In this document: piece after piece, positions 1 through 64,000 of the stretch
Numbering within the stretch: the first letter of the stretch is position 1
How the letters are laid out: the number at the start of each line of letters is the position of its first letter
Assembly (NCBI GenBank): GCA_038503075.1
Contig: JBCAML010000016.1
Span: 1,054,001-1,118,000 of the forward strand
Length of the DNA: 64,000 bases
Direction: 5' to 3'
Source: Gyromitra esculenta
Lineage: Eukaryota; Ascomycota; Pezizomycetes; Pezizales; Discinaceae
The notes under the pieces: model-generated
Database searches by the model: none
Told to the model about the DNA's origin: nothing
What the model saw: only the letters and a program-made list of their open reading frames with translations
Made by a program: the position numbers and the translations under genes

Positions 1-1
1 T

Positions 2-2386
2 TTCGCTGAGCATCAAGTCCATGTCCGCAAAGTCCTCCAAACCCTTAAAGATAATGACATCCTACTGAAGCCGGAAAAATGTGAGTTCAAAGTACAAACC
101 ACTAAGTACCTCGGTCTTATCCTCACCCCTGATGGCATTATAATGGACGAGGAGAAACTCAAGGCCGTCCGAGAATGGGGAACACCAAAGAGCGTAAAAG
201 ATGTCCAGGCATTCTTAGGTTTTGCCGATTTTTATCGCCGATTCATCCTAGGATTCTCCAAACTTGCCGCCCCCCTCACTGCTCTTACTCGGAAAGGCAT
301 CGCTTTTGAATGGACTATCGAAGCTGATATAGCCTTCGAAAACCTCAAACATGCCTTCACCACTGCTCCGGTCCTTATTCACTTTGATCCTGATAAGAAA
401 ATTATCGTGGAAACGGACGCCTCAGACTTTGTGTCGGGAGGAGTGCTATCCCAGTACGATGATAACGGTGTCCTGCATCCAGTAGCCTTCTTCTCGAAGA
501 AACACTCCCCCGCGGAATGTAACTACGAGATTTACGATAAGGAATTGTTGGCCATTATCCGGGTATTCGAAGAATGGCGCCCTGAGCTTGAAGGATCAAA
601 GCACCCGATTGATGTGATTAGTGACCATAAGAACCTTGAGTATTTTATGAGCACCAAGCAACTCAACCGTCGACAGGCCAGGTGGGCTGAGTACCTATCG
701 CGCTTCGACTTTGTAATCACCTATCGACCAGGCAAGGAAGGAGGGAAACCGGACGCTTTGACTCGGAGATCGGGAGATCTCCCCAAGGAAGGGGATGAAA
801 GATTAGCACACCAGAGCCAAGTGGTGCTAAAGAAAGAAAATATTGACCCCAAGATAAGTTTGTTGTCGGCTTCTTTATCTGATTGACGCCCCCTAGAAAA
901 GCTTTTTCTAGAAGGATATATTACTGACAAGTTTCCACAAAAGATACTCGCGGCACTGAGGAATAAGGACCAGCAGTCAAAGGAGATCACTTTGAGTGAA
1001 TGCACCAATGAGAATAACCGATTGTGCTATCGGGGAAACCTCTACGTACCCAACTTCGACCCTCTTCGCTTGGAAATCATTAAAAGACATCATGACGCCC
1101 CTGCTGCCGGACACCCTGGCAGAGATAAAACCTTTGAACTAATCAGTAGAATCTTTTACTGGCCAAAGATGAGGGAATCAATTAGCCGTTATGTACGCAA
1201 TTGCCATATTTGTCAAAAGGCAAAACCCGTTACCCAACGCACTTCAGGAGTCCTCCGCCCCCTGCCTATACCAAATCGTCCCTGGCAAGAAGTGTCAATG
1301 GACTTCGTAACCGGCCTTCCAGAATCAAACGGATATGATGCCATAATGGTAGTAGTTGACCGCCTATCCAAGATGCGACATCTGGTTCCTTGTAATACTA
1401 CGGTCAACTCCAGAGACGTCGCTGATCTTTACCTACAAAACGTCTGGAAGTTACACGGTTTACCCACGCATATTACCTCTGACCGAGGCACTCAATTCAC
1501 TGCCCATTTTTGGAAAGAACTATGCCAACGTCTCGGAATACAGGCCCGGATGTCCACTGCTTTTCACCCAGAAACCGACGGACAGACAGAGAGACTAAAC
1601 GCGGTTATGGAACAGTACCTACGATCTTATGTATCTTATCAACAAGAGGACTGGAGCAACTGGTTACCTATGGCCGAATTCTCAGCAAATAACCAGGAAT
1701 CTGCGAGTACCAAAGTTTCCCCTTTCTTTGCTAACTATGGGTACCATCCTCGTTTTGATACTACTCTCCTCCCAACCCAAGCGACCCCTCAGAGTCTAGA
1801 TGCCGCTTCGTTTAGTCGAACAATGCAGGAACTCTATAACCATCTACGAACGCAAATAAGGACAGCTCAGGATATTCAAGAAACGGCCACGAATAGACAC
1901 CGCATACCTGCTCCAGCTTACCGAGCCGATGACCATGTCTTCGTTTCAATGAAGAACATTAGAACCTCCCGTAATGCCAGGAAGTTGGATTGGAAATGGA
2001 TGGGACCCTACCCGATCAAGAAGATGGTCTCCCCTTTTGCCTATGAAGTTGACCTTCCATCTTCGGTTAAGTACCACCCTGTCTTTCATGTTTCTCTATT
2101 GAAACCTGCGGCCCATGATGCTCTTGTTGGACAAATCACTCCTCCCCCGGCGCCTGTTGTTGTCAACGATCAAGAAGAATATTATATAGAGAAAATCTTG
2201 GATCAACGGACATATCGCAAGAAGCAACAGTACCTCGTTGAATGGACCGGATATGCTCACCCTACTTGGGAACCGGCGGAAGACCTAGCAGATACTTCGG
2301 CACTGGAAAAGTTTTTAAGTACCTTGACTACGCCTAGTGTTCGCAGGAGCTCACGCTTGAAGGGGGGAGCTACTTTCATGGATTGA
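2..2386 (+). pseudogene. Ty3/gypsy chromovirus pol, 3' half (Gypsy1): end of RT, RNase H, integrase, chromodomain
   Basis: One reading frame runs from the left edge and encodes the end of a reverse transcriptase, an RNase H (ETDASDF, later the conserved DHKNLEYF), an HHCC zinc finger (CHICQK), a DDE integrase core (TSDRGTQF, then ETDGQTERLN) and a C-terminal chromodomain (YLVEWTGYAHPTWEP). The chromodomain places it among chromoviruses, whose integrases are thought to read heterochromatin marks. The frame is broken once, by TGA at 884-886, between RNase H and the integrase zinc finger; the same frame continues on both sides. The protein stop lies just inside the LTR. It is clearly related to, but diverged from, the other two gypsy copies here. 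Gag, protease and most of RT lie outside the window, so how intact the whole element is cannot be judged. Confidence 0.93.
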
Positions 2387-2797
2387 TTTAAGGGATGAGT
2401 CGTGGTTCGAATGGTTGTATAATTTCTTTGTTGTTCGGTTACGTTTTGGGTTATTATAATAATGTCTTTGTGTTTCGGTTGTTGTCGGGTTGTTGTGGGT
2501 GTTATTGAAAAGCGGGGTATTTAAGGAAAGATTGTTGGTTGTTCTTGTTCTTCTTCTTCTTCTTTCCTTAAGCAACGTTCTCGTTTACCTTCTCCGGTAT
2601 CTATTGCAATACAATCTCGGTTCTACCTCAGAACCTTCGCTGTCGCTGTGAACCATCGTCGATACTTCGCCTTGAAGTATACCTCCAGTAGAACTTGTAG
2701 AAACACTGCACTCTTCGAACGTGTTAGAACCTCGTTTAAGTAGCACTGCTCACCTTCAGGGATACTGAAGGGCTTAACGAGGGACTGAACCGTGAGA
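2374..2797 (+). repeat. 3' LTR of Gypsy1 (LTR1 family)
   Basis: This 424-bp LTR directly follows a purine-rich tract (AAGGGGGGAG, a polypurine tract) at the end of pol. It starts TTTCATGG and ends CCGTGAGA, as do the other LTR1 copies in the window. It contains the conserved block TTAAGCAACGTTCTCG. The right flank (GTTGTATAATTT) matches a position about 40 bp into an LTR1, so Gypsy1 appears to have inserted into an older LTR1. Confidence 0.85.
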
Positions 2798-3090
2798 GTT
2801 GTATAATTTCTTTGTTGTTCGGTTATATTTGGGTTATTGGGATAATGACTTTGTGTTTCGGTTGTTGCCTGGTTATCGTTGGTGTTACAAGGAAAAGCGG
2901 GGTATTTAAGTGAAGGATTTCGGTTGTCTTTGTTTCTCTTCTTCTTCTTCTTTCCTTAAGCAACGTTCTCGTTACCTTCTGCTGTAACTCATCGAAATAC
3001 CATCTCGATTCTATCTCAGAATCCTCGCTGTCGCTGTCTCCCTTGCTGCCCTTATCTCGCCTTGAGATAACAGTTATCCTCGTAGAACTT
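2798..3090 (+). repeat. Truncated older LTR1 copy
   Basis: The sequence matches LTR1 from about its 40th base (GTTGTATAATTTC) through the AAGCAACGTTCTCG block, then diverges around 3,085 before reaching the usual 3' end. It is the remnant into which Gypsy1 inserted; the missing first 40 bp should lie left of Gypsy1, outside the window. Confidence 0.7.
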
Positions 3091-3512
3091 GTAGCTGACG
3101 CACTCTATCACGCTAGCATTTCTTGAACGTGTTGTCATGCTCAAGAAGACTGCCTTCTTCGCACCAACGGGGAATCTTGAAGAGAACTAGCTGAACGTGT
3201 TGAGCTGCGTAGGAGCGCAGTAGCATCATAAGTAGAATGCTTTACTGAAGAATAGCTTATCTGTCTGTAAGTGAGGCCCTAATGGGAGAAGCGTCGGCAA
3301 TATCACTCCCTTTAGCGTACTCGAATGGTGTACGTATCTTAGCCACAGGTCAGCGATCGTTAGCCACGATGCTGTTTCCCAGTCCCATGCGGAAGTCAAC
3401 TAAGCAGTTGAGCAGGTCATGTCTTAGCGATAGAGCAGCGACTTTACACACTGGGATCTAAGAGAAGTAATCGATTAGCATAGTACAGCAATACAGAATG
3501 ATTTCAGTATTA
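3091..3512. other. Unassigned repeat-island sequence
   Basis: No coding potential, LTR or tRNA was recognised. It lies between an LTR1 remnant and a TGT...ACA element and may be the decayed tail of an older insertion. Confidence 0.4.
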
Positions 3513-4471
3513 ACGTAAGACACCGGTACAAAATCTTCTTACCACACAGAAATGTGTAAGATAGGCTTTAGATAAATAATCTGTGACGTTTATATCCGTC
3601 TGCTATCCGCAACACAATACACATGCGCGCAAGTCCTAATCGCTTCTTATGAACCGCTAAAAGATAACCGTAGGGTTCAAAGTAGGGATCGAGCAAAGTT
3701 CCGTGAAGAACTTCCAATAGTAAGGTTTTAATAACTAACGCTGAAGGGCCAAGCGCTTGCTAAGCGAGATAAAAGTAATTCACAAGAAAAAGAAAGTAAA
3801 TTGCATGGAAGTACATTTGCTAGAAACAATATAATATTGATAAGGATCGTTCTTCATCGCTAATGATCTGACTCAGAGTTTACATCCACTGCAAGAGTAT
3901 TTATAATGCCTCCTCTCTACTATGCTTGGGTATAGTGTGGTTTAGAGGCGCTAACTACTATGATAACATGAAACAACTTCGCCTTATCTCCATAACTGAT
4001 ACTCCATTGAATTCCCTGGCCCCGATCCGCAATTCTCCAAGCAGTATGCATGTAGGTAACATGGGAGTTACGTATTTGTCTTCATTGCGTTCGTCTCTTC
4101 GAGACGATCATTTCGCCTATCCGAATCGTCGCGAAGATTGCGTTCCCTTATCTTTGTCAGTTTGTAACTCCGCCAGTTTTGGTCCGATTCGCAATCCGTT
4201 TGAACCACAGCGAAGCCAGACACTTCCCCTACATACCCTCCGGGTCCCATTCCGCCGGGCGGGTTTGCTTGTCGGCCTAGGGGTTACTTTTGTCTTCCGG
4301 GACAGGGCTTTTCTGGTACTGTCCCCCTTCTCCCAAATACTATACCTACTGGAAGGATTGGAGGCAGGGTAACAGGCTCCAGTCCCGATCCGGAAGGTGC
4401 TAAAGTAGGGTAACTCCAAAGATAGGGTAACTCCAGGGCCAGGAACTCCTTCAAAAGGTACAGGTATAACA
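3513..4471 (+). mobile_element. TGT...ACA element F (subfamily II, no tRNA-like end)
   Basis: The left end (GTAAGACACCGGTAC ... TTACCACACAG) is a decayed form of the TGTAAGACCGG terminus found at 9,564, 17,308 and 19,133. The centre (GCTATCCGCAACACAATACAC, then GGTTCAAAGTAGGGATCGAGC) is shared by the family. The right end, from about 3,900 to GGTATAACA at 4,471, matches the element at 17,273-18,945 in inverse orientation and differs from the tRNA-like end of the other copies. Open frames inside it have no recognisable domain. Confidence 0.7.
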
Positions 4472-4692
4472 AGAAGTGCAGTAAGAACGTTGCTTAAAGA
4501 AAAGAGAAGAAAAGAGAAGAAAAGAGAAGAAAACCACAACAACCGTCTAAAAACCAGTCCTTATATACCCTGCAATCCCTCTCGTGACTCATAACCGAAA
4601 CGTAACCAAACAACAAAGACATTATGAAAACCTATCATCCGCTGCGTCCATCACTACCCGAACCCTAACCCATCACTTCATTTCATCTGTGA
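4472..4692 (-). repeat. LTR1 fragment, reverse orientation
   Basis: Reverse-complement LTR1 sequence (AACGTTGCTTAAAG ... ending CATCTGTGAAA). Its 3' portion is missing. It cuts off the C-terminal end of the copia reverse transcriptase just after the RILR motif. Confidence 0.65.
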
Positions 4693-5898
4693 AACTCGTT
4701 GAACCTTAGTATTCTTTTGACTGCTGTCCAATGGTCTGGACCAGGTTTGGTTGAAAAGGATGACAGGAAGGTTACTGAGAATGTTAGGTCGGGTCTGGTT
4801 CCGATTGCTGTGTACATCAGTGATCCTATGATTTCCTGGTACCTCGTAATTTCTGCGGGAGTGGTGGTTCCTTCTGGTGCTGGAGTAAGTCCATTATTCT
4901 CCAGCAGCGTTTTTACTGGTCGGCAATCTGTCATGTCGAAGCGTTCTAGGACCCGTTCGAGATAGGCTGTTTGATCAAGTTTTATACAGTCTGGAGTATA
5001 AGTAACTCTTATCCTGACGATCCAATTAACAGGGCCTTTGTTCGTCATTCGAAACACTGTTTCTAAGTGATCAGCAACTCGTTGATCTTCTTTGGCATTG
5101 GTCAAAAAGGTTGCAAGGTTGTCAACGAAAGCTGCTAGAATGAGTGTGTTCTCCTGGTTAATAAACACGCTGGGATCGAAAGTACTCCTCCTAAGACCAA
5201 GAGTTTGTAGTTCGTGGAATAGTACACTGTGCCATTCTCGAGGAGATTGTTTCAGACCGTACAAGGTTTTCTGAAGTTTTAGCACGCAGTTGTTACCTCT
5301 TTCGTATCCTTCCGGCTGTTTCAAGTACACTTCTTCTTGTAGTTCTCCATTGAGAAAAGCATTTTTGACATTGCTTTGTCGACTGGTCCAGTTCCCTTGA
5401 TGGCTCGCCTTTATTGCAAACAAAATTCGTATCGACTCGTAGCGGAAGACTGGTAAGAAAGTTTTGTTGTAATCTATTCCCTGAATCTGAGAGTACCCTT
5501 TGGCCACGAAGTGTGCTTTGTGTCGAATGATATTTCCGTCTGGTCCTAGTTTCAGGTGATAAACCCACCTACTCTTGACTACCTTCTTTCCTTGGGGTCT
5601 TTGTACCACAGTCCACACTTGGTTTCCCTTCACTGCCTGATATTCCTCATCCATAGCTTCTATCCATTTTTCTTTGTCTGGTCCGGTAGTTGCTTCTTGG
5701 AAGTTCTGGGGTCCTCCAGTAATGAGAAGTGCTTCTTCGTCAAAACGTTGGGGAGGTTTCGTGACGCGATCGGATCTCCTTAGTGCTTCCTGAAAACTCA
5801 GCGTCGTTCTCTCTTTTTCTTTTCTGGCTTTTGGCGGTTCCCAAACATTCTTCTGATTTTCAAGATGAGGAAAGACTGAGGATGCTGGCGCTCTCGAG
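4693..5898 (-). pseudogene. Copia reverse transcriptase (RVT_2) remnant
   Basis: The frame contains RVT_2 landmarks: VKSRWVYHLKLGPDG, HKAHFVAKGYSQ, the LYGLKQSPREW segment and ending GTRPDLTF. The catalytic box, normally YVDD, reads FVDN here, so the enzyme would be inactive. The start is cut by Gypsy2 at 5,899 and the end by an LTR1 at 4,692. The upstream part (SDRVTKPPQRF) is the usual linker between integrase and RT. Confidence 0.92.
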
Positions 5899-6317
5899 TT
5901 TCATGGATGGTTGTCGCGTTGGAGTACGGATGTTTCATTGTTTTATTCGGGCGCATGGGTGCGTGGCTGTGCGGTTATCTTTTCTTTTCTTTTGGTTTCC
6001 TTTTACAATGAGTCAGACATGTGTCATCGAAAGGTCGGATTTTGGGTATATAAGCAAGAGGAAGACCCTCCTGTTGTACTTTTCCTTCTTCTCTCTTTAA
6101 GCAACGTCTTCTATTGTCCACTCTTGTATTTTACAATATAAACCTCGATTACATCTCGTAATCCTTCGTCGTCGCTGTCTTTAAGTCATCTGGACTTAAA
6201 CCAATTGTAGAGCCTGTAGAATCTTCGTACGCTTTCCTGTTGCTGGTTTCCCGTTCAAGTAGCACTGCTCATCTCGAGGGATACTCGAGAGCTTGACAAG
6301 AAACCAGCCCCTTGAGA
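5899..6317 (+). repeat. 5' LTR of Gypsy2 (LTR2 family)
   Basis: This 419-bp LTR starts TTTCATGG and ends CCTTGAGA. A TATA box (TATATAAG, 6,047) precedes the block TTTAAGCAACGTC (6,096-6,108), which probably marks the start of the element RNA. It matches the 3' LTR at 12,181 with scattered differences, so the insertion is not recent. Confidence 0.93.
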
Positions 6318-6330
6318 TTACGTTGCTTCC
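6318..6330 (+). other. Predicted self-primer binding site of Gypsy2
   Basis: Directly after the LTR there is no tRNA-primer site of the usual TGG type. Instead ACGTTGCTT (6,320-6,328) is the exact reverse complement of AAGCAACGT at 6,099-6,107 within the LTR. This layout is known from the self-priming Tf1/sushi group. The same pair exists in Gypsy3. Confidence 0.6.
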
Positions 6331-6374
6331 GCATCTACACCCTCTACCGCTGCTCACCCCCCACCAACTTTACC

Positions 6375-7619
6375 ATGAGCAACCCCGCCCCTGCACCCTG
6401 GACTTTCCCTACTTTTGAGAACTTCCAAGCCGCCGCCAACGCCGACCTCGCCTCCGCCTATGAGGAAATCCGCTCACACTATCAACAACGGGTAGATAAC
6501 CTTACCTACGCAGACCTGCAGCTTGAGGAAGCCACTCAAGAGCGGAACAACATGACGGCAAGGTTTAACACCTGCCAGTCCCAACTACAGGCAGCCGAAG
6601 CAGAGGTCGCTCGCCTTCGCAACGCCGCCCCCCCACCGCCTGCACCACCACCTCCCGCGCCTCCGGCACATACCCAAGGAGGCTGATCAGACAAAATGCC
6701 TGACCCAGATAAATTCAACGGGTCTCGCGACAAACTTCCCGGGTTCGTTCTACAACTCAGGTCAAAACTCTCGGTTAACGCCGACCGATTCTCCAACAGC
6801 AACAATATGATATTGTATGCTATTAGCCGTCTTGAGGGAGCAGCCCTTGAACAAATTCGCCACTCCGTCCTTCCTGACGGAACTACCACCTGGAATTCCG
6901 CCGCCGACCTGATCACCGCTCTGGAAACGGCCTTTGGCGACCCCGACCCCCTCGGTACCGCCCGCCGTGAACTACATCAACTCCGACAAGGAAAGAGGGA
7001 TTTTTCCGCTTATCTTGCCGACTTTCAACGCATCATGGGGCGCCTTAACTATGATGAGTCCGCTAAGAACGACGCTCTGGAGTTTGGCATGTCGGACGAG
7101 CTAAAAGAAGCAGTAGTAACTGTTGCTGATTTTCCCACCACCTTCACTTCCCTCTGCGCCTTCCTCCTTCGCCTAGATAACCGTATCCGAGCAAGAAGAG
7201 AGGAAAAGAAGAACGCTGCCCACAACACCATGGGACAATTCACCGCCCCTGCCGCCGCCCCTGCCGCTTTTACCCCTACCTCCTCCTTTGCCCCTGGAGG
7301 ACTTGCCCCCATGGATCTCTCCTTCGGCCGCACTACTACCTCTCGTCCTGCCCCTGAACAACGCTACGTCCAGGTTAACGGAAGAAGAAAGCTGTCAGCC
7401 GAAGAAAAAACATGGAGACAGACCAACAACCGATGCCTGTTCTGTGCCGGAGAAGGGCACATTTTTTCCAACTGCCCCTCCGCCTCAAAACGCCCCGCCA
7501 TGAGAGGAGCTGTTATCAACGCCGCTGCCGCCCCTCCCGCCCCTTCTGTTTTTCCGCCCCGATTGCCACCCCGTTTTCCTGCCTTCAATGCAGCAGACTC
7601 AGTTGAGTCTTTAAACTAG
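6375..7619 (+). pseudogene. gag of Gypsy2 (capsid and CCHC nucleocapsid), one nonsense codon
   Basis: About 414 codons starting at MSNPAPAPW. An N-terminal helical segment (about residues 15-75) is followed by a proline run, a retrotransposon gag/capsid domain (GSRDKLPGFVLQLRSKL to FLLRLDNRI, about 110-270) and a zinc knuckle (CLFCAGEGHIFSNC, about 360-373). TGA at 6,684-6,686 interrupts it where the sister copy has an arginine codon; the frame is otherwise open. The natural stop is TAG at 7,617-7,619, and pol follows in the -1 frame. Gag would build the particle and bind the RNA. Confidence 0.9.
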
Positions 7620-7654
7620 TTCAACCAGAGTCGCCTTGTGACCCTGCTCTGGTT
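7610..7654 (+). promoter_or_regulatory. Programmed -1 ribosomal frameshift signal, gag-pol of Gypsy2
   Basis: T TTA AAC (7,610-7,616) is a classical X-XXY-YYZ slippery heptamer in the gag frame and is followed at once by the gag stop TAG. Six bases downstream, AACCAGAG (7,623-7,630) pairs perfectly with CTCTGGTT (7,647-7,654) around a 16-nt loop. The pol frame is open through the heptamer and lies exactly one base back. Gypsy3 keeps all of this with a compensatory A-U to G-C change. Confidence 0.85.
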
Positions 7655-10600
7655 CCCTTTTCTCCTTTGTCAGCGTTCTCTATCTCTGGGTTTTCAGTGT
7701 CGGATGTGTGTGTGGAGGATAACTTGGATGGGGAACATTTTGTAGTTTCATGTAGCCTTTCCCACCAAAATAAAATTATAAAAACACACGCACTTCTTGA
7801 CACTGGAGCCTCAGGGTTCGCTTTCATTGACGAAAACTTTGTGCGTCACCATTCCCTGCCCCTATCTCCCCTCAAAACCCCCCGCCAATTAGAAGTCATT
7901 GATGGCCGAACAATTGCCTCGGGAGATATCACCAATCTCTGCCACCTAGAACTCTCTATTCAACAACACATTGAGAGAGTCCCTTTCTTCGTCACCAAAC
8001 TAGGCCATTACCCCCTAGTACTCGGTATTCCCTGGATGAACCTCCATGACGTTCACCTACAATTTGCAAACAAAAGCATTGAATTCAACTCTGAGTTCTG
8101 CACCACCCACTGTGCCCCCAAGCAACCCATCGTTTCGGTCGACGCAATCCCATCACCAGCCAAACTCAACGCAGCCTTTATCGGCGCTGCCAGTTTCCGC
8201 TTACTCGCTAGAAAAAAGGGTATCCAGGTCTATTCTATGTCCCTCTATGAAATCAATAGAGTTCTTGATAGCAAGACTACTAAAGAAGAATGGAGACAAC
8301 GAATACCTGCCGAATACCACGAGTACCTGGATATGTTTGATAAAGCAAAAGCACAAGGACTCCCCCCCCGCCGCCCCTATGACCACCGCATCACCCTCCA
8401 AGAAGGCAAGGAACCCCCATTCGGCCCACTCTACGGCATGTCACGAGATGAACTTCTAGTTCTTAAGAAGTACATCGAAGACAACTTAGAAAAAGGGTTT
8501 ATCCGTGCCAGTTCATCTTCTGCCGGTTCCCCAGTCCTCTTCGCCGCCAAACCCGATGGTTCCCTCCGCCTTTGTGTCGATTATCGTGGCCTCAACGCTC
8601 TCACGGTTAAGGACCGATATACTTCCCCCCTAATTAAAGAAACCTTGGATCGCCTTGCAAAAGCTCAGTGGTACTCCAAACTCGACCTCCGCGACGGTTT
8701 TCACCAAATTCGTATCGCCGAGGGAGAAGAATGGAAAACAGCCTTTCGGCCTTACTAATGCCCCCGGTACATTCCAACGATTCGTGAACGATTCACTCCG
8801 AGAATACCTAGATCTTTTCTGCACGGCCTACCTCGATGACATCCTCATCTACAGCGATACCCTTATTGAACACAAGGTACATGTCAGACAGGTCCTCGAC
8901 GCCCTCAAAGCCAACAACATTCTTCTCAAACCTGAGAAGTGTGAATTCCATGTGCAGTCCATTAAATACCTCGGTCTAATCCTTACCCCCGAAGGCATCA
9001 AGATGGACGATGATAAATTAAAAGCCGTCCGGGATTGGAACCGCCCAAAATCAATTAAAGACGTACAAGCCTTTCTTGGTTTCGCGAATTTCTACCGTAG
9101 ATTTATCTTGGGATTTTCTCACCTCGCCGCCCCCCTCACCGCCTTCACGAAAAAAGGCACCGTCTTTGAATGGACCGTCGAAGCCGAGCTTGCTTTCGAA
9201 GCTCTCAAAGATGCCTTTACTAAGGCCCCCGTACCCATCCACTTCGATCCCAGAAAAAAGATCTTCGTTGAATCTGACGCTTCCGACTTCGTCTCCGGTG
9301 GTGTCCTCTCTCAGCTCGACGACCAAGGCATACTGCACCCCGTGGCATTCTTCTCTAAGAAACATTCACCTGCCGAATGTAACTATGAGATATACGACAA
9401 AGAATTGCTAGCCATCATCCGCTGCTTCGAGGAATGGAGACCCGAACTTGAAGGATCCGAATTACCCATATCTGTCATTACCGACCATAAAAACTTAGAG
9501 TACTTTATGACTACTAAGCAACTCAACCGGAGACAAGTTAGATGGGCGGAATACCTCTCACGTTGTAAGACCGGTACTTCTTACCGCACAGGGAATCTCC
9601 AAGAAGCTTTAGATAACAATCTAGACGCTATAACCTGCCCGGTTGCTGTCCGCAACACAATACACAGGCGCAAGTCCTAACTGCTTCTTATGAACCGCTA
9701 AAAGATAACCGTAGGGTTCAAAGTAGGGATCGAGCAAGTTCCGTGAAGAACTTCCAATAGTAAGGTTTTAATAACTAACGCTGAAGGGTCCTGGCCCTAT
9801 ATATAGTTTGAATATCGCTTGCTTTGCTTGTTGGGTATTGTGTTCGTTCGAATATACTCTTCGTCTAACCTATCTGGAAGGATGAGGTCTGTTGTGGACA
9901 CGTCGTGACTTTGAGGTTCGTGTTGCGTAAAGCAACAACAAAGTCTCTTGAAGAAATAAAAGATTCTTTGCATGAAGAAAGTATTACTTGAAGATGAAAT
10001 GAACGCAGGACCTTGAGAGTATGAATGAAAGTTGTATACTGCTAAGCTATACAATATAATATTGATAAGGCTCGTTCTTCGTCGCTAATGATCAGGAAGA
10101 AGACCCTTCTCAACGGTAGAACACTGGACTACTTATAGTAGTCAAGCGTCGAATACAAAGGCTATGTAATAACATGAACTAACATGAAGTAATCCCATAA
10201 ACCCTGAACGCTTTCCTTTGCTCCTACCCCTCTCATTATCGTATGGCGTGATTGTCGGAATTAACCGGCGACACAACGTATAAGCGAATAGGGGAAGTGT
10301 CGATCGAAAGAGTCGGCCATTGATGACTCAAGGAAACCAAACATCCAATCCGGATCTTATTAATAATCAACCAAGATTAATAATAACCGACATGGTCGGG
10401 GATTGAACGCTAGTCCATATGCGCATCGTAAGCGAACTCAAGTCGTAACCAACTAAGCTACCAATAGGTATAACACATGTTTTGACTTTGTCATTACATA
10501 CCGACCGGGAGTACAAGGAGGAAAGCCGGACACTCGACTCGGAGATCGGAGATCTCACTGAAGAAGGGGATGAAAGACTACAACACCAACACCAAGTAGT

Positions 10601-12169
10601 CACGAAAGAAAGAAATTTGGACCCTAAGCGAGTTTGTTTTCGGGTTCTTTATCAAATGAACCCGCTGAATTGGATGCTCCCCTTAAAATATTGATAAATG
10701 ATGGATATATCGCTGACCCATTCCCACAAAAAATCCTCCTAGCACTCAGGAATGGCGAACAACAGTCCAAGGAAATATCCCTCGGTGACTGTACAGAAAT
10801 AAATGGCTATCTTCATTACCGCCAAAAGCTCTACGTCCCCGATCACGATCCCCTTCGCCTGTCTATCCTTAAACGATACCACGATGCCCCTTCTGCAGGT
10901 CACCCAGGCCGTGAAAAATCTTTTGAACTCATCTCTAGATATTTTTATTGGCCAAAAATGAGAGAGTATATCGGACGATATACCCGAAACTGTCATACCT
11001 GCCGACGAGCAAAACCTAATACCCTTGGTACTCACGGCGTTCTCAAACCCCTCCCAATCCCAAATCGCCCTTGGGAAGAATTATCGATGGACTTTGTTAC
11101 GGGCCTCCCAGATTCCAACGGTTTCGATGCAATAATGGTCGTGGTAGATAGATTATCGAAGATGCGACACTTGATCCCCTGTAATACCACCGTTAACGCC
11201 GAACAAACAGCAGAACTTTATCTCCAAAACATCTGGAAACTCCACGGACTACCTTCCCATATCACTTCGGATAGAGGAACGCAATTTACTGCTAAGTTCT
11301 GGAATTACCTTTGCCAGCGTTTAAACATCTCTGCTCGCATGTCGACGTCTTTTCATCCGGAAACAGATGGTCAAACCGAACGTCTCAATGCCGTTATGGA
11401 ACAATATCTTCGTTGTTATGTCTCGTACCAACAAGATGACTGGGCAAAGTGGTTACCGATTGCCGAGTTTGCTGCCAACAACCAAGAATGAGCCAGTACC
11501 AAAGCCACACCCTTTTTCGCCAATTATGGCTATCACCCCCGTTTTGATACTGCAATTAACCCTAATGATCGGTCCCCACAAACCCTCGATGCCAACCTCT
11601 TCGCTTTAAAGATGGAAGAATTTAGAGACTTCCTTCGAATTCAGATGAGAACGGCTCAGGATATCTTCGAAACCAATACTAACCGGCACCGCACCCCCGC
11701 CCCTTCGTTTAAAGTCGACGATCTAGTTTTCGTGTCAATGAAGAATATGAGGACGACCCGAAATTCAAGAAAACTAGATTGGAAATGGAGTGGCCCCTTT
11801 CCTGTGAAACGAGTGATCTCTGCGCATGCCTATGAAGTAAACTTACCAACGTCAATGAAATACCATCCAGTATTTCACGTTTCGTTACTCAAAGCAGCTC
11901 CCAACGACCCACTTCCTGGCCAAATCATTCCACCACCTCCCCCTGTCCAAGTAAATGACGTCGAAGAATACCTCGTTGAAAGTATATTAGACTCCCGTCT
12001 CTACCGAGGAAGACTCCAATACTTGGTCGAATGGACAGGGTACGCGTTACCCACATGGGAACCTGCAGAATATCACGAGGAGACCGAGGCGGTAGATACT
12101 TTCCACCAACGTTATCCAGATAAACCAAAGGAAGGCTTAACTAGTGTTCGCAGGAGCTCACGACTATAA
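7613..12169 (+). pseudogene. pol of Gypsy2: protease, RT, RNase H, integrase, chromodomain (broken)
   Basis: Entered by -1 frameshift. In order: aspartic protease (LLDTGASGFAF, about 7,795-7,830), reverse transcriptase (LRLCVDYRGLN; catalytic YLDD near 8,830), RNase H (ESDASDF near 9,270), zinc finger (CHTCRRAK), DDE integrase (TSDRGTQF; ETDGQTERLN) and chromodomain (YLVEWTGYALPTWEP, about 12,020-12,065). Breaks: about 40 nt deleted at 8,755 with loss of frame, removing the segment before the MPFGLTNAP motif; element A inserted at 9,564; a frameshift near 10,530; TGA at 11,489 within the integrase. The stop is just before the polypurine tract. It cannot make an active polyprotein. Confidence 0.92.
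9564..10475 (-). mobile_element. TGT...ACA element A (subfamily I, tRNA-like end)
   Basis: 912 bp, TGTAAGACCGG ... GGTATAACA, inserted in the RNase H region of Gypsy2. It is flanked by CACGT/CATGT, a 5-bp duplication with one mismatch; removing it restores the reading [10 protein letters not shown]. Read on the minus strand, it begins TGTTATACCTATTGG, then a perfect A box (TAGCTTAGTTGG) and a B box (GTTCAATCC). No protein domain was recognised. It is younger than Gypsy2. Confidence 0.85.
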
Positions 12170-12180
12170 GGGAGGGGTAC

Positions 12181-12600
12181 TTTCATGGATGGTTGCCGCG
12201 TTGGAGTACGGATGTTTCATTGTTCTATTCGGGTATATGGTTGCGTGGTTGTGCGGTTATCTCTTTTCTTCTTTTGGTTTCCATTTACAATGAGTCAGAC
12301 ATGTGTCATCGAAAGGTCGGATTTTGGGTATATAAGCGAGAGGAAAGCCCTCCTGTTGTATTTTTCCTTCTTCTTTCTTTAAGCAATGTCTTCTATTGTC
12401 CACTCTTGTATTCTACAAATACAAACCTCGATTACATCTCGTAATCCTTCGTCGTCGCTGTCTTTAAGTCATCTGGACTTAAACCAATTGTAGAGCCTGT
12501 AGAATCTTCGTACGCTTTCCTGTTGCTGGTTTCCCGTTCAAGTAGCACTGCTCATCTCGAGGGATACTCGAGAGCTTGACAAGAAACCAGCCCCTTGAGA
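12181..12600 (+). repeat. 3' LTR of Gypsy2
   Basis: This 420-bp LTR starts TTTCATGG right after GGGAGGGGTAC and ends CCTTGAGA. The TCGAG duplication and the resumed copia linker follow. Confidence 0.93.
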
Positions 12601-12709
12601 TCGAGTCTCTTGGGGGAGTTTTTGGTGCTTCTGATTCTTCTCCGGACTCTTCTGCTCCTTCTTCCTCCTTATTCTTTCCTGATGCAGGTTTTGGTGCTAG
12701 GTTGTTATT

Positions 12710-13552
12710 TCTCACGGTTGAGTCCCTCGTTAAGCCCTTCAGTGTCCCTGAAGGTGAGCAGTGCTACTTAAGCAAGGTAACAACACTTTCGAAGAGTGCA
12801 GCGTTCCTACAAGTTCTACAAGAGGGTCTATCTCAAGGCGAGATAAGTGCAGTGAAATAATCAGCGACGGCAAGGGTTTTGAGGTAGAACCGAGATAGTA
12901 TTTCCACAATTACAGAAGAAGGTAAACGAAAACGTTGCTTAAGGAAAGAAGAAGAAGAATCTCACAGTTCAGTCTCTCGTTAAGCCCTTCAGTATCCCTG
13001 AAGATGAGCAGTGCTACTTAAGCGAGGAACTAACACGTTCGAGTAGTGCCGTGTTTCTACAAGTTCTACGAGGGGTCTATCTCAAGGCGAGATAAGTGCA
13101 GCGAAGTGAACAGTGACAGTGAAGGTTCTTAGGTAGAACCGAGGTAGTATTAGAGTAATACAGGTAGAAGTAAACGAGAACGTTGCTTAAGGAAAGAAGA
13201 GAAAAGAGTACGAAAATGACTGAGATCCTTCATTTAAATACCCCGCTTTCCCGTAACACAAGCCAACAATCCCGTGACAACCGAAACATAGCTGAACAAC
13301 AAAGCCATTATAACCAAGGAAATTCTCCATAAACACCAATCACTTCGTCCTAACCTATTACCTGGTTCCATCCGTGAAAAAGAAGACAAAGAAAAAACGA
13401 AATCTATGACTTAAATACCCCGCTTTCTCATGCCAGCATCCATACCCAACAATATCAGAAACATATCCGAACAACAAAGACATTATACAGAAAAGTAAAC
13501 CATAGCCACCGATAACCACGTCCTAACTCATTACCCAATCCTATCCGTGAAA
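12710..13552 (-). repeat. Solo LTR1 in the copia linker, itself interrupted
   Basis: The reverse-orientation LTR1 starts TCTCACGG at 12,710 and ends CCGTGAAA at 13,552. It is interrupted at 12,960-13,379 by a second LTR1. The copia linker continues on both sides (acidic, serine-rich residues). The duplication at its ends is blurred (TTATT versus TATTA). Confidence 0.85.
12960..13379 (-). repeat. Solo LTR1 inserted in another LTR1
   Basis: 420 bp, TCTCACAG ... CCGTGAAA, with a clean 5-bp duplication AAGAA at 12,955-12,959 and 13,380-13,384. It is younger than the LTR1 that surrounds it. Confidence 0.9.
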
Positions 13553-14457
13553 TATTAGGGCCAGAGTCAGAATTGGAATTGGAACTATCTTCAGAACTGG
13601 AGTCGGAATCATTTGTTCTTGTATCCCCCTTTGCTTCAGACTCCTGTTTGGTGAACCGAACATCTCTGCTTCTCACGACTTTCTTAAGGTTAGGAATATA
13701 TACCCTATATTCTCCAGTTGTCTGTCCATATCTGCAGATCTTTCCTTGGAGTGCTCTTGGTTCAAGTTTGGTCCCTGGATTTCTGGCTTCTATTGGTATA
13801 TGGGTATAGGCTTCTTCGCCGAAACGTCGGAGATGTGATATTGAGGGTTTATATCCATTGAAGGCTTCGAAAAGTGTCTTATTGATGCTTCAGTGTGGTA
13901 CTCGGTTCTTGACATGAGCGAGCATGCTTATCTCTTCTGCCCATAAATTACGGGGAGGTCCTGATGTGATTCCCACCGTCCTTACCATGTCCTGAATTTT
14001 TCTGTTAAACCTTTCAACTACCCCGTTGGATTCATGTGAGTAAGGAACTGTTGTTTCGTGGGTGATCCCCTTTTTCTTAAAATCCTCCATTAACTCCCTA
14101 TTCACATACTCACCGCCATTGTCTGATCGAAATCTCTTAACTTTTCTTCCTGTTCTTCTTTCCATATTGGTGACATAGGTTCTGATCGCTTCTGTTGCAT
14201 CGTTTTGGTTTTTTAATAAGTAAATGGATGCGAACTGGCTGGAGTCATCGATAAAAGATATGAAGTAGTGGTACCCTCCTGGTGCTTCCACAGGAAAGCG
14301 TCCGCTTAAGTCAGAGTGAACAAGTTCGAGTTTGTCGGTTGGTGGTGAGTTTGATGGGAGGCGAGGTAGTTTGGTTGATTTGCCCATGAGGCAACTAGGG
14401 CAGTGGCTGAAAGAGTTTGGAAGGAGTTCGCCATCTTTCACAGATTCCTTGTGTTTG
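13553..14457 (-). pseudogene. Copia integrase remnant
   Basis: Encodes the end of the integrase zinc finger (CPSCLMGK), the DDE core (HSDLSGRF, FIDDSSQF, RSDNGGEY, NGVVERFNR) and the start of the linker (FGEEAYTHIPIEARNPGTK). A TGA interrupts the frame after KNRVPH, at about 13,890. The 5' end is cut by the LTR2 at 14,458. Confidence 0.9.
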
Positions 14458-14868
14458 TTTCATGGATGGATGTTTCGTTGGTCGGTTAGATACATGGTTA
14501 CACAGTTGCTGCGTCTTGTTATTGTTCTTTGTGTTTCTTTGGATTTCTGTTGCAATGAGTCATGTTTTTGTCATCAAAAGAGTTGGAGTTTTGGTATATA
14601 AGCGAAGGGATTCTTTCCTCCTGTTGTACTTTTTCTCTTCTTTCTTTAAGCAACGTCTTCTATTGTTTACTCATTGTATCCTACAATACAATCCTCGGTT
14701 ACACCTCGTAATCCTTCGCTGTCGCCGCCTTCAAGTCACCAGAACTTGAATCAATAGTACAGCCTGTAGAATCTCCGTACATTCTTTCGTCGTGAGTTTT
14801 CTCGTTCAAGTAGCACTGCTTATCTCGGGGGATACCTGAGAGCTTGACGAGAATCTCGCTCCTTGAGA
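14458..14868 (+). repeat. Solo LTR2 in copia integrase region
   Basis: 411 bp, TTTCATGG ... CCTTGAGA, with a perfect 5-bp duplication GTTTG at 14,453-14,457 and 14,869-14,873. This unambiguous duplication fixes the LTR2 ends. It is the footprint of a chromovirus that was lost by LTR recombination. Confidence 0.93.
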
Positions 14869-15030
14869 GTTTGGCTAAAGCTGATGAAGGGAGGTGGCCT
14901 AGTCTTTCATGCCAGTCAACAGATGTTGTCATCGCCGAGACTCCTTCTTTTAGGTCTAGGATGTAGAGGTTCCTGTTCTTCTTAAGAGTGGCTATGGCTT
15001 GAACTTGTCCTCCTTTTAGAACCAACAGCG
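14869..15030 (-). pseudogene. Copia GAG-pre-integrase segment
   Basis: A short block (NLYILDLKEG ... WHERLGHLPSSALAKLS) with the HxxLGH signature of the pre-integrase domain, lying between a TGT...ACA element and an LTR2. Confidence 0.85.
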
Positions 15031-15990
15031 TGTTATACCTATTGGTAGCTTAGTTGGTTACGACTTGAGTTCGCTTACGATGCACACATACGACTAGCGT
15101 TCGATTCCCGATCAGGTCGGTTAGTAGTAATCTTTGCTGATTACTATTAAGTCTATTACCTGTCGCCTCGCTTTGATTCACCCTATCGACGAAATGCAAT
15201 AAGGGTAGAGGAGACAGCACTAATGGACGGATTGGATGTTTGGTTTCATGTGTCGTGATAGCGACTCTTTCGATCGACACTTAGATTCGACTTATACGTT
15301 GCGTCATTTGGTTAATTAACAATCGCATACGATAATGAGAGGGTAGGAGACGAGAAAGCGTTCAGGGTCTATGGGATTTCTTCATGTTAGTTCGTATGTT
15401 ATTACATAGTCTTTGTATTCGATGACATTTCTATAAGTAGTCCAGTGTTCTACCGTTGAGAAGGGCTTATACGATCATTAGCGACGAAGAACGAGCGCTA
15501 TCAATATTATATTGTATAGGCAGCGGTATACAACTTTCATTCGCACTCTCGAGGTCCTGCGTTCGTTTCATCTTCAAGTATCTTTCTTCGTACAAAGAAT
15601 CCTTTATTTCTTGAGAGACTTTGTTGTTCTTGCGCGACACGAACATCAAATCGCGACGCGTCGCAACAGGCGCCGTCGCCAGGATTGGTTGGGCAGAGAG
15701 TATATTTGAGCGAACACGATACCCAACAAGCAAAAGCAAGCGATATTCAAACTACGCGTAGGCCAAAGGACCCTTCGAGCGTTAGTTATTAAAAGCGCTT
15801 CTTATTGGAAGTTAACCCGGAACTTTCTCGATCCTCTTTGAGCATACGGTTATCTTTTAGCGGTTCATAAGAAGCAGTTAGGACTTGCGCCTGTGTATTG
15901 TGTTGCGGATAGCAACCGGGCAGGTTATAGCGTCTAGATTGTTATCTAAACCTTGGAGATTTCTGTGCGGTAAGAAGTACCGGTCTTGCG
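15031..15990 (+). mobile_element. TGT...ACA element B (subfamily I, tRNA-like 5' end)
   Basis: About 960 bp starting TGTTATACCTATTGG. An A box TAGCTTAGTTGG (15,046-15,057) and B box CGTTCGATTCC (15,098-15,108) are spaced as in a tRNA gene and are followed by a hairpin (TAGTAGTAATC / GATTACTATTA). The left flank CAGCG and the right flank GCGTCTCA fit a 5-bp duplication in which the last five bases of the junction have been lost. Copia coding resumes on both sides. Confidence 0.82.
15046..15108 (+). promoter_or_regulatory. tRNA-like Pol III promoter (A and B boxes) in element B
   Basis: The A box matches TRGCNNAGYNGG at every position and the B box matches the GGTTCGANTCC consensus at all but one position, about 50 nt apart. 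The cloverleaf is degenerate (weak D and T stems), so it is not read as a working tRNA. The same boxes occur in elements A, C and E. Confidence 0.65.
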
Positions 15991-16062
15991 TCTCACTACT
16001 TGTAGTTAACCCTTTTTCTGCTAACTTACGCCATGAAATGAGATTGGTCGTTCCTAGTTTAG

Positions 16063-16897
16063 TTTCACGGATAAGGATGGATAACGGGTTAGGAATATTG
16101 TGCCGGTTGCTATAGGATTTCGGTTTGAGTCATAATGCCTTTGTGTTTCGGTCTCACAGTTGAGTCCCTCGTTAAGCCCTTCAGTATCCCTGAAGGTGAG
16201 CAGTGCTACTTAAACGAGGTCACAACACGTTCAAAGAGCGCAGTGTTTCTACACGTTCTACAAGAGGTCTATCTCCAGGCGAGATAGAGGAGGTAAGGTG
16301 GACAGCGACAATGAAGGTTCTGAGGGAGAACCGAGATAGTATTCTTTTTAAGTACTGCAGAAGATAACGAGAACGTTGCTTAAGGAAAGAAGAGAAAAGA
16401 GAACAAGAACGACCGAAATCCTTTGCTTAAATACCCCGCTTTCTCGTAACACAATCAATAATCCGACAACAACCGAAATCTAACCGAACAACAAAACCAT
16501 TATACCCAAAGAAATCCTTCGTGACTATCAACAACTTTGTCTTATCCCATTACCCGGTTCCATCCTTGAAATTCGGTTGTCATCGGTTATGAGTCATTGG
16601 AGTTGGAAAAGTAGGGTATTTAAAGGTTTGGTTTTGTTTGCTTGTATTATTCTTGTTCTCTTTCTTTAAGCAACGTTCTCGTGTTACTTCTACCTGTATT
16701 ACTTTAATACTATCTTGATTCTATCTCAGAATCCTCGCTGTCGCTGATTACCTCGCTGCACTTATTTTGCCTTGAAATAAACCATACGTAGGACTTGTAG
16801 AGACATTGCACTCCTTGAACGTATTAGTACCTCGCTTAAGTAGCACTGCTCACCTTCAGGGATACTGAAGGGCTTAACAAGAGACTGAACCATGAGA
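16063..16897 (+). repeat. Solo LTR1 in copia, interrupted by a second LTR1
   Basis: Starts TTTCACGG at 16,063 and ends CATGAGA at 16,897, with the duplication TTTAG at 16,058-16,062 and 16,898-16,902. The 75 bp of copia to its left (minus-strand ISWRKLAEKG) lie between it and element B. Confidence 0.88.
16152..16571 (-). repeat. Solo LTR1 nested in the LTR1 at 16,063
   Basis: 420 bp, TCTCACAG ... CCTTGAAA, with a perfect 5-bp duplication TTCGG at 16,147-16,151 and 16,572-16,576. Confidence 0.9.
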
Positions 16898-17272
16898 TTT
16901 AGGAACATAGAGAACTTTATCGAGTCTGATTGGCTTGATACTTCCTTGGATGTTGGCGACAGTGAAGCCGGTAATTTTGAGATTATCGCCGGGTACTGTG
17001 ACTGTTCCTGTTACTGTTTGTTTTTCTGAAAAAGCTGATCCGGACATGTGGTCTGTTGCTCCTGTATCAAGAATCCATTCTTCCTGTTGTCCGGTATTAG
17101 TTGCGAAGGCAGTCACATCCATCCAGGTAAGGTCTAAGTCTTCTTCGACCCATCCAGAGAGGTCAACTTCTTCGGTAGGTTGCCCAAGTTGAGGATAATC
17201 GACGTCGATGAAGCAGAAGTCCATAAAAGATGCTGTCCATCCTTCGGCGGTTATTTCTACTATGTTAGATTC
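16898..17272 (-). pseudogene. Copia protease remnant
   Basis: Encodes an acidic stretch and the aspartic protease active site WILDTGATDHM, then VLYVPK at the break. The chain continues as LGTTNLISWRKLAEKG at 16,062-15,991 once the LTR1 is removed. Confidence 0.88.
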
Positions 17273-18945
17273 TGTTATACCTGTACCTTTTGAAGGAGTT
17301 CCTGGCCTGTAAGACCGGTACTTCTTACCGCACAGGAAATCTCCAAGAAGCTTTAGATAACAATCTAGACGCTATAACCTGCCGGTTGCTATCCGCAACA
17401 CAATACACAGGCGCAAGTCCTAACTGTTTTATGAACCGCTAAAAGATAACCGTAGGGTTCAAAGTAGGATCGAGCGAAGTTTCGTGAAGAACTTCCAATA
17501 GTAAGGTTTTAATAACTAATCGCTGAAGGGCCAAAAGCGCTTGCTAAGCGAGATAAAAGTAATTCACAAGTAAAAGAGTAAATTGCACGGAAGTAATTTT
17601 GCTGGAAACAATATAATATTGATAAGGCTCGTTCTTCGTCATTAATGATCGGGAAGAAGGCCCAACGGTAGAAACATTGGACTACTTATAGTAGTCAGCG
17701 TCGAATACAAAGGCTATGTAATAACATGAACTAACATGAAAAAATCCCATAGACCCTGAAACGCTTTCCTTCGCTCCTACCCCTCTCATTATCGTATGGC
17801 GTGATTGTCGGAATTAACCGGCGACGCAACATATAAGCGAATCAGGGAAGTGTCGATCGAAAGAGTCAGCCATTGATGACACAAGGAAACCAAACATCCA
17901 ATCCGAATCTTATTAATAATCAACCAAGATTAATAATAACCGACATGGTCGGGGATTGAACGCTAGTCCATATGTGTGCATCATAAGCGAACTCAAGTCG
18001 TAACCAACTAAGCTACCAATAGGTATAACACCCTGGAGTTACCCTATCTTTGGAGTTACCCTACTTTAGCACCTTCCAGATCTGGACTGGAGCCTGTTAC
18101 CCTGCCTCCAATCCTTCCAGTAGGTATAGTATTTGAAGAAGGGGGGACAGTACCAGAAAAGACCTGTCCCGGAGGGCAAAAGTAACCCCTAGGCCGTCAA
18201 GCAAAACCGTCCGGCGGAATGGAACCCGGAGGGTATGTAGGGGAAGTGTCTGGCTTCACTGTGGTTCAAATGGATTGCGAATCGGACCAAAACTGGCGGA
18301 GTTACAGACTGACAAAGATAAGGGAACGCAATGCTACGCGACGATTCGGATAGGCAAAATGATCGTCTCGAAGAGACGAACGCAATGAAGACAAATACAT
18401 AACTCCCGTGTTACCGACATGCATACTGCTCAAAGAATCGTGGATTGGGACTATGGAACTCAATGGGGTATTGAGTATGGAGATAAGGCAAAGTGGTTTT
18501 ATGTTGTCATAGTAGTTAACGTCTCTATACCACACTATACCCAAAAATAGTAGAGAGGAGGCATTATAAATACTCTCGCAGTGGATGTAAACTCTGAGTC
18601 GGATCATTAGCGACGAAGAACAAGCCTTATCAATATTATATTGTTTCTAGCAAAATTACTTCCGTGCAATTTACTCTTTTACTTGTGAATTACTTTTATC
18701 TCGCTTAGCAAGGCCTTGGCCCTTCAGCGTTAGTTATTAAAACCTTACTATTGGAAGTTCTTCACGGAACTTTGCTCGATCCCTACTTTGAACCCTACGG
18801 TTATCTTTTAGCGGTTCATAAGAAGCAGTTAGGACTTGCGCCTGTGTATTGTGTTGCGGATAGCAACCGGGCAGGTTATTGCGTCTAGATTGTTATCTAA
18901 AGCTTGTTGGAGATTTCCTGTGCGGTGAGAAGTACCGGTCTTACA
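17273..18945 (-). mobile_element. TGT...ACA element D (subfamily II), interrupted by element C
   Basis: Starts TGTTATACCTGTACC and ends CCGGTCTTACA with a perfect duplication GATTC (17,268-17,272 and 18,946-18,950). Without its insert it is about 950 bp. From CCTGGAGTTACCC at 18,032 to about 18,600 it matches the right arm of element F (3,900-4,460) in inverse orientation; the rest matches the shared family core. It lacks the tRNA-like end. Confidence 0.85.
17308..18030 (-). mobile_element. TGT...ACA element C (subfamily I) nested in element D
   Basis: 723 bp, TGTAAGACCGG ... GGTATAACA, a shorter relative of element A with internal deletions. The tRNA-like end is present (CCAACTAAGCTACCAATAGG on the plus strand). 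The right flank CCCTG is partly matched on the left after a likely 3-nt loss. Confidence 0.8.
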
Positions 18946-19132
18946 GATTCTGTTGCCTGTGTTGAGAGTTCTTTGCGTGTGGCGATGTCCATTAGCTTGT
19001 CGTAAACGTCCTGGTATGTGACTTTCTCTTTTGTTTGAAGGTTGTCTACCACATTATCGAGGGACTCATAACGAAGAGTCATTAGCAAAAAGGATCCTTT
19101 GGCTTTGACGTTGTTGGACAATTTGTTCATGA
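18946..19132 (-). pseudogene. Copia gag (UBN2-like) middle segment
   Basis: Encodes NKLSNNVKAKGSF ... YDKLMDIATRKELS, typical of copia gag polyproteins. It joins the N-terminal block at 25,858 in frame across element E. Confidence 0.85.
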
Positions 19133-19614
19133 TGTAAGACCGGTACTTCTTACCACACAGGAAATCTCCAAGAAGCTTTTGATAACAATCTAGACGCTAT
19201 AACCTGCCCGGTTGCTATCCGCAACACAATACACAGGCGCAAGTCCTAACTGCTTCTTATGAACCGCTAAAAGATAACCGTAGGGTTCAAAGTAGGGATC
19301 GAGCAAAGTTCCATGAAGAACTTCCAATAGTAAGGTTTTAATAACTAACGCTGAAGGGTCCTTGGCCCTGGGTATAATTTAATATCACTTGCTGTGCTTG
19401 TTTGGTATCGTGTTCGTTCGAATATACTCTTCGTCTAACCAATCTGGAAGGATGAGGTCTGTTGTGGACGCGTCGTGACTTTTGGGTTCGTGTCGCATGA
19501 AGCAACAACAAAGTCTCTTGAAGAAATAAAGGATTCTTTGCATGAAGAAAGTATTACTTGAAGATGAAACGAACGCAGGACCTTGAGAGTATGAATGAAA
19601 GTCGTATACTGCTC

Positions 19615-20025
19615 TCTCAAGGGGCGAGGTTTTGTCTTCAAGCTCTCAGGTATCCCCCGAGATGAGCAGTGCTACTTGAAGGTAAAACTAAGCGACAAGA
19701 GTGTTTACGGGATTCCACAGGCTCTACGAAGTGATCAAGTATAGAGGACTTGAGATTTGGAGAAAGCGTGAGGTTATGAGGTATAACCGAGGTTTGTATT
19801 GTAAAATACAAGAGTGTACTACAGAAGACGTTGCTTAAGGAAAGAGAAAGAAAAGTACAACAAGAGGGGAAATCCCTTCGCTTATATACTCATAATCCAC
19901 CTCTTCGATGACAAACGTATGACTCATTGTAAAGGAAACCACGGGAAACATATCGAACAACCGACAGAACAACACAACAAGATACCTATACCGCTAACCG
20001 AACAACACGACAACCATCCATGAAA
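19615..20025 (-). repeat. 3' LTR of Gypsy3
   Basis: 411 bp; on the minus strand it starts TTTCATGG after the polypurine tract and ends CCCCTTGAGA. No difference from the 5' LTR was seen. Confidence 0.93.
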
Positions 20026-20037
20026 GTACCCCCTCCC

Positions 20038-23000
20038 TTATAGCTGTGAGCTCCTGCGAACACTAACCAGACCTTTCTTCGGCTTACTCGGATACCTTTG
20101 GTGAAACACGTCCACTGCTCCCGTTTCTTCATGGTACTCCGCAGGTTCCCACGTAGGCAAAGCATATCCCGTCCACTCAACCAAGTATTGAAGTCTTCCC
20201 CGGTGGAGGCGAGAGTCTAATATTTTTTCAATAAGATACTCCTCATGGTCGTTAACCTGGATAGGGGGGGGTGGTGGGATGATTTGGCCAGGGAGTGGGT
20301 CGGTAGGAGCTGCTTTCATTAATGAAACGTGGAATACCGGATGGTACTTCATTGACGTTGGCAGGTCTATTTCATAAGCGTGCGCCGAGATTATCCTCTT
20401 TATAGGGAAGGGGCCACTCCATTTCCAGTCTAACTTCCTCGAATTCCTGGTTGTCATGTATTCGTAAACCGAAGACTCTTTGAACGAAGGAGCAGGGGTA
20501 CGGTGACGATTAGTACTGGTTTCGTGAATATCTTGAGCCGTTCTCATCTGTATTCGGAGGAAGTCTCTAAGTTCTTCCATCTTTAAAGCAAAGAGATTGG
20601 CATCAAGGGTTTGCGGGGAACGGTCGTTGGAGGTAATAGACGTGTCAAAGCGAGGGTGATAGCCGTAATTGGCGAAGAAAGGGGTGGCCTTAGTACTGGC
20701 CGATTCCTGGTTATTGGCAGCAAACTCAGCAATTGGTAACCATTTGACCCAATCATCTTGTTGGTACGAGACATAGCAACGAAGATATTGCTCCATGACA
20801 GCATTGAGGCGCTCAGTTTGACCATCCGTCTCCGGGTGAAAAGACGTTGACATACGAGCGGAAATATTGAGGCGTTGACAGAGGTGTTTCCAAAACTTAG
20901 CGGTGAATTGCGTTCCTCTATCGGAGGTGATAAAGGAAGGTAGTCCATGGAGTTTCCAAACGTTTTGGAGGTAGAGTTCCGCAGTTTGTTCAGCATTGAC
21001 GGTGGTATTACAGGGTATCAAGTGTCGCATTTTTGATAGCCTATCTACTACAACCATTATTGCATCGAACCCATCGGATTCGGGGAGGCCAGTGACAAAA
21101 TCCATTGATAGTTCTTCCCAGGGGCGGTTAGGAATTGGGAGTGGTTTAAGGACGCCGTGGGTACCAAGGGTGTTGGGCTTTGCTCGTCGACAGGTATGGC
21201 AATTTCGGGTATATCGTCCAATATATTCCCTCATTTTCGGCCAATAAAAATACCTAGAGATGAGTTCAAAGGATTTTTCACGTCCTGGATGGCCGGCCGA
21301 GGGGGCATCGTGATATCTTTGTAGGATAAGAATACGGAGAGGGTGGTGATCGGGGACATAGAACTTTTGTCGATATAAAAGGTAGCCATTTTTCTCAGTG
21401 CAATCGCCTAGGGTGATTTCCTTGGATTGTTGTTCGCCATTCTTAAGTGCTAATAGAATTTTTTGTGGGAATGGGTCAGCAATATATCCGTGGTTCATCA
21501 AGGTCTCGAGGGGGGCATCCAATTCAGCGGGTTCGTTTGATAAAGAACCCGAAAACAAACTCAGCTTAGGGTCAAGATTCTTTTCCTTCAAGACTACCTG
21601 ATTTTGGTGTTGTAGCCTTTCATCCCCTTCTTCAGGGAGATCTCCTGATCTCCGAGTCAATGCATCCGGCTTTCCCCCTTGTACTCCTGGTCGATAAGTA
21701 ATCACGAAGTCAAAGCGTGAGAGGTACTCTGCCCATCTGACTTGTCTCCTATTGAGTTGTTTCGTCGTCATGAAGTATTCTAGGTTCTTATGATCGGTGA
21801 TGACGGAGATAGGCAGTTCAGAGCCTTCAAGTTCCGGTCTCCATTCTTCAAAACAGCGAATGATGGCTAGGAGTTCTTTATCGTAGATTTCATAATTACA
21901 TTCGGCTGGCGAGTGTTTTTTGGAAAAGAAAGCCACGGGGTGGAGTACGTTGTTATCGTCGAGCTGAGAAAGAACACCGCCGGAGACGAAGTCAGAAGCA
22001 TCGGATTCGACAAAGATTTTCTTCCGAGGATCGAAGTGGACGAGTACTGGTGCTTTGGTAAAGGCATCTTTGAGTGCTTCGAATGCTAATTCAGCTTCAA
22101 CTGTCCATTCAAAGATAGTGCCTTTTTTAGTAAACGCAGTAAGGGGGGCAGCAAGGCGTGAGAATCCTAAAATAAATCTCCGGTAGAAGTTTGCGAAACC
22201 TAAGAATGCTTGGACATCCTTAACACATTTGGGTCGGTTCCAATCTCGTACGGCCTTGAGCTTGTCCTCGTCCATTTTAATACCTTCAGGAGTAAGGATC
22301 AAACCGAGGTATTTGATTGATTGTACATGGAACTCGCATTTCTCCGGTTTAAGGAGGATGTTGTTAGCTTTGAGGGCGTCTAGAACCTGTCTGACATGCG
22401 CTTTGTGTTCGGTAAGAGTGTCACTATAGATGAGGATATCATCGAGGTATGCTGTGCAGAAGAGGTCTAAATATTCTCGGAGAGAATCATTGACGAAACG
22501 CTGGAAGGTACCAGGGGCATTGGTAAGGCCAAATGGCATCACCATATACTCATACAGGCCATATCGTGTCCGGAAAGCTGTTTTCCACTCTTCTCCTTCG
22601 GCGATACGAATTTGGTGAAAGCCGTCACGGAGGTCAAGCTTTGAGTACCATTGAGCCTTTGCAAGACGGTCTAGGGTTTCTTTGACCAAGGGGGATGTAT
22701 ATCGGTCCTTGACTGTGAGAGCATTAAGACCACGGTAATCGACACAAAGACGGAGAGACCCATCGGGTTTGGCGGCGAAGAGGACTGGAGAACCGGCGGA
22801 GGATGAACTGGCGCGAATAAAGCCTTTCTCCAAATTATCCTCGATGTACTTCTTAAGGACTAAGAGTTCATCTCGTGACATGCCGTAGAGCGGGCCGAAT
22901 GGGGGTTCTTTGCCTTCCTGAAGTATGATGCGATGGTCGTAAGGGCGGCGGGGGGGGAGTCCTTGGGCTTTTGCTTTATCGAACATGTCCAGGTATTCGT

Positions 23001-23697
23001 GATATTCAGCGGGTATTCTCTGTCTCCATTCCTCTTTTGTGGTTTTACTATCGAGGACCTTGTTTATTTCATAGAGAGACATCGAATAGACCTGATTTTC
23101 TACAGCGACGTACGGAAGCGGCGCCAATAAAGGCAGCGTTGAGTTTAGCTGGAGGTGGAATGGCCGTAGCAGAAACGATGGGTTGTTTGGGGGCACAGTG
23201 GGTGGTGCAGAATTCAGAATTGAATTCAATGCTTTTGTTAGCGAATTTTAGATGGATATCGTGGAGATTCATCCATGGAATGCCGAGCACTAGGGGATAA
23301 TGTCCTAGCTTGGTAACGAAAAAAGGGGCTTTCTCGGTGTGTTGTTGAATTGAAAGCTCTAAGTGGCAAAGGTTGGTGATATCTCCCGAGGCAATTGTTC
23401 TGCCGTCAATAACTTCCAATTGGCGAGGGGTTTTAAGGGGAGATAATGGTAGGGAATGGTGACGCACAAAGTTTTCATCAATGAAAGCGAACCCTGAGGC
23501 TCCAGTGTCAAGAAGTGCGTGTGTTTTTATGACTTTATTTTGGTGGGAAAGGCTACATGAAACTACAAAATGTTCCCCATCCAAATTATCCTCCACACAC
23601 ACATCCGACACTGAAAACCCAGAAATAGAGAACGCTGACAAAGGAGAAAAAGGAACCGGAGCAGGGTCACAGGGCGACTCCGGTTGAACTAGTTTAA
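20038..23697 (-). pseudogene. pol of Gypsy3: protease, RT, RNase H, integrase, chromodomain (one frameshift)
   Basis: Pol is entered by -1 frameshift at 23,698-23,692. The protease (LLDTGASGFAF) occupies about 23,500-23,530 and the frame is lost near 23,100, where the sequence differs from Gypsy2 by several small changes. A second frame then runs to 20,038 with RT (YLDD near 22,450), RNase H (ESDASDF), zinc finger (CHTCRRAK), DDE integrase (TSDRGTQF, ETDGQTERLN) and chromodomain (YLVEWTGYALPTWEP). Just before the GPY-like region, FKESSVYEYMTTRNSRK replaces a longer stretch in Gypsy2, so there may also be a small deletion. An otherwise intact source copy may exist elsewhere in the genome. Confidence 0.9.
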
Positions 23698-23698
23698 A
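23654..23698 (-). promoter_or_regulatory. Programmed -1 frameshift signal, gag-pol of Gypsy3
   Basis: Minus strand: heptamer TTTAAAC (23,698-23,692), gag stop TAG (23,691-23,689), then AACCGGAG (23,685-23,678) pairing with CTCCGGTT (23,661-23,654). Compared with Gypsy2, an A-U pair in the stem is a G-C pair here. Confidence 0.85.
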
Positions 23699-24936
23699 GA
23701 CTCAATTGAGTCTGCTGCATCAAAGGCAGGAAAGCGAGGTGGAAGAGGCGGCGGAAAAACAGAGGGAGCTGGAGGTGCGGCGGCGGCATTGGTGACTGCT
23801 CCTCTCATGGCGGGACGTTTGGAGGCGGAGGGGCAATTTGAGAAGATATGTCCTTCCCCGGCGCAGAACAGGCAACGGTTGTTGGTTTGTCTCCAAGATT
23901 TTTCTTCAGGAGACAGTTTTCTTCTTCCGTTCACCTGAACATACCGTTGTTCGGGGGCGGGGCGAGAAGTGGAAGTGCGACCGAAGGAAAGATCCATAGG
24001 GGCAAGTCCTCCAGGGGCGAAGGAGGAAGAGGCGGGGGCGAAGGCAGCGGGGGCAGCGGCAGGGGCAGTGAATTGTCCCATAGTGTTTCGGGCAGCGTTT
24101 TTCTTCTCCTCTCTTCTTGCTCGGATACGGTTATCTAAGCGGAGGAGGAAGGCACAGAGGGAAGTGAAGGTGGTTGGGAAGTCGGCGACGGTTACTACTG
24201 CTTCTTTCAGCTCGTCCGACATGCCGTACTCCAGAGCGTCGTTTTTTGCGGATTCGTCGTAATTGAGCCGTCCCATGATGCGTTGGAAATCGGCAAGATA
24301 AGCGGAAAAATCCCTCTTTCCTTGCCGAAGTTGGTGTAGTTCGCGGCGGGCGGTACCGAGGGGGTCGGGGTCGCCGAAAGCGGTTTCCAAGGCAGTAATC
24401 AGATCGGCGGCGGAGTTCCATGTAGTAGTCCCGTCAGGGAGGACTGAGTGGCGAATCTGTTCGAGGGCGGCTCCCTCGAGGCGGCTGATAGCATACAATA
24501 TCATGTTATTGTTGCTGGAGAATCGGTCGGCGTTAACCGAGAGTTTGGAACGCAATTGTAGGACGAAACCAGGGAGCTTATCGCGAGACCCATTAAATTT
24601 ATCTGGGTCGGGCATCTTGTCCGAGCGGCCTCCTTGATTGGGGGCTGGTGGTGGTGGAGGAGAAGGCGCAGGAGGTGGGGGGGCGACATTGCGGAGGCGG
24701 ACGATTTCTGCCTCTGCGGCTTGCAGTTGGGACTGGCAAGTGTTGAATCTTGCCGTCATGTTGTTTCTTTCTTGTACAGCTTCTTCTAGCTGTAGGTCCG
24801 CATACGTGAGGTTATCGACCCGTTGTTGGTAATGGGAACGAATCTCCTCGTAGGCGGAGGCGAGGTCGGCGTTGGCGGCGGCCTGGAAGTTCTCAAAGGT
24901 TGGGAAAGTCCAGGGGGCGGGGGCGGGGTTGCTCAT
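23689..24936 (-). CDS. gag of Gypsy3, intact
   Basis: 415 residues starting MSNPAPAPW; an upstream in-frame ATG lies inside the LTR and is less likely. An N-terminal helical part (about 15-90) is followed by a proline-rich hinge, then the retrotransposon gag/capsid domain (about 115-275), an alanine/proline linker and one CCHC knuckle (CLFCAGEGHIFSNC, about 360-373). The gene would supply particle protein and RNA packaging. The last sense codons form the slippery site for pol. Unlike Gypsy2 gag it has no internal stop. Confidence 0.9.
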   Translation of the reverse strand: MSNPAPAPWTFPTFENFQAAANADLASAYEEIRSHYQQRVDNLTYADLQLEEAVQERNNMTARFNTCQSQLQAAEAEIVRLRNVAPPPPAPSPPPPPAPNQGGRSDKMPDPDKFNGSRDKLPGFVLQLRSKLSVNADRFSSNNNMILYAISRLEGAALEQIRHSVLPDGTTTWNSAADLITALETAFGDPDPLGTARRELHQLRQGKRDFSAYLADFQRIMGRLNYDESAKNDALEYGMSDELKEAVVTVADFPTTFTSLCAFLLRLDNRIRARREEKKNAARNTMGQFTAPAAAPAAFAPASSSFAPGGLAPMDLSFGRTSTSRPAPEQRYVQVNGRRKLSPEEKSWRQTNNRCLFCAGEGHIFSNCPSASKRPAMRGAVTNAAAAPPAPSVFPPPLPPRFPAFDAADSIESLN

Positions 24937-25005
24937 GGCGGCGTTGAAGGTTTTGTGGCCGCGTAGAAAAGCGGGGTAGAGGGTGTGGATAAGGAAGCAA
25001 CGTAA

Positions 25006-25416
25006 TCTCAAGGGGCGAGGTTTTGTCTTCAAGCTCTCAGGTATCCCCCGAGATGAGCAGTGCTACTTGAAGGTAAAACTAAGCGACAAGAGTGTTTACG
25101 GGATTCCACAGGCTCTACGAAGTGATCAAGTATAGAGGACTTGAGATTTGGAGAAAGCGTGAGGTTATGAGGTATAACCGAGGTTTGTATTGTAAAATAC
25201 AAGAGTGTACTACAGAAGACGTTGCTTAAGGAAAGAGAAAGAAAAGTACAACAAGAGGGGAAATCCCTTCGCTTATATACTCATAATCCACCTCTTCGAT
25301 GACAAACGTATGACTCATTGTAAAGGAAACCACGGGAAACATATCGAACAACCGACAGAACAACACAACAAGATACCTATACCGCTAACCGAACAACACG
25401 ACAACCATCCATGAAA
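25006..25416 (-). repeat. 5' LTR of Gypsy3
   Basis: 411 bp. On the minus strand it runs TTTCATGG ... CCCCTTGAGA and is followed directly by TTACGTTGCTTCC, the self-primer site. Confidence 0.93.
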
Positions 25417-25857
25417 ACTGCTAAGCTATACAATATAATATTGATAGGGCTTGTTCTTTGTCGCTAATGATCAGGAAGAAGATCCTTCTCAACAGTAGAA
25501 CACTGGACTACTTATAGTAGTCAAGCGTTGAATACAAAGGCTATGTAATAACATGAACTAACATGAAGAAATCCCATAGACCCTGAAACGCTTTCCTTCG
25601 CTCCTACCCCTCTCATTATCATATGGGGTGATTGTCGGAATTAACCGGCGACGCAACGTATAAGCGAATCGGGGAAGTGTTGATCAAAAGAGTTGGCCAT
25701 TGATGACACAAGGAAACCAAACATCCAATCCGAATCTTATTAATAATCAACCAAGATTAATAATAACCGACATGGTCGGGGATTGAACGCTAGTCCATAT
25801 ATGTGCATCGTAAGCGAACTCAAGTCGTAACCAACTAAGCTACCAATAGGTATAACA

Positions 25858-26212
25858 CATTATCTGGCCAAAAGTTTCAGTGGAATTGTTTTTGTATTGT
25901 TCCATTCTCTCGTTAAGTTCTGTCCAGGCTGTTGCGAATGTCGAAACATGGTCCTTAAGGGATACGTCGGGAGTGTATTGGAGGAAGCGGGCTGCTGGCG
26001 ATGGAGAGTCTTGTAGTTCTTACATCGAACGTGTCTTGAAGACTTTCGCATGTGGTGTATCAGAGGATGGAGTCATAGCTCCGAAGACTTCTCCGTCGAT
26101 GTTTCGGACTAAGAAAGCTTTGGCCCAGATATTTTTCTTCTTCTATGTTGTTCACTTCGTCGGTCTTTGGCGGTATAGTTGACTTACGTGAGGCGTCGGC
26201 GTCGTAGTATTT
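25858..26212 (-). pseudogene. Copia gag N-terminal segment
   Basis: Minus-strand frame with gag-type text (VSTFATAWTELNERMEQYKN ending TFGQIM). An in-frame TAA lies upstream of LQDSPSPAARFLQYTPDVS. It is bounded by an LTR2 at 26,213 and element E at 25,857. Confidence 0.75.
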
Positions 26213-27012
26213 TCTCAAGGAGCGAGGTTTTCCATCAAGCTCTCAGGTATCCCCCGAGATGAGCAGTGTTTCACGGATTAAGGATTGGGTACGGGGTTAG
26301 GTTTCGGTTCAACGGTTGTGATGGATTTTAGGAGTTGTATAATGTTATTGTATTTCAGTTGTTATCGGTTATTAAGTTTGTTGAGCAAAAGCGGGGTATT
26401 TAAGTGAGGGGTTTTGCTCGTTCTTTGTATTCTTCTTCTTCTTTCTTTAAGCAACATTCTCTTTTACCTTCTATTGTAATTGTTGAATACTATCTCAGTT
26501 CTACCTCAGAACCCTCGCTGTCGCTGTTTACTTCGCCGCACTTATCTCGCCTGGAGATAAAACCCTCGTAGAACTTGTAGAAACATCGTACTCTTTGAAC
26601 GTGTTGTTTACCTCGCTTAAGTAGCACTGCTCACCTTCAGGGATACTGAAGGGCTTATCGAGGAACTCAACCGTGAGACAGTGCTACTTGAATAGAAAAC
26701 TAAGCGATGAGAGTATTCACGAGATTCTACAGGCTCTACACGTGGTTCAAGTAAAGAGGACTTGAGGACAGCGACAGCGTGAGGTTATGAGGTATAACCG
26801 AGGTTTGTATTGTAAAATACAAGAGTGTACGATAGAAGACGTTGTTTAAAGAAAGAAGAAGGAAAAGTACAACAAGAGGGGAAATCCCTTCGCTTATATA
26901 CCTATAATCCATTCCTTCGATGACAAACTCGTGACCCATTGTAATGGAAACCAAAGGAAACGCAACGAATAATCAACATAACACAATATAATACAACAAC
27001 CGCGCATCCCAC
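26213..27012 (-). repeat. LTR2 remnant, interrupted by an LTR1
   Basis: Reverse LTR2 starts TCTCAAGGAGCGAGG at 26,213 and resumes at 26,684 after the inserted LTR1. Its far end (CAACAACCGCGCATCCCA) is diverged from the expected CCATCCATGAAA. It is the last recognisable transposon sequence before the gene half. Confidence 0.82.
26269..26678 (+). repeat. Solo LTR1 nested in LTR2
   Basis: 410 bp, TTTCACGG ... CCGTGAGA, with a perfect and unambiguous duplication CAGTG at 26,264-26,268 and 26,679-26,683. Confidence 0.92.
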
Positions 27013-27145
27013 ATACAGTTAACAAACAACGGCAAGTTCAATAATGAAATATTCGACGTGATAATTCTTTGTGAACATAATCGTGGGTAGTCGGTTTGTG
27101 TAGAAACGAGAATGAACTTTTAGCGTGGGAATGCGTTCGTGCGTA

Positions 27146-27181
<36 letters not shown>

Positions 27182-27191
27182 CAGAGAGAGA
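27146..27191. repeat. (GA)n microsatellite
   Basis: About 46 bp of nearly uninterrupted GA dinucleotides, just beyond the transposon island. Confidence 0.9.
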
Positions 27192-28339
27192 AGGGCGACG
27201 ATTTGATCAAAGTGAGAAGTTCTTTTTATTGCAGGGTATCTTGTTGTTGTGCAGGTTCTTACAGAAGCAAGTGACTTTTTGCTGTGAGATTCTTTTTAAG
27301 TGGAATCTCCTGGGCTCATAACCTTTTGAAAACGTTATAAGATAGTGTAGAGAATAAATGACTATTTTGATGATGATTTTAACTACTAAAATCCCCCGAC
27401 TAAATACTCCTTATTCTTCATTCAACAATCTCGTTACCACAAGGAAATATGCCCGTCGGGCTAATACAAAGTAAATCCTCCGTCGGCCAAACATCCATCC
27501 ACATTACTCAGAATGTACCGCTACAATAGTATTATAGGTGAGAGCACCTTATTCCAACACCATGTTCATAAGAAAGCTTCAAAGAGACAAGGTATCCCAT
27601 AAAAATGTCTAATTTTATTAAAAAAACTGCTTGTGGGAGTGGTTTTTATATAAAGGCATTTAAATATGCCAAGCCAGGGGTATTTGTATAGAATTTGAAT
27701 CCATGACAACAGTTCAGGAGGCTATTAAAAATCAACCAGGTGAATATTGTTATGGATAGTTTAATATGTGTAAATTTAGTGAGTTAAATTCTGTTATCTT
27801 CTATGTTATCTCTTACTAATATGTCCTAGATGCACAAGGCGAAAATGAAAAGATGGGTCAATTTTTGGTGTCAGGACAAGAGGTACACAATGTCACATAC
27901 AAGCAGGAACTAGCAATCTGGTTTACAATCAGTCACTCATTTGAAGTTTCTAGTCAGCTACATGGCTAGTTAGGCTGGACATGATTTATATCCGAGTTAA
28001 ATATAATCTCCTGTATCCTTTGTATGTGATGCAGGCCATTTGAGGCCCAGTATATCATATAATAGAAGCGTACACATGTTTCACAAGCCTCACAAAAAAC
28101 CAGCACCATCAAGCCAGATTTGCCTATTTAAACTCAGGAGACTGCAATAAGATGAATTGGTATGTTGAATTGCATGTCAGAAAAAATCGGAATTTATTTC
28201 TTTGTTGTGGTTGAGTTATTTTAGTTTAGAAAACGGGACCCATATAGGCCCGAAACCCGTGTACGGTTTAAGGGATAACCTGTGTCCGTCACAATCTCCC
28301 ACGAAGTTGATTCTGCGCTTGTGAGACGATATCCAGCTC
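27192..28339. other. Intergenic, no gene recognised
   Basis: AT-rich sequence with no supported gene, LTR or tRNA. It forms the transition from repeat island to gene space and contains the 3' flank of UBA3. Confidence 0.5.
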
Positions 28340-30075
28340 TCAAGAAAATATAACATTCAACCTCAAGCTGAACGGAAGCCCAGGGTCAGTAATGGCAACC
28401 TCTTCACCACTGTCAAGCAGTTCCTTTAGTTTCTTGTCAAGGTTTGGTTTTGTGAGTTCGTTGAGTTGTGGTGGCCCTGCATAATAGAGCTTCCGGCGCT
28501 CAGTCGTGAGAGTGGGCTTCTTAATTTGTCTGAAAATTCCCAGGGTATTTGCATTAGTATATATAATATCCACCGGCATGGAAAGGAGAAGGGGAAGACT
28601 TACACATCCGGCTTCTCTTTCAATCTTTCGATAAATTCATCCAGTGTCCAATCGGGATTTGCGTGAAAGTCCGTTGCCATACTCCCACAAACCGGACAAC
28701 CTTCCTTCATCTCATGCTGAAATGTATGCGTATAGACACCTTCTTCGCCGATGTACATCATATAGTTATTAAGGTACGGATTAGAACCTGTCACGATCTT
28801 CAAGGCCTCGTTGCAGCACGAGGCAGCAACAATAGCGTTCGTAGAGGCGATTGCTGGGATGATGTTTTTCACCACACCCTGGGTCATCGAGTATGTTACA
28901 CCTGAAATATTGAATTCCCGGGCACGTCCAAGAGCCTTTTCGTATAACCATTGAATATGTTCTGGATCGTCGTTGTCGAGCTTTGTATCTATAGTAGTAA
29001 AGTAAGCTTCTAGTTAAACGATCGTGATCGAGGTAATTCTTACCACCCATAATCCGCGGCCATTCCAGGATGCTCGCCCACTCAATACAGTGGGCTGGCT
29101 GACGTGGTATAGACGCAAGCGTGCACATTGGTACCGCAGTCCTCGGGGTAAGCATATCCAACGAGCACTCATAGCAGGAGCTCAAAGTAGGTAAGATAAC
29201 CCTCGACTGTCCCTTAAACCCTACCAACCGCACAGTTTTCAGCACTAAACTTCCCTCCGTCCAGAAATTTATGGCCAACTCACCCTCAGTACCTCCGTCA
29301 ATCAACGGTTTTAAACTCTCTGGATTCTGCGGATCCACCATATCCACCAGCGTAGCATTAATCCACCTTCTTGCCTCCGCGGAATCCAGTCCGCAAATTA
29401 CAAGTTGGAACTGCATGTAGTAGTCCGGACCCTTATCTTGGATTGCACCATAGTAAGGACTGATCTTGACGCCTTTCACACGCTTCATCACAAACCCAGC
29501 TGCCACGGTAGCTTTCGGCTTGCCGACATCAGCCTGGCGAAAGAGGAATTGACGATTAAGGTTGGAAACATCAATCGTGTCTAGACAACAGGACGTCAGC
29601 TATGCCTCTATATAGGGCTAAGGTAGACTATACCCATATCGATAACATGGATATCTTTGAATCCAGACAAAGCCAAGTTTTTCAGGATCTCACACCCTAG
29701 CCCTCCAGCTCCGCTTCAAAAATATTAGTACTGTGTAGTATCCCTCGTGTCCGGAAGCTCATGACAGCGTGCATTCAGGTACCTACATAACCCTGTTATA
29801 TAACCCTCGTTAGCTTCAAGGCAGCAGTAGCAAAAAAACCACAGCATGAGAACAATAGCTCTATTCCAATTCAAGAGAGCGAAGCCCTACAAAATCTTAG
29901 TCTTCTCCAAGAAGTTCCGCTGCTCATCAGGATTATAGTCTTCGTCCGTAAACGGTCCCTTTCGGGCAAGGATTCTATTGAGATGCTTCCTAGAATTTGT
30001 TAGCTACGCAAGCACCATAGCTGCCGGGAGACTCCCGTGAATCCCTTACCATTTCGGGGAATCTGCCACCGTCAT
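28340..30075 (-). CDS. UBA3: NEDD8-activating enzyme E1 catalytic subunit
   Basis: This enzyme adenylates NEDD8/Rub1 and passes it, through a cysteine thioester, to Ubc12 for cullin modification; its partner subunit is Ula1. Eight exons: 30075-30050, 29989-29891, 29792-29787, 29713-29634, 29580-29284, 29220-29044, 28988-28604, 28529-28340 (1,260 nt, 419 aa). The N-terminus reads [20 protein letters not shown]; the Rossmann motif [12 protein letters not shown] is at 41-52. FKGQSRVI leads to zinc ligands SCYEC (185, 188), the catalytic Cys in [10 protein letters not shown] (about 202) and a second zinc pair CPVCG. The C-terminal E2-binding domain ends SLRLNVIFS. Length fits the family. Exon 3 is only 6 nt and completes the nucleotide-binding motif. 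All introns are GT-AG. Confidence 0.95.
29787..29792 (-). other. 6-nt microexon of UBA3
   Basis: GGTTAT on the minus strand, preceded by ...TATAACAG and followed by GTAGGTACC. The downstream intron has a TACTAAT branch point. With it, exons 2-4 spell K-I-L-V-I-G-A-G-G; without it the frame is kept but three conserved residues (L-V-I) collapse to one F. Confidence 0.8.
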
Positions 30076-30648
30076 ATTTGGATACAGCAGGCGCGATGCT
30101 TTGGCGAATATAGATACAGTAGGTAAAGTAGATAGTGTTTGAACCAATAAAGGACGATGTTAGGTCAAGCTTTGGTGGGGCTCGGAGGAGGGTAGAAGGC
30201 CGTGTAACCTACGCCCAGGCCATGTCTTGGCACTCGAGAAGCGGGAAGGCTATTCCCATTCTAGAACTTCGTTTGGGGCATTTAGTGTGTTCAGACAGGC
30301 TGCTACTCACAGTAGGCTCACAATAAAAGCTTCGGTATGGGATTGGTAGGATCCATATATTGGGAAAATTATCGTTACCACGATTTTCTAGAGTACAAGA
30401 TGTATGTATCACACCAAATCAAGCGATAATATATAGAAATTCAGGGGAGAGAGAAAACAGAAACATTTGCACAAATTACCCCGGCTCATCCTAACCAAAA
30501 CTCTACCCCACCAAGGCCTTATTTTTAGTGCAATTTCAAAAGATAAAATTACATAAACGCCCGCCAAACCCTATCCTCAGATTGGTACTTGCAAATGAAC
30601 AAAGCAAAATGTATTTTTTTTTCTATGATGATTGCCTAGCCAGTAAAT
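30076..30648. other. Intergenic between UBA3 start and RAE1 stop
   Basis: Holds the UBA3 promoter and the RAE1 3' flank. A short open frame (30,135-30,326) has no recognisable domain and is not called. Confidence 0.5.
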
Positions 30649-31920
30649 CTACCGCTTCTTGACCGCCGGCTTAGGCTTCGCCTCATCGTCCTTGATAGGA
30701 TGCAGCATGACCTTAATGGGATACTGTGGGTTATTCGACTCGTGACCCTTGCTCCAGTCGTAGCTAATGGCGTAGGCGAAGATTGAGCCATTTCTATTGA
30801 AAGCTGTGGCAGGTATCGTGCCGTTCACTGAAGGGTACCCTTTGAGGCGGTGCTTTGCGTCCTTGTCCCTACAAGAGGTTAGTGTATACTCCGTGATATG
30901 ATTGGACACAGAAAAAAAGAAACGAACCAGAAGTGGAAGGTTCCGTCAGACCCAGCGGTGGAGAATGTGCCGTATGTAGGATGGAAAGATATGGCGTTGA
31001 CACTGAAAACATTCACGTTCGCTGATGGTGGCTCCCGGTGGCATTTGAACGAAAAGTTCATGCTTTAGGTTAAAACCAGAATCAGCGCTATTGACTCAGA
31101 CGAGAAGAGATTATGAAAGGGGAAATATACCTTGATTGTTTGTCGTCGACATATTGAATCGCACACCTACCCTCAATACTCCCCACTGCAAAACCGGAAG
31201 CGTCGGGAAAACAGCTAACAACCCTCGTTTGCCATTTCAAAGGGCTCGGTACCGTTTTGAAAACGGTGGTCGGATTGGCAAGGTTGACAATCTCGATCTG
31301 CTTCTCGGCGAGCCCAACAACCATCAAGCTCTGCGATACATCAAGAGTATAGACACGTTCCTGCAACTGCAACGTCGCGGCCGGCGCCTGCTGTCGTAGA
31401 TCCCAGTACTTCAAAGTTTTATCCCAAGACCCTGTAACCACCATCTCTGCTGCGTTTGGCGGCTGGATAAAACGAACGGCTCGGATGGGTTGGTCGTGAA
31501 TAGCGACTTGAGTACTTGTCCCAGACTGGAGATCGAACAAACGCGCCGCCTTATCTGCGCCTCCAGAAATTACTTTGGATCCATCCTATGCGACTCATCA
31601 GTATACGGTTCTAGTAACAGGATTAGGTGTAAAAAAGGATATCTTACCTTAGACCAGGCCACCGACATAACAGGACCTTCATGGTCATATACCGCTTTCC
31701 CAATAGAACTCCCTGTAGCAGAAATCTCGTAAATCCTAACCTTCTTGTCCCAACTCGCTACAGCTAGATGTTCCGACTGCGAGGAGAACGAGATATCGGA
31801 GACGCTGTCGTCTGGCGGTGATGTGAGCTCGATATCTTTGCTCAGATCGCCCTGGTTGTTTGCGTTGGCCGCAGCAGAAGGGCCAGCCTGAGCGCCAGTG
31901 TTACCGCTAAAGAAGGCCAT
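30649..31920 (-). CDS. RAE1: mRNA export factor Rae1/Gle2, WD40 propeller
   Basis: Rae1/Gle2 docks on the GLEBS motif of a nucleoporin at the nuclear pore, aids mRNA export and acts in the spindle checkpoint. Four exons: 31920-31648, 31585-31131, 31062-30928, 30868-30649 (1,083 nt, 360 aa). After a short Ala/Asn-rich start come [11 protein letters not shown] and WD repeats: [50 protein letters not shown], the central [15 protein letters not shown] with [20 protein letters not shown], and [24 protein letters not shown] near the end. These phrases are diagnostic for the family. Introns are 53-69 nt; the third uses a GTTCGT donor. The gene lies head-to-tail with UBA3. Confidence 0.95.
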
Positions 31921-33220
31921 GATTTCTCGTTCGCGTAGTGGGAGGATGAGATGTGAGTTTATAGGTAGGCGAGACGAGAGGGTTTGAGGCGAGCAAGTCC
32001 GTCAGAGGCGAATGTCGTGCGGCAGCAGGTTGACGTGCCACGAGCAAGGCAGCAGGCAGAGCCGCACTTCGATGCGGATCCTTGCAGTTCTTTTTCCACC
32101 ACCTTGGCATCAGTGCCTGTCCCTGCTTCAACTGGCATGGCATAATGCTGATTTCCAGACGATAGCTACATGTACATGGTATGTAGTCCTAACTTTCACA
32201 TGAGATAAAATCTATGAGCATCGAAAAAGATTCCAACTCTGGCGTTTGTGCAGATACCTCTACCAGAAACAAATTAGTACCTGAAATCCCCACATAACCA
32301 CTCAGTAAGGAGGTTAGAGTCCGCCAAGCCTACATCCTATTATCGAAAACCTCAATACTACATGTAATACAGAACGATAACTCGATACTCTGAAACGAGG
32401 GCCCAACACTTCTGAAGAGCGGTTCAATGGCTCAGGCCAAACTTAGCCAAAAATACGACTGGCCAAATTCTTGAAGCACCGTCTCACCAATCTACAATAT
32501 CATTGCAAATCATGGCTGCTCAAATAAATACGTTTGTCTCGACCTGCAAGGGAGAATTCGATGACTTATGCCATCGAGTGATATTTCATGAATTAACTAT
32601 TACTAATTTCAAGATTGTTACTCATTTTGGAGGTATCTGCCCAGCCATAAGCCGACAAATGAGTCATATACGTGCTATTCTCATTTGTTGTTCGTTTATT
32701 CAATAGGTACATTCAACCCGTATGTTATGGTACTACGTGTTGCTCTCGTTGATATATACACGGAATTTATTTAGATACAGGGCCAGAAAGGGGGGTGAAA
32801 TTGATACAGTTACTGATTCGCACATCACTTTTATGAATGTGGGAGTAAAGCAATAGTGCTACGGAGTGCTCGAAGTCAATACGATAGTCGTCCTATATTT
32901 CTAACAATGCAACGCCACTTTCCGGTAATGTAGCGATATTGTGTAATGTTAATAACTATTGGTTAAATTCTTCTAATATATGAAGTGAGTAATCTCAATA
33001 TCCTTCATCCCTAAAACCAGATAAGGTATAAATACACATGCGTATCGCAGACAGGAACACACTTTATTGCGGTGGCTAAACAGATCTGCGTTGAAATCTA
33101 ACTTCGACCCGATAGAAATAGTTAAAAACCCCCAATATAGCCTCGATAACTCCGCAAAAAAAAATGCAAACCCCAGGTAATTTTCACATCACCTTAACCC
33201 GCAAACACTAGACTCATTAA
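31921..33220. other. Intergenic, no gene recognised
   Basis: 1.3 kb between the RAE1 start and the RTC4-domain gene stop. No supported coding region. Two TACATGTA palindromes occur (32,167 and 32,359). Confidence 0.5.
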
Positions 33221-35640
33221 CTAATAGCTGTCGTCGCCGTCGCCGTCTTCGTTATCGTGCCAAGCATCCAATGGCCCTCTTTTCTTCGTGACCTCTGGTG
33301 TCTTGGCGTTGACATCGTACCAAGGACCATCCTCCTCGTCATAGATATCCTCCGTGTACTCGTCCATGTTCAGCTTTTCGCCTATATCACGACTCTCATC
33401 TAAGATGATTCGTGCTTTAGCCTCCCTCACATTCATATCTTCCATGATGAGGCGTACTCCAAGCTCCGGCACTAACACAGTTTGGATGAAGGCTGCTACA
33501 CCTCCTTGCGCGATCAATCCATCCTTTTTTCCCTCGTCGCCAACAAATGATGCAAGCCTCATTGTAATTTCATGTAGTCTGCAACACGAGTAAGTCGAAA
33601 AACAAGTCCAGGGCTCAGTTGAACAGCGGAACTTGAACGAAAGCACTTACAGAATACCAGACCCTCTTGGTCCGTAGTAGCCAGGATACTGAAGTTGGTG
33701 ATCTTTCCGAAGCAGAAGCGCCGCATTTCCTCTTATTTCTCTTTGTTGCCTCGTAAACGCTTCCCTGAATGGTGATGACACCTTATTCTTGATGATATCG
33801 ACTAGGAATTGGTGGTTTTTCTCTACTCTCCCTTTAAGTCCCTTCCACTCGATTACAGGGTATCCCTTCTCCTTCCATTCTTTTTGTAGATCTGCTGCCT
33901 TATGTTTGTTGCAAATTTCTGTCCATTCTGCCATACGTATAGGCAGAAGATCCCCATCATCATCCCTCCAGCTGTTTAGGGTTCCAGGTGGTAGAACTGC
34001 ATCGCACAAGACACATATGTCGCATGTCTCGAGTCTCTTCTTCCGCTTCTGACCCTGCTCGCGCAATTTAGTCTCTCTTAACCCAAGACTGATATCGTCC
34101 ATGTGTCGCACTTGACTGGAAGAAGACGGAAACTGAGACTCGATAATGGATGATTGTGATCCCCCAATTGAAATCTCTGCGCCATTTGAAGGTGAGGATA
34201 GTTCCTCTTTCTCTCTGTACGACGATTTGGGCGTCGAGAGATCAATTGCCGCTGCCCTAGGGCAGATTGTGGACGCTTTCCGTTTTTTGGAACCTGTGTT
34301 AACATAAAGATCAGCAAGTCAATGTGACCTATAACGAACTAGGTGACTGCACCTCCGCAATTTGAACTACGTTTAGTACTGGCAATCTCGTCGCTTAGGT
34401 CATCTACATAGTCTGGTTGTGATTGTGATTCTGTTTCCTCCACCTCGCGATATTCAACTGAATGGCTTTATTAGCTATGACACGTAATCTAAATTTCTTA
34501 TTTCGAATCTTACATCTCTCGAAGGGGTTTATGAAAGCCTTGGTTCTTGATTTTTCTGACTCAGCAGGTTTGGATTCCTTCTCAGAAGATCTATACTTCT
34601 CCATAGGATTCTGGAACAGTTTAGTTTGTAACCTAGATGACCCCACGTCTATAGCTATGAGATATTAGCTATTATTCGGCGATAAATGAGAGAAAATTGT
34701 ACAATTGTTTTCGTTTTCGTTTTGGTGCCCAGCTTCCTTGACTGGGAGCGCATGGACCAGCAAAGGGTTACGGAAAGGTCGAGCCTGAGATCGAATATCC
34801 TCCTTGGCTGGAAGTGCGTAAAGCTTTGTTGGATCTTTGAACTCACTTTTGGTTTGCGCATCGCTTGGTTTCGAAGCTGTTTGCTGGGATTCATTACTGT
34901 CTTCACTTTCACCGTCTGTATCTAAAGATGTTGTCTTTGCTTGGGAATCTAGTCCTAAACTATCGTCAATAATATGCGCGCAACGCGATCAACCTAGGCA
35001 AACACTGACGGGGCCGAACAACCGGCTTCTTCTTATATGTTGTTTTCGGTTTCTTCCTTCCCAGCCCGTTTTCCCAACTGGCCCCTGGAATTTGCCGAAC
35101 GCTATCGGCATTAAAATTAGCTCCACGTATGTGTTGCGGATTCACTCGTGTTGAGTTTTTCTCTCTCAGCATCCTCTGCGTTTCGTCGTCACGGTCCTTC
35201 GTTGATCTCCAAGCTGTCGGGATGATGTCTCCGTTCTTGCGCTCGCTCGCTAGAGCCTTGGACCTCGTTCTCGTTTGGACTGGTGTAGCAAAACTATCGA
35301 TGTGAACGTAACCATCATCATCATCGCCATCCATTCCGTCGTTGTGGCTCGCTTTGGGAACTGGTGTTCGATGACGGACACGAGTACCTTGCAGCGAGGT
35401 TGTAACAGATGGTGCCTTGAAGCTTGGTATTTCATCCTCCCCACCTGATGGTAGGTCGTCCTTTGTCAAGCCCCCCTCAATTTGGCCCTCAGTTTTGGTT
35501 GCCCGGTTGTTCGTTGTCTTCGCACCCTGGGTCTCCGGGTTATTAGAAGGGTTCCTGAATGTGGAAAGCAGCGCCTCTCGAGGACCATTATTGTACCCCA
35601 GCCCAGCCTTCCTTTTACCCCCGTTTTGTAAATCGTACAT
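33221..35640 (-). CDS. RTC4: RTC4-domain protein
   Basis: Six exons rebuilt: 35640-35006, 34959-34703, 34648-34514, 34457-34353, 34293-33651, 33578-33221 (2,133 nt, 710 aa). The N-terminal two thirds look disordered, rich in Ser, Thr, Glu and Lys, with patches such as GLGRKKPKTTYKKK and SKKRKAST that resemble nuclear targeting signals. The conserved C-terminal part starts CDICVLCDAVLPPGTLNSW, continues WTEICNKHKAADLQKEWKEKGYP, ends the core with YPGYYGPRGSG and then has VLVPELGVRLIMEDM. This matches the fungal RTC4 domain (yeast 'restriction of telomere capping 4'), whose biochemical role is not established. The start is uncertain: a 63-codon open frame from 35,881 could be an upstream exon, but I saw no good donor. 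Introns are about 46-72 nt. Confidence 0.82.
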
Positions 35641-35969
35641 AGCTGGCCCTATCGGTATTTGAACACAAAGGAAACAGCAGCAGTTCACATTAATCGGTGG
35701 AATTGGCAGCGTCGTGGGCGGTGGTGACTTGGACTTCGTTATTCAAAAACAAACGCGGCTCATAAGGCTTAAGAGGCTCGGGAGACGCTACTGCAGCCAC
35801 CCATGACCTTGCTTGGCGATGCTCTCCGCGGATCTTGGGAAACGGTTCACGAAAAATCAATGATGCACAACAATTGGCCATTTATTTATTCGGTCAACTC
35901 TTACTGAGCACAAACCATTTCCCAGCAAATCGAAACTCCTTCCTGAATAAATCCTTCTACACGGTTTAA

Positions 35970-36738
35970 CTAATTGGCTTGTCTGTATCTGAGCCCGTAG
36001 TAGAAGAGCCCGTAAGTGGCCTAATGCTCTCATCAGATCTGAAACAATAGACAAAGTATTGGGAAAACTTACCAGAACACTCAATCCCTTGATGGTGGAG
36101 GTTGTTGGTTAGTCTGCCTATTATCACATAGCAAGAGTCTGCAGAACTCACAATTGGGAGAGGCTTGCCCGTCTATCACAGAAGATGTTAGTAACTAACG
36201 AAATACATAATATCTAGAATAACTGACCCTGATGGCTCTCGGAATGCTAGAAGTTGCCAAGATTACAGAAGCAAGCAATGCAATCTACATATCCACGACG
36301 CAAATTTACTTGTTAGCTTCTCTTGCTGTAGGCACAACCTACAACCACTGGAAAATTACGACACCTACCTCAATACCATGCGGTTGTCCGTTTCTGATAC
36401 GAAGTCCACCGTAACCGTAGAGGGCACCAACGCCCAAACCAGCAACTTCATCAAGTCAGCAACCTCTTGCACGAAGACTGTCGTATTGGGGAATTACCGA
36501 TGGAAGGAATGGATCCCTGGCGACTGTTTGTTCATTTTTTTCGTATATGTCAGCTATAACTCATGGAGAGAAAATTTGTATCCTCGGGCCTGTTTCTCGT
36601 ACACGTATCCCATAGTTCCACCACAAGCGCACAAAACGCCAAGAACCAGAGCGGGAAGTTCAGCCTAGTATGCCATTCACTACGTCAATAAATGCTTGGC
36701 TATAAGAAGCAAACAAGGGAGCTATTTTTCAGTACCAT
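35970..36738 (-). CDS. TMEM14/UPF0136 family small membrane protein in eight small exons
   Basis: A 103-residue protein rebuilt from eight exons: 36738-36736 (ATG only), 36664-36603, 36523-36498, 36445-36369, 36284-36228, 36172-36152, 36087-36073, 36020-35970 (312 nt). It reads through the family signature: ALVLGVLCACGGTMGYVRQG, SIPSIVAGLGVGALYGYGGL, ALLASVILATSSIPRAIR, KPLPIGLSVLATYGLFYYGL. Four hydrophobic segments are typical of TMEM14, a mitochondrial or ER inner-membrane family linked in animals to haem and lipid transport; the role in fungi is unclear. All introns are GT-AG, 52-84 nt, with CTAAC or CTAACA branch points. The first exon is the least sure: it relies on the donor ATG|GTACTG. 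The gene diverges from OST2, about 235 bp apart. Confidence 0.85.
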
Positions 36739-36973
36739 TATGAGTGTTTTTGATGATATGAGTTTGATGTTCTAGTGAGTGATTGTATGTGAGGTTGTGG
36801 AGTGCTGTGATGGTGAGTAGGGATGTTGGATCGAGAAGCTGTCCAAACTGCAACGCGGCTTCATGACAACGTCGCCTGTACCACTTCCACACCACCCCCG
36901 GAACCTCACCACCAGCTCCAGCGAAAATACGGCACCAAGCTTCCACAATCGCAACTGATCTCTAATTCTCATA

Positions 36974-37653
36974 ATGGCGCCCAAGAAGAATGCCTCTGCA
37001 GTCAACACACCCGCGGCTCCCGTCACACCCGCTCCAGCAGTTTCTCCAACTCTCTCGAAAGCTTCAACTCCAAACAACCCGTTCACCATCTTCACTCGTG
37101 TATGGCAGAATTATCTCGAGTCCACACCGCAGCGCACGAAGTTGATTGACTCATTCCTGGGCTTTTTGGTTGTTGCTGGTGTATTGCAGTTTGTATACTG
37201 TGTTATTGCAGGGAATTACGTATGCTTCTTCCTCCTAGCTTCCTTCTTCGAGTACTTTGTTTTCGGAGAATTGCTTAACCAAGTCTCCAATTTTCTTTGT
37301 GCTAACATGCCCTGACAAACAGCCATTCAATGCATTTCTAGCTGGGTTCTCTGCAACCGTCGGACAGTTTGTATTGACTGGTAAGAAATGACGCCCAATG
37401 CTCCTTACGCGCATACACCATTAGCTTTGTTGTTGACCAACTTGCAGCTTCTCTACGTATACAATCCAACCCAGCAAATAAGGGCGAATTTTCCAGCGTT
37501 TCTCCCGAACGGTTTGCCTCCCTCCCACATCACCAACCTATGCAACTCATAGAGAAGAAAATAATGCTTACGACTTTTTGTAACAGGGCATTTGCGGATT
37601 TCGTCTTTGGTAGCGTCCTCCTGCATCTTTTCTGCACCAATTTCATCAACTAG
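36974..37653 (+). CDS. OST2: Oligosaccharyltransferase subunit Ost2/DAD1
   Basis: An essential subunit of the ER oligosaccharyltransferase that transfers the core glycan to Asn in nascent proteins. Four exons: 36974-37219, 37323-37380, 37448-37511, 37587-37653 (435 nt, 144 aa). After a Pro/Ala-rich N-terminus comes VWQNYLESTPQRTKLIDSFL, then TM1 (FLVVAGVLQFVYCVIAG, about 63-80), TM2 (PFNAFLAGFSATVGQFVLTA, about 83-102), SLRIQ and the C-terminal SPERAFADFVFGSVLLHLF with the invariant ending NFIN. Length is typical of fungi with an extended N-terminus. Introns are GT-AG; the second has branch TTGAC. It shares a short promoter with the TMEM14 gene and converges on the aminotransferase. Confidence 0.96.
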
Positions 37654-37977
37654 AAAGAGGGAACACTTGAAAAATTTCTTTTCTAGTTCGGTCATGTTTG
37701 TATTGTATGTTAAGGATATTTCCAGGCTTTGAAGGCAGTGATATCAAAAAGACTTGTACTACGCAAGAAATGGAAAAAACAACTCGCTTTTATTTTCTTC
37801 ACAATTTTTTAAGGGTCGTTTGGGGTTTTTTTGGTGTCTCGATGGGAATAAAGCGTATATTTATTGGGCTAAGAGAAACGAATAATCAAATGCGTATCGA
37901 TAATACTCTCAGATATATATATACTGTTTGTTCTAATAAGATATACATGAAAGATCTAATGTCGAGGGGTAGTACTC
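37654..37977. other. Spacer between converging OST2 and aminotransferase genes
   Basis: 324 bp, AT-rich, presumably holding both 3' UTRs. No other feature seen. Confidence 0.5.
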
Positions 37978-39939
37978 TTAATCTAGCTTGAACACCTTTC
38001 GGATAGCAATCCCAAAGCGTCTTATCGCTTCAGTCATGGCCGCAGACTATAGGGATATATCTTGTCAGTATAAACTATCAAAAGAAGAAAGGGAAGAAGG
38101 TTCAACCTCAGCAGCGGCAAACGTAGCCCTGAAAAATAGCTCTTTAGGTTCGACACTCTTGTCTGCCATGAACCAACTTCCCGGAGAAACTAACACACGT
38201 TCCGATATCGACGCAAGGAATAATTCGTCCTCAATAGACTTTATAGATCTCGTCTTGAACTCAGGATGCTTCTCGACCGCGATCTTAATCCAATGGAACA
38301 TGCCGGCTGTCGGTGGAGTCCAGCTAGCAATTTCCGTCGGGAGATGTTCTTCGCATGCAAACAGCAGCACATCCCTTCGCTGCGTATATTCTGCTCTGAG
38401 GTTTATGAGCCAATCTAGGAAACCTGCGTGGCCCCACTCTTCATCGAGCAATCTGTGAATTATCGCTTGCGAGAATCCAGACGGATTCTGGGCAGAGACC
38501 TCATTGTGTCTAACGAACCTTTCGCAGATTTGCTCGGTAGCTGTGATCCATCCCGTTCGAGTTCCGGGCGCAAGGACCTTGGAGAATGAATCTAGACGAA
38601 TGACACGTCCGTCGATATCTATACGGAGAAGAGAGGGAACCAATGAGCTGAGAAACTCGTCATGGGTTCTGGGGAGGGGCACAGCAGGGGAATCCCGTCC
38701 AACGTAAGGCTGCATTTGGAGGAAGTAATAAGGTTCATCTTCAATGATTATCAAATCATGTTTCTGAGAAACTCTGTATATCTCCTCTCTACGCTCCTTG
38801 CCCTGAGTTGATCCGGTGGGGTTCTGGCCAGACGGGACTGTATAAAGCAGGAATGGTTTTGGGGCTCCTCGAGCCTTCTCATCCCAATTTGTGAGAAGTT
38901 CATCGAGCGCTTCAGGAAGCATTCCTTCTGCGTCCATCTTTACACCAACCATTTTACAGCCCAGTGGAAGGGCGGTTTCCACAGCTGATGCAAAAGTGTA
39001 TTCTTCAGAAATGACGTAATCGCCTCTATTCAAAAACATGCGGTACACCATCTCCAGAGAAGAAGTGCTCCCTACGCTCGCAACGCATTGCCAATCTTGA
39101 TACGGGGGGCTGTGGACAATCTATGTGTATTTGTGAGAAACGCATCCTAATCGTAAGAAATATAAAGGACATTCACCTCAGTATGTTCAGTCATCCAACG
39201 CAGTAATTGCGCTGATCCTGTACCCTGTCCGTAGTTGAGACAAATCGAAAGATCAAAGGCAGATTTCCCTGTTTTAACGTCATGTTTTCCAATGCGAACC
39301 GTCTTTCCAGACTCGGCAGTCTCGGCTTCTGAAAACTTTCCAACGGTAGGGATCTTCATTTCAATATACTCAAATGGAAAGTAGTTGCTGGAAGGAAGGC
39401 CACCACCAAGAGATATCAGTCCTACAGAAGAATTTATGAGTCATCTCTAATCATTCGTCTTGAGGTTAAAAAGTAATATTCTCATACCAGGTGTTGCAAG
39501 ATACTTCGCTGCACCTTTCAAGGACGAGGGCTGTCGACTTCTACTTTCCTCAGTCAATCGATCTACAAGATTGAACCATTGTTACTATTGCCATTCCACT
39601 AGGGAGATTAGAAGCACTATATCGTGCGTTTCGGATGGTACAGTATTACTCACAATCCCATCTTTTCCCTTTACGCTTCCATAGAGCCTGTATGGGGATA
39701 TAGTCAGCACCAAGCAATGCAATTTGGTCGCCCAAAACAGGGCAGGAAAAGACCTTGGACTTGAAAAGGTCGCTGTTAGTAGCAACAGCCACCCCCCCAT
39801 TGAACAGCCCAGACTTTGCCCTTCTATCGAAGACACCGGTGCAGGTGAGAGGGCCAGGAATTGTTACACTAGAGGTATCGCTGGTTGCATGAATCCCAAT
39901 GCTTTCGTAATTTGGAAAGTCTTTAGACGGGGGAGACAT
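37978..39939 (-). CDS. Aro8-type aromatic/2-aminoadipate aminotransferase
   Basis: A PLP-dependent class I/II aminotransferase of the fungal Aro8 type, acting on aromatic amino acids and 2-aminoadipate (Tyr/Phe and Lys metabolism). Exons: 39939-39754, 39687-39654, 39562-39488, 39421-39177, 39120-38107, 38046-37978 (1,623 nt, 540 aa). Landmarks: SSLKGAAKYLATPGLISLGGGLPSS (first 20: fold I N-terminal pocket), CLNYGQGTGSAQLLRW, VPSGQNPTG (Asn binding PLP, about 280), IIIEDEPYYF (Asp about 308), DSFSKVLAPGTRTGW with the Schiff-base Lys at about 361, and the ending MTEAIRRFGIAIRKVF. The intron at 39753-39688 is in frame with a weak GTCTTT donor; if retained it adds 22 residues. Exact substrate choice cannot be told from sequence. 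Confidence 0.9.
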
Positions 39940-42733
39940 GATTGCGGAACGAAGAGATGGCGAACGAGTAAATGGTAGAAGATTAAGAAGCCAGAAAAGT
40001 TGCTTAGAACCAGGGTTAGGTTTTCAGCTAGTGTCTAGTTTGTCAATAAAGAACTAAATATGAACCCCGCAGCAGCAACAGCGGATAAGAGCAAGTTGGT
40101 GAGATTCACAGGGGGTTAAGGAGGAATAAATAAGGGGAGGGACAAAGCAGGAACAGGAATGAGGAGAAACCCATCCCATGATATACTAAATACGAATAGG
40201 TACATGTAGGTGGAAGATAATTGTGAACAGATATCCGGCTAGCTAGCAAGTCTCGCTGTTCGCGTGACTTCGCGCAGTCTCGAGTATGAAGTAGACGGTG
40301 AAGATCTGATTTGTCGTGCAACTATTAGTGCCTCTGTTATCGACGGATGTCATTTACCCAGCAGCTCGGTTCCAGGCGGCATTACGATAATCTATCTTCA
40401 CCGGTGGCACAGGCAATCGACCCTTCCCAGCAAAAGCTGCTGATCAACTCCATCTGTCTTTCGCTTGGAAATCTGGTCCTGCATGTCCGGATGTGGCCGC
40501 ATCGATCCGACCAGGAATATTCGCTTTGTTCTGGAAGGTACAAGCAATTGGATTCGACACATAGAGTACATTCATCGGCAAACCAACTGTATCTAATATG
40601 CTACATGTACTCCATCAGCATGTTGTATTACGAGTGTTAGAGAAAGTCTGATGATAGGTGGTGTTGCAGGTAAGAGCTGCCAATTTTTGTTCCCACTCCG
40701 CGACTTCCCAGAGAGGCCTAGCTAATAGAAACGATAAAGGATGAAAATACCACGTATTAAAATCAAACTAAGCTAGTTGGTAAATTTGCGAAATTGAGTC
40801 ACCCGAAAAAAGAACTGCACCAGCACCTGCCAACGGGCTTTCCCCGACCGACCCCCGTAGTATTTGTATATCATACTGGATTATGTCCGCGGCCACAGCC
40901 CCACTGCTATACTAGTACAGACAACGTAAACTTTGATTTGATAGGATCCTTGATAGCCCCCACAGATTCTAATAAATAAACCCTACCTTGCAGCGCTGCT
41001 TGGAATCACTGCTTGACGCAACTCGGAACAGATAAGCAATCGCGACACATAGGATTATTGTTTTATGATTATATACCTAGCTACCGCCCCTGTGAATAAC
41101 CATCTACATGTATCAAAACTAACAGAAGACCAGCAAATTTCAGAAACTTGACTTTACACTCACACGCTGTCACTCGAAAAGCAAATAAGTACCATGCTGG
41201 AGATATTACTTCCCAACAGGTCTTTTCTTATTTTCCACCTTGCCGCCTCAGCTGCTCATCCTATAGCAGAAACAAAAGCAAATCACGACACCATCTACAG
41301 TAACTGAAATTGAAATCCTCTTCTAGCTCACTTTTAGCATTTGATACGCCAAGCTAATCTTAGAAACTTGTCCAAATAACATATTTGATTTAATTTGATT
41401 TGCTTGTTAATCCCAGCGTATGCGGGGCTTTTTGAGTACATATGTACATATACTGTAAGGTATGCTAAATAAGAAAAGTGTACCTAGAAATACAAGCCGC
41501 GTGCGCACCACCCTGACGGTAAGATTTTCCTTAATCCTCCGATCGATTGAGCCACACCGGCAACTTGTATTTTCGGATACATGTTATTTGCCTTTGATTA
41601 CATGTACATGTACACTACAGCACGAAAAAAACGGGGTGGATCTGCTACCGTATTGTCAAAAAATGCGAGCTTAATACTAGAGAACTGCCATATTTACCAT
41701 GGTAATCCAACATTGCTCCAACACTTTTCAGAATACTGCACATATGCTGTAGCAATTGCGTCCCCCCCTTTTTTTGGTACTGTATGTACTGAGTATCAGT
41801 GCAACTAAGATACACTGTAGAGTTCAAGCCAAGAATGACCTGTGCTCACAGTCAGTGATTACGATTGGTGTTGAGATGATGTTGATCTTAGCGCATCAAA
41901 TATTCAAGTGATCTATAATCACTATATGCAATGGCAATAATGGAGCACTTTATTCGAGATTCAATGCTTTCATTTCTAGAGTATCTATCTCCCTCCTATA
42001 TTACCTATACTAGGGCACGCATACCTATTAGACCCCTCAAGGGAATCCAATTTTCCACCCTCTCTGTCTTAAGGCCGCTTTTTATTTATTTAGCAATTGG
42101 TGTCTATCTTGTTGCTTGTTCAAACAAAACGAAGGTCAAAACTAACTTCAATCATTCTCGGTGATGGTGCAGCAGTTTAGATATGTACATCTTAAGTCAA
42201 TCACTAAAAAGTACAATTATGTACTTTATAGAATTGACCACAAAGATTTCAGTGTTGGAGCGTATATTGTGGATGGGCTGGCTATGGGCTAATTGGGAGT
42301 TAAGTAGAAAATCTAAATAGTCAGGTGGTATTTTCTCAAACGCCCCATGGTCTCAAGTATTTAAAATCTCTGTAAGCTAAGAAATCTGATGGATTATCTG
42401 AAGTATTGAGTATTTTAAACAAATCTTAAGCACCAATCACACCCCCACCCCCACAATACACACCCTCCGAGCCCAGCCGCAACTACATCTTCACTTTATA
42501 GTAACCTGATACTCCTCAAAAAAGATAAATGCACCCTTGCCAGTATAAGTAATAACCTGAGAATAGACAATAATGAAAACTGTAGAACCATATCTCCCGC
42601 TTGTCGTACATTATTACTATTAACTAAGTAACATAAAAGGAAACCTGACTAAAAACCCCTTCCAAAAAAACCAAACCAGGCCTAAAAACACAAAAACAAA
42701 AAGAAAGAAAAGCTAAAACCCGCAAATGCTAGT
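39940..42733. other. Intergenic, no gene recognised
   Basis: 2.8 kb between the aminotransferase start and the KOG1 stop. Open frames are short, without recognisable domains. It holds TACATGTA palindromes at 40,201, 40,602, 41,105 and an overlapping pair at 41,599-41,612. Confidence 0.5.
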
Positions 42734-45700
42734 TTATATCCCCCCTTTGGAATCACAAGCAAATAGACTAATGTGGTTATCTCCAGAGCCTGAACAAGCA
42801 ACCATCATCCGATGCGGGTGGAACGCCAACCCTGTGACCGGACTAGAGCGATTCTGATATAAAAAGCTACTGTACGGCTTAATCGTCGACAACGGCGCCT
42901 CGAAAGATGGAGCAGTCAAATTCCATATTTTGACGTCATGATAAGTTGATCCACTATACATTCTGTTAGCCTCCATTCATTATACCTCCTCGTTATCTTG
43001 GTAATAACAGCGGGGACATACGTTGCAATAACAGGAGCATGTTCATGTACACCCAAACTCCTCATTCCTTTAGTATGCGCCGGGAAACTCTTAATAGGGG
43101 ATTCCATCCTGATATCCCAGAGTTTGACCTCTCCTGTCGCGCTCCCACTAACGAGTTCGCGCATTCCTCCTCGCTGCATGTGAACTTTCACGATCCAGGA
43201 TTTATGGTCTTTCCACGCTTTCACCATGCTGTCTCTGGGTGTCAAACGACGATCATAGATTCGTATCGCGCCGTCACCAAAGCCAGCCACAAAGACGTTA
43301 CCAGCGACTTGCTCTGATGTCAAACTGGTAATACAAGATCCCGAGCGCGCTGGTATATCCTATTGCATAACGCGTGTCAACTTCGTTATACTCCGATAAA
43401 CCGAAAGAAGGAAATCAAGAGAAACTCACACTCATGCACATTTCCCTAGGCGCATCCCAAACCCTAATGACCTTAACGTCCCCACCAACTAGCATGGTAC
43501 CTCTCCCCTGTTGCCAATCAGCAACCAATCCAGAACTTCTTCTTGAAGGTAACAAGTCTGTGAGCGCGCTCCAACTAGAAACTAACTCAACGCCCTCCTC
43601 ATTTTCGTAATTCCTATAGATCCTCACGACACCCTCTCCACTCCCAGTCATCAACAGTGCGACGTCATCTTCGTTCAGGAACTTGATCTCAGTGATCTTC
43701 GTCCCAGCTGGATTACCATTTGAGAAGTAATTGAGCTTGACACCCTTATCCCAATCCCATATTCTGCGCCAATATTAGCTATCCGCCAAATGGTACGAAG
43801 CAACAGAATACTTACGAAACACCGTCTTTATCATCGACCGCGACAAGATGGCTCTCAAACTGATGGAACAAGAGTCTCATCGGTTGACTTCCATTATTGA
43901 AGAACCCTCTCACATGATCCCACCTAGAGGCTCCTGCCCGCTCCTTCTGGGGCTGTGTATCAATAATGATCTTGTCGTTCCGTGTCCGACGCCATAGTCT
44001 TTGGTTGTAATCCACGCTGCCTGGCTCGTCGGCCTCATTAGGCTTCATTTGGGGCTCTCGGAAGTACTGCACACATTATTAGAACCTCTAGCACAATTTT
44101 TTTCGCTGGGTCCTGGAAAATGCAAACCTCAATCGACCACTCCATAAACTGACTCTTCAGCGGAATACTAGGCTTTTCGCTAATATCCCTGGGGTGGAAA
44201 TTCCGGGGCATTGGCTGCCTGGCAGAATGATACGTCGTAGACGAACTCTGCGGGTCATTGGCATCCGGAGGCCGATTCCACTCTGGGCTCCTTTCCCCAG
44301 CGCCATTTGACATATGTTTTGTCCCCTTAGGCGTAGTTGGTGCCGAATGTGTTGGGGTGTTTTCACCACTTGTATATCCAAGGGCCAAATTCTTCAAACT
44401 TGCAGCGATGCTTGCAGATCTGCGCAGAGATCCAATAAAGTATCCCTCACGTTTGTCGTTGAGGCCGGGTGATTCTGGCGGCTTGCTGTCCTGTACTGAA
44501 GTCGTGGGTAGGGTAAGACTAAAGACGCGGAGACTGGCTCTTGAGATCTCGTCGATGACCTCCTGGGTTTGACTTCCCAGAGGACTCTGCAAAAGCGCAA
44601 GATGGACGTAATCGACCACAATTCCGGCAGACTGGGCAACTTCGGGGAACGGATCAACAGAGAACGTGAGAAGTGCTTGCCAGACTGCTCCGAAGATAGT
44701 GTTTTCAGATACCCCCGAAATCGAGTCCTTCTTCACAACTGCTCCATTTGCCGCCAATCCAGCCCCTACCAAGGAACTAGGTCCGGATGCCACCCTGTTA
44801 TGGTGTCTTTCCGTACCCGTTGTGCTGGGCTTGACCGTCTCGTTTGCTCTTGTTATTCCAGAATAGTACTCCCTCTCTTGCATCATCTGCTCAAATGCGG
44901 CGACCAAGAACTTGCCCTCGTTTCGCTTCACAAAAGCACTCAAGAATATGACCAGTTCCCTTCTAACCATATTGCTCCCATCTGCAGTCATAATCAATAA
45001 AGCCCCAGTAACGGTCTGCTCAATCTTAGCAACCTCCTCGCTCATCTCTGGAATCCCAAGGAAACTTGTAAGTGCATACAGCACCGCCGCCCTGACCTCG
45101 GGAACATTATCTGTCGCTAGTTCACAGAGTCTCAAATGCGCGCTTTCCCGAATACCTTGCCACTTTGCCTCAGGGGAATCGAACCATAGTTGCGATAAAC
45201 AAAGACAAGCCCATTGCCTCAAGAGCGGATTTTCATCCCCAAGATGCGCCAAACATGCGCTCATCACGTTAGGAGGCATACAAACAACTTGTCCCTGATG
45301 GAAGCCCCTACAAAACATTGCTAGGATGAAGGCGCACATGGCACGGTGCTCACTAGCATTCCCAACCGGGATGCCGGACGCTGGGCTAAGAATTTGGATA
45401 AAGTAACTGTATCCATTATCTTTTAGTAAGTCCGCTTGACAAGAAGAGTCCACGGCTAAAATTCGGGCCCAAATAAAGACCATGACGGGCTTCAATTCTT
45501 GGGCGGCTGATTGCAACAGCTTCAAGACGTATGGGAAAATGCCGATACTCAGCGCCAAATTCACAGCCCAAGGCCCCAAATCGAGAAACTTGCTGAGGAG
45601 AATCAGCGCCCGGAGACGATGAACTTGACTCAACAGAACCTGTAAAACGATTGGCAATTGATCAGGGGGTCTTTTGTCGACCGCGCCCTGTGAAAGGTAC

Positions 45701-47742
45701 ACTTCGAATGCGGTAAGCTGCTCCGTAAAGAACCCAGAGTGTTGATACTCATACGGCGGGCCTCCTTCTGCAGCTGCATTCAACGCGGGTAGTTGTGCCA
45801 GTACCATCTCCACGGCCAAATCCCAAGACTGCCACAGTGGGTGATGATGTGTGTCCGGCAACGGGGGGGATGATATAGGATGGCATTGGTGAACTCTCAT
45901 GATCCGCTGGCTCAATAGAAAGTTTCTAAACAAAGCTGCAACCATCAAATCTTGCCTAAATAATTTCTTGAAAAGTGGTCGCGGAAGCGTATTCCAGGCA
46001 ATGGTATCTGTGATTGCGGTAAAGATCCAGTTCAACTCCCCAAGTGGCGTCCTCCGCTCTTGCAGCCTCCCCGGGATTTTCATCGCCATATCCACTGTTA
46101 GATTTGACGGCAAAGGATTCTGTAACACGAAAAAACGAACTGCAATCTCAATTGGGGTGGTCAGGCAACATGTGAACAAATCTGCCGGAAGATCCGGATT
46201 CATCGGTAGTGTCTCTTTGCTCCCACACGCTGCAAGTTGTATGCAATCACTATACGAGGTGGTGATCGATGCATTTGGATCCTTTGCTCGAAGCTCCAAA
46301 TTCTCCTGTTCGTGCTTCTCAATAAATCTATTAAAGTTGGCGACGATATTCCCAGCATCGCTACAGTCGTAAACAAACAAACTAGGTGCACCAAGCCAGC
46401 TCTGAAGGTCATACAGTGATATTGGGATATATTGAGTAAAGTTCTTGTTGAAGACCCAAATTTCACCACTGGAGGTGGGTTTGGGCACACCGTGTCCATT
46501 ATAATGGAAAAGGATACGTTCGTCTTTCGCATTTCGCCGTAAAGAGCAGCAGAATTTTTTCGTATCTTCAACAAACGGATCCAAGTGTTGTTTGTATCTT
46601 GTGCGGATACTCAAGGTCTCGTACTGCTGCTGCAGATTTTTTCCAATTTTTTCCAAGGGCTTCGCTGTAGGGTGAGCAGTGGTATCAACCCAGCATTCTA
46701 GTTTTGCGCAAGGGTTTGTCTTGACAATGTCTTTGGGGGATCAGCTAACATCCGCATGTTTGTCCTGCAGGTGCTCATACCAGGTGGATCAACGCCAATA
46801 TTCAGGCACAGTACCAAGGCAGCTGAAACAGTTTTTAGACGATCACGCATGCGCCATTCTTGAAGTGGAAAGGCTTCCTCCTTAGGTTTGCCTCCAGTTT
46901 CGTGACGCTTGTCGGTGTAATACATGTAAAACACCTGTTCTCTCGAAAATTTAGATTTCAATTCCAATGGAGGAGGGGAACCCACTAACTTGTTCGAGGA
47001 CGGCCAAATATGCCTCTGAATTGTATTCGTCTTCAAAACCATGCCTCATACCCTCAAACTCGTGATCAGCCATCTCCTCGTTTGGACTATCCGTTTCCGA
47101 ACCTTCAGGAGACCCGTGAAGGGTGGCAGGAGTAAGCGTTCCAGACCTCGGAGTATTCGGTGTTCGTGAGCGTCTACGGCGAGAACTTGATCTGCTGTGT
47201 GGCTGCGTACTCGGAGCGATATAGATTGTAGCTCCAGAGAGAGTTTGTCGAAGAAGCTCGGTGGAAGATTCCCCGGGAGGTGCAACAGAAGATGCAGTAG
47301 ATGACGAGGAATTCTGGCGTGATATGGCCGTTGTGGGATGTGATGGACCATTTGTGGGATAAGTCTGATGAGGGTGCTGCTGGTGTCCATTGACGCGGCT
47401 ACTCTCTCTTTCCCTATCACCATTCACGTGACTGGGGACATCACCGCCGTTTATCATCATGTAGCCGTTTGAGGGAGGGCCGATTCCACCGTGGCCGCTC
47501 ATGTTAGTGATGACGGTGGTGGTGGTGGTGGTGGTGGTGGTTGCGGCTGTGGAGCGAGAAGCTTTGGGGAGTTGTTGAGCGTGTTGCGACTGCACGTGCA
47601 GATTGGGGTGTGGCTGTTGACCTTGGTCTTGCTGACTGGAGGGTCGACGAGAACTCTGCTGCAGTGGATGTGGATCCGCGGTGTTCAGATCTCCAGACGA
47701 ACGATGTGGAACTGGATGTGAGGGGAACGAGACAGCCGTCAT
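42734..47742 (-). CDS. KOG1: Raptor/Kog1/Mip1, TORC1 scaffold subunit
   Basis: Raptor recruits substrates to TOR kinase in TORC1, the nutrient-responsive growth regulator. Seven exons: 47742-46990, 46934-46781, 46730-44128, 44066-43816, 43763-43430, 43359-43022, 42962-42734 (4,662 nt, 1,553 aa). Residues 1-250 are low-complexity (Ser, Gln, a Thr run) and fungal-specific. The caspase-like RNC domain follows (YMYYTDKRHETGGKP at about 255; FHYNGHGVPKPT about 377-388; VYDCSDAGNIV). Next are HEAT-like repeats (DLGPWAVNLALSIGIFPYVL; RQWACLCLSQLWFD), a Ser-rich linker and a C-terminal WD40 propeller (LMTGSGEGVVRIY, VSGSATGEVKLWDIR, LAFHPHRMMVACS). Introns are 50-70 nt. The phrase DIPARSGSCITSLTSEQ bridging exons 5-6 confirms the splice. 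Confidence 0.97.
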
Positions 47743-47918
47743 ACTATCAAACTACGTACTATTTCTATTACGCTCCTCCCACCTTAGTGAAGGGTACAGT
47801 TTGATATTTCCACGGATCACACACACATACACACACAGACTCTATCTTTCAGGTTCGTCTCCCACTCACCAGCAAGCAGGCAAGCAGGGCGGGCAGACAG
47901 CGGATAGTAGACACTGCT

Positions 47919-47954
47919 GATGGACAGATGGACAGATGGACAGACGGACAGACA
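47919..47954. repeat. Minisatellite of GATGGACA units
   Basis: About four and a half units of an 8-bp motif (GATGGACA, later GACGGACA), about 180 bp upstream of the KOG1 start codon, probably in its leader or promoter. Confidence 0.8.
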
Positions 47955-50454
47955 ATAAACAAGGCTGAAGTGGTCCGTCACTGCTGGCTGGAGTCTGTAG
48001 CCGACGACCGCCCCAGAGAGACGAAAGGGGCAAAGAAACGACTGTGGGACTGCAGGGCTGGTTAGTGGAGCGTGCTACTCGCTGGCTCCAGGACCAAAAG
48101 CTGTCAACGATGGCTTGAAAGTTCTGCTGGCACGTCCAATGTCAAAACGGCAAGTTGGGCACGGATGGCTGCGGGAGCGGGCTGTTTGCAAATTGGGCAG
48201 CGAAAAAAAACCGTTTCTTGCGCGTTTATGACGGCGCAGCTGATCACCCATTTGACTAAGCATTGTTCGTTTCACAGCTCTGCGGCAATTTCTCTCCCAC
48301 ATCCAGTCCGTGCGTGCTTTCTGCCATGCGGCTCTTCAACACGTGAACTTGACGGCCATCTGCGAAGCTGTGATAGGAAGTTCTAACTTCAGGCTCATAA
48401 GGAGAGCAGGCGTTCTGGTGGAAGCCATCCAAAAAGCACTCGTTTGTACTACACGTATGTGAGCCATTTTGATTAATCGTCCCTCCCTACCACTGACTCA
48501 AAAGGGTCGCTGGCAAATCACAAGCCATCACTCGTTGCTTGGACATCCGCGCCCCCGCTTCGGCGTATCCCCTCATCCATCCGATCCCTTTCTCACATGT
48601 AGGTTTATTTGTTTTTTAATATCTCCTCGAAGCAGATTGCAATTTCACCTACACTCCTCCAGCTTAAGGCCATCCTAGACTTGTGCCGCTAGTCCCTGCA
48701 TACATGCATGTGTACACACGCAGTTCACCACCCAAGCATTTCCCCAGAAGCAGTTTTTTCTAGGGTGATCGAAAAGACGTGTATCTAACCCACTAGGCAT
48801 AATGTTTTTGTATTAAGATTCAGTCTCCGGTATATTAGAAGAAAGGGATATACCAGTCTGCTTTCTGCTTGTAATAACGGGGATGTGGTCGTAAATGAGA
48901 AGGAGGGAAATACAAGTACCTAAGTATAAATCTCAGGCACCAATAGAGAAGTTTTTGGGTTGGCATATGAGCTGCATAAAATCTTGGATAACACAAGACA
49001 TCTCCAGGAAGGCTAAGCTAATCCCTCATGAGGCTCTTGGGGTGCCTTAGGCCCAACTTATCGCTTATCATTATCAGTACGTGCGACAGCTCTCGATAAC
49101 ACAAGTTTTAGGCCAACCAGCTACAGAACAAATACATGGACAAACTGAGATACATGTACCTGTACCTGTAGTTCTCAAAAAATTTCTAGAGAGGAGACTC
49201 GTAATGAAACTCGGTGGGCGAAATACAAGAATGATGAGAGTCGTCAAACTGTAGTAGATGAACCAATACCAGGAAATGAAACATAGACTGTCACTCGCTC
49301 GCATGTTACCGTTTTCGGGTGAACCTTCATGAGAGAAATGCAGTTCTATCTGTCCCTGCGCCAACACTATGCAAGCGAAAATGTAGTTTCTTAGATGTAG
49401 CTCTATCTATTCAAATACATCGACAAACTTTCTAGCACATGCCTACTTCCGCTAACGGCCGTAACTTTAGAAGGGGAAATCTCATCACACGCAAACCTTG
49501 GCGAATTCCCAGTATATAAACGGCTCCTCTGCCCACTCTCTCCAAGCTTATTCTTCATCTCACCATCCATCGCCATCAGTAACCGTCGCATACGCCTCCT
49601 CCTCCTCCTCCCTCCTCCTCCCATATTTCCCCACTTGGGAACCCACAGAATCTTTTTTTCACGGCGTTTCGCGAAAAGGAATAGTCCCTCTAGACTTCTC
49701 TCAACATCAGTGAAAACCGATGTCCCGGAATGCCTAAGACCCCAGGCACAGGCTGACCGATACTGACTTAGGGCCTTCTTCACTTCAGGGCCAGGCTCAC
49801 GCCTGGGTTCTCTTCTTTTGCAGTTCTTTTTATCATGGTTTTTTTTAGCTTCAGCTTTTTTTTCCATAAGAGTAGCGGTTTTATACCGCTGCTTTTCGTT
49901 GTCCTCTGGCTGTTCGCGAGGGGATGAAGAAAGGCTTAGTTTTCTCTCTTTCTTGTTCTGACTCGCAGCCCTTGCTTTACCATATTCGTTTATATTTTGT
50001 TTTTGTTTTATTTGCGGCGTTGTTTATCGGTAACAATACCCCTTCATTCCTTACATGTGCCTAATAAATTGAGAGATATGTAATTTCCCTTATCCAATAC
50101 CATACAACAATCGAGGATTAGTCGATTTTTGGTAACGCTGCGGTACTACTAGTGCATGCATGTATTTTAACCTTTTAACCTAACTTCCTATAAACTATTA
50201 TGAATACATATATTGAATACTATACGTTTACCCCACACGCTCCTGCAGAATCAAGAAGCGTAAATGGTAGGCAGGCAGCAAGTCTTGATGCTTGTCTCGC
50301 ATTTCCGACTTTGACCTGAAGAAAATGGTGAATTTTTGATAGAGGCCTAAGTACATATACACATCATGCTGCAAACGCCGATCAATCGTGATGCACCAGC
50401 GAAACGAAGCGCTGTCGTTCCCTCCTCACATACCACGATTCCCAAAACAATTTT

Positions 50455-50460
50455 AAAAAA
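50455..50460 (-). terminator. Pol III terminator of tRNA-Glu
   Basis: A run of six T on the minus strand, 11 nt past the tRNA 3' end. Confidence 0.75.
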
Positions 50461-50471
50461 TGAAACATGTT

Positions 50472-50542
50472 TCCGTTGCGGGGAATTGAACCCCGATCTA
50501 GTCGGTGAGAGCGACTGATGCTAACCATTACACCACAACGGA
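50472..50542 (-). tRNA. tRNA-Glu (anticodon CTC)
   Basis: A full cloverleaf on the minus strand, 71 nt, without intron. The 7-bp acceptor stem is TCCGTTG/CAACGGA; the D arm contains GTGTAATGGTTAGC; the anticodon stem AGTCG/CGACT has loop CTCTCAC (anticodon CTC, reads GAG); the T arm CGGGG-TTCAATT-CCCCG is perfect. A and B boxes are intact. It lies alone in a gene-poor spacer. Confidence 0.97.
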
Positions 50543-51313
50543 TTGATGTACCGCTTACGATTTTGCTGTTGACGAAATTATTGTTCCCGTGCCATGGGAC
50601 TAATATTAAGACCTCTAACTACATGTAAGCTAAACTCGCTCAAGAAAATATTCCAAAGAGTGCGGCAGACGGGGTAACCACCATGAAAAATATTACACGT
50701 TTAGCGTTCGCCAGTCTTCAGTACACCCTCTCTCTTTCTATTGAAGATCTAATAAAACCGTAGTTTAATGTATTTTAAAAGTATTTGTTTAACTAACTGT
50801 ATAAAGTCAAGTTTAAATACGGCGGTAGTTCATAATCTTATTCGGGCGAAGGAATCGATATAGCTAATATAGAGGTGCAACCGTTATTTCGAAACGAGTT
50901 CCAGGGGTGGACGGAGAACAAGTAAAGATTATAATTGACCTTGAGGATAACAGAACACTGAAGCTCGGGGTTAGGGTTCACTATCACAGTCAAGCATCAC
51001 AGAAACAGCTCTCCCTTCTCTAAACCCCAGAATTCTATTTATATACACACATGTATATATATATCACAAACCATTCCATATTTATTCCATGGTCCGGTTG
51101 TTTAAAAAATAGTACAAAGAAACATACGCCAATTATTTTTCTCAACATCCCCCCTCCCCAAAAAAAAGGGACAAGGGAATAAAGAAGCAATATTATTACA
51201 TCCATTCCAATTCCCATTCTATATCCGGTATCAAACTCCAATCCCAGCCCACACAACTCTAGCATCCAGCGCTCCCCATTTCCATTCCTTTTCGCTCTTT
51301 CTGCTCTTAGCTT
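50543..51313. other. Intergenic between tRNA-Glu and BRL1 stop
   Basis: Contains one TACATGTA (50,620) and a short TA-rich repeat (51,040-51,064). No gene recognised; presumably includes the BRL1 3' UTR. Confidence 0.5.
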
Positions 51314-52833
51314 TTATCTCCACAGATTCTCCTTCCTCCCCGTCATCCTTTCCCTTCCCCCGGTCCTTCCCGGCGTCCTACTTTGGTACCCTACCATCCT
51401 CACAGGTGTGCTCGGCGCTGGGCTCCTCGGCATACTCTCATACATTAATTGCTGCTGTGCCTGTCGTTCCCAATGGCTTGGTGTAGGTGGTACAGCAGGG
51501 TTCATATATGGCGCTGGATGCTCCACCGTCTTCGCACGGAAGAATCCGAATGCAGTATTACTAATAAACAATCCGCCGAAAATCAAAAGGAGGCAGAAAA
51601 ACTGTAAAAAGGAGCATATTAGCATTATCCAGTGTTGTAGAAGTGAGATAAACATACCATCGTCTTATAACTAATCGGCTCGATGAAGCTATTGATAATC
51701 TCGGCAAATGTCTCCGCTGAGACCCTAGCACGGCCGATCTGGAACGGGTCCCGGTTCATACATTTCTCCCACGTATTGCAGCTGATCTCCATCGCAGGAA
51801 CCCTCATATCCGGCGCGCAGCGGTTCTCAACATAACTGCGAGCACACAAACTTATTTCTGCAAGGATGGCCTCCGAGTACTCCTCTACCTTCTGGTCAAC
51901 GTCGCGGCGGATGGTAAGATAGAAGCAGAAAAGCGCGTAGAGAACCAGCAGCAGAAGCGATAGGTTGAAGAAAAGCTGGAGGTAATGAGAGGCGATCAAG
52001 GGGAGCTCGCGATGAGTCGCAACCCACTGCGCTGCGGCGGATTTTGCTGTGCGACGCCAAGATTTACGGGGAGGGCGGACTTCTGTCGGGCTAGAGTCGT
52101 CTTCACCGTCCGAGTAAATGGTAGTGTCCCCCTCTTCCTGTTCCTCGTCCTCGTCTCTGCCTTCGTCCTCCGATATTTCCATTCCGGGCATGCTGAAGTC
52201 GTACGAAGAGAATTGTGGCTGTCGTCGCCGCCGGACTTTGGCGAGGTCATCGTGAAATATTCCGCGCCGTAACCCGCCCTTTCCGGATATTCTGGTGGGA
52301 GTAGTTGACGCTAAGGCGATGGCTTTGTTTCCAATGCCTTTCACCTCCGAGCGGCCCGTTCGTGGAGCCTCGGGGGTGGGAGCTTCGCTGTCGATCTCCG
52401 GGGTGCGAGGGGTGTCTTCGGGAAAGATGTCAGAGTCCCGCGAAGGAGTATTGAAGCTATATTGTGGTGTCGTGAACGATGGTGTTCTAAATATTGGCTG
52501 TGGAGGCGGACGGACAGAGTACGGGGTTTGAGGTGCCTGGCTGTAGGGGGTTGAGAATTGGAAGGGTTGTGATGATGCAGGAGGCGACACTGTTGGCTGT
52601 TTTGTGGGAGACTGGAAGAAGGAGTTAATTCCTATTTATTGAGATTGCTGTTAGTATTATTATGAAAGTAATAGGGAGAGAGGGAGGACAGTACGGGAGG
52701 ACCCACGCTTTTTTGCGCTATCGTTCGCAAAGTTATTCCCCATGATGGACACGCGGAAGGGAGAGTTCGGATCCCCAGGGCCTGATCCCTCCCACTGGAA
52801 ATCCATAGGCGATTCATGACCTCTGTCTGCCAT
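51314..52833 (-). CDS. BRL1: Nuclear envelope protein of the Brl1/Brr6 family
   Basis: Brl1/Brr6 proteins are integral to the nuclear membrane and help nuclear pore assembly by promoting inner/outer membrane fusion and controlling lipid composition. Three exons: 52833-52707, 52631-51658, 51601-51314 (1,389 nt, 462 aa). Residues 1-255 are Pro/Ser-rich and acidic, likely exposed. TM1 is about 259-282 (YLQLFFNLSLLLLVLYALF), TM2 about 368-390 (FFCLLLIFGGLFISNTAFGF). Between them are four Cys (about 305, 314, 327, 333) that form the family's two disulfides, then the hallmark RVSAETFAEIINSFIEPISY. The C-terminal tail is basic. Yeast has two paralogues; single-copy Pezizomycotina genes are usually called Brl1 or Brr6, so the symbol is approximate. 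Confidence 0.92.
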
Positions 52834-55228
52834 AGTTGTGGGAAAGCGGATGTATGACGTGGGGAGAGGGTAGAGATGAATATTATTGGGGGATGGGGAT
52901 GGAAGAGAGATGAGGCTCGGGGGGGGGTGTTGGGTGAGACTGGGAGAGGATGGATGGATCTGTGCAGTTACGTATGGGAAAAAACAACCACGCTGTCTGG
53001 CAACGCGACGTATGCTGTCTGCACTCTTCTCCGCAAATCAGATCCACGAGAATTTCCCGCCACGTGACGGGCCAGTACGCGACGCGGTGCAGACCCTTGC
53101 TTATCGCTCCAGATTAGAGAGAAGAAGCAGCGGCCAAGATCGTTGCTGGAGTCACTCTGCGATTTACTATGTAGGCACAGCTATATCCAGCAAGCTATTG
53201 CAGTTCCGAGGCTGCACATCCTTATTTTGCTTCCTTTACTGCCTGATTGAGCTACATTTGTTGAATGGTTTCGTATTCTGTCGAGTAAGGGATGCATGTG
53301 CCTTATCACTGCATGTGGTTCGTAATTGAATAAATGCAAACACCGGGACTAGCTTTACTCCACCTCGGGGATTAGTTAAAATCTCCTACGAAATCTCCCC
53401 GGTGAAAATCGCCAAATGGCGATGAGGTGTAGATACATGTATGTAGATAGCACAGGGCAAAAGTGCCCTTCCATGATTTCATTACCCAGTGATTTAAAAT
53501 ACCCCCTTACTGCAGCAATCTCAACAATCCCAACAACCGCAATTAACGCAATCAAACAATCATCATACCGTTAAGTTAAACCAATAAAATGCGATACTGC
53601 ATTTCTTTACCCAACCGACTCAACCCGAACAAGGGGAAATTTCAGATGTACTACTCAAATATATCTAATGAAAAAAGGTAATGATTGTCTTTGGTCGTTG
53701 TTAGGTTGTAATTCCCCATTTCAGCACTCATGAATGACCCGCCAGTTTCCTTCCAGCCAAGCCGCTGCTCAATACGAAGATCCAAAAGTGAAGGTATATC
53801 AAAGGCCCATTACTATACGGTTCTTAAACCTGTATCCGAAGACACCAGGAGGGTTATGATATATGATGCATACTTTCGATCACAGACACCGATCTGTCGT
53901 AAATTTCTTTGTCGTTATGTCGGCTGAGTAATGGTTGAGGTAGCCTCTAATAACTTTTGACTCTATAATTCCGTCGAATATTCTGATCGCTTGGGTAGGG
54001 CCCGCAGATGGCGCTACCCCGCGATAGGAGGCTGTAAATGAGATAATGAGTGGTGGTAGTGTGATAAGATCTAGAATGGCGAGTCTCCCTAAATTTGCTG
54101 TTGCTTGTGGAGTAAAAATCCTCAGAATCGACGTGTAGATAGTGTTTTGGTTCTGTATAATGCGCTGAAGAGCATGGTTTGTAGTAGACGTTGGTAGGAT
54201 GTTAGTTTTGTCTGCATGTAGTTTTCTTCCTGTGACAGTTTTCGGGTGCTGGACGAATCATTAGGAGTTATGCACGCTCGGGCCAGGGAGACAAGTAGAA
54301 GGAAATAAGATCTCCCACAGGAGGATAAGACTACGCAGCCCTAAGACTTGGCTGTATGACTTATGATTGTGGACATGATATTGATTGAGAGGAAGGGGAT
54401 GTTATGACAGGGGTATAATATACCAATATTACTACGCCGTCGTCAGTGACAAGGAGACCTAAATTTATCGATTTACCATGTCACCACTGAGAATGGCGGT
54501 TTGAATTCTTAGTTGGTGCTGTGAGCTTTTTTGCATGGAGCTTCATTGTAGAGTTAGATGGGATAGCGGTTGAAGGTTGGTGTGCAGCCTGCCAAGTGAT
54601 TGTTCTGCGAGTGAGGTGCTATGACGATAAATATGCCAAGCTGTCATGTGCAACAAAATCAAACAGCAGCCTGGTGATGACGACAGAACCTAACCAGCAG
54701 TCTCTCCTTCAACGTTATTTCTCTACTCTTTCTCCGCAGACGTTCTTTCAGCATGTCACTTGCCTCAGAGATAAATCTGTGACCTCATTCTGGGCCACAA
54801 TGTCCATGGGATCTACTGACTTCGAGAACATTCAACATGGCAGGGCATAGCAAACACCCCACCAACACTAGCAGTAATATCGGAATTGGATAAACCAATC
54901 TCTGCTCTCGCCGAGACATTGACAAGATGCAACCCTAGCTAGCTAATTAAAGCAACCTTACAATGAAGCCTTCCGTCTAACAATAGACCACAGTTACGCA
55001 ACGCATCTAACCCGACTAGCATTTAGCGTCTAAGAAATACGGTTGGAGCTGAAAACCAAGACGCGGATGAGTGACAGGATACGTTTCAACATCATCTCAG
55101 ACCTCGCACCATGCTTCGTCGATAAACAAAAAAGCCCTTCCCCTTTCTGCCACTCTCTTTATAAAATCACCACATTCGTTTTTTAATAACTTCCTTCCAC
55201 CCCTCTCCCATATCAATTAAACTGCATC
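52834..55228. other. Intergenic between diverging BRL1 and USE1
   Basis: 2.4 kb with no supported gene. One TACATGTA at 53,434. A 109-codon open frame (54,521-54,850) has no recognisable domain and lacks the codon bias of its neighbours. Confidence 0.5.
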
Positions 55229-56277
55229 ATGGCGATTCCAGAACCGACACAATCCGCTATCACCGCTATCAACCTCTCTCGCCTTCTCTCGCGCCTAGAC
55301 CAAAAACTCGGTTTCACAACCTCTACAGATCCCACAACTCCTTCGTCTATACCATCGCCACTAGAGAGAGCTAAAATTGCAGCTGTACGTTTAACCTAAC
55401 TACAAATATAAAAATATAAAAATCCAAGAAACTCCTTCCTAACACTCTACCAGAACCTAGAATACGCGCGCCAGCTCCTCCTCGAACTCGAACGCGAATC
55501 CGAGAATGTGCGAAACGCCAAAAAGCGCGAGAAGACGCTCGCGAAGCTAGGAGAGCAAAAAGTGGTCGTACGGAAGCTGAACGAGAAACTACATTTGAGC
55601 GCGCAGGAAGTGGAAATCGTCGAAGACGAAACGGACGAAGAGATGGAAACGGAGGAGAGGGAACCCGTGGATAGTGACGAGGAAGATTATCGACCTACCA
55701 CACCCTCTTACGGTGCCATTGCGACATCTACAGAGGAGGAAAACGACGAACAAACGAACAACCCGCTCCCGACCCAGTCAACGCTTCGGAATCGCTTCCA
55801 GACACAACGGGAGGAGCGAGCGGCTTTATTCGCCCGAGAAAAAGATGAGCTAGATGTGGGTGGTGAAAAACAACTCGATGTGCAGCGCCGCGAACAGGAA
55901 GACCTCACGGAGGACATGCTAGCTCTCGCTCGGGCGCTCAAGGAGAACAGTGTACGCTTTGGACAGGAGCTGGATAAAGAGAAAGGGCTGCTAGACCTCG
56001 CTAGCGAGGGGCTAGACAAGAACGCAAGAGGGATCGAGGGTGCCGGAAGAAAGATGGACTTATTAAGGAAGAATGAAAATGTTAGTTTTATGTGGACTGT
56101 TATATATATGGCTGCAATTGTGGGACTGGTAAGTTATATTTCTCTTTTTCTCCTTTTCCTTCTCACCCCTTGACGTTACTCTACCGTATTGTGCCTTACG
56201 GGAGAGACGATTGCTAACGATAATAGGCATTTTTTACACTTTTTATTCTGTTTTTTGCACCGAAGTTACGATGGTAA
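55229..56277 (+). CDS. USE1: SNARE protein Use1 (Golgi-to-ER retrograde traffic)
   Basis: Use1 is a tail-anchored SNARE of the ER that works with Ufe1, Sec20 and Sec22 to fuse COPI vesicles. Three exons: 55229-55384, 55454-56128, 56227-56277 (882 nt, 293 aa). An N-terminal helical part (INLSRLLSRLDQKL, EYARQLLLELERES) is followed by an acidic spacer, then the SNARE coiled coil (REQEDLTEDMLALARALKEN to GAGRKMDLLRKN) and a C-terminal anchor (MWTVIYMAAIVGLAFFTLFI, about 265-285) ending APKLRW. The last intron splits the membrane anchor; without that splice the protein would end in a different hydrophobic tail. It converges with PRP4. Confidence 0.92.
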
Positions 56278-56941
56278 ATGCTGGGCCGGAATAGCTGCTC
56301 GGAAACAGAGAAACGATTTTAAATTTTTTAAATTTTAGACCCTTGTCGAAAACGAGTGATATTTGGTGTTAAAGTTAGGATTACAGGCCTCCTAGCATTC
56401 TAATGCGGATGGAAGGTTATGGAGTAAGTTTGTCTGGCCCCCTTACGTGCGGTTTGATTATTTGGGGGAGTCTTTGGGTTTTTTTAGATCGTGTTGGGAA
56501 TTCTACACTTCGCAATCGCTGTGTTCTGGGTCCCAGAGGGTTTCCAGGCATTTTCATTTGTTTATTTTATTTATTTGGCATATGGAACTCAAAGGCTATG
56601 GCGCAACGTTTCTAGATAGTTTCTTCACAGTTATCATTCTCCAAGGAGCACTTTAAGGCATATTTTATGATTATGGGGACGATAGCTAAGGAACGCAAAA
56701 TACATGTAGTCACTGAAAATGCAATAAAGAACCACTTGTAATAGTTTAGAGACTCTTATTTCTTCTACTAAATTGTGGGTGCTTGTCTCCCGTGATAACC
56801 CGCACCCTCCGCCTACGTAAACAAGATGCAAATCGAAAGAAAAGGAAAAAAGAAAGAAAAAAAGGACTACCACCCATAAACCTGTATCCGTATCCCTTCT
56901 TGCTTTTGCTACATCCTCAAGCTCTACAATGTCCTGCTCAT
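56278..56941. other. Spacer between converging USE1 and PRP4
   Basis: 664 bp holding both 3' flanks; one TACATGTA at 56,701. No gene recognised. Confidence 0.5.
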
Positions 56942-59834
<2,893 letters not shown>

Positions 59835-60306
59835 AGAAGACTCGAATCCTACAAGCTAGCAAAGCTTTCGGTGAAGAAAGCAGGTATTAGCCTCACGTTT
59901 CAAGAGTAATAATGAGGCTTTTAATAGAAGCCCAACCGCAGGTTTGTAGCTGTTGCTTGGGAGTCTCGGAAAGGCGTAGACTAAGCGAACGGTGTCCGAG
60001 ACCGAGATTGGTAAGGGAAATGGGGGGTTAAGGAAGATCTAATGCCGGGAGAGTCTAAAGTAGCGAGAAAAAGAGGTGATTCGAAAGGTAGGTGGTGATG
60101 ATGAACTGGCACTGCAGAAGATACGAGGTTTCCGCGAAGATTGTGTGGCAGATTGGTTAGATGTTGCTGGGATGATAGGAATTACACTACGCGTACAATA
60201 TGTCACCAACACACTAGGTATTTCGAGCTCTCCGAATACGATTTATATTACAGCTTCCAAACAATAACTTTTTTTACATTTCAAAAAAAGAAGAAATGCT
60301 CCGCTA
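59835..60306. other. Spacer between PRP4 start and RRP5 stop
   Basis: Holds the PRP4 promoter and the RRP5 3' flank. No other gene recognised. Confidence 0.5.
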
Positions 60307-63300
60307 TCAATCTTCAAGCCCCTTCTTAGATTCTACGTATTCCTTCGCTCTCCGTGTGACCAGTTCTACGCTCTTTTCATCTCCAGCCTTCCTCTCGTAC
60401 TCCATCCATTTCTTGAATAGTGCCTTAGCTTGACGTGCTGAACACTTGTCTTCCGCTAGTGCCCTCTTAAACAACCCTCTCACGTTATCTTGATTCTCAT
60501 CACCCTCACCGCCATACTTCATTTCCATATCTAAGAAAATGTTCCACAAGTCATTTTTCTTGCTGAAGGTTCCCAGTAAATTTTCCAATAGCGTCCTCCC
60601 TCTCTCTGGGTCTCCGGTTTTGAATTCGAGTTTGGCGAATTTAATAATGAGATCCTTATGGTGGGCATCGGGGAGAGCTTGCATAGCGCGTTTGAGTAGC
60701 TCTCTAGCTGCTTCGCGGTTATTGTTGGCGAGGAGGTAGTCGGCGTAGTTGACCCAGACTTTCGGATCTTGAGAGAATTTCTTGATTATGACCTTAAAGA
60801 GATCACTCGCTTTCTATTTTAAAGTTAGAACCAATTCGCCCACAACGAATAAAACCGAATAAAAACATACCTCAGTCTTCCCGCTTTGAATGTAGATACT
60901 CGCTAGTTTTTCGTGTACATCTTGAGCATCATTGTACTGGCACGCCCTCTTGAAAGCCTCCTCCAGAGTTTCATCACTTCCATAAGCGTTTTCCATATTC
61001 AACATTGCGATCCAAACATTAAGCTTCTCTTTCTCTTCTCGGATTGCGATGGTCTTCAAGGCACGCTCCGCAATCTCCCTGGCTTTCTCAACTTCACTGA
61101 GCTGCAATTGGAATGCTAGATACTGTATCCATAGCAGCGAATTGTTTGGTTCCCCAAGAAGTAGTCGTTCGTAATCAGCTATTGATTGGGGCTCTCTGGT
61201 TGCGAGGTCACCAGTCAAGTCTTGCTTGATCTTGCTCTTCTTGCTCTTCTTCTTTGACTTTTCCTCAGCATTCTCATCTGATCCGGAAGCTTCATGCTTT
61301 CGCTTATCGAGGATGTTCGCAGTCCAATCAAACCCACCAACACTCAAGCCCGGCCCAGTAGAAATAGGAACGTCTTCCATGTCAACATCTTCAGGTTCTT
61401 CGCTAGCATCACTGTCAAAGTCCTATCAAATCCGTTAGCTTAAAGTGTTCCTATGGATGCGAGTGAAGATACATACCTTGACATCATCAAGATTAATATC
61501 ACCATCCTCGTCACTCTCCTCCTCCCTATCCTCTCCATCATCATCATTCTCCTCTTCGCTTTCGTTTTCATTCAACACAACGCCACCTTCCGAGCCTTCG
61601 TCTTCGCTATCCTCATCCTTGAAATAACTAGCCTTTAAACCAAAGCTTACCCGCCTCTTCGAAAGATCTATCTTCAGAATCTTTGCCTTCACCGGATCTC
61701 CCGCTGCATATAGCTTGCTTATATCATTGACCGCTCCATCGGCAATCTCAGACTTATGGCATAACCCGCTAATATTTGCTGCGTCGTCCACCTCAATAAA
61801 AACACCAAAGTCCACGACGCCCTTGATCCTTCCGGTGACGACCTGCCCCACTTTAAAATCGGAGAGCTGTGTTTTCTGTGATCCCTGGACCACTATACCT
61901 GAGATCGCCGAGGGCCTCAAGCTCATCTGGACATGCCCCAGGTTCTTTTCGACCACAACAATCTTCCCCTCAACGAGCTGGTCCACTGTAAACATTGATT
62001 TCCAGTCCTTCAAGAAGGTATCTGCTAGATCAGATATTTTGACCCATGCGGTGACATTGCCACCGAGGAAAACGAATAGGCCCTTGTCGGAGACGTTCTT
62101 GATGAATCCTCGTCTCACGTCCCCGACATTAACGCTCGCAATAGTCTGTACCTCTGGATCTTTAACAGGCAATTCCGAACTAAGCACTCTCGATGGTCTT
62201 GCTGTGAGTGTAATCCGTTTATTTGGTTTATCGAGGTCCAGCACGCAAACACGAATCACATCGTTTTTACGGTAGTTGCTAATCTTCGCCTCTGAGAAGT
62301 CGTCCGCAAGATCGATCAAGTTGATCGGGCCCGAAATAGATTCACTGAGTTGAACAACAACCTGTCTATCGGTAACCTTCGTTACTCGTGCAGGGATAAC
62401 CATTCCCTTGCTAAGTGTCTTAAAGGTCAATGATAGACTGGATGAACTCCTCGCAGATAAATCAAGCTTGTTGCGCTCAATGTCCACGTTTAACACGCGA
62501 ACCTTCAGTGCCGAACCAATGGGGAAGCTCTTCACTGGGTCATTGAGCTGTGAGACGTCCTCGGAGAGATCGAGTCTTCTGATCCTTCCTCGGATATCAG
62601 GTGAGATATTGACCCAAGCACAATCATCCGCAATATTGTTGATGAATGCGACCCAGGATGACCCTTTCGCAACTTTGTCGATAGTAAGGATATCCAAACC
62701 TTCCTTCGCAACAACGCTAGGCTTTGCCGAGAGCTCAAAGATGGGTGTTTTAGTGTTGGAGGTTTTGTGGGTGATGGGTAGGAAACGGTGGTTCCGAGCA
62801 TCGTGGATGCCAAGAATCTTGACGGGGATAATATCACCTTTCTTGTAACTTTCGAGGGGAACCTTCTTGTTACCGATGCTTTCCCAGGAATCGAAAAGTT
62901 GTGACACATCAATTCGACCTTGGATGTTATCAGCGAGTTTGACATTAATTTGAGTTTGCTGGACTGAGACAATCGTTGCCTTCGTGATAGTCCCAAGTTT
63001 GAGATCAGCCAGTGAAGTGATGTTTTGGTCCACGATGTTGATGGGTTTAACCGCCTCAGCTGCTGTAGCTGTGGGCTTAGCTGCCCTGATCTCAAGTTCC
63101 TCGCCCGACTTCAACGACAAGAGGAATCTCTTGCCCTCTTGGTCCATTTTCGTAACCCTCGCTGTGACAGATTGGTTCTTGGTGTACTTGAAATCCGGCA
63201 ATGACTGGACCTCCGTCGGAAGTTCCCGCTTGAGAGCCAACCCAGTGATTCCGCCAGCAAACCCTACGAATACACCCGCAAGAGTGATATTCTTGACCCA

Positions 63301-63978
63301 ACCCTTCAAAGTCTTCCCCTCGCTCACCCCCTCAAAGGTGCAGAGCAAATCTTCGTTTTTCGCAGCTTTGACCAAGCTTGGTTTCATACTAAACGTAATT
63401 AACCGCTTACTCACGTTCCTATCAAGAACAACCAGATCACTCAGCGTCTGTCCTGCCCTAAGCTTCCTGAAAACATTTCCGTTCTTTTCTTTGCTCCCGT
63501 CCGTCATATGGCCAATAGCCAATACACCCTTCAAGCCGCTCTCAATCTCAATAATAAGATCATCGTCTGACTTCTCAACTATTGTTCCAGAAACAAGAGT
63601 GCCAGACTTGAGAGTCGTCAACGCCCCCTCTTGCTCTTCGCCGAAAGACTTGGGATCTTTGCAAGAGACACGCATCTTCCGGTTCTCGGGGTCGACAGAA
63701 AGAACATGGACATTGACGGATTGGCCGATGCGGAAGTGCTCGCGGGGGTCCTGAATGTAGGCTTCGCTCATTTCAGAGACGGGGAGAAACCCACAGATAC
63801 CCGCGTAGAATCGGACAACGGCGCCCTGGGGAAGGATGTTGATGAGTGTACCAACAGACTGGGTCCCGGGAGCGGCATCTTCATAGGAAGCGATGATGGG
63901 GAGATCAGAGTTAACGAGGGTTTTCTTAAGGGTTAGGCGGACCCTTCGCTTCGCGGAATCGGTTGAAAGAACCTGGAT
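60307..63978 (-). CDS. RRP5: rRNA biogenesis protein Rrp5, 3' part (cut by window edge)
   Basis: Rrp5 binds pre-rRNA and links the small and large subunit processing pathways in the nucleolus. Exons seen: 63978-61477, 61422-60871, 60813-60307 (3,561 nt, 1,187 residues); an acceptor AG precedes 63,978, so more exons lie beyond the window. The first part is a string of S1 RNA-binding domains (for example [59 protein letters not shown]). An acidic linker ([30 protein letters not shown]) follows, then a Lys-rich patch ([13 protein letters not shown]) and C-terminal HAT/TPR repeats ([52 protein letters not shown]). This order is diagnostic for Rrp5. Introns of 54 and 57 nt. Confidence 0.95.
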
Positions 63979-64000
63979 CTATTAAATGGTTTGGATAGCA

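What the first reader, a model, noticed from the sequence alone, without database searches (positions are those of the whole stretch)
7610..7654. Gag-pol -1 frameshift signal with slippery TTTAAAC, abutting stop, and a covarying stem-loop
In both chromoviruses gag ends TTA-AAC-TAG and pol lies in the -1 frame. T-TTA-AAC is an ideal -1 slippery heptamer. Six bases later an 8-bp perfect stem (AACCAGAG/CTCTGGTT, 16-nt loop) follows. In Gypsy3 (23,654-23,698) the stem is AACCGGAG/CTCCGGTT: the fifth pair changed from A-U to G-C on both sides, two of only three differences I see in this stretch. That is direct evidence for selection on an RNA structure. Recoding is known in gypsy elements (Ty3 uses +1; several fungal elements -1), but this compact site with covariation is unusually clear.
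Basis: partly seen in the sequence, partly recalled or inferred. Interest (0 to 1): 0.75.

Follow-up and report, generated by a model that had tools for sequence, protein, structure and literature searches.

The report
Retrotransposon gag-pol ribosomal frameshift signal
A retrotransposon family in this fungal-looking genome appears to make its enzymes by having ribosomes slip back one base at a fixed seven-base site followed by an RNA hairpin that has been kept paired through paired mutations; this is a well-supported new example of a known mechanism.

Summary
T_TTA_AAC (7610-7616) ends gag directly before TAG. Pol lies in the -1 frame, and here the two frames overlap by only 13 nt. An 8-bp hairpin starts six bases after the heptamer; the second copy (23,654-23,698) differs by three bases, two of them a compensating pair. 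Across the host genome the signal holds. Of 80 sites fetched by similarity and not by heptamer, 78 have TTTAAAC and all 80 have TAG or TAA directly behind; 72 keep all seven core pairs and 8 keep six. On a tree built from flanks only, 9 of 10 two-sided changes in the helix keep pairing; slid partners give 0-1. Codons under both arms change amino acid in step. Homologous gags elsewhere also end in -LN (8 of 71). No widely shared splice signal or pseudoknot partner was found. Most likely this is -1 programmed frameshifting with a stem-loop stimulator in a chromovirus, built like known retroviral, PEG10 and Verticillium gypsy cases. It is a new member of a known kind. Frameshifting itself was not measured. 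The nearly invariant loop GUGACCC is unexplained. Neither window copy has an unbroken pol frame.

The parts
6696..7619 (+). 3' part of gag (copy 1), Retrotrans_gag + DUF4939; ends ...E-S-L-N-stop; gag frame open for 310 codons before the stop
7604..7606 (+). TGA in the pol (-1) frame that bounds the overlap upstream; not kept in all copies
   Evidence: sequence; pol frame open 1 to 94 codons upstream of the heptamer in 68 long loci
7610..7616 (+). slippery heptamer T_TTA_AAC (gag codons TTA AAC)
7617..7619 (+). gag stop codon TAG (TAA in some copies), inside the spacer
   Evidence: 70 TAG + 10 TAA of 80 similarity-fetched sites
7617..7622 (+). 6-nt spacer between heptamer and stem
7623..7631 (+). 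5' arm of the stem (8 bp plus ninth inner pair)
7638..7644 (+). nearly invariant loop motif GUGACCC (78 of 80 similarity-fetched sites)
   Evidence: no partner found
7646..7654 (+). 3' arm of the stem
7607..8758 (+). start of pol in the -1 frame (RVP_2 protease, start of reverse transcriptase); open 382 codons from the heptamer in this copy
5899..6318 (+). 5' LTR of copy 1
   Evidence: 95.2% to 12181-12601
12181..12601 (+). 3' LTR of copy 1
23692..23698 (-). slippery heptamer of copy 2 ('Gypsy3'); stop 23689-23691
23678..23685 (-). 5' arm of the stem, copy 2 (AACCGGAG)
23654..23661 (-). 3' arm of the stem, copy 2 (CTCCGGTT)
23689..25032 (-). gag of copy 2
20038..23641 (-). pol of copy 2: protease, RT, RNase H, integrase, chromodomain; frame changes between ORFs 23069-23641 and 20038-23229
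19615..20025 (-). LTR of copy 2, 100% identical to 25006-25416
25006..25416 (-). LTR of copy 2

Best explanation
This is the gag-pol programmed -1 ribosomal frameshift signal of a Ty3/gypsy chromovirus family. Most ribosomes read TTA AAC TAG and release Gag. A minority pause at the hairpin that starts 6 nt downstream, slip back one base on U_UUA_AAC, miss the gag stop and go on in the -1 frame, giving a Gag-Pol polyprotein (protease, RT, RNase H, integrase, chromodomain). Shown here: the frames, the heptamer, its retention, the covarying stem and the reduced synonymous change. Inferred: that slippage happens, its rate, and that the hairpin is the stimulator.
For: Pol is in the -1 frame and the overlap at 7607-7619 leaves only the heptamer region for a shift. 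With the heptamer left free: 98 of 100 listed (of 162) and 32 of 33 are TTTAAAC + TAR; 78 of 80 similarity-fetched sites are TTTAAAC and all 80 have TAG or TAA next. In those 80 the codon before TTA is TCT (42), GCT (37) or AAT (1), always ending in the T that the heptamer needs. 9 of 10 two-sided changes in the helix keep pairing, slid partners 0-1; covariation score 0.399 against shuffled 0.218, reached by 0 of 500 shuffles, on 30 picked sequences. Paired arm types carry different amino acids (QPE/ALV, QPR/ALV, SPK/ASV, QPE/AQV). Mean synonymous difference is 0.171 over pol codons 0-15 against 0.406 later, in 66 of 87 long copies. RNAalifold finds the same helix unprompted. U_UUA_AAC is among the shiftiest heptamers for mammalian ribosomes (PMC5009743, passages), and IBV frameshifting, which uses this heptamer with its pseudoknot, gives 10-15% in yeast (PMC3777964, passages).
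Against: No frameshift product or ribosome profile was seen. The hairpin of a single copy is only z -2.2 to -2.6. 8 of 80 similarity-fetched sites have one of the seven core pairs broken, and 2 of 80 have a changed heptamer (TTTAAAT, TTTCAAC). Two shuffle measures did not separate (pairs with two-sided change 400/500, pair types 500/500). Low synonymous change is not unique to the site (8-codon windows at codons 35 and 48 are nearly as low). Single column pairs elsewhere also reach 3 compensatory events. In PMC3777964 the same heptamer with another pseudoknot did not reach the IBV level (passages), so the heptamer alone does not guarantee much shifting.
Confidence: 0.92

Rival explanations
1. 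Gag and pol are joined by splicing a small intron across the junction, and the heptamer is incidental.
For: No transcript data were available, and short introns are common in fungi (recalled). A GTRNGT donor-like motif near -190 occurs in 25 of 68 long loci.
Against: No GTRNGT, GTNNGT or CTRAY motif is shared by half of 157 sites between -60 and +150; YAG is shared by half at three offsets, one being the gag stop itself. In -400..+100 no donor-like motif reaches half of 68 loci. Splicing does not explain the exact heptamer or the covarying stem.
Confidence: 0.03
2. Pol is translated on its own by termination-reinitiation or internal initiation at a downstream AUG.
For: In 11 of 28 long loci with open gag and pol the first in-frame ATG is 99 nt after the heptamer start, before the protease DTG motif at 189-192.
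Against: In the other 17 of 28 the first in-frame ATG is at 426 or 429, behind the protease active site. No AUG touches the gag stop. It does not explain heptamer conservation.
Confidence: 0.03
3. The -1 shift is real but the hairpin serves another purpose (RNA packaging, dimerisation, protein binding) or works only together with a pseudoknot or trans factor that reads the loop.
For: The loop GUGACCC is kept in 78 of 80 similarity-fetched sites, and codons 8 and 9 within it show no synonymous change in 66 copies, which a plain stimulator hairpin does not need.
Against: The stem starts 6 nt after the heptamer, where stimulators sit (5-9 nt, PMC3777964 passages). RNAalifold over -60..+150 adds only a pairing outside the loop (54-59 with 103-108 after the heptamer start) whose columns hardly vary and so say nothing. 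No full-length loop partner at a constant place.
Confidence: 0.2
4. The paired changes are an artefact of shared ancestry, recombination or coding constraint, not of selection on RNA.
For: Copies are related and may recombine; compensatory counts use a parsimony tree; single column pairs elsewhere reach 3 events.
Against: Nine events stack on four pairs of one helix with 96% of cells paired; of 177 other hairpins of this geometry the one with most events has 6 (of 33 two-sided, 37% of cells paired) and the best-paired one has 79%. Codons under the arms change amino acid in step. A-U to U-A needs two transversions.
Confidence: 0.02

Closest known systems
PEG10 / sushi-ichi lineage -1 frameshift (mammals, fish)
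   Different: PEG10 uses GGGAAAC and a pseudoknot (PMC5009743, passages); here UUUAAAC and a stem-loop without a detected pseudoknot, in a mobile multicopy family.
Verticillium dahliae gypsy elements VdLTRE2/3/4
   Same: Fungal Ty3/gypsy elements with chromodomain and pol in -1 relative to gag (PMC3441728, section 7 read; passages).
   Different: Section 7 and the passages I read name no slippery site or stimulator.
Coronavirus (IBV) U_UUA_AAC frameshift signal
   Same: Same heptamer and the same 6-nt spacer (PMC3777964, passages).
   Different: IBV uses a pseudoknot (same passages) and its stop lies further downstream (recalled); here a hairpin of up to 9 bp with the stop directly behind the heptamer.
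Rous sarcoma virus gag-pro site
   Same: Stop codon directly behind the heptamer (recalled).
   Different: Other heptamer and a much larger structure (recalled).
PaYIP3 -1 frameshift of Pezizomycotina
   Same: -1 frameshifting with compensatory changes in a downstream structure in filamentous ascomycetes (PMC3777964, passages).
   Different: Cellular gene, non-canonical U_UUU_UCC, 2-nt spacer.
Sirevirus gag-pol junction stem (plants)
   Same: A covarying stem at the gag-pol junction of LTR elements (PMC5009743, passages).
   Different: There pol is in +1 and the stem is 11 bp with a 4-nt loop.

Membership tests
-1 programmed ribosomal frameshift signal (X_XXY_YYZ type) | Slippery heptamer in the zero frame inside an ORF overlap | tested here: met
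   T_TTA_AAC in gag frame, overlap 7607-7619
-1 programmed ribosomal frameshift signal (X_XXY_YYZ type) | Structure 5-9 nt downstream under selection | tested here: met
   6-nt spacer; covarying stem of up to 9 bp
-1 programmed ribosomal frameshift signal (X_XXY_YYZ type) | Downstream ORF in the -1 frame is a real, maintained gene | tested here: met
   pol domains; 67 of 150 scored matches in a pol frame of at least 1200 codons, 65 of them without a stop in the matched part (counted)
-1 programmed ribosomal frameshift signal (X_XXY_YYZ type) | Measured transframe product | not testable with these tools
   needs reporter or mass spectrometry
Ty3/gypsy chromovirus | gag - protease - RT - RNase H - integrase - chromodomain order | tested here: met
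   Pfam hits on copy 2 ORFs
Ty3/gypsy chromovirus | LTR pair flanking the coding region | tested here: met
   95.2% and 100% identical LTR pairs
PEG10 / sushi-ichi lineage | DUF4939 + Retrotrans_gag gag and -1 heptamer just before the gag stop | tested here: met
   sequence
PEG10 / sushi-ichi lineage | H-type pseudoknot stimulator | tested here: inconclusive
   no partner for the full loop at a constant place
PEG10 / sushi-ichi lineage | Phylogenetic placement by RT/integrase | not tested
   no tree against reference elements was built

The most novel reading that the evidence does not exclude
The hairpin is not a passive roadblock: its nearly invariant GUGACCC loop is read by a host factor or by a distant RNA contact, so the Gag to Gag-Pol ratio is regulated, and related fungal gag lineages have replaced the whole recoding signal several times (gag ends -LN, -EN, -FQ, -SLA by group).
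Probability: 0.2. Interest if true: 0.6.

Novelty: new member of a known kind. Interest (0 to 1): 0.36.

Why it matters
It gives a naturally replicated test set: hundreds of copies in one genome, several arm types kept paired, one heptamer, for measuring how stem sequence sets -1 frameshifting. The grouped C-termini of related gags suggest that gag-pol recoding signals have turned over repeatedly in fungal chromoviruses, which can be checked in sequenced genomes.

Tried and rejected
Pseudoknot or kissing partner for the loop: RNAalifold on 0..+150 and -60..+150 and complement scans over +-1400 nt in 67 copies. Full GTGACCC complements scatter (at most 2 of 67 in one 20-nt bin). Shorter matches recur (GTGAC near +220 in 63 of 67, +280 and +380 in 58; CCAGTG near +180 in 64 of 67). 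The CCAGTG partner falls at the protease DTG codons (189-192), and the loop carries CCAGTG only in some subfamilies; I take the other short ones to be conserved coding sequence as well, but did not test that. Not convincing, so set aside.

Splicing: no donor or branch motif shared by half the sites near the junction. Internal initiation: first in-frame ATG behind the protease motif in 17 of 28.

Relatives elsewhere at DNA level: a viral-contig scan gave nothing; the host genome has no held relatives and no metagenome scan was allowed, so other species could be judged only by gag C-termini. Rfam: no match up to E 1 in 7400-7900.

Dropped before counts: 12 of 169 stretches (168 loci plus the window's copy 2) gave no site; all 12 had been fetched from the TTTAAACTAG listing. 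The other 157 sites include places fetched twice; 152 distinct 210-mers went into. Two sites with indels in the stem (L110, L121) were left out of the list printed for alignment A2 but kept. A2 holds 30 sequences: two of the window and 28 picked by me for arm diversity from 107 distinct 67-mers, poor stems included; none of the 6 distinct 67-mers with a changed loop motif is in it. One search used 66 of 87 long copies (those without a stop in the first 240 pol codons). The similarity queries contained the site itself, so they favour intact sites a little.

Full report
WHAT IS THERE. In copy 1 (plus strand) gag ends GAG TCT TTA AAC TAG. The pol frame is -1 to gag: TGA at 7604-7606 closes it upstream, so it is open from 7607 and the two frames share 7607-7619 only. 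Any shift into pol therefore has to happen on the heptamer T_TTA_AAC (7610-7616) or right beside it. Six bases after the heptamer, with the gag stop inside that spacer, lies the stem AACCAGAG/CTCTGGTT (7623-7630 with 7647-7654). Copy 2 on the minus strand (23,654-23,698) differs at three bases, two of which are the fifth pair (A-U to G-C). Pfam gives DUF4939 and Retrotrans_gag for gag, and RVP_2, RT, RNase H, integrase and chromodomain for pol.

STATE OF THE TWO COPIES. Neither has an uninterrupted pol frame: from the heptamer it is open 382 codons in copy 1 and 209 in copy 2. LTRs are 95.2% identical in copy 1 and 100% over 411 bp in copy 2, so copy 2 looks like a recent insertion. In the genome, 67 of the 150 scored protein matches to the pol start lie in a frame of at least 1200 codons, 40 of them exactly 1229; 2 of the 67 show a stop inside the matched part (counted). 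Only the best 150 of 704 candidates were scored, so this sample leans to close relatives of copy 1.

THE SITE IN THE GENOME. The host genome (47.1 Mb, 23 contigs, not named) has 588 TTTAAACTAG against 169 for the reversed pattern. To avoid selecting on the heptamer I used three routes. First, similarity searches with stretches around and including the site: of 80 sites so fetched, 78 have TTTAAAC (exceptions TTTAAAT and TTTCAAC), and all 80 have TAG (70) or TAA (10) directly behind. Second, a pattern with ten free positions over heptamer and stop found 162 places; of the 100 listed, 99 have TTTAAAC and 98 TTTAAAC plus TAR; the reversed control found none. Third, the same for another subfamily: 32 of 33. 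In the 80 similarity-fetched sites the codon before TTA is TCT (42), GCT (37) or AAT (1); among the 77 others, most of them fetched by TTTAAACTAG, GAT occurs too. The amino acid changes but the last base stays T, which only the heptamer asks for.

THE STEM. Core arm types, with flanking codons: AACCAGAG/CTCTGGTT, AACCAAGG/CCTTGGTT, CACCGAAG/CTTCGGTT, AACCTGAG/CTCAGGTT, and in the window AACCGGAG/CTCCGGTT. Of 157 sites, 144 keep all seven core pairs, 11 keep six and 2 keep two or three; of the 80 similarity-fetched sites 72 keep seven and 8 keep six. A tree of 152 distinct 210-mers was made from the flanks only (FastTree, midpoint root) and changes were placed by Fitch parsimony: 9 of the 10 changes that alter both sides of a pair keep the pair, on four pairs; one of those is the ninth inner pair, whose three events could also have passed through U-G. 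Sliding the 3' partner by 1 to 3 gives 0 or 1. Among 177 hairpins of the same geometry elsewhere in the alignment the one with most has 6 of 33, with 37% of cells paired against 96% here; the best-paired one has 79%. Single column pairs elsewhere also reach 3 events, so the weight lies in the stacking. On a hand-picked set of 30 (A2) the covariation score and two other measures beat all 500 shuffles; two measures did not. RNAalifold finds the helix without being told. The arms' codons change amino acid together: QPE with ALV, QPR with ALV, SPK with ASV, QPE with AQV. One subfamily (L007-like, 6 of the 157 sites) has an A-C mismatch in the core but pairs further inward.

CONSTRAINT ON CODING. 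In the 66 of 87 long copies without a stop in the first 240 pol codons, the mean share of synonymous differences is 0.171 over codons 0-15 and 0.406 later. Codons 8 and 9, in the loop (AGT or TGT, GAC), show none. Windows at codons 35 and 48 are nearly as low, so this is support, not proof. The loop motif GUGACCC is kept in 78 of 80 similarity-fetched sites and 151 of all 157; I found no partner for it.

RIVALS. No splice donor or branch motif is shared by half the sites near the junction; a donor-like motif near -190 occurs in 25 of 68 long loci. In 17 of 28 long loci with open gag and pol the first in-frame ATG lies behind the protease DTG motif; in 11 it lies before it. The third frame meets TAA inside the heptamer itself. 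Readthrough is excluded because the frames differ.

OTHER SPECIES. Three protein searches gave 71 gag-like proteins. Eight end in -LN, as TTA AAC before a stop would give: P0001 (67% identical to the window's gag), P0006 (48%), P0010 (36%), P0037, P0038, P0049, P0053 and the distant P0031; three read -ESLN and one -PLN. Others end in -FQ, -EN, -SLA/SLV or -GKD/GKV by group; some of the 71 are fragments. The named close relatives are from Morchella sextelata and Podosphaera aphanis, and all three of those proteins end in -FQ. Without DNA the heptamer of the -LN gags is inferred.

WHAT IS KNOWN. A review (PMC5009743, passages only) reports that 28 of 51 animal LTR elements surveyed have pol in -1, that fungal ones are less skewed, that U_UUA_AAC is among the shiftiest heptamers with mammalian ribosomes, and that sirevirus elements have a covarying stem at the gag-pol junction. 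Verticillium gypsy elements with chromodomain have pol in -1 (PMC3441728, section 7). PEG10 uses GGGAAAC just before its ORF1 stop (PMC10570562, passages). In PMC3777964 (passages) a conserved ascomycete gene uses -1 shifting, and IBV frameshifting reaches 10-15% in yeast. Nine searches listed no paper that, by its listing, describes this family's signal; the library is partial, and the 2003 survey of recoding in LTR elements is not held.

VERDICT. A very well supported -1 frameshift signal in a chromovirus family: new as a member, known as a kind. The open points are its rate, the role of the loop, and the turnover of recoding signals among related gags.

Noticed in passing
7638-7644 and the same loop in other copies: Loop motif GUGACCC is kept in 78 of 80 similarity-fetched sites, also at synonymous positions, with no pairing partner found.
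   Followed up: partly
P0001-P0071: C-termini of homologous gags fall into groups (-LN, -FQ, -EN, -SLA/SLV, -GKD/GKV), as if each group had its own gag-pol recoding signal.
   Followed up: partly
19615-25416 (minus): Copy 2 has identical LTRs over 411 bp but a frame change inside pol (ORFs 23069-23641 and 20038-23229): a recent insertion already or from the start defective, or an assembly error.
   Followed up: partly
about +105 to +165 nt after the heptamer (pol codons 35-42 and 48-55): Two more stretches of low synonymous change in pol, before and around the protease start.
   Followed up: no
G000:C4:187494-187943: One pol match lies in an open frame of 3557 codons, far longer than the usual 1229.
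   Followed up: no
G000 contigs, e.g. C1:254-276 kb, 523-557 kb, 1119-1148 kb, 2293-2320 kb: TTTAAACTAG sites cluster, which suggests retrotransposon islands.
   Followed up: no
about -190 relative to the heptamer, 25 of 68 long loci: A donor-like GTRNGT motif in the gag of some copies; not examined further.
   Followed up: no
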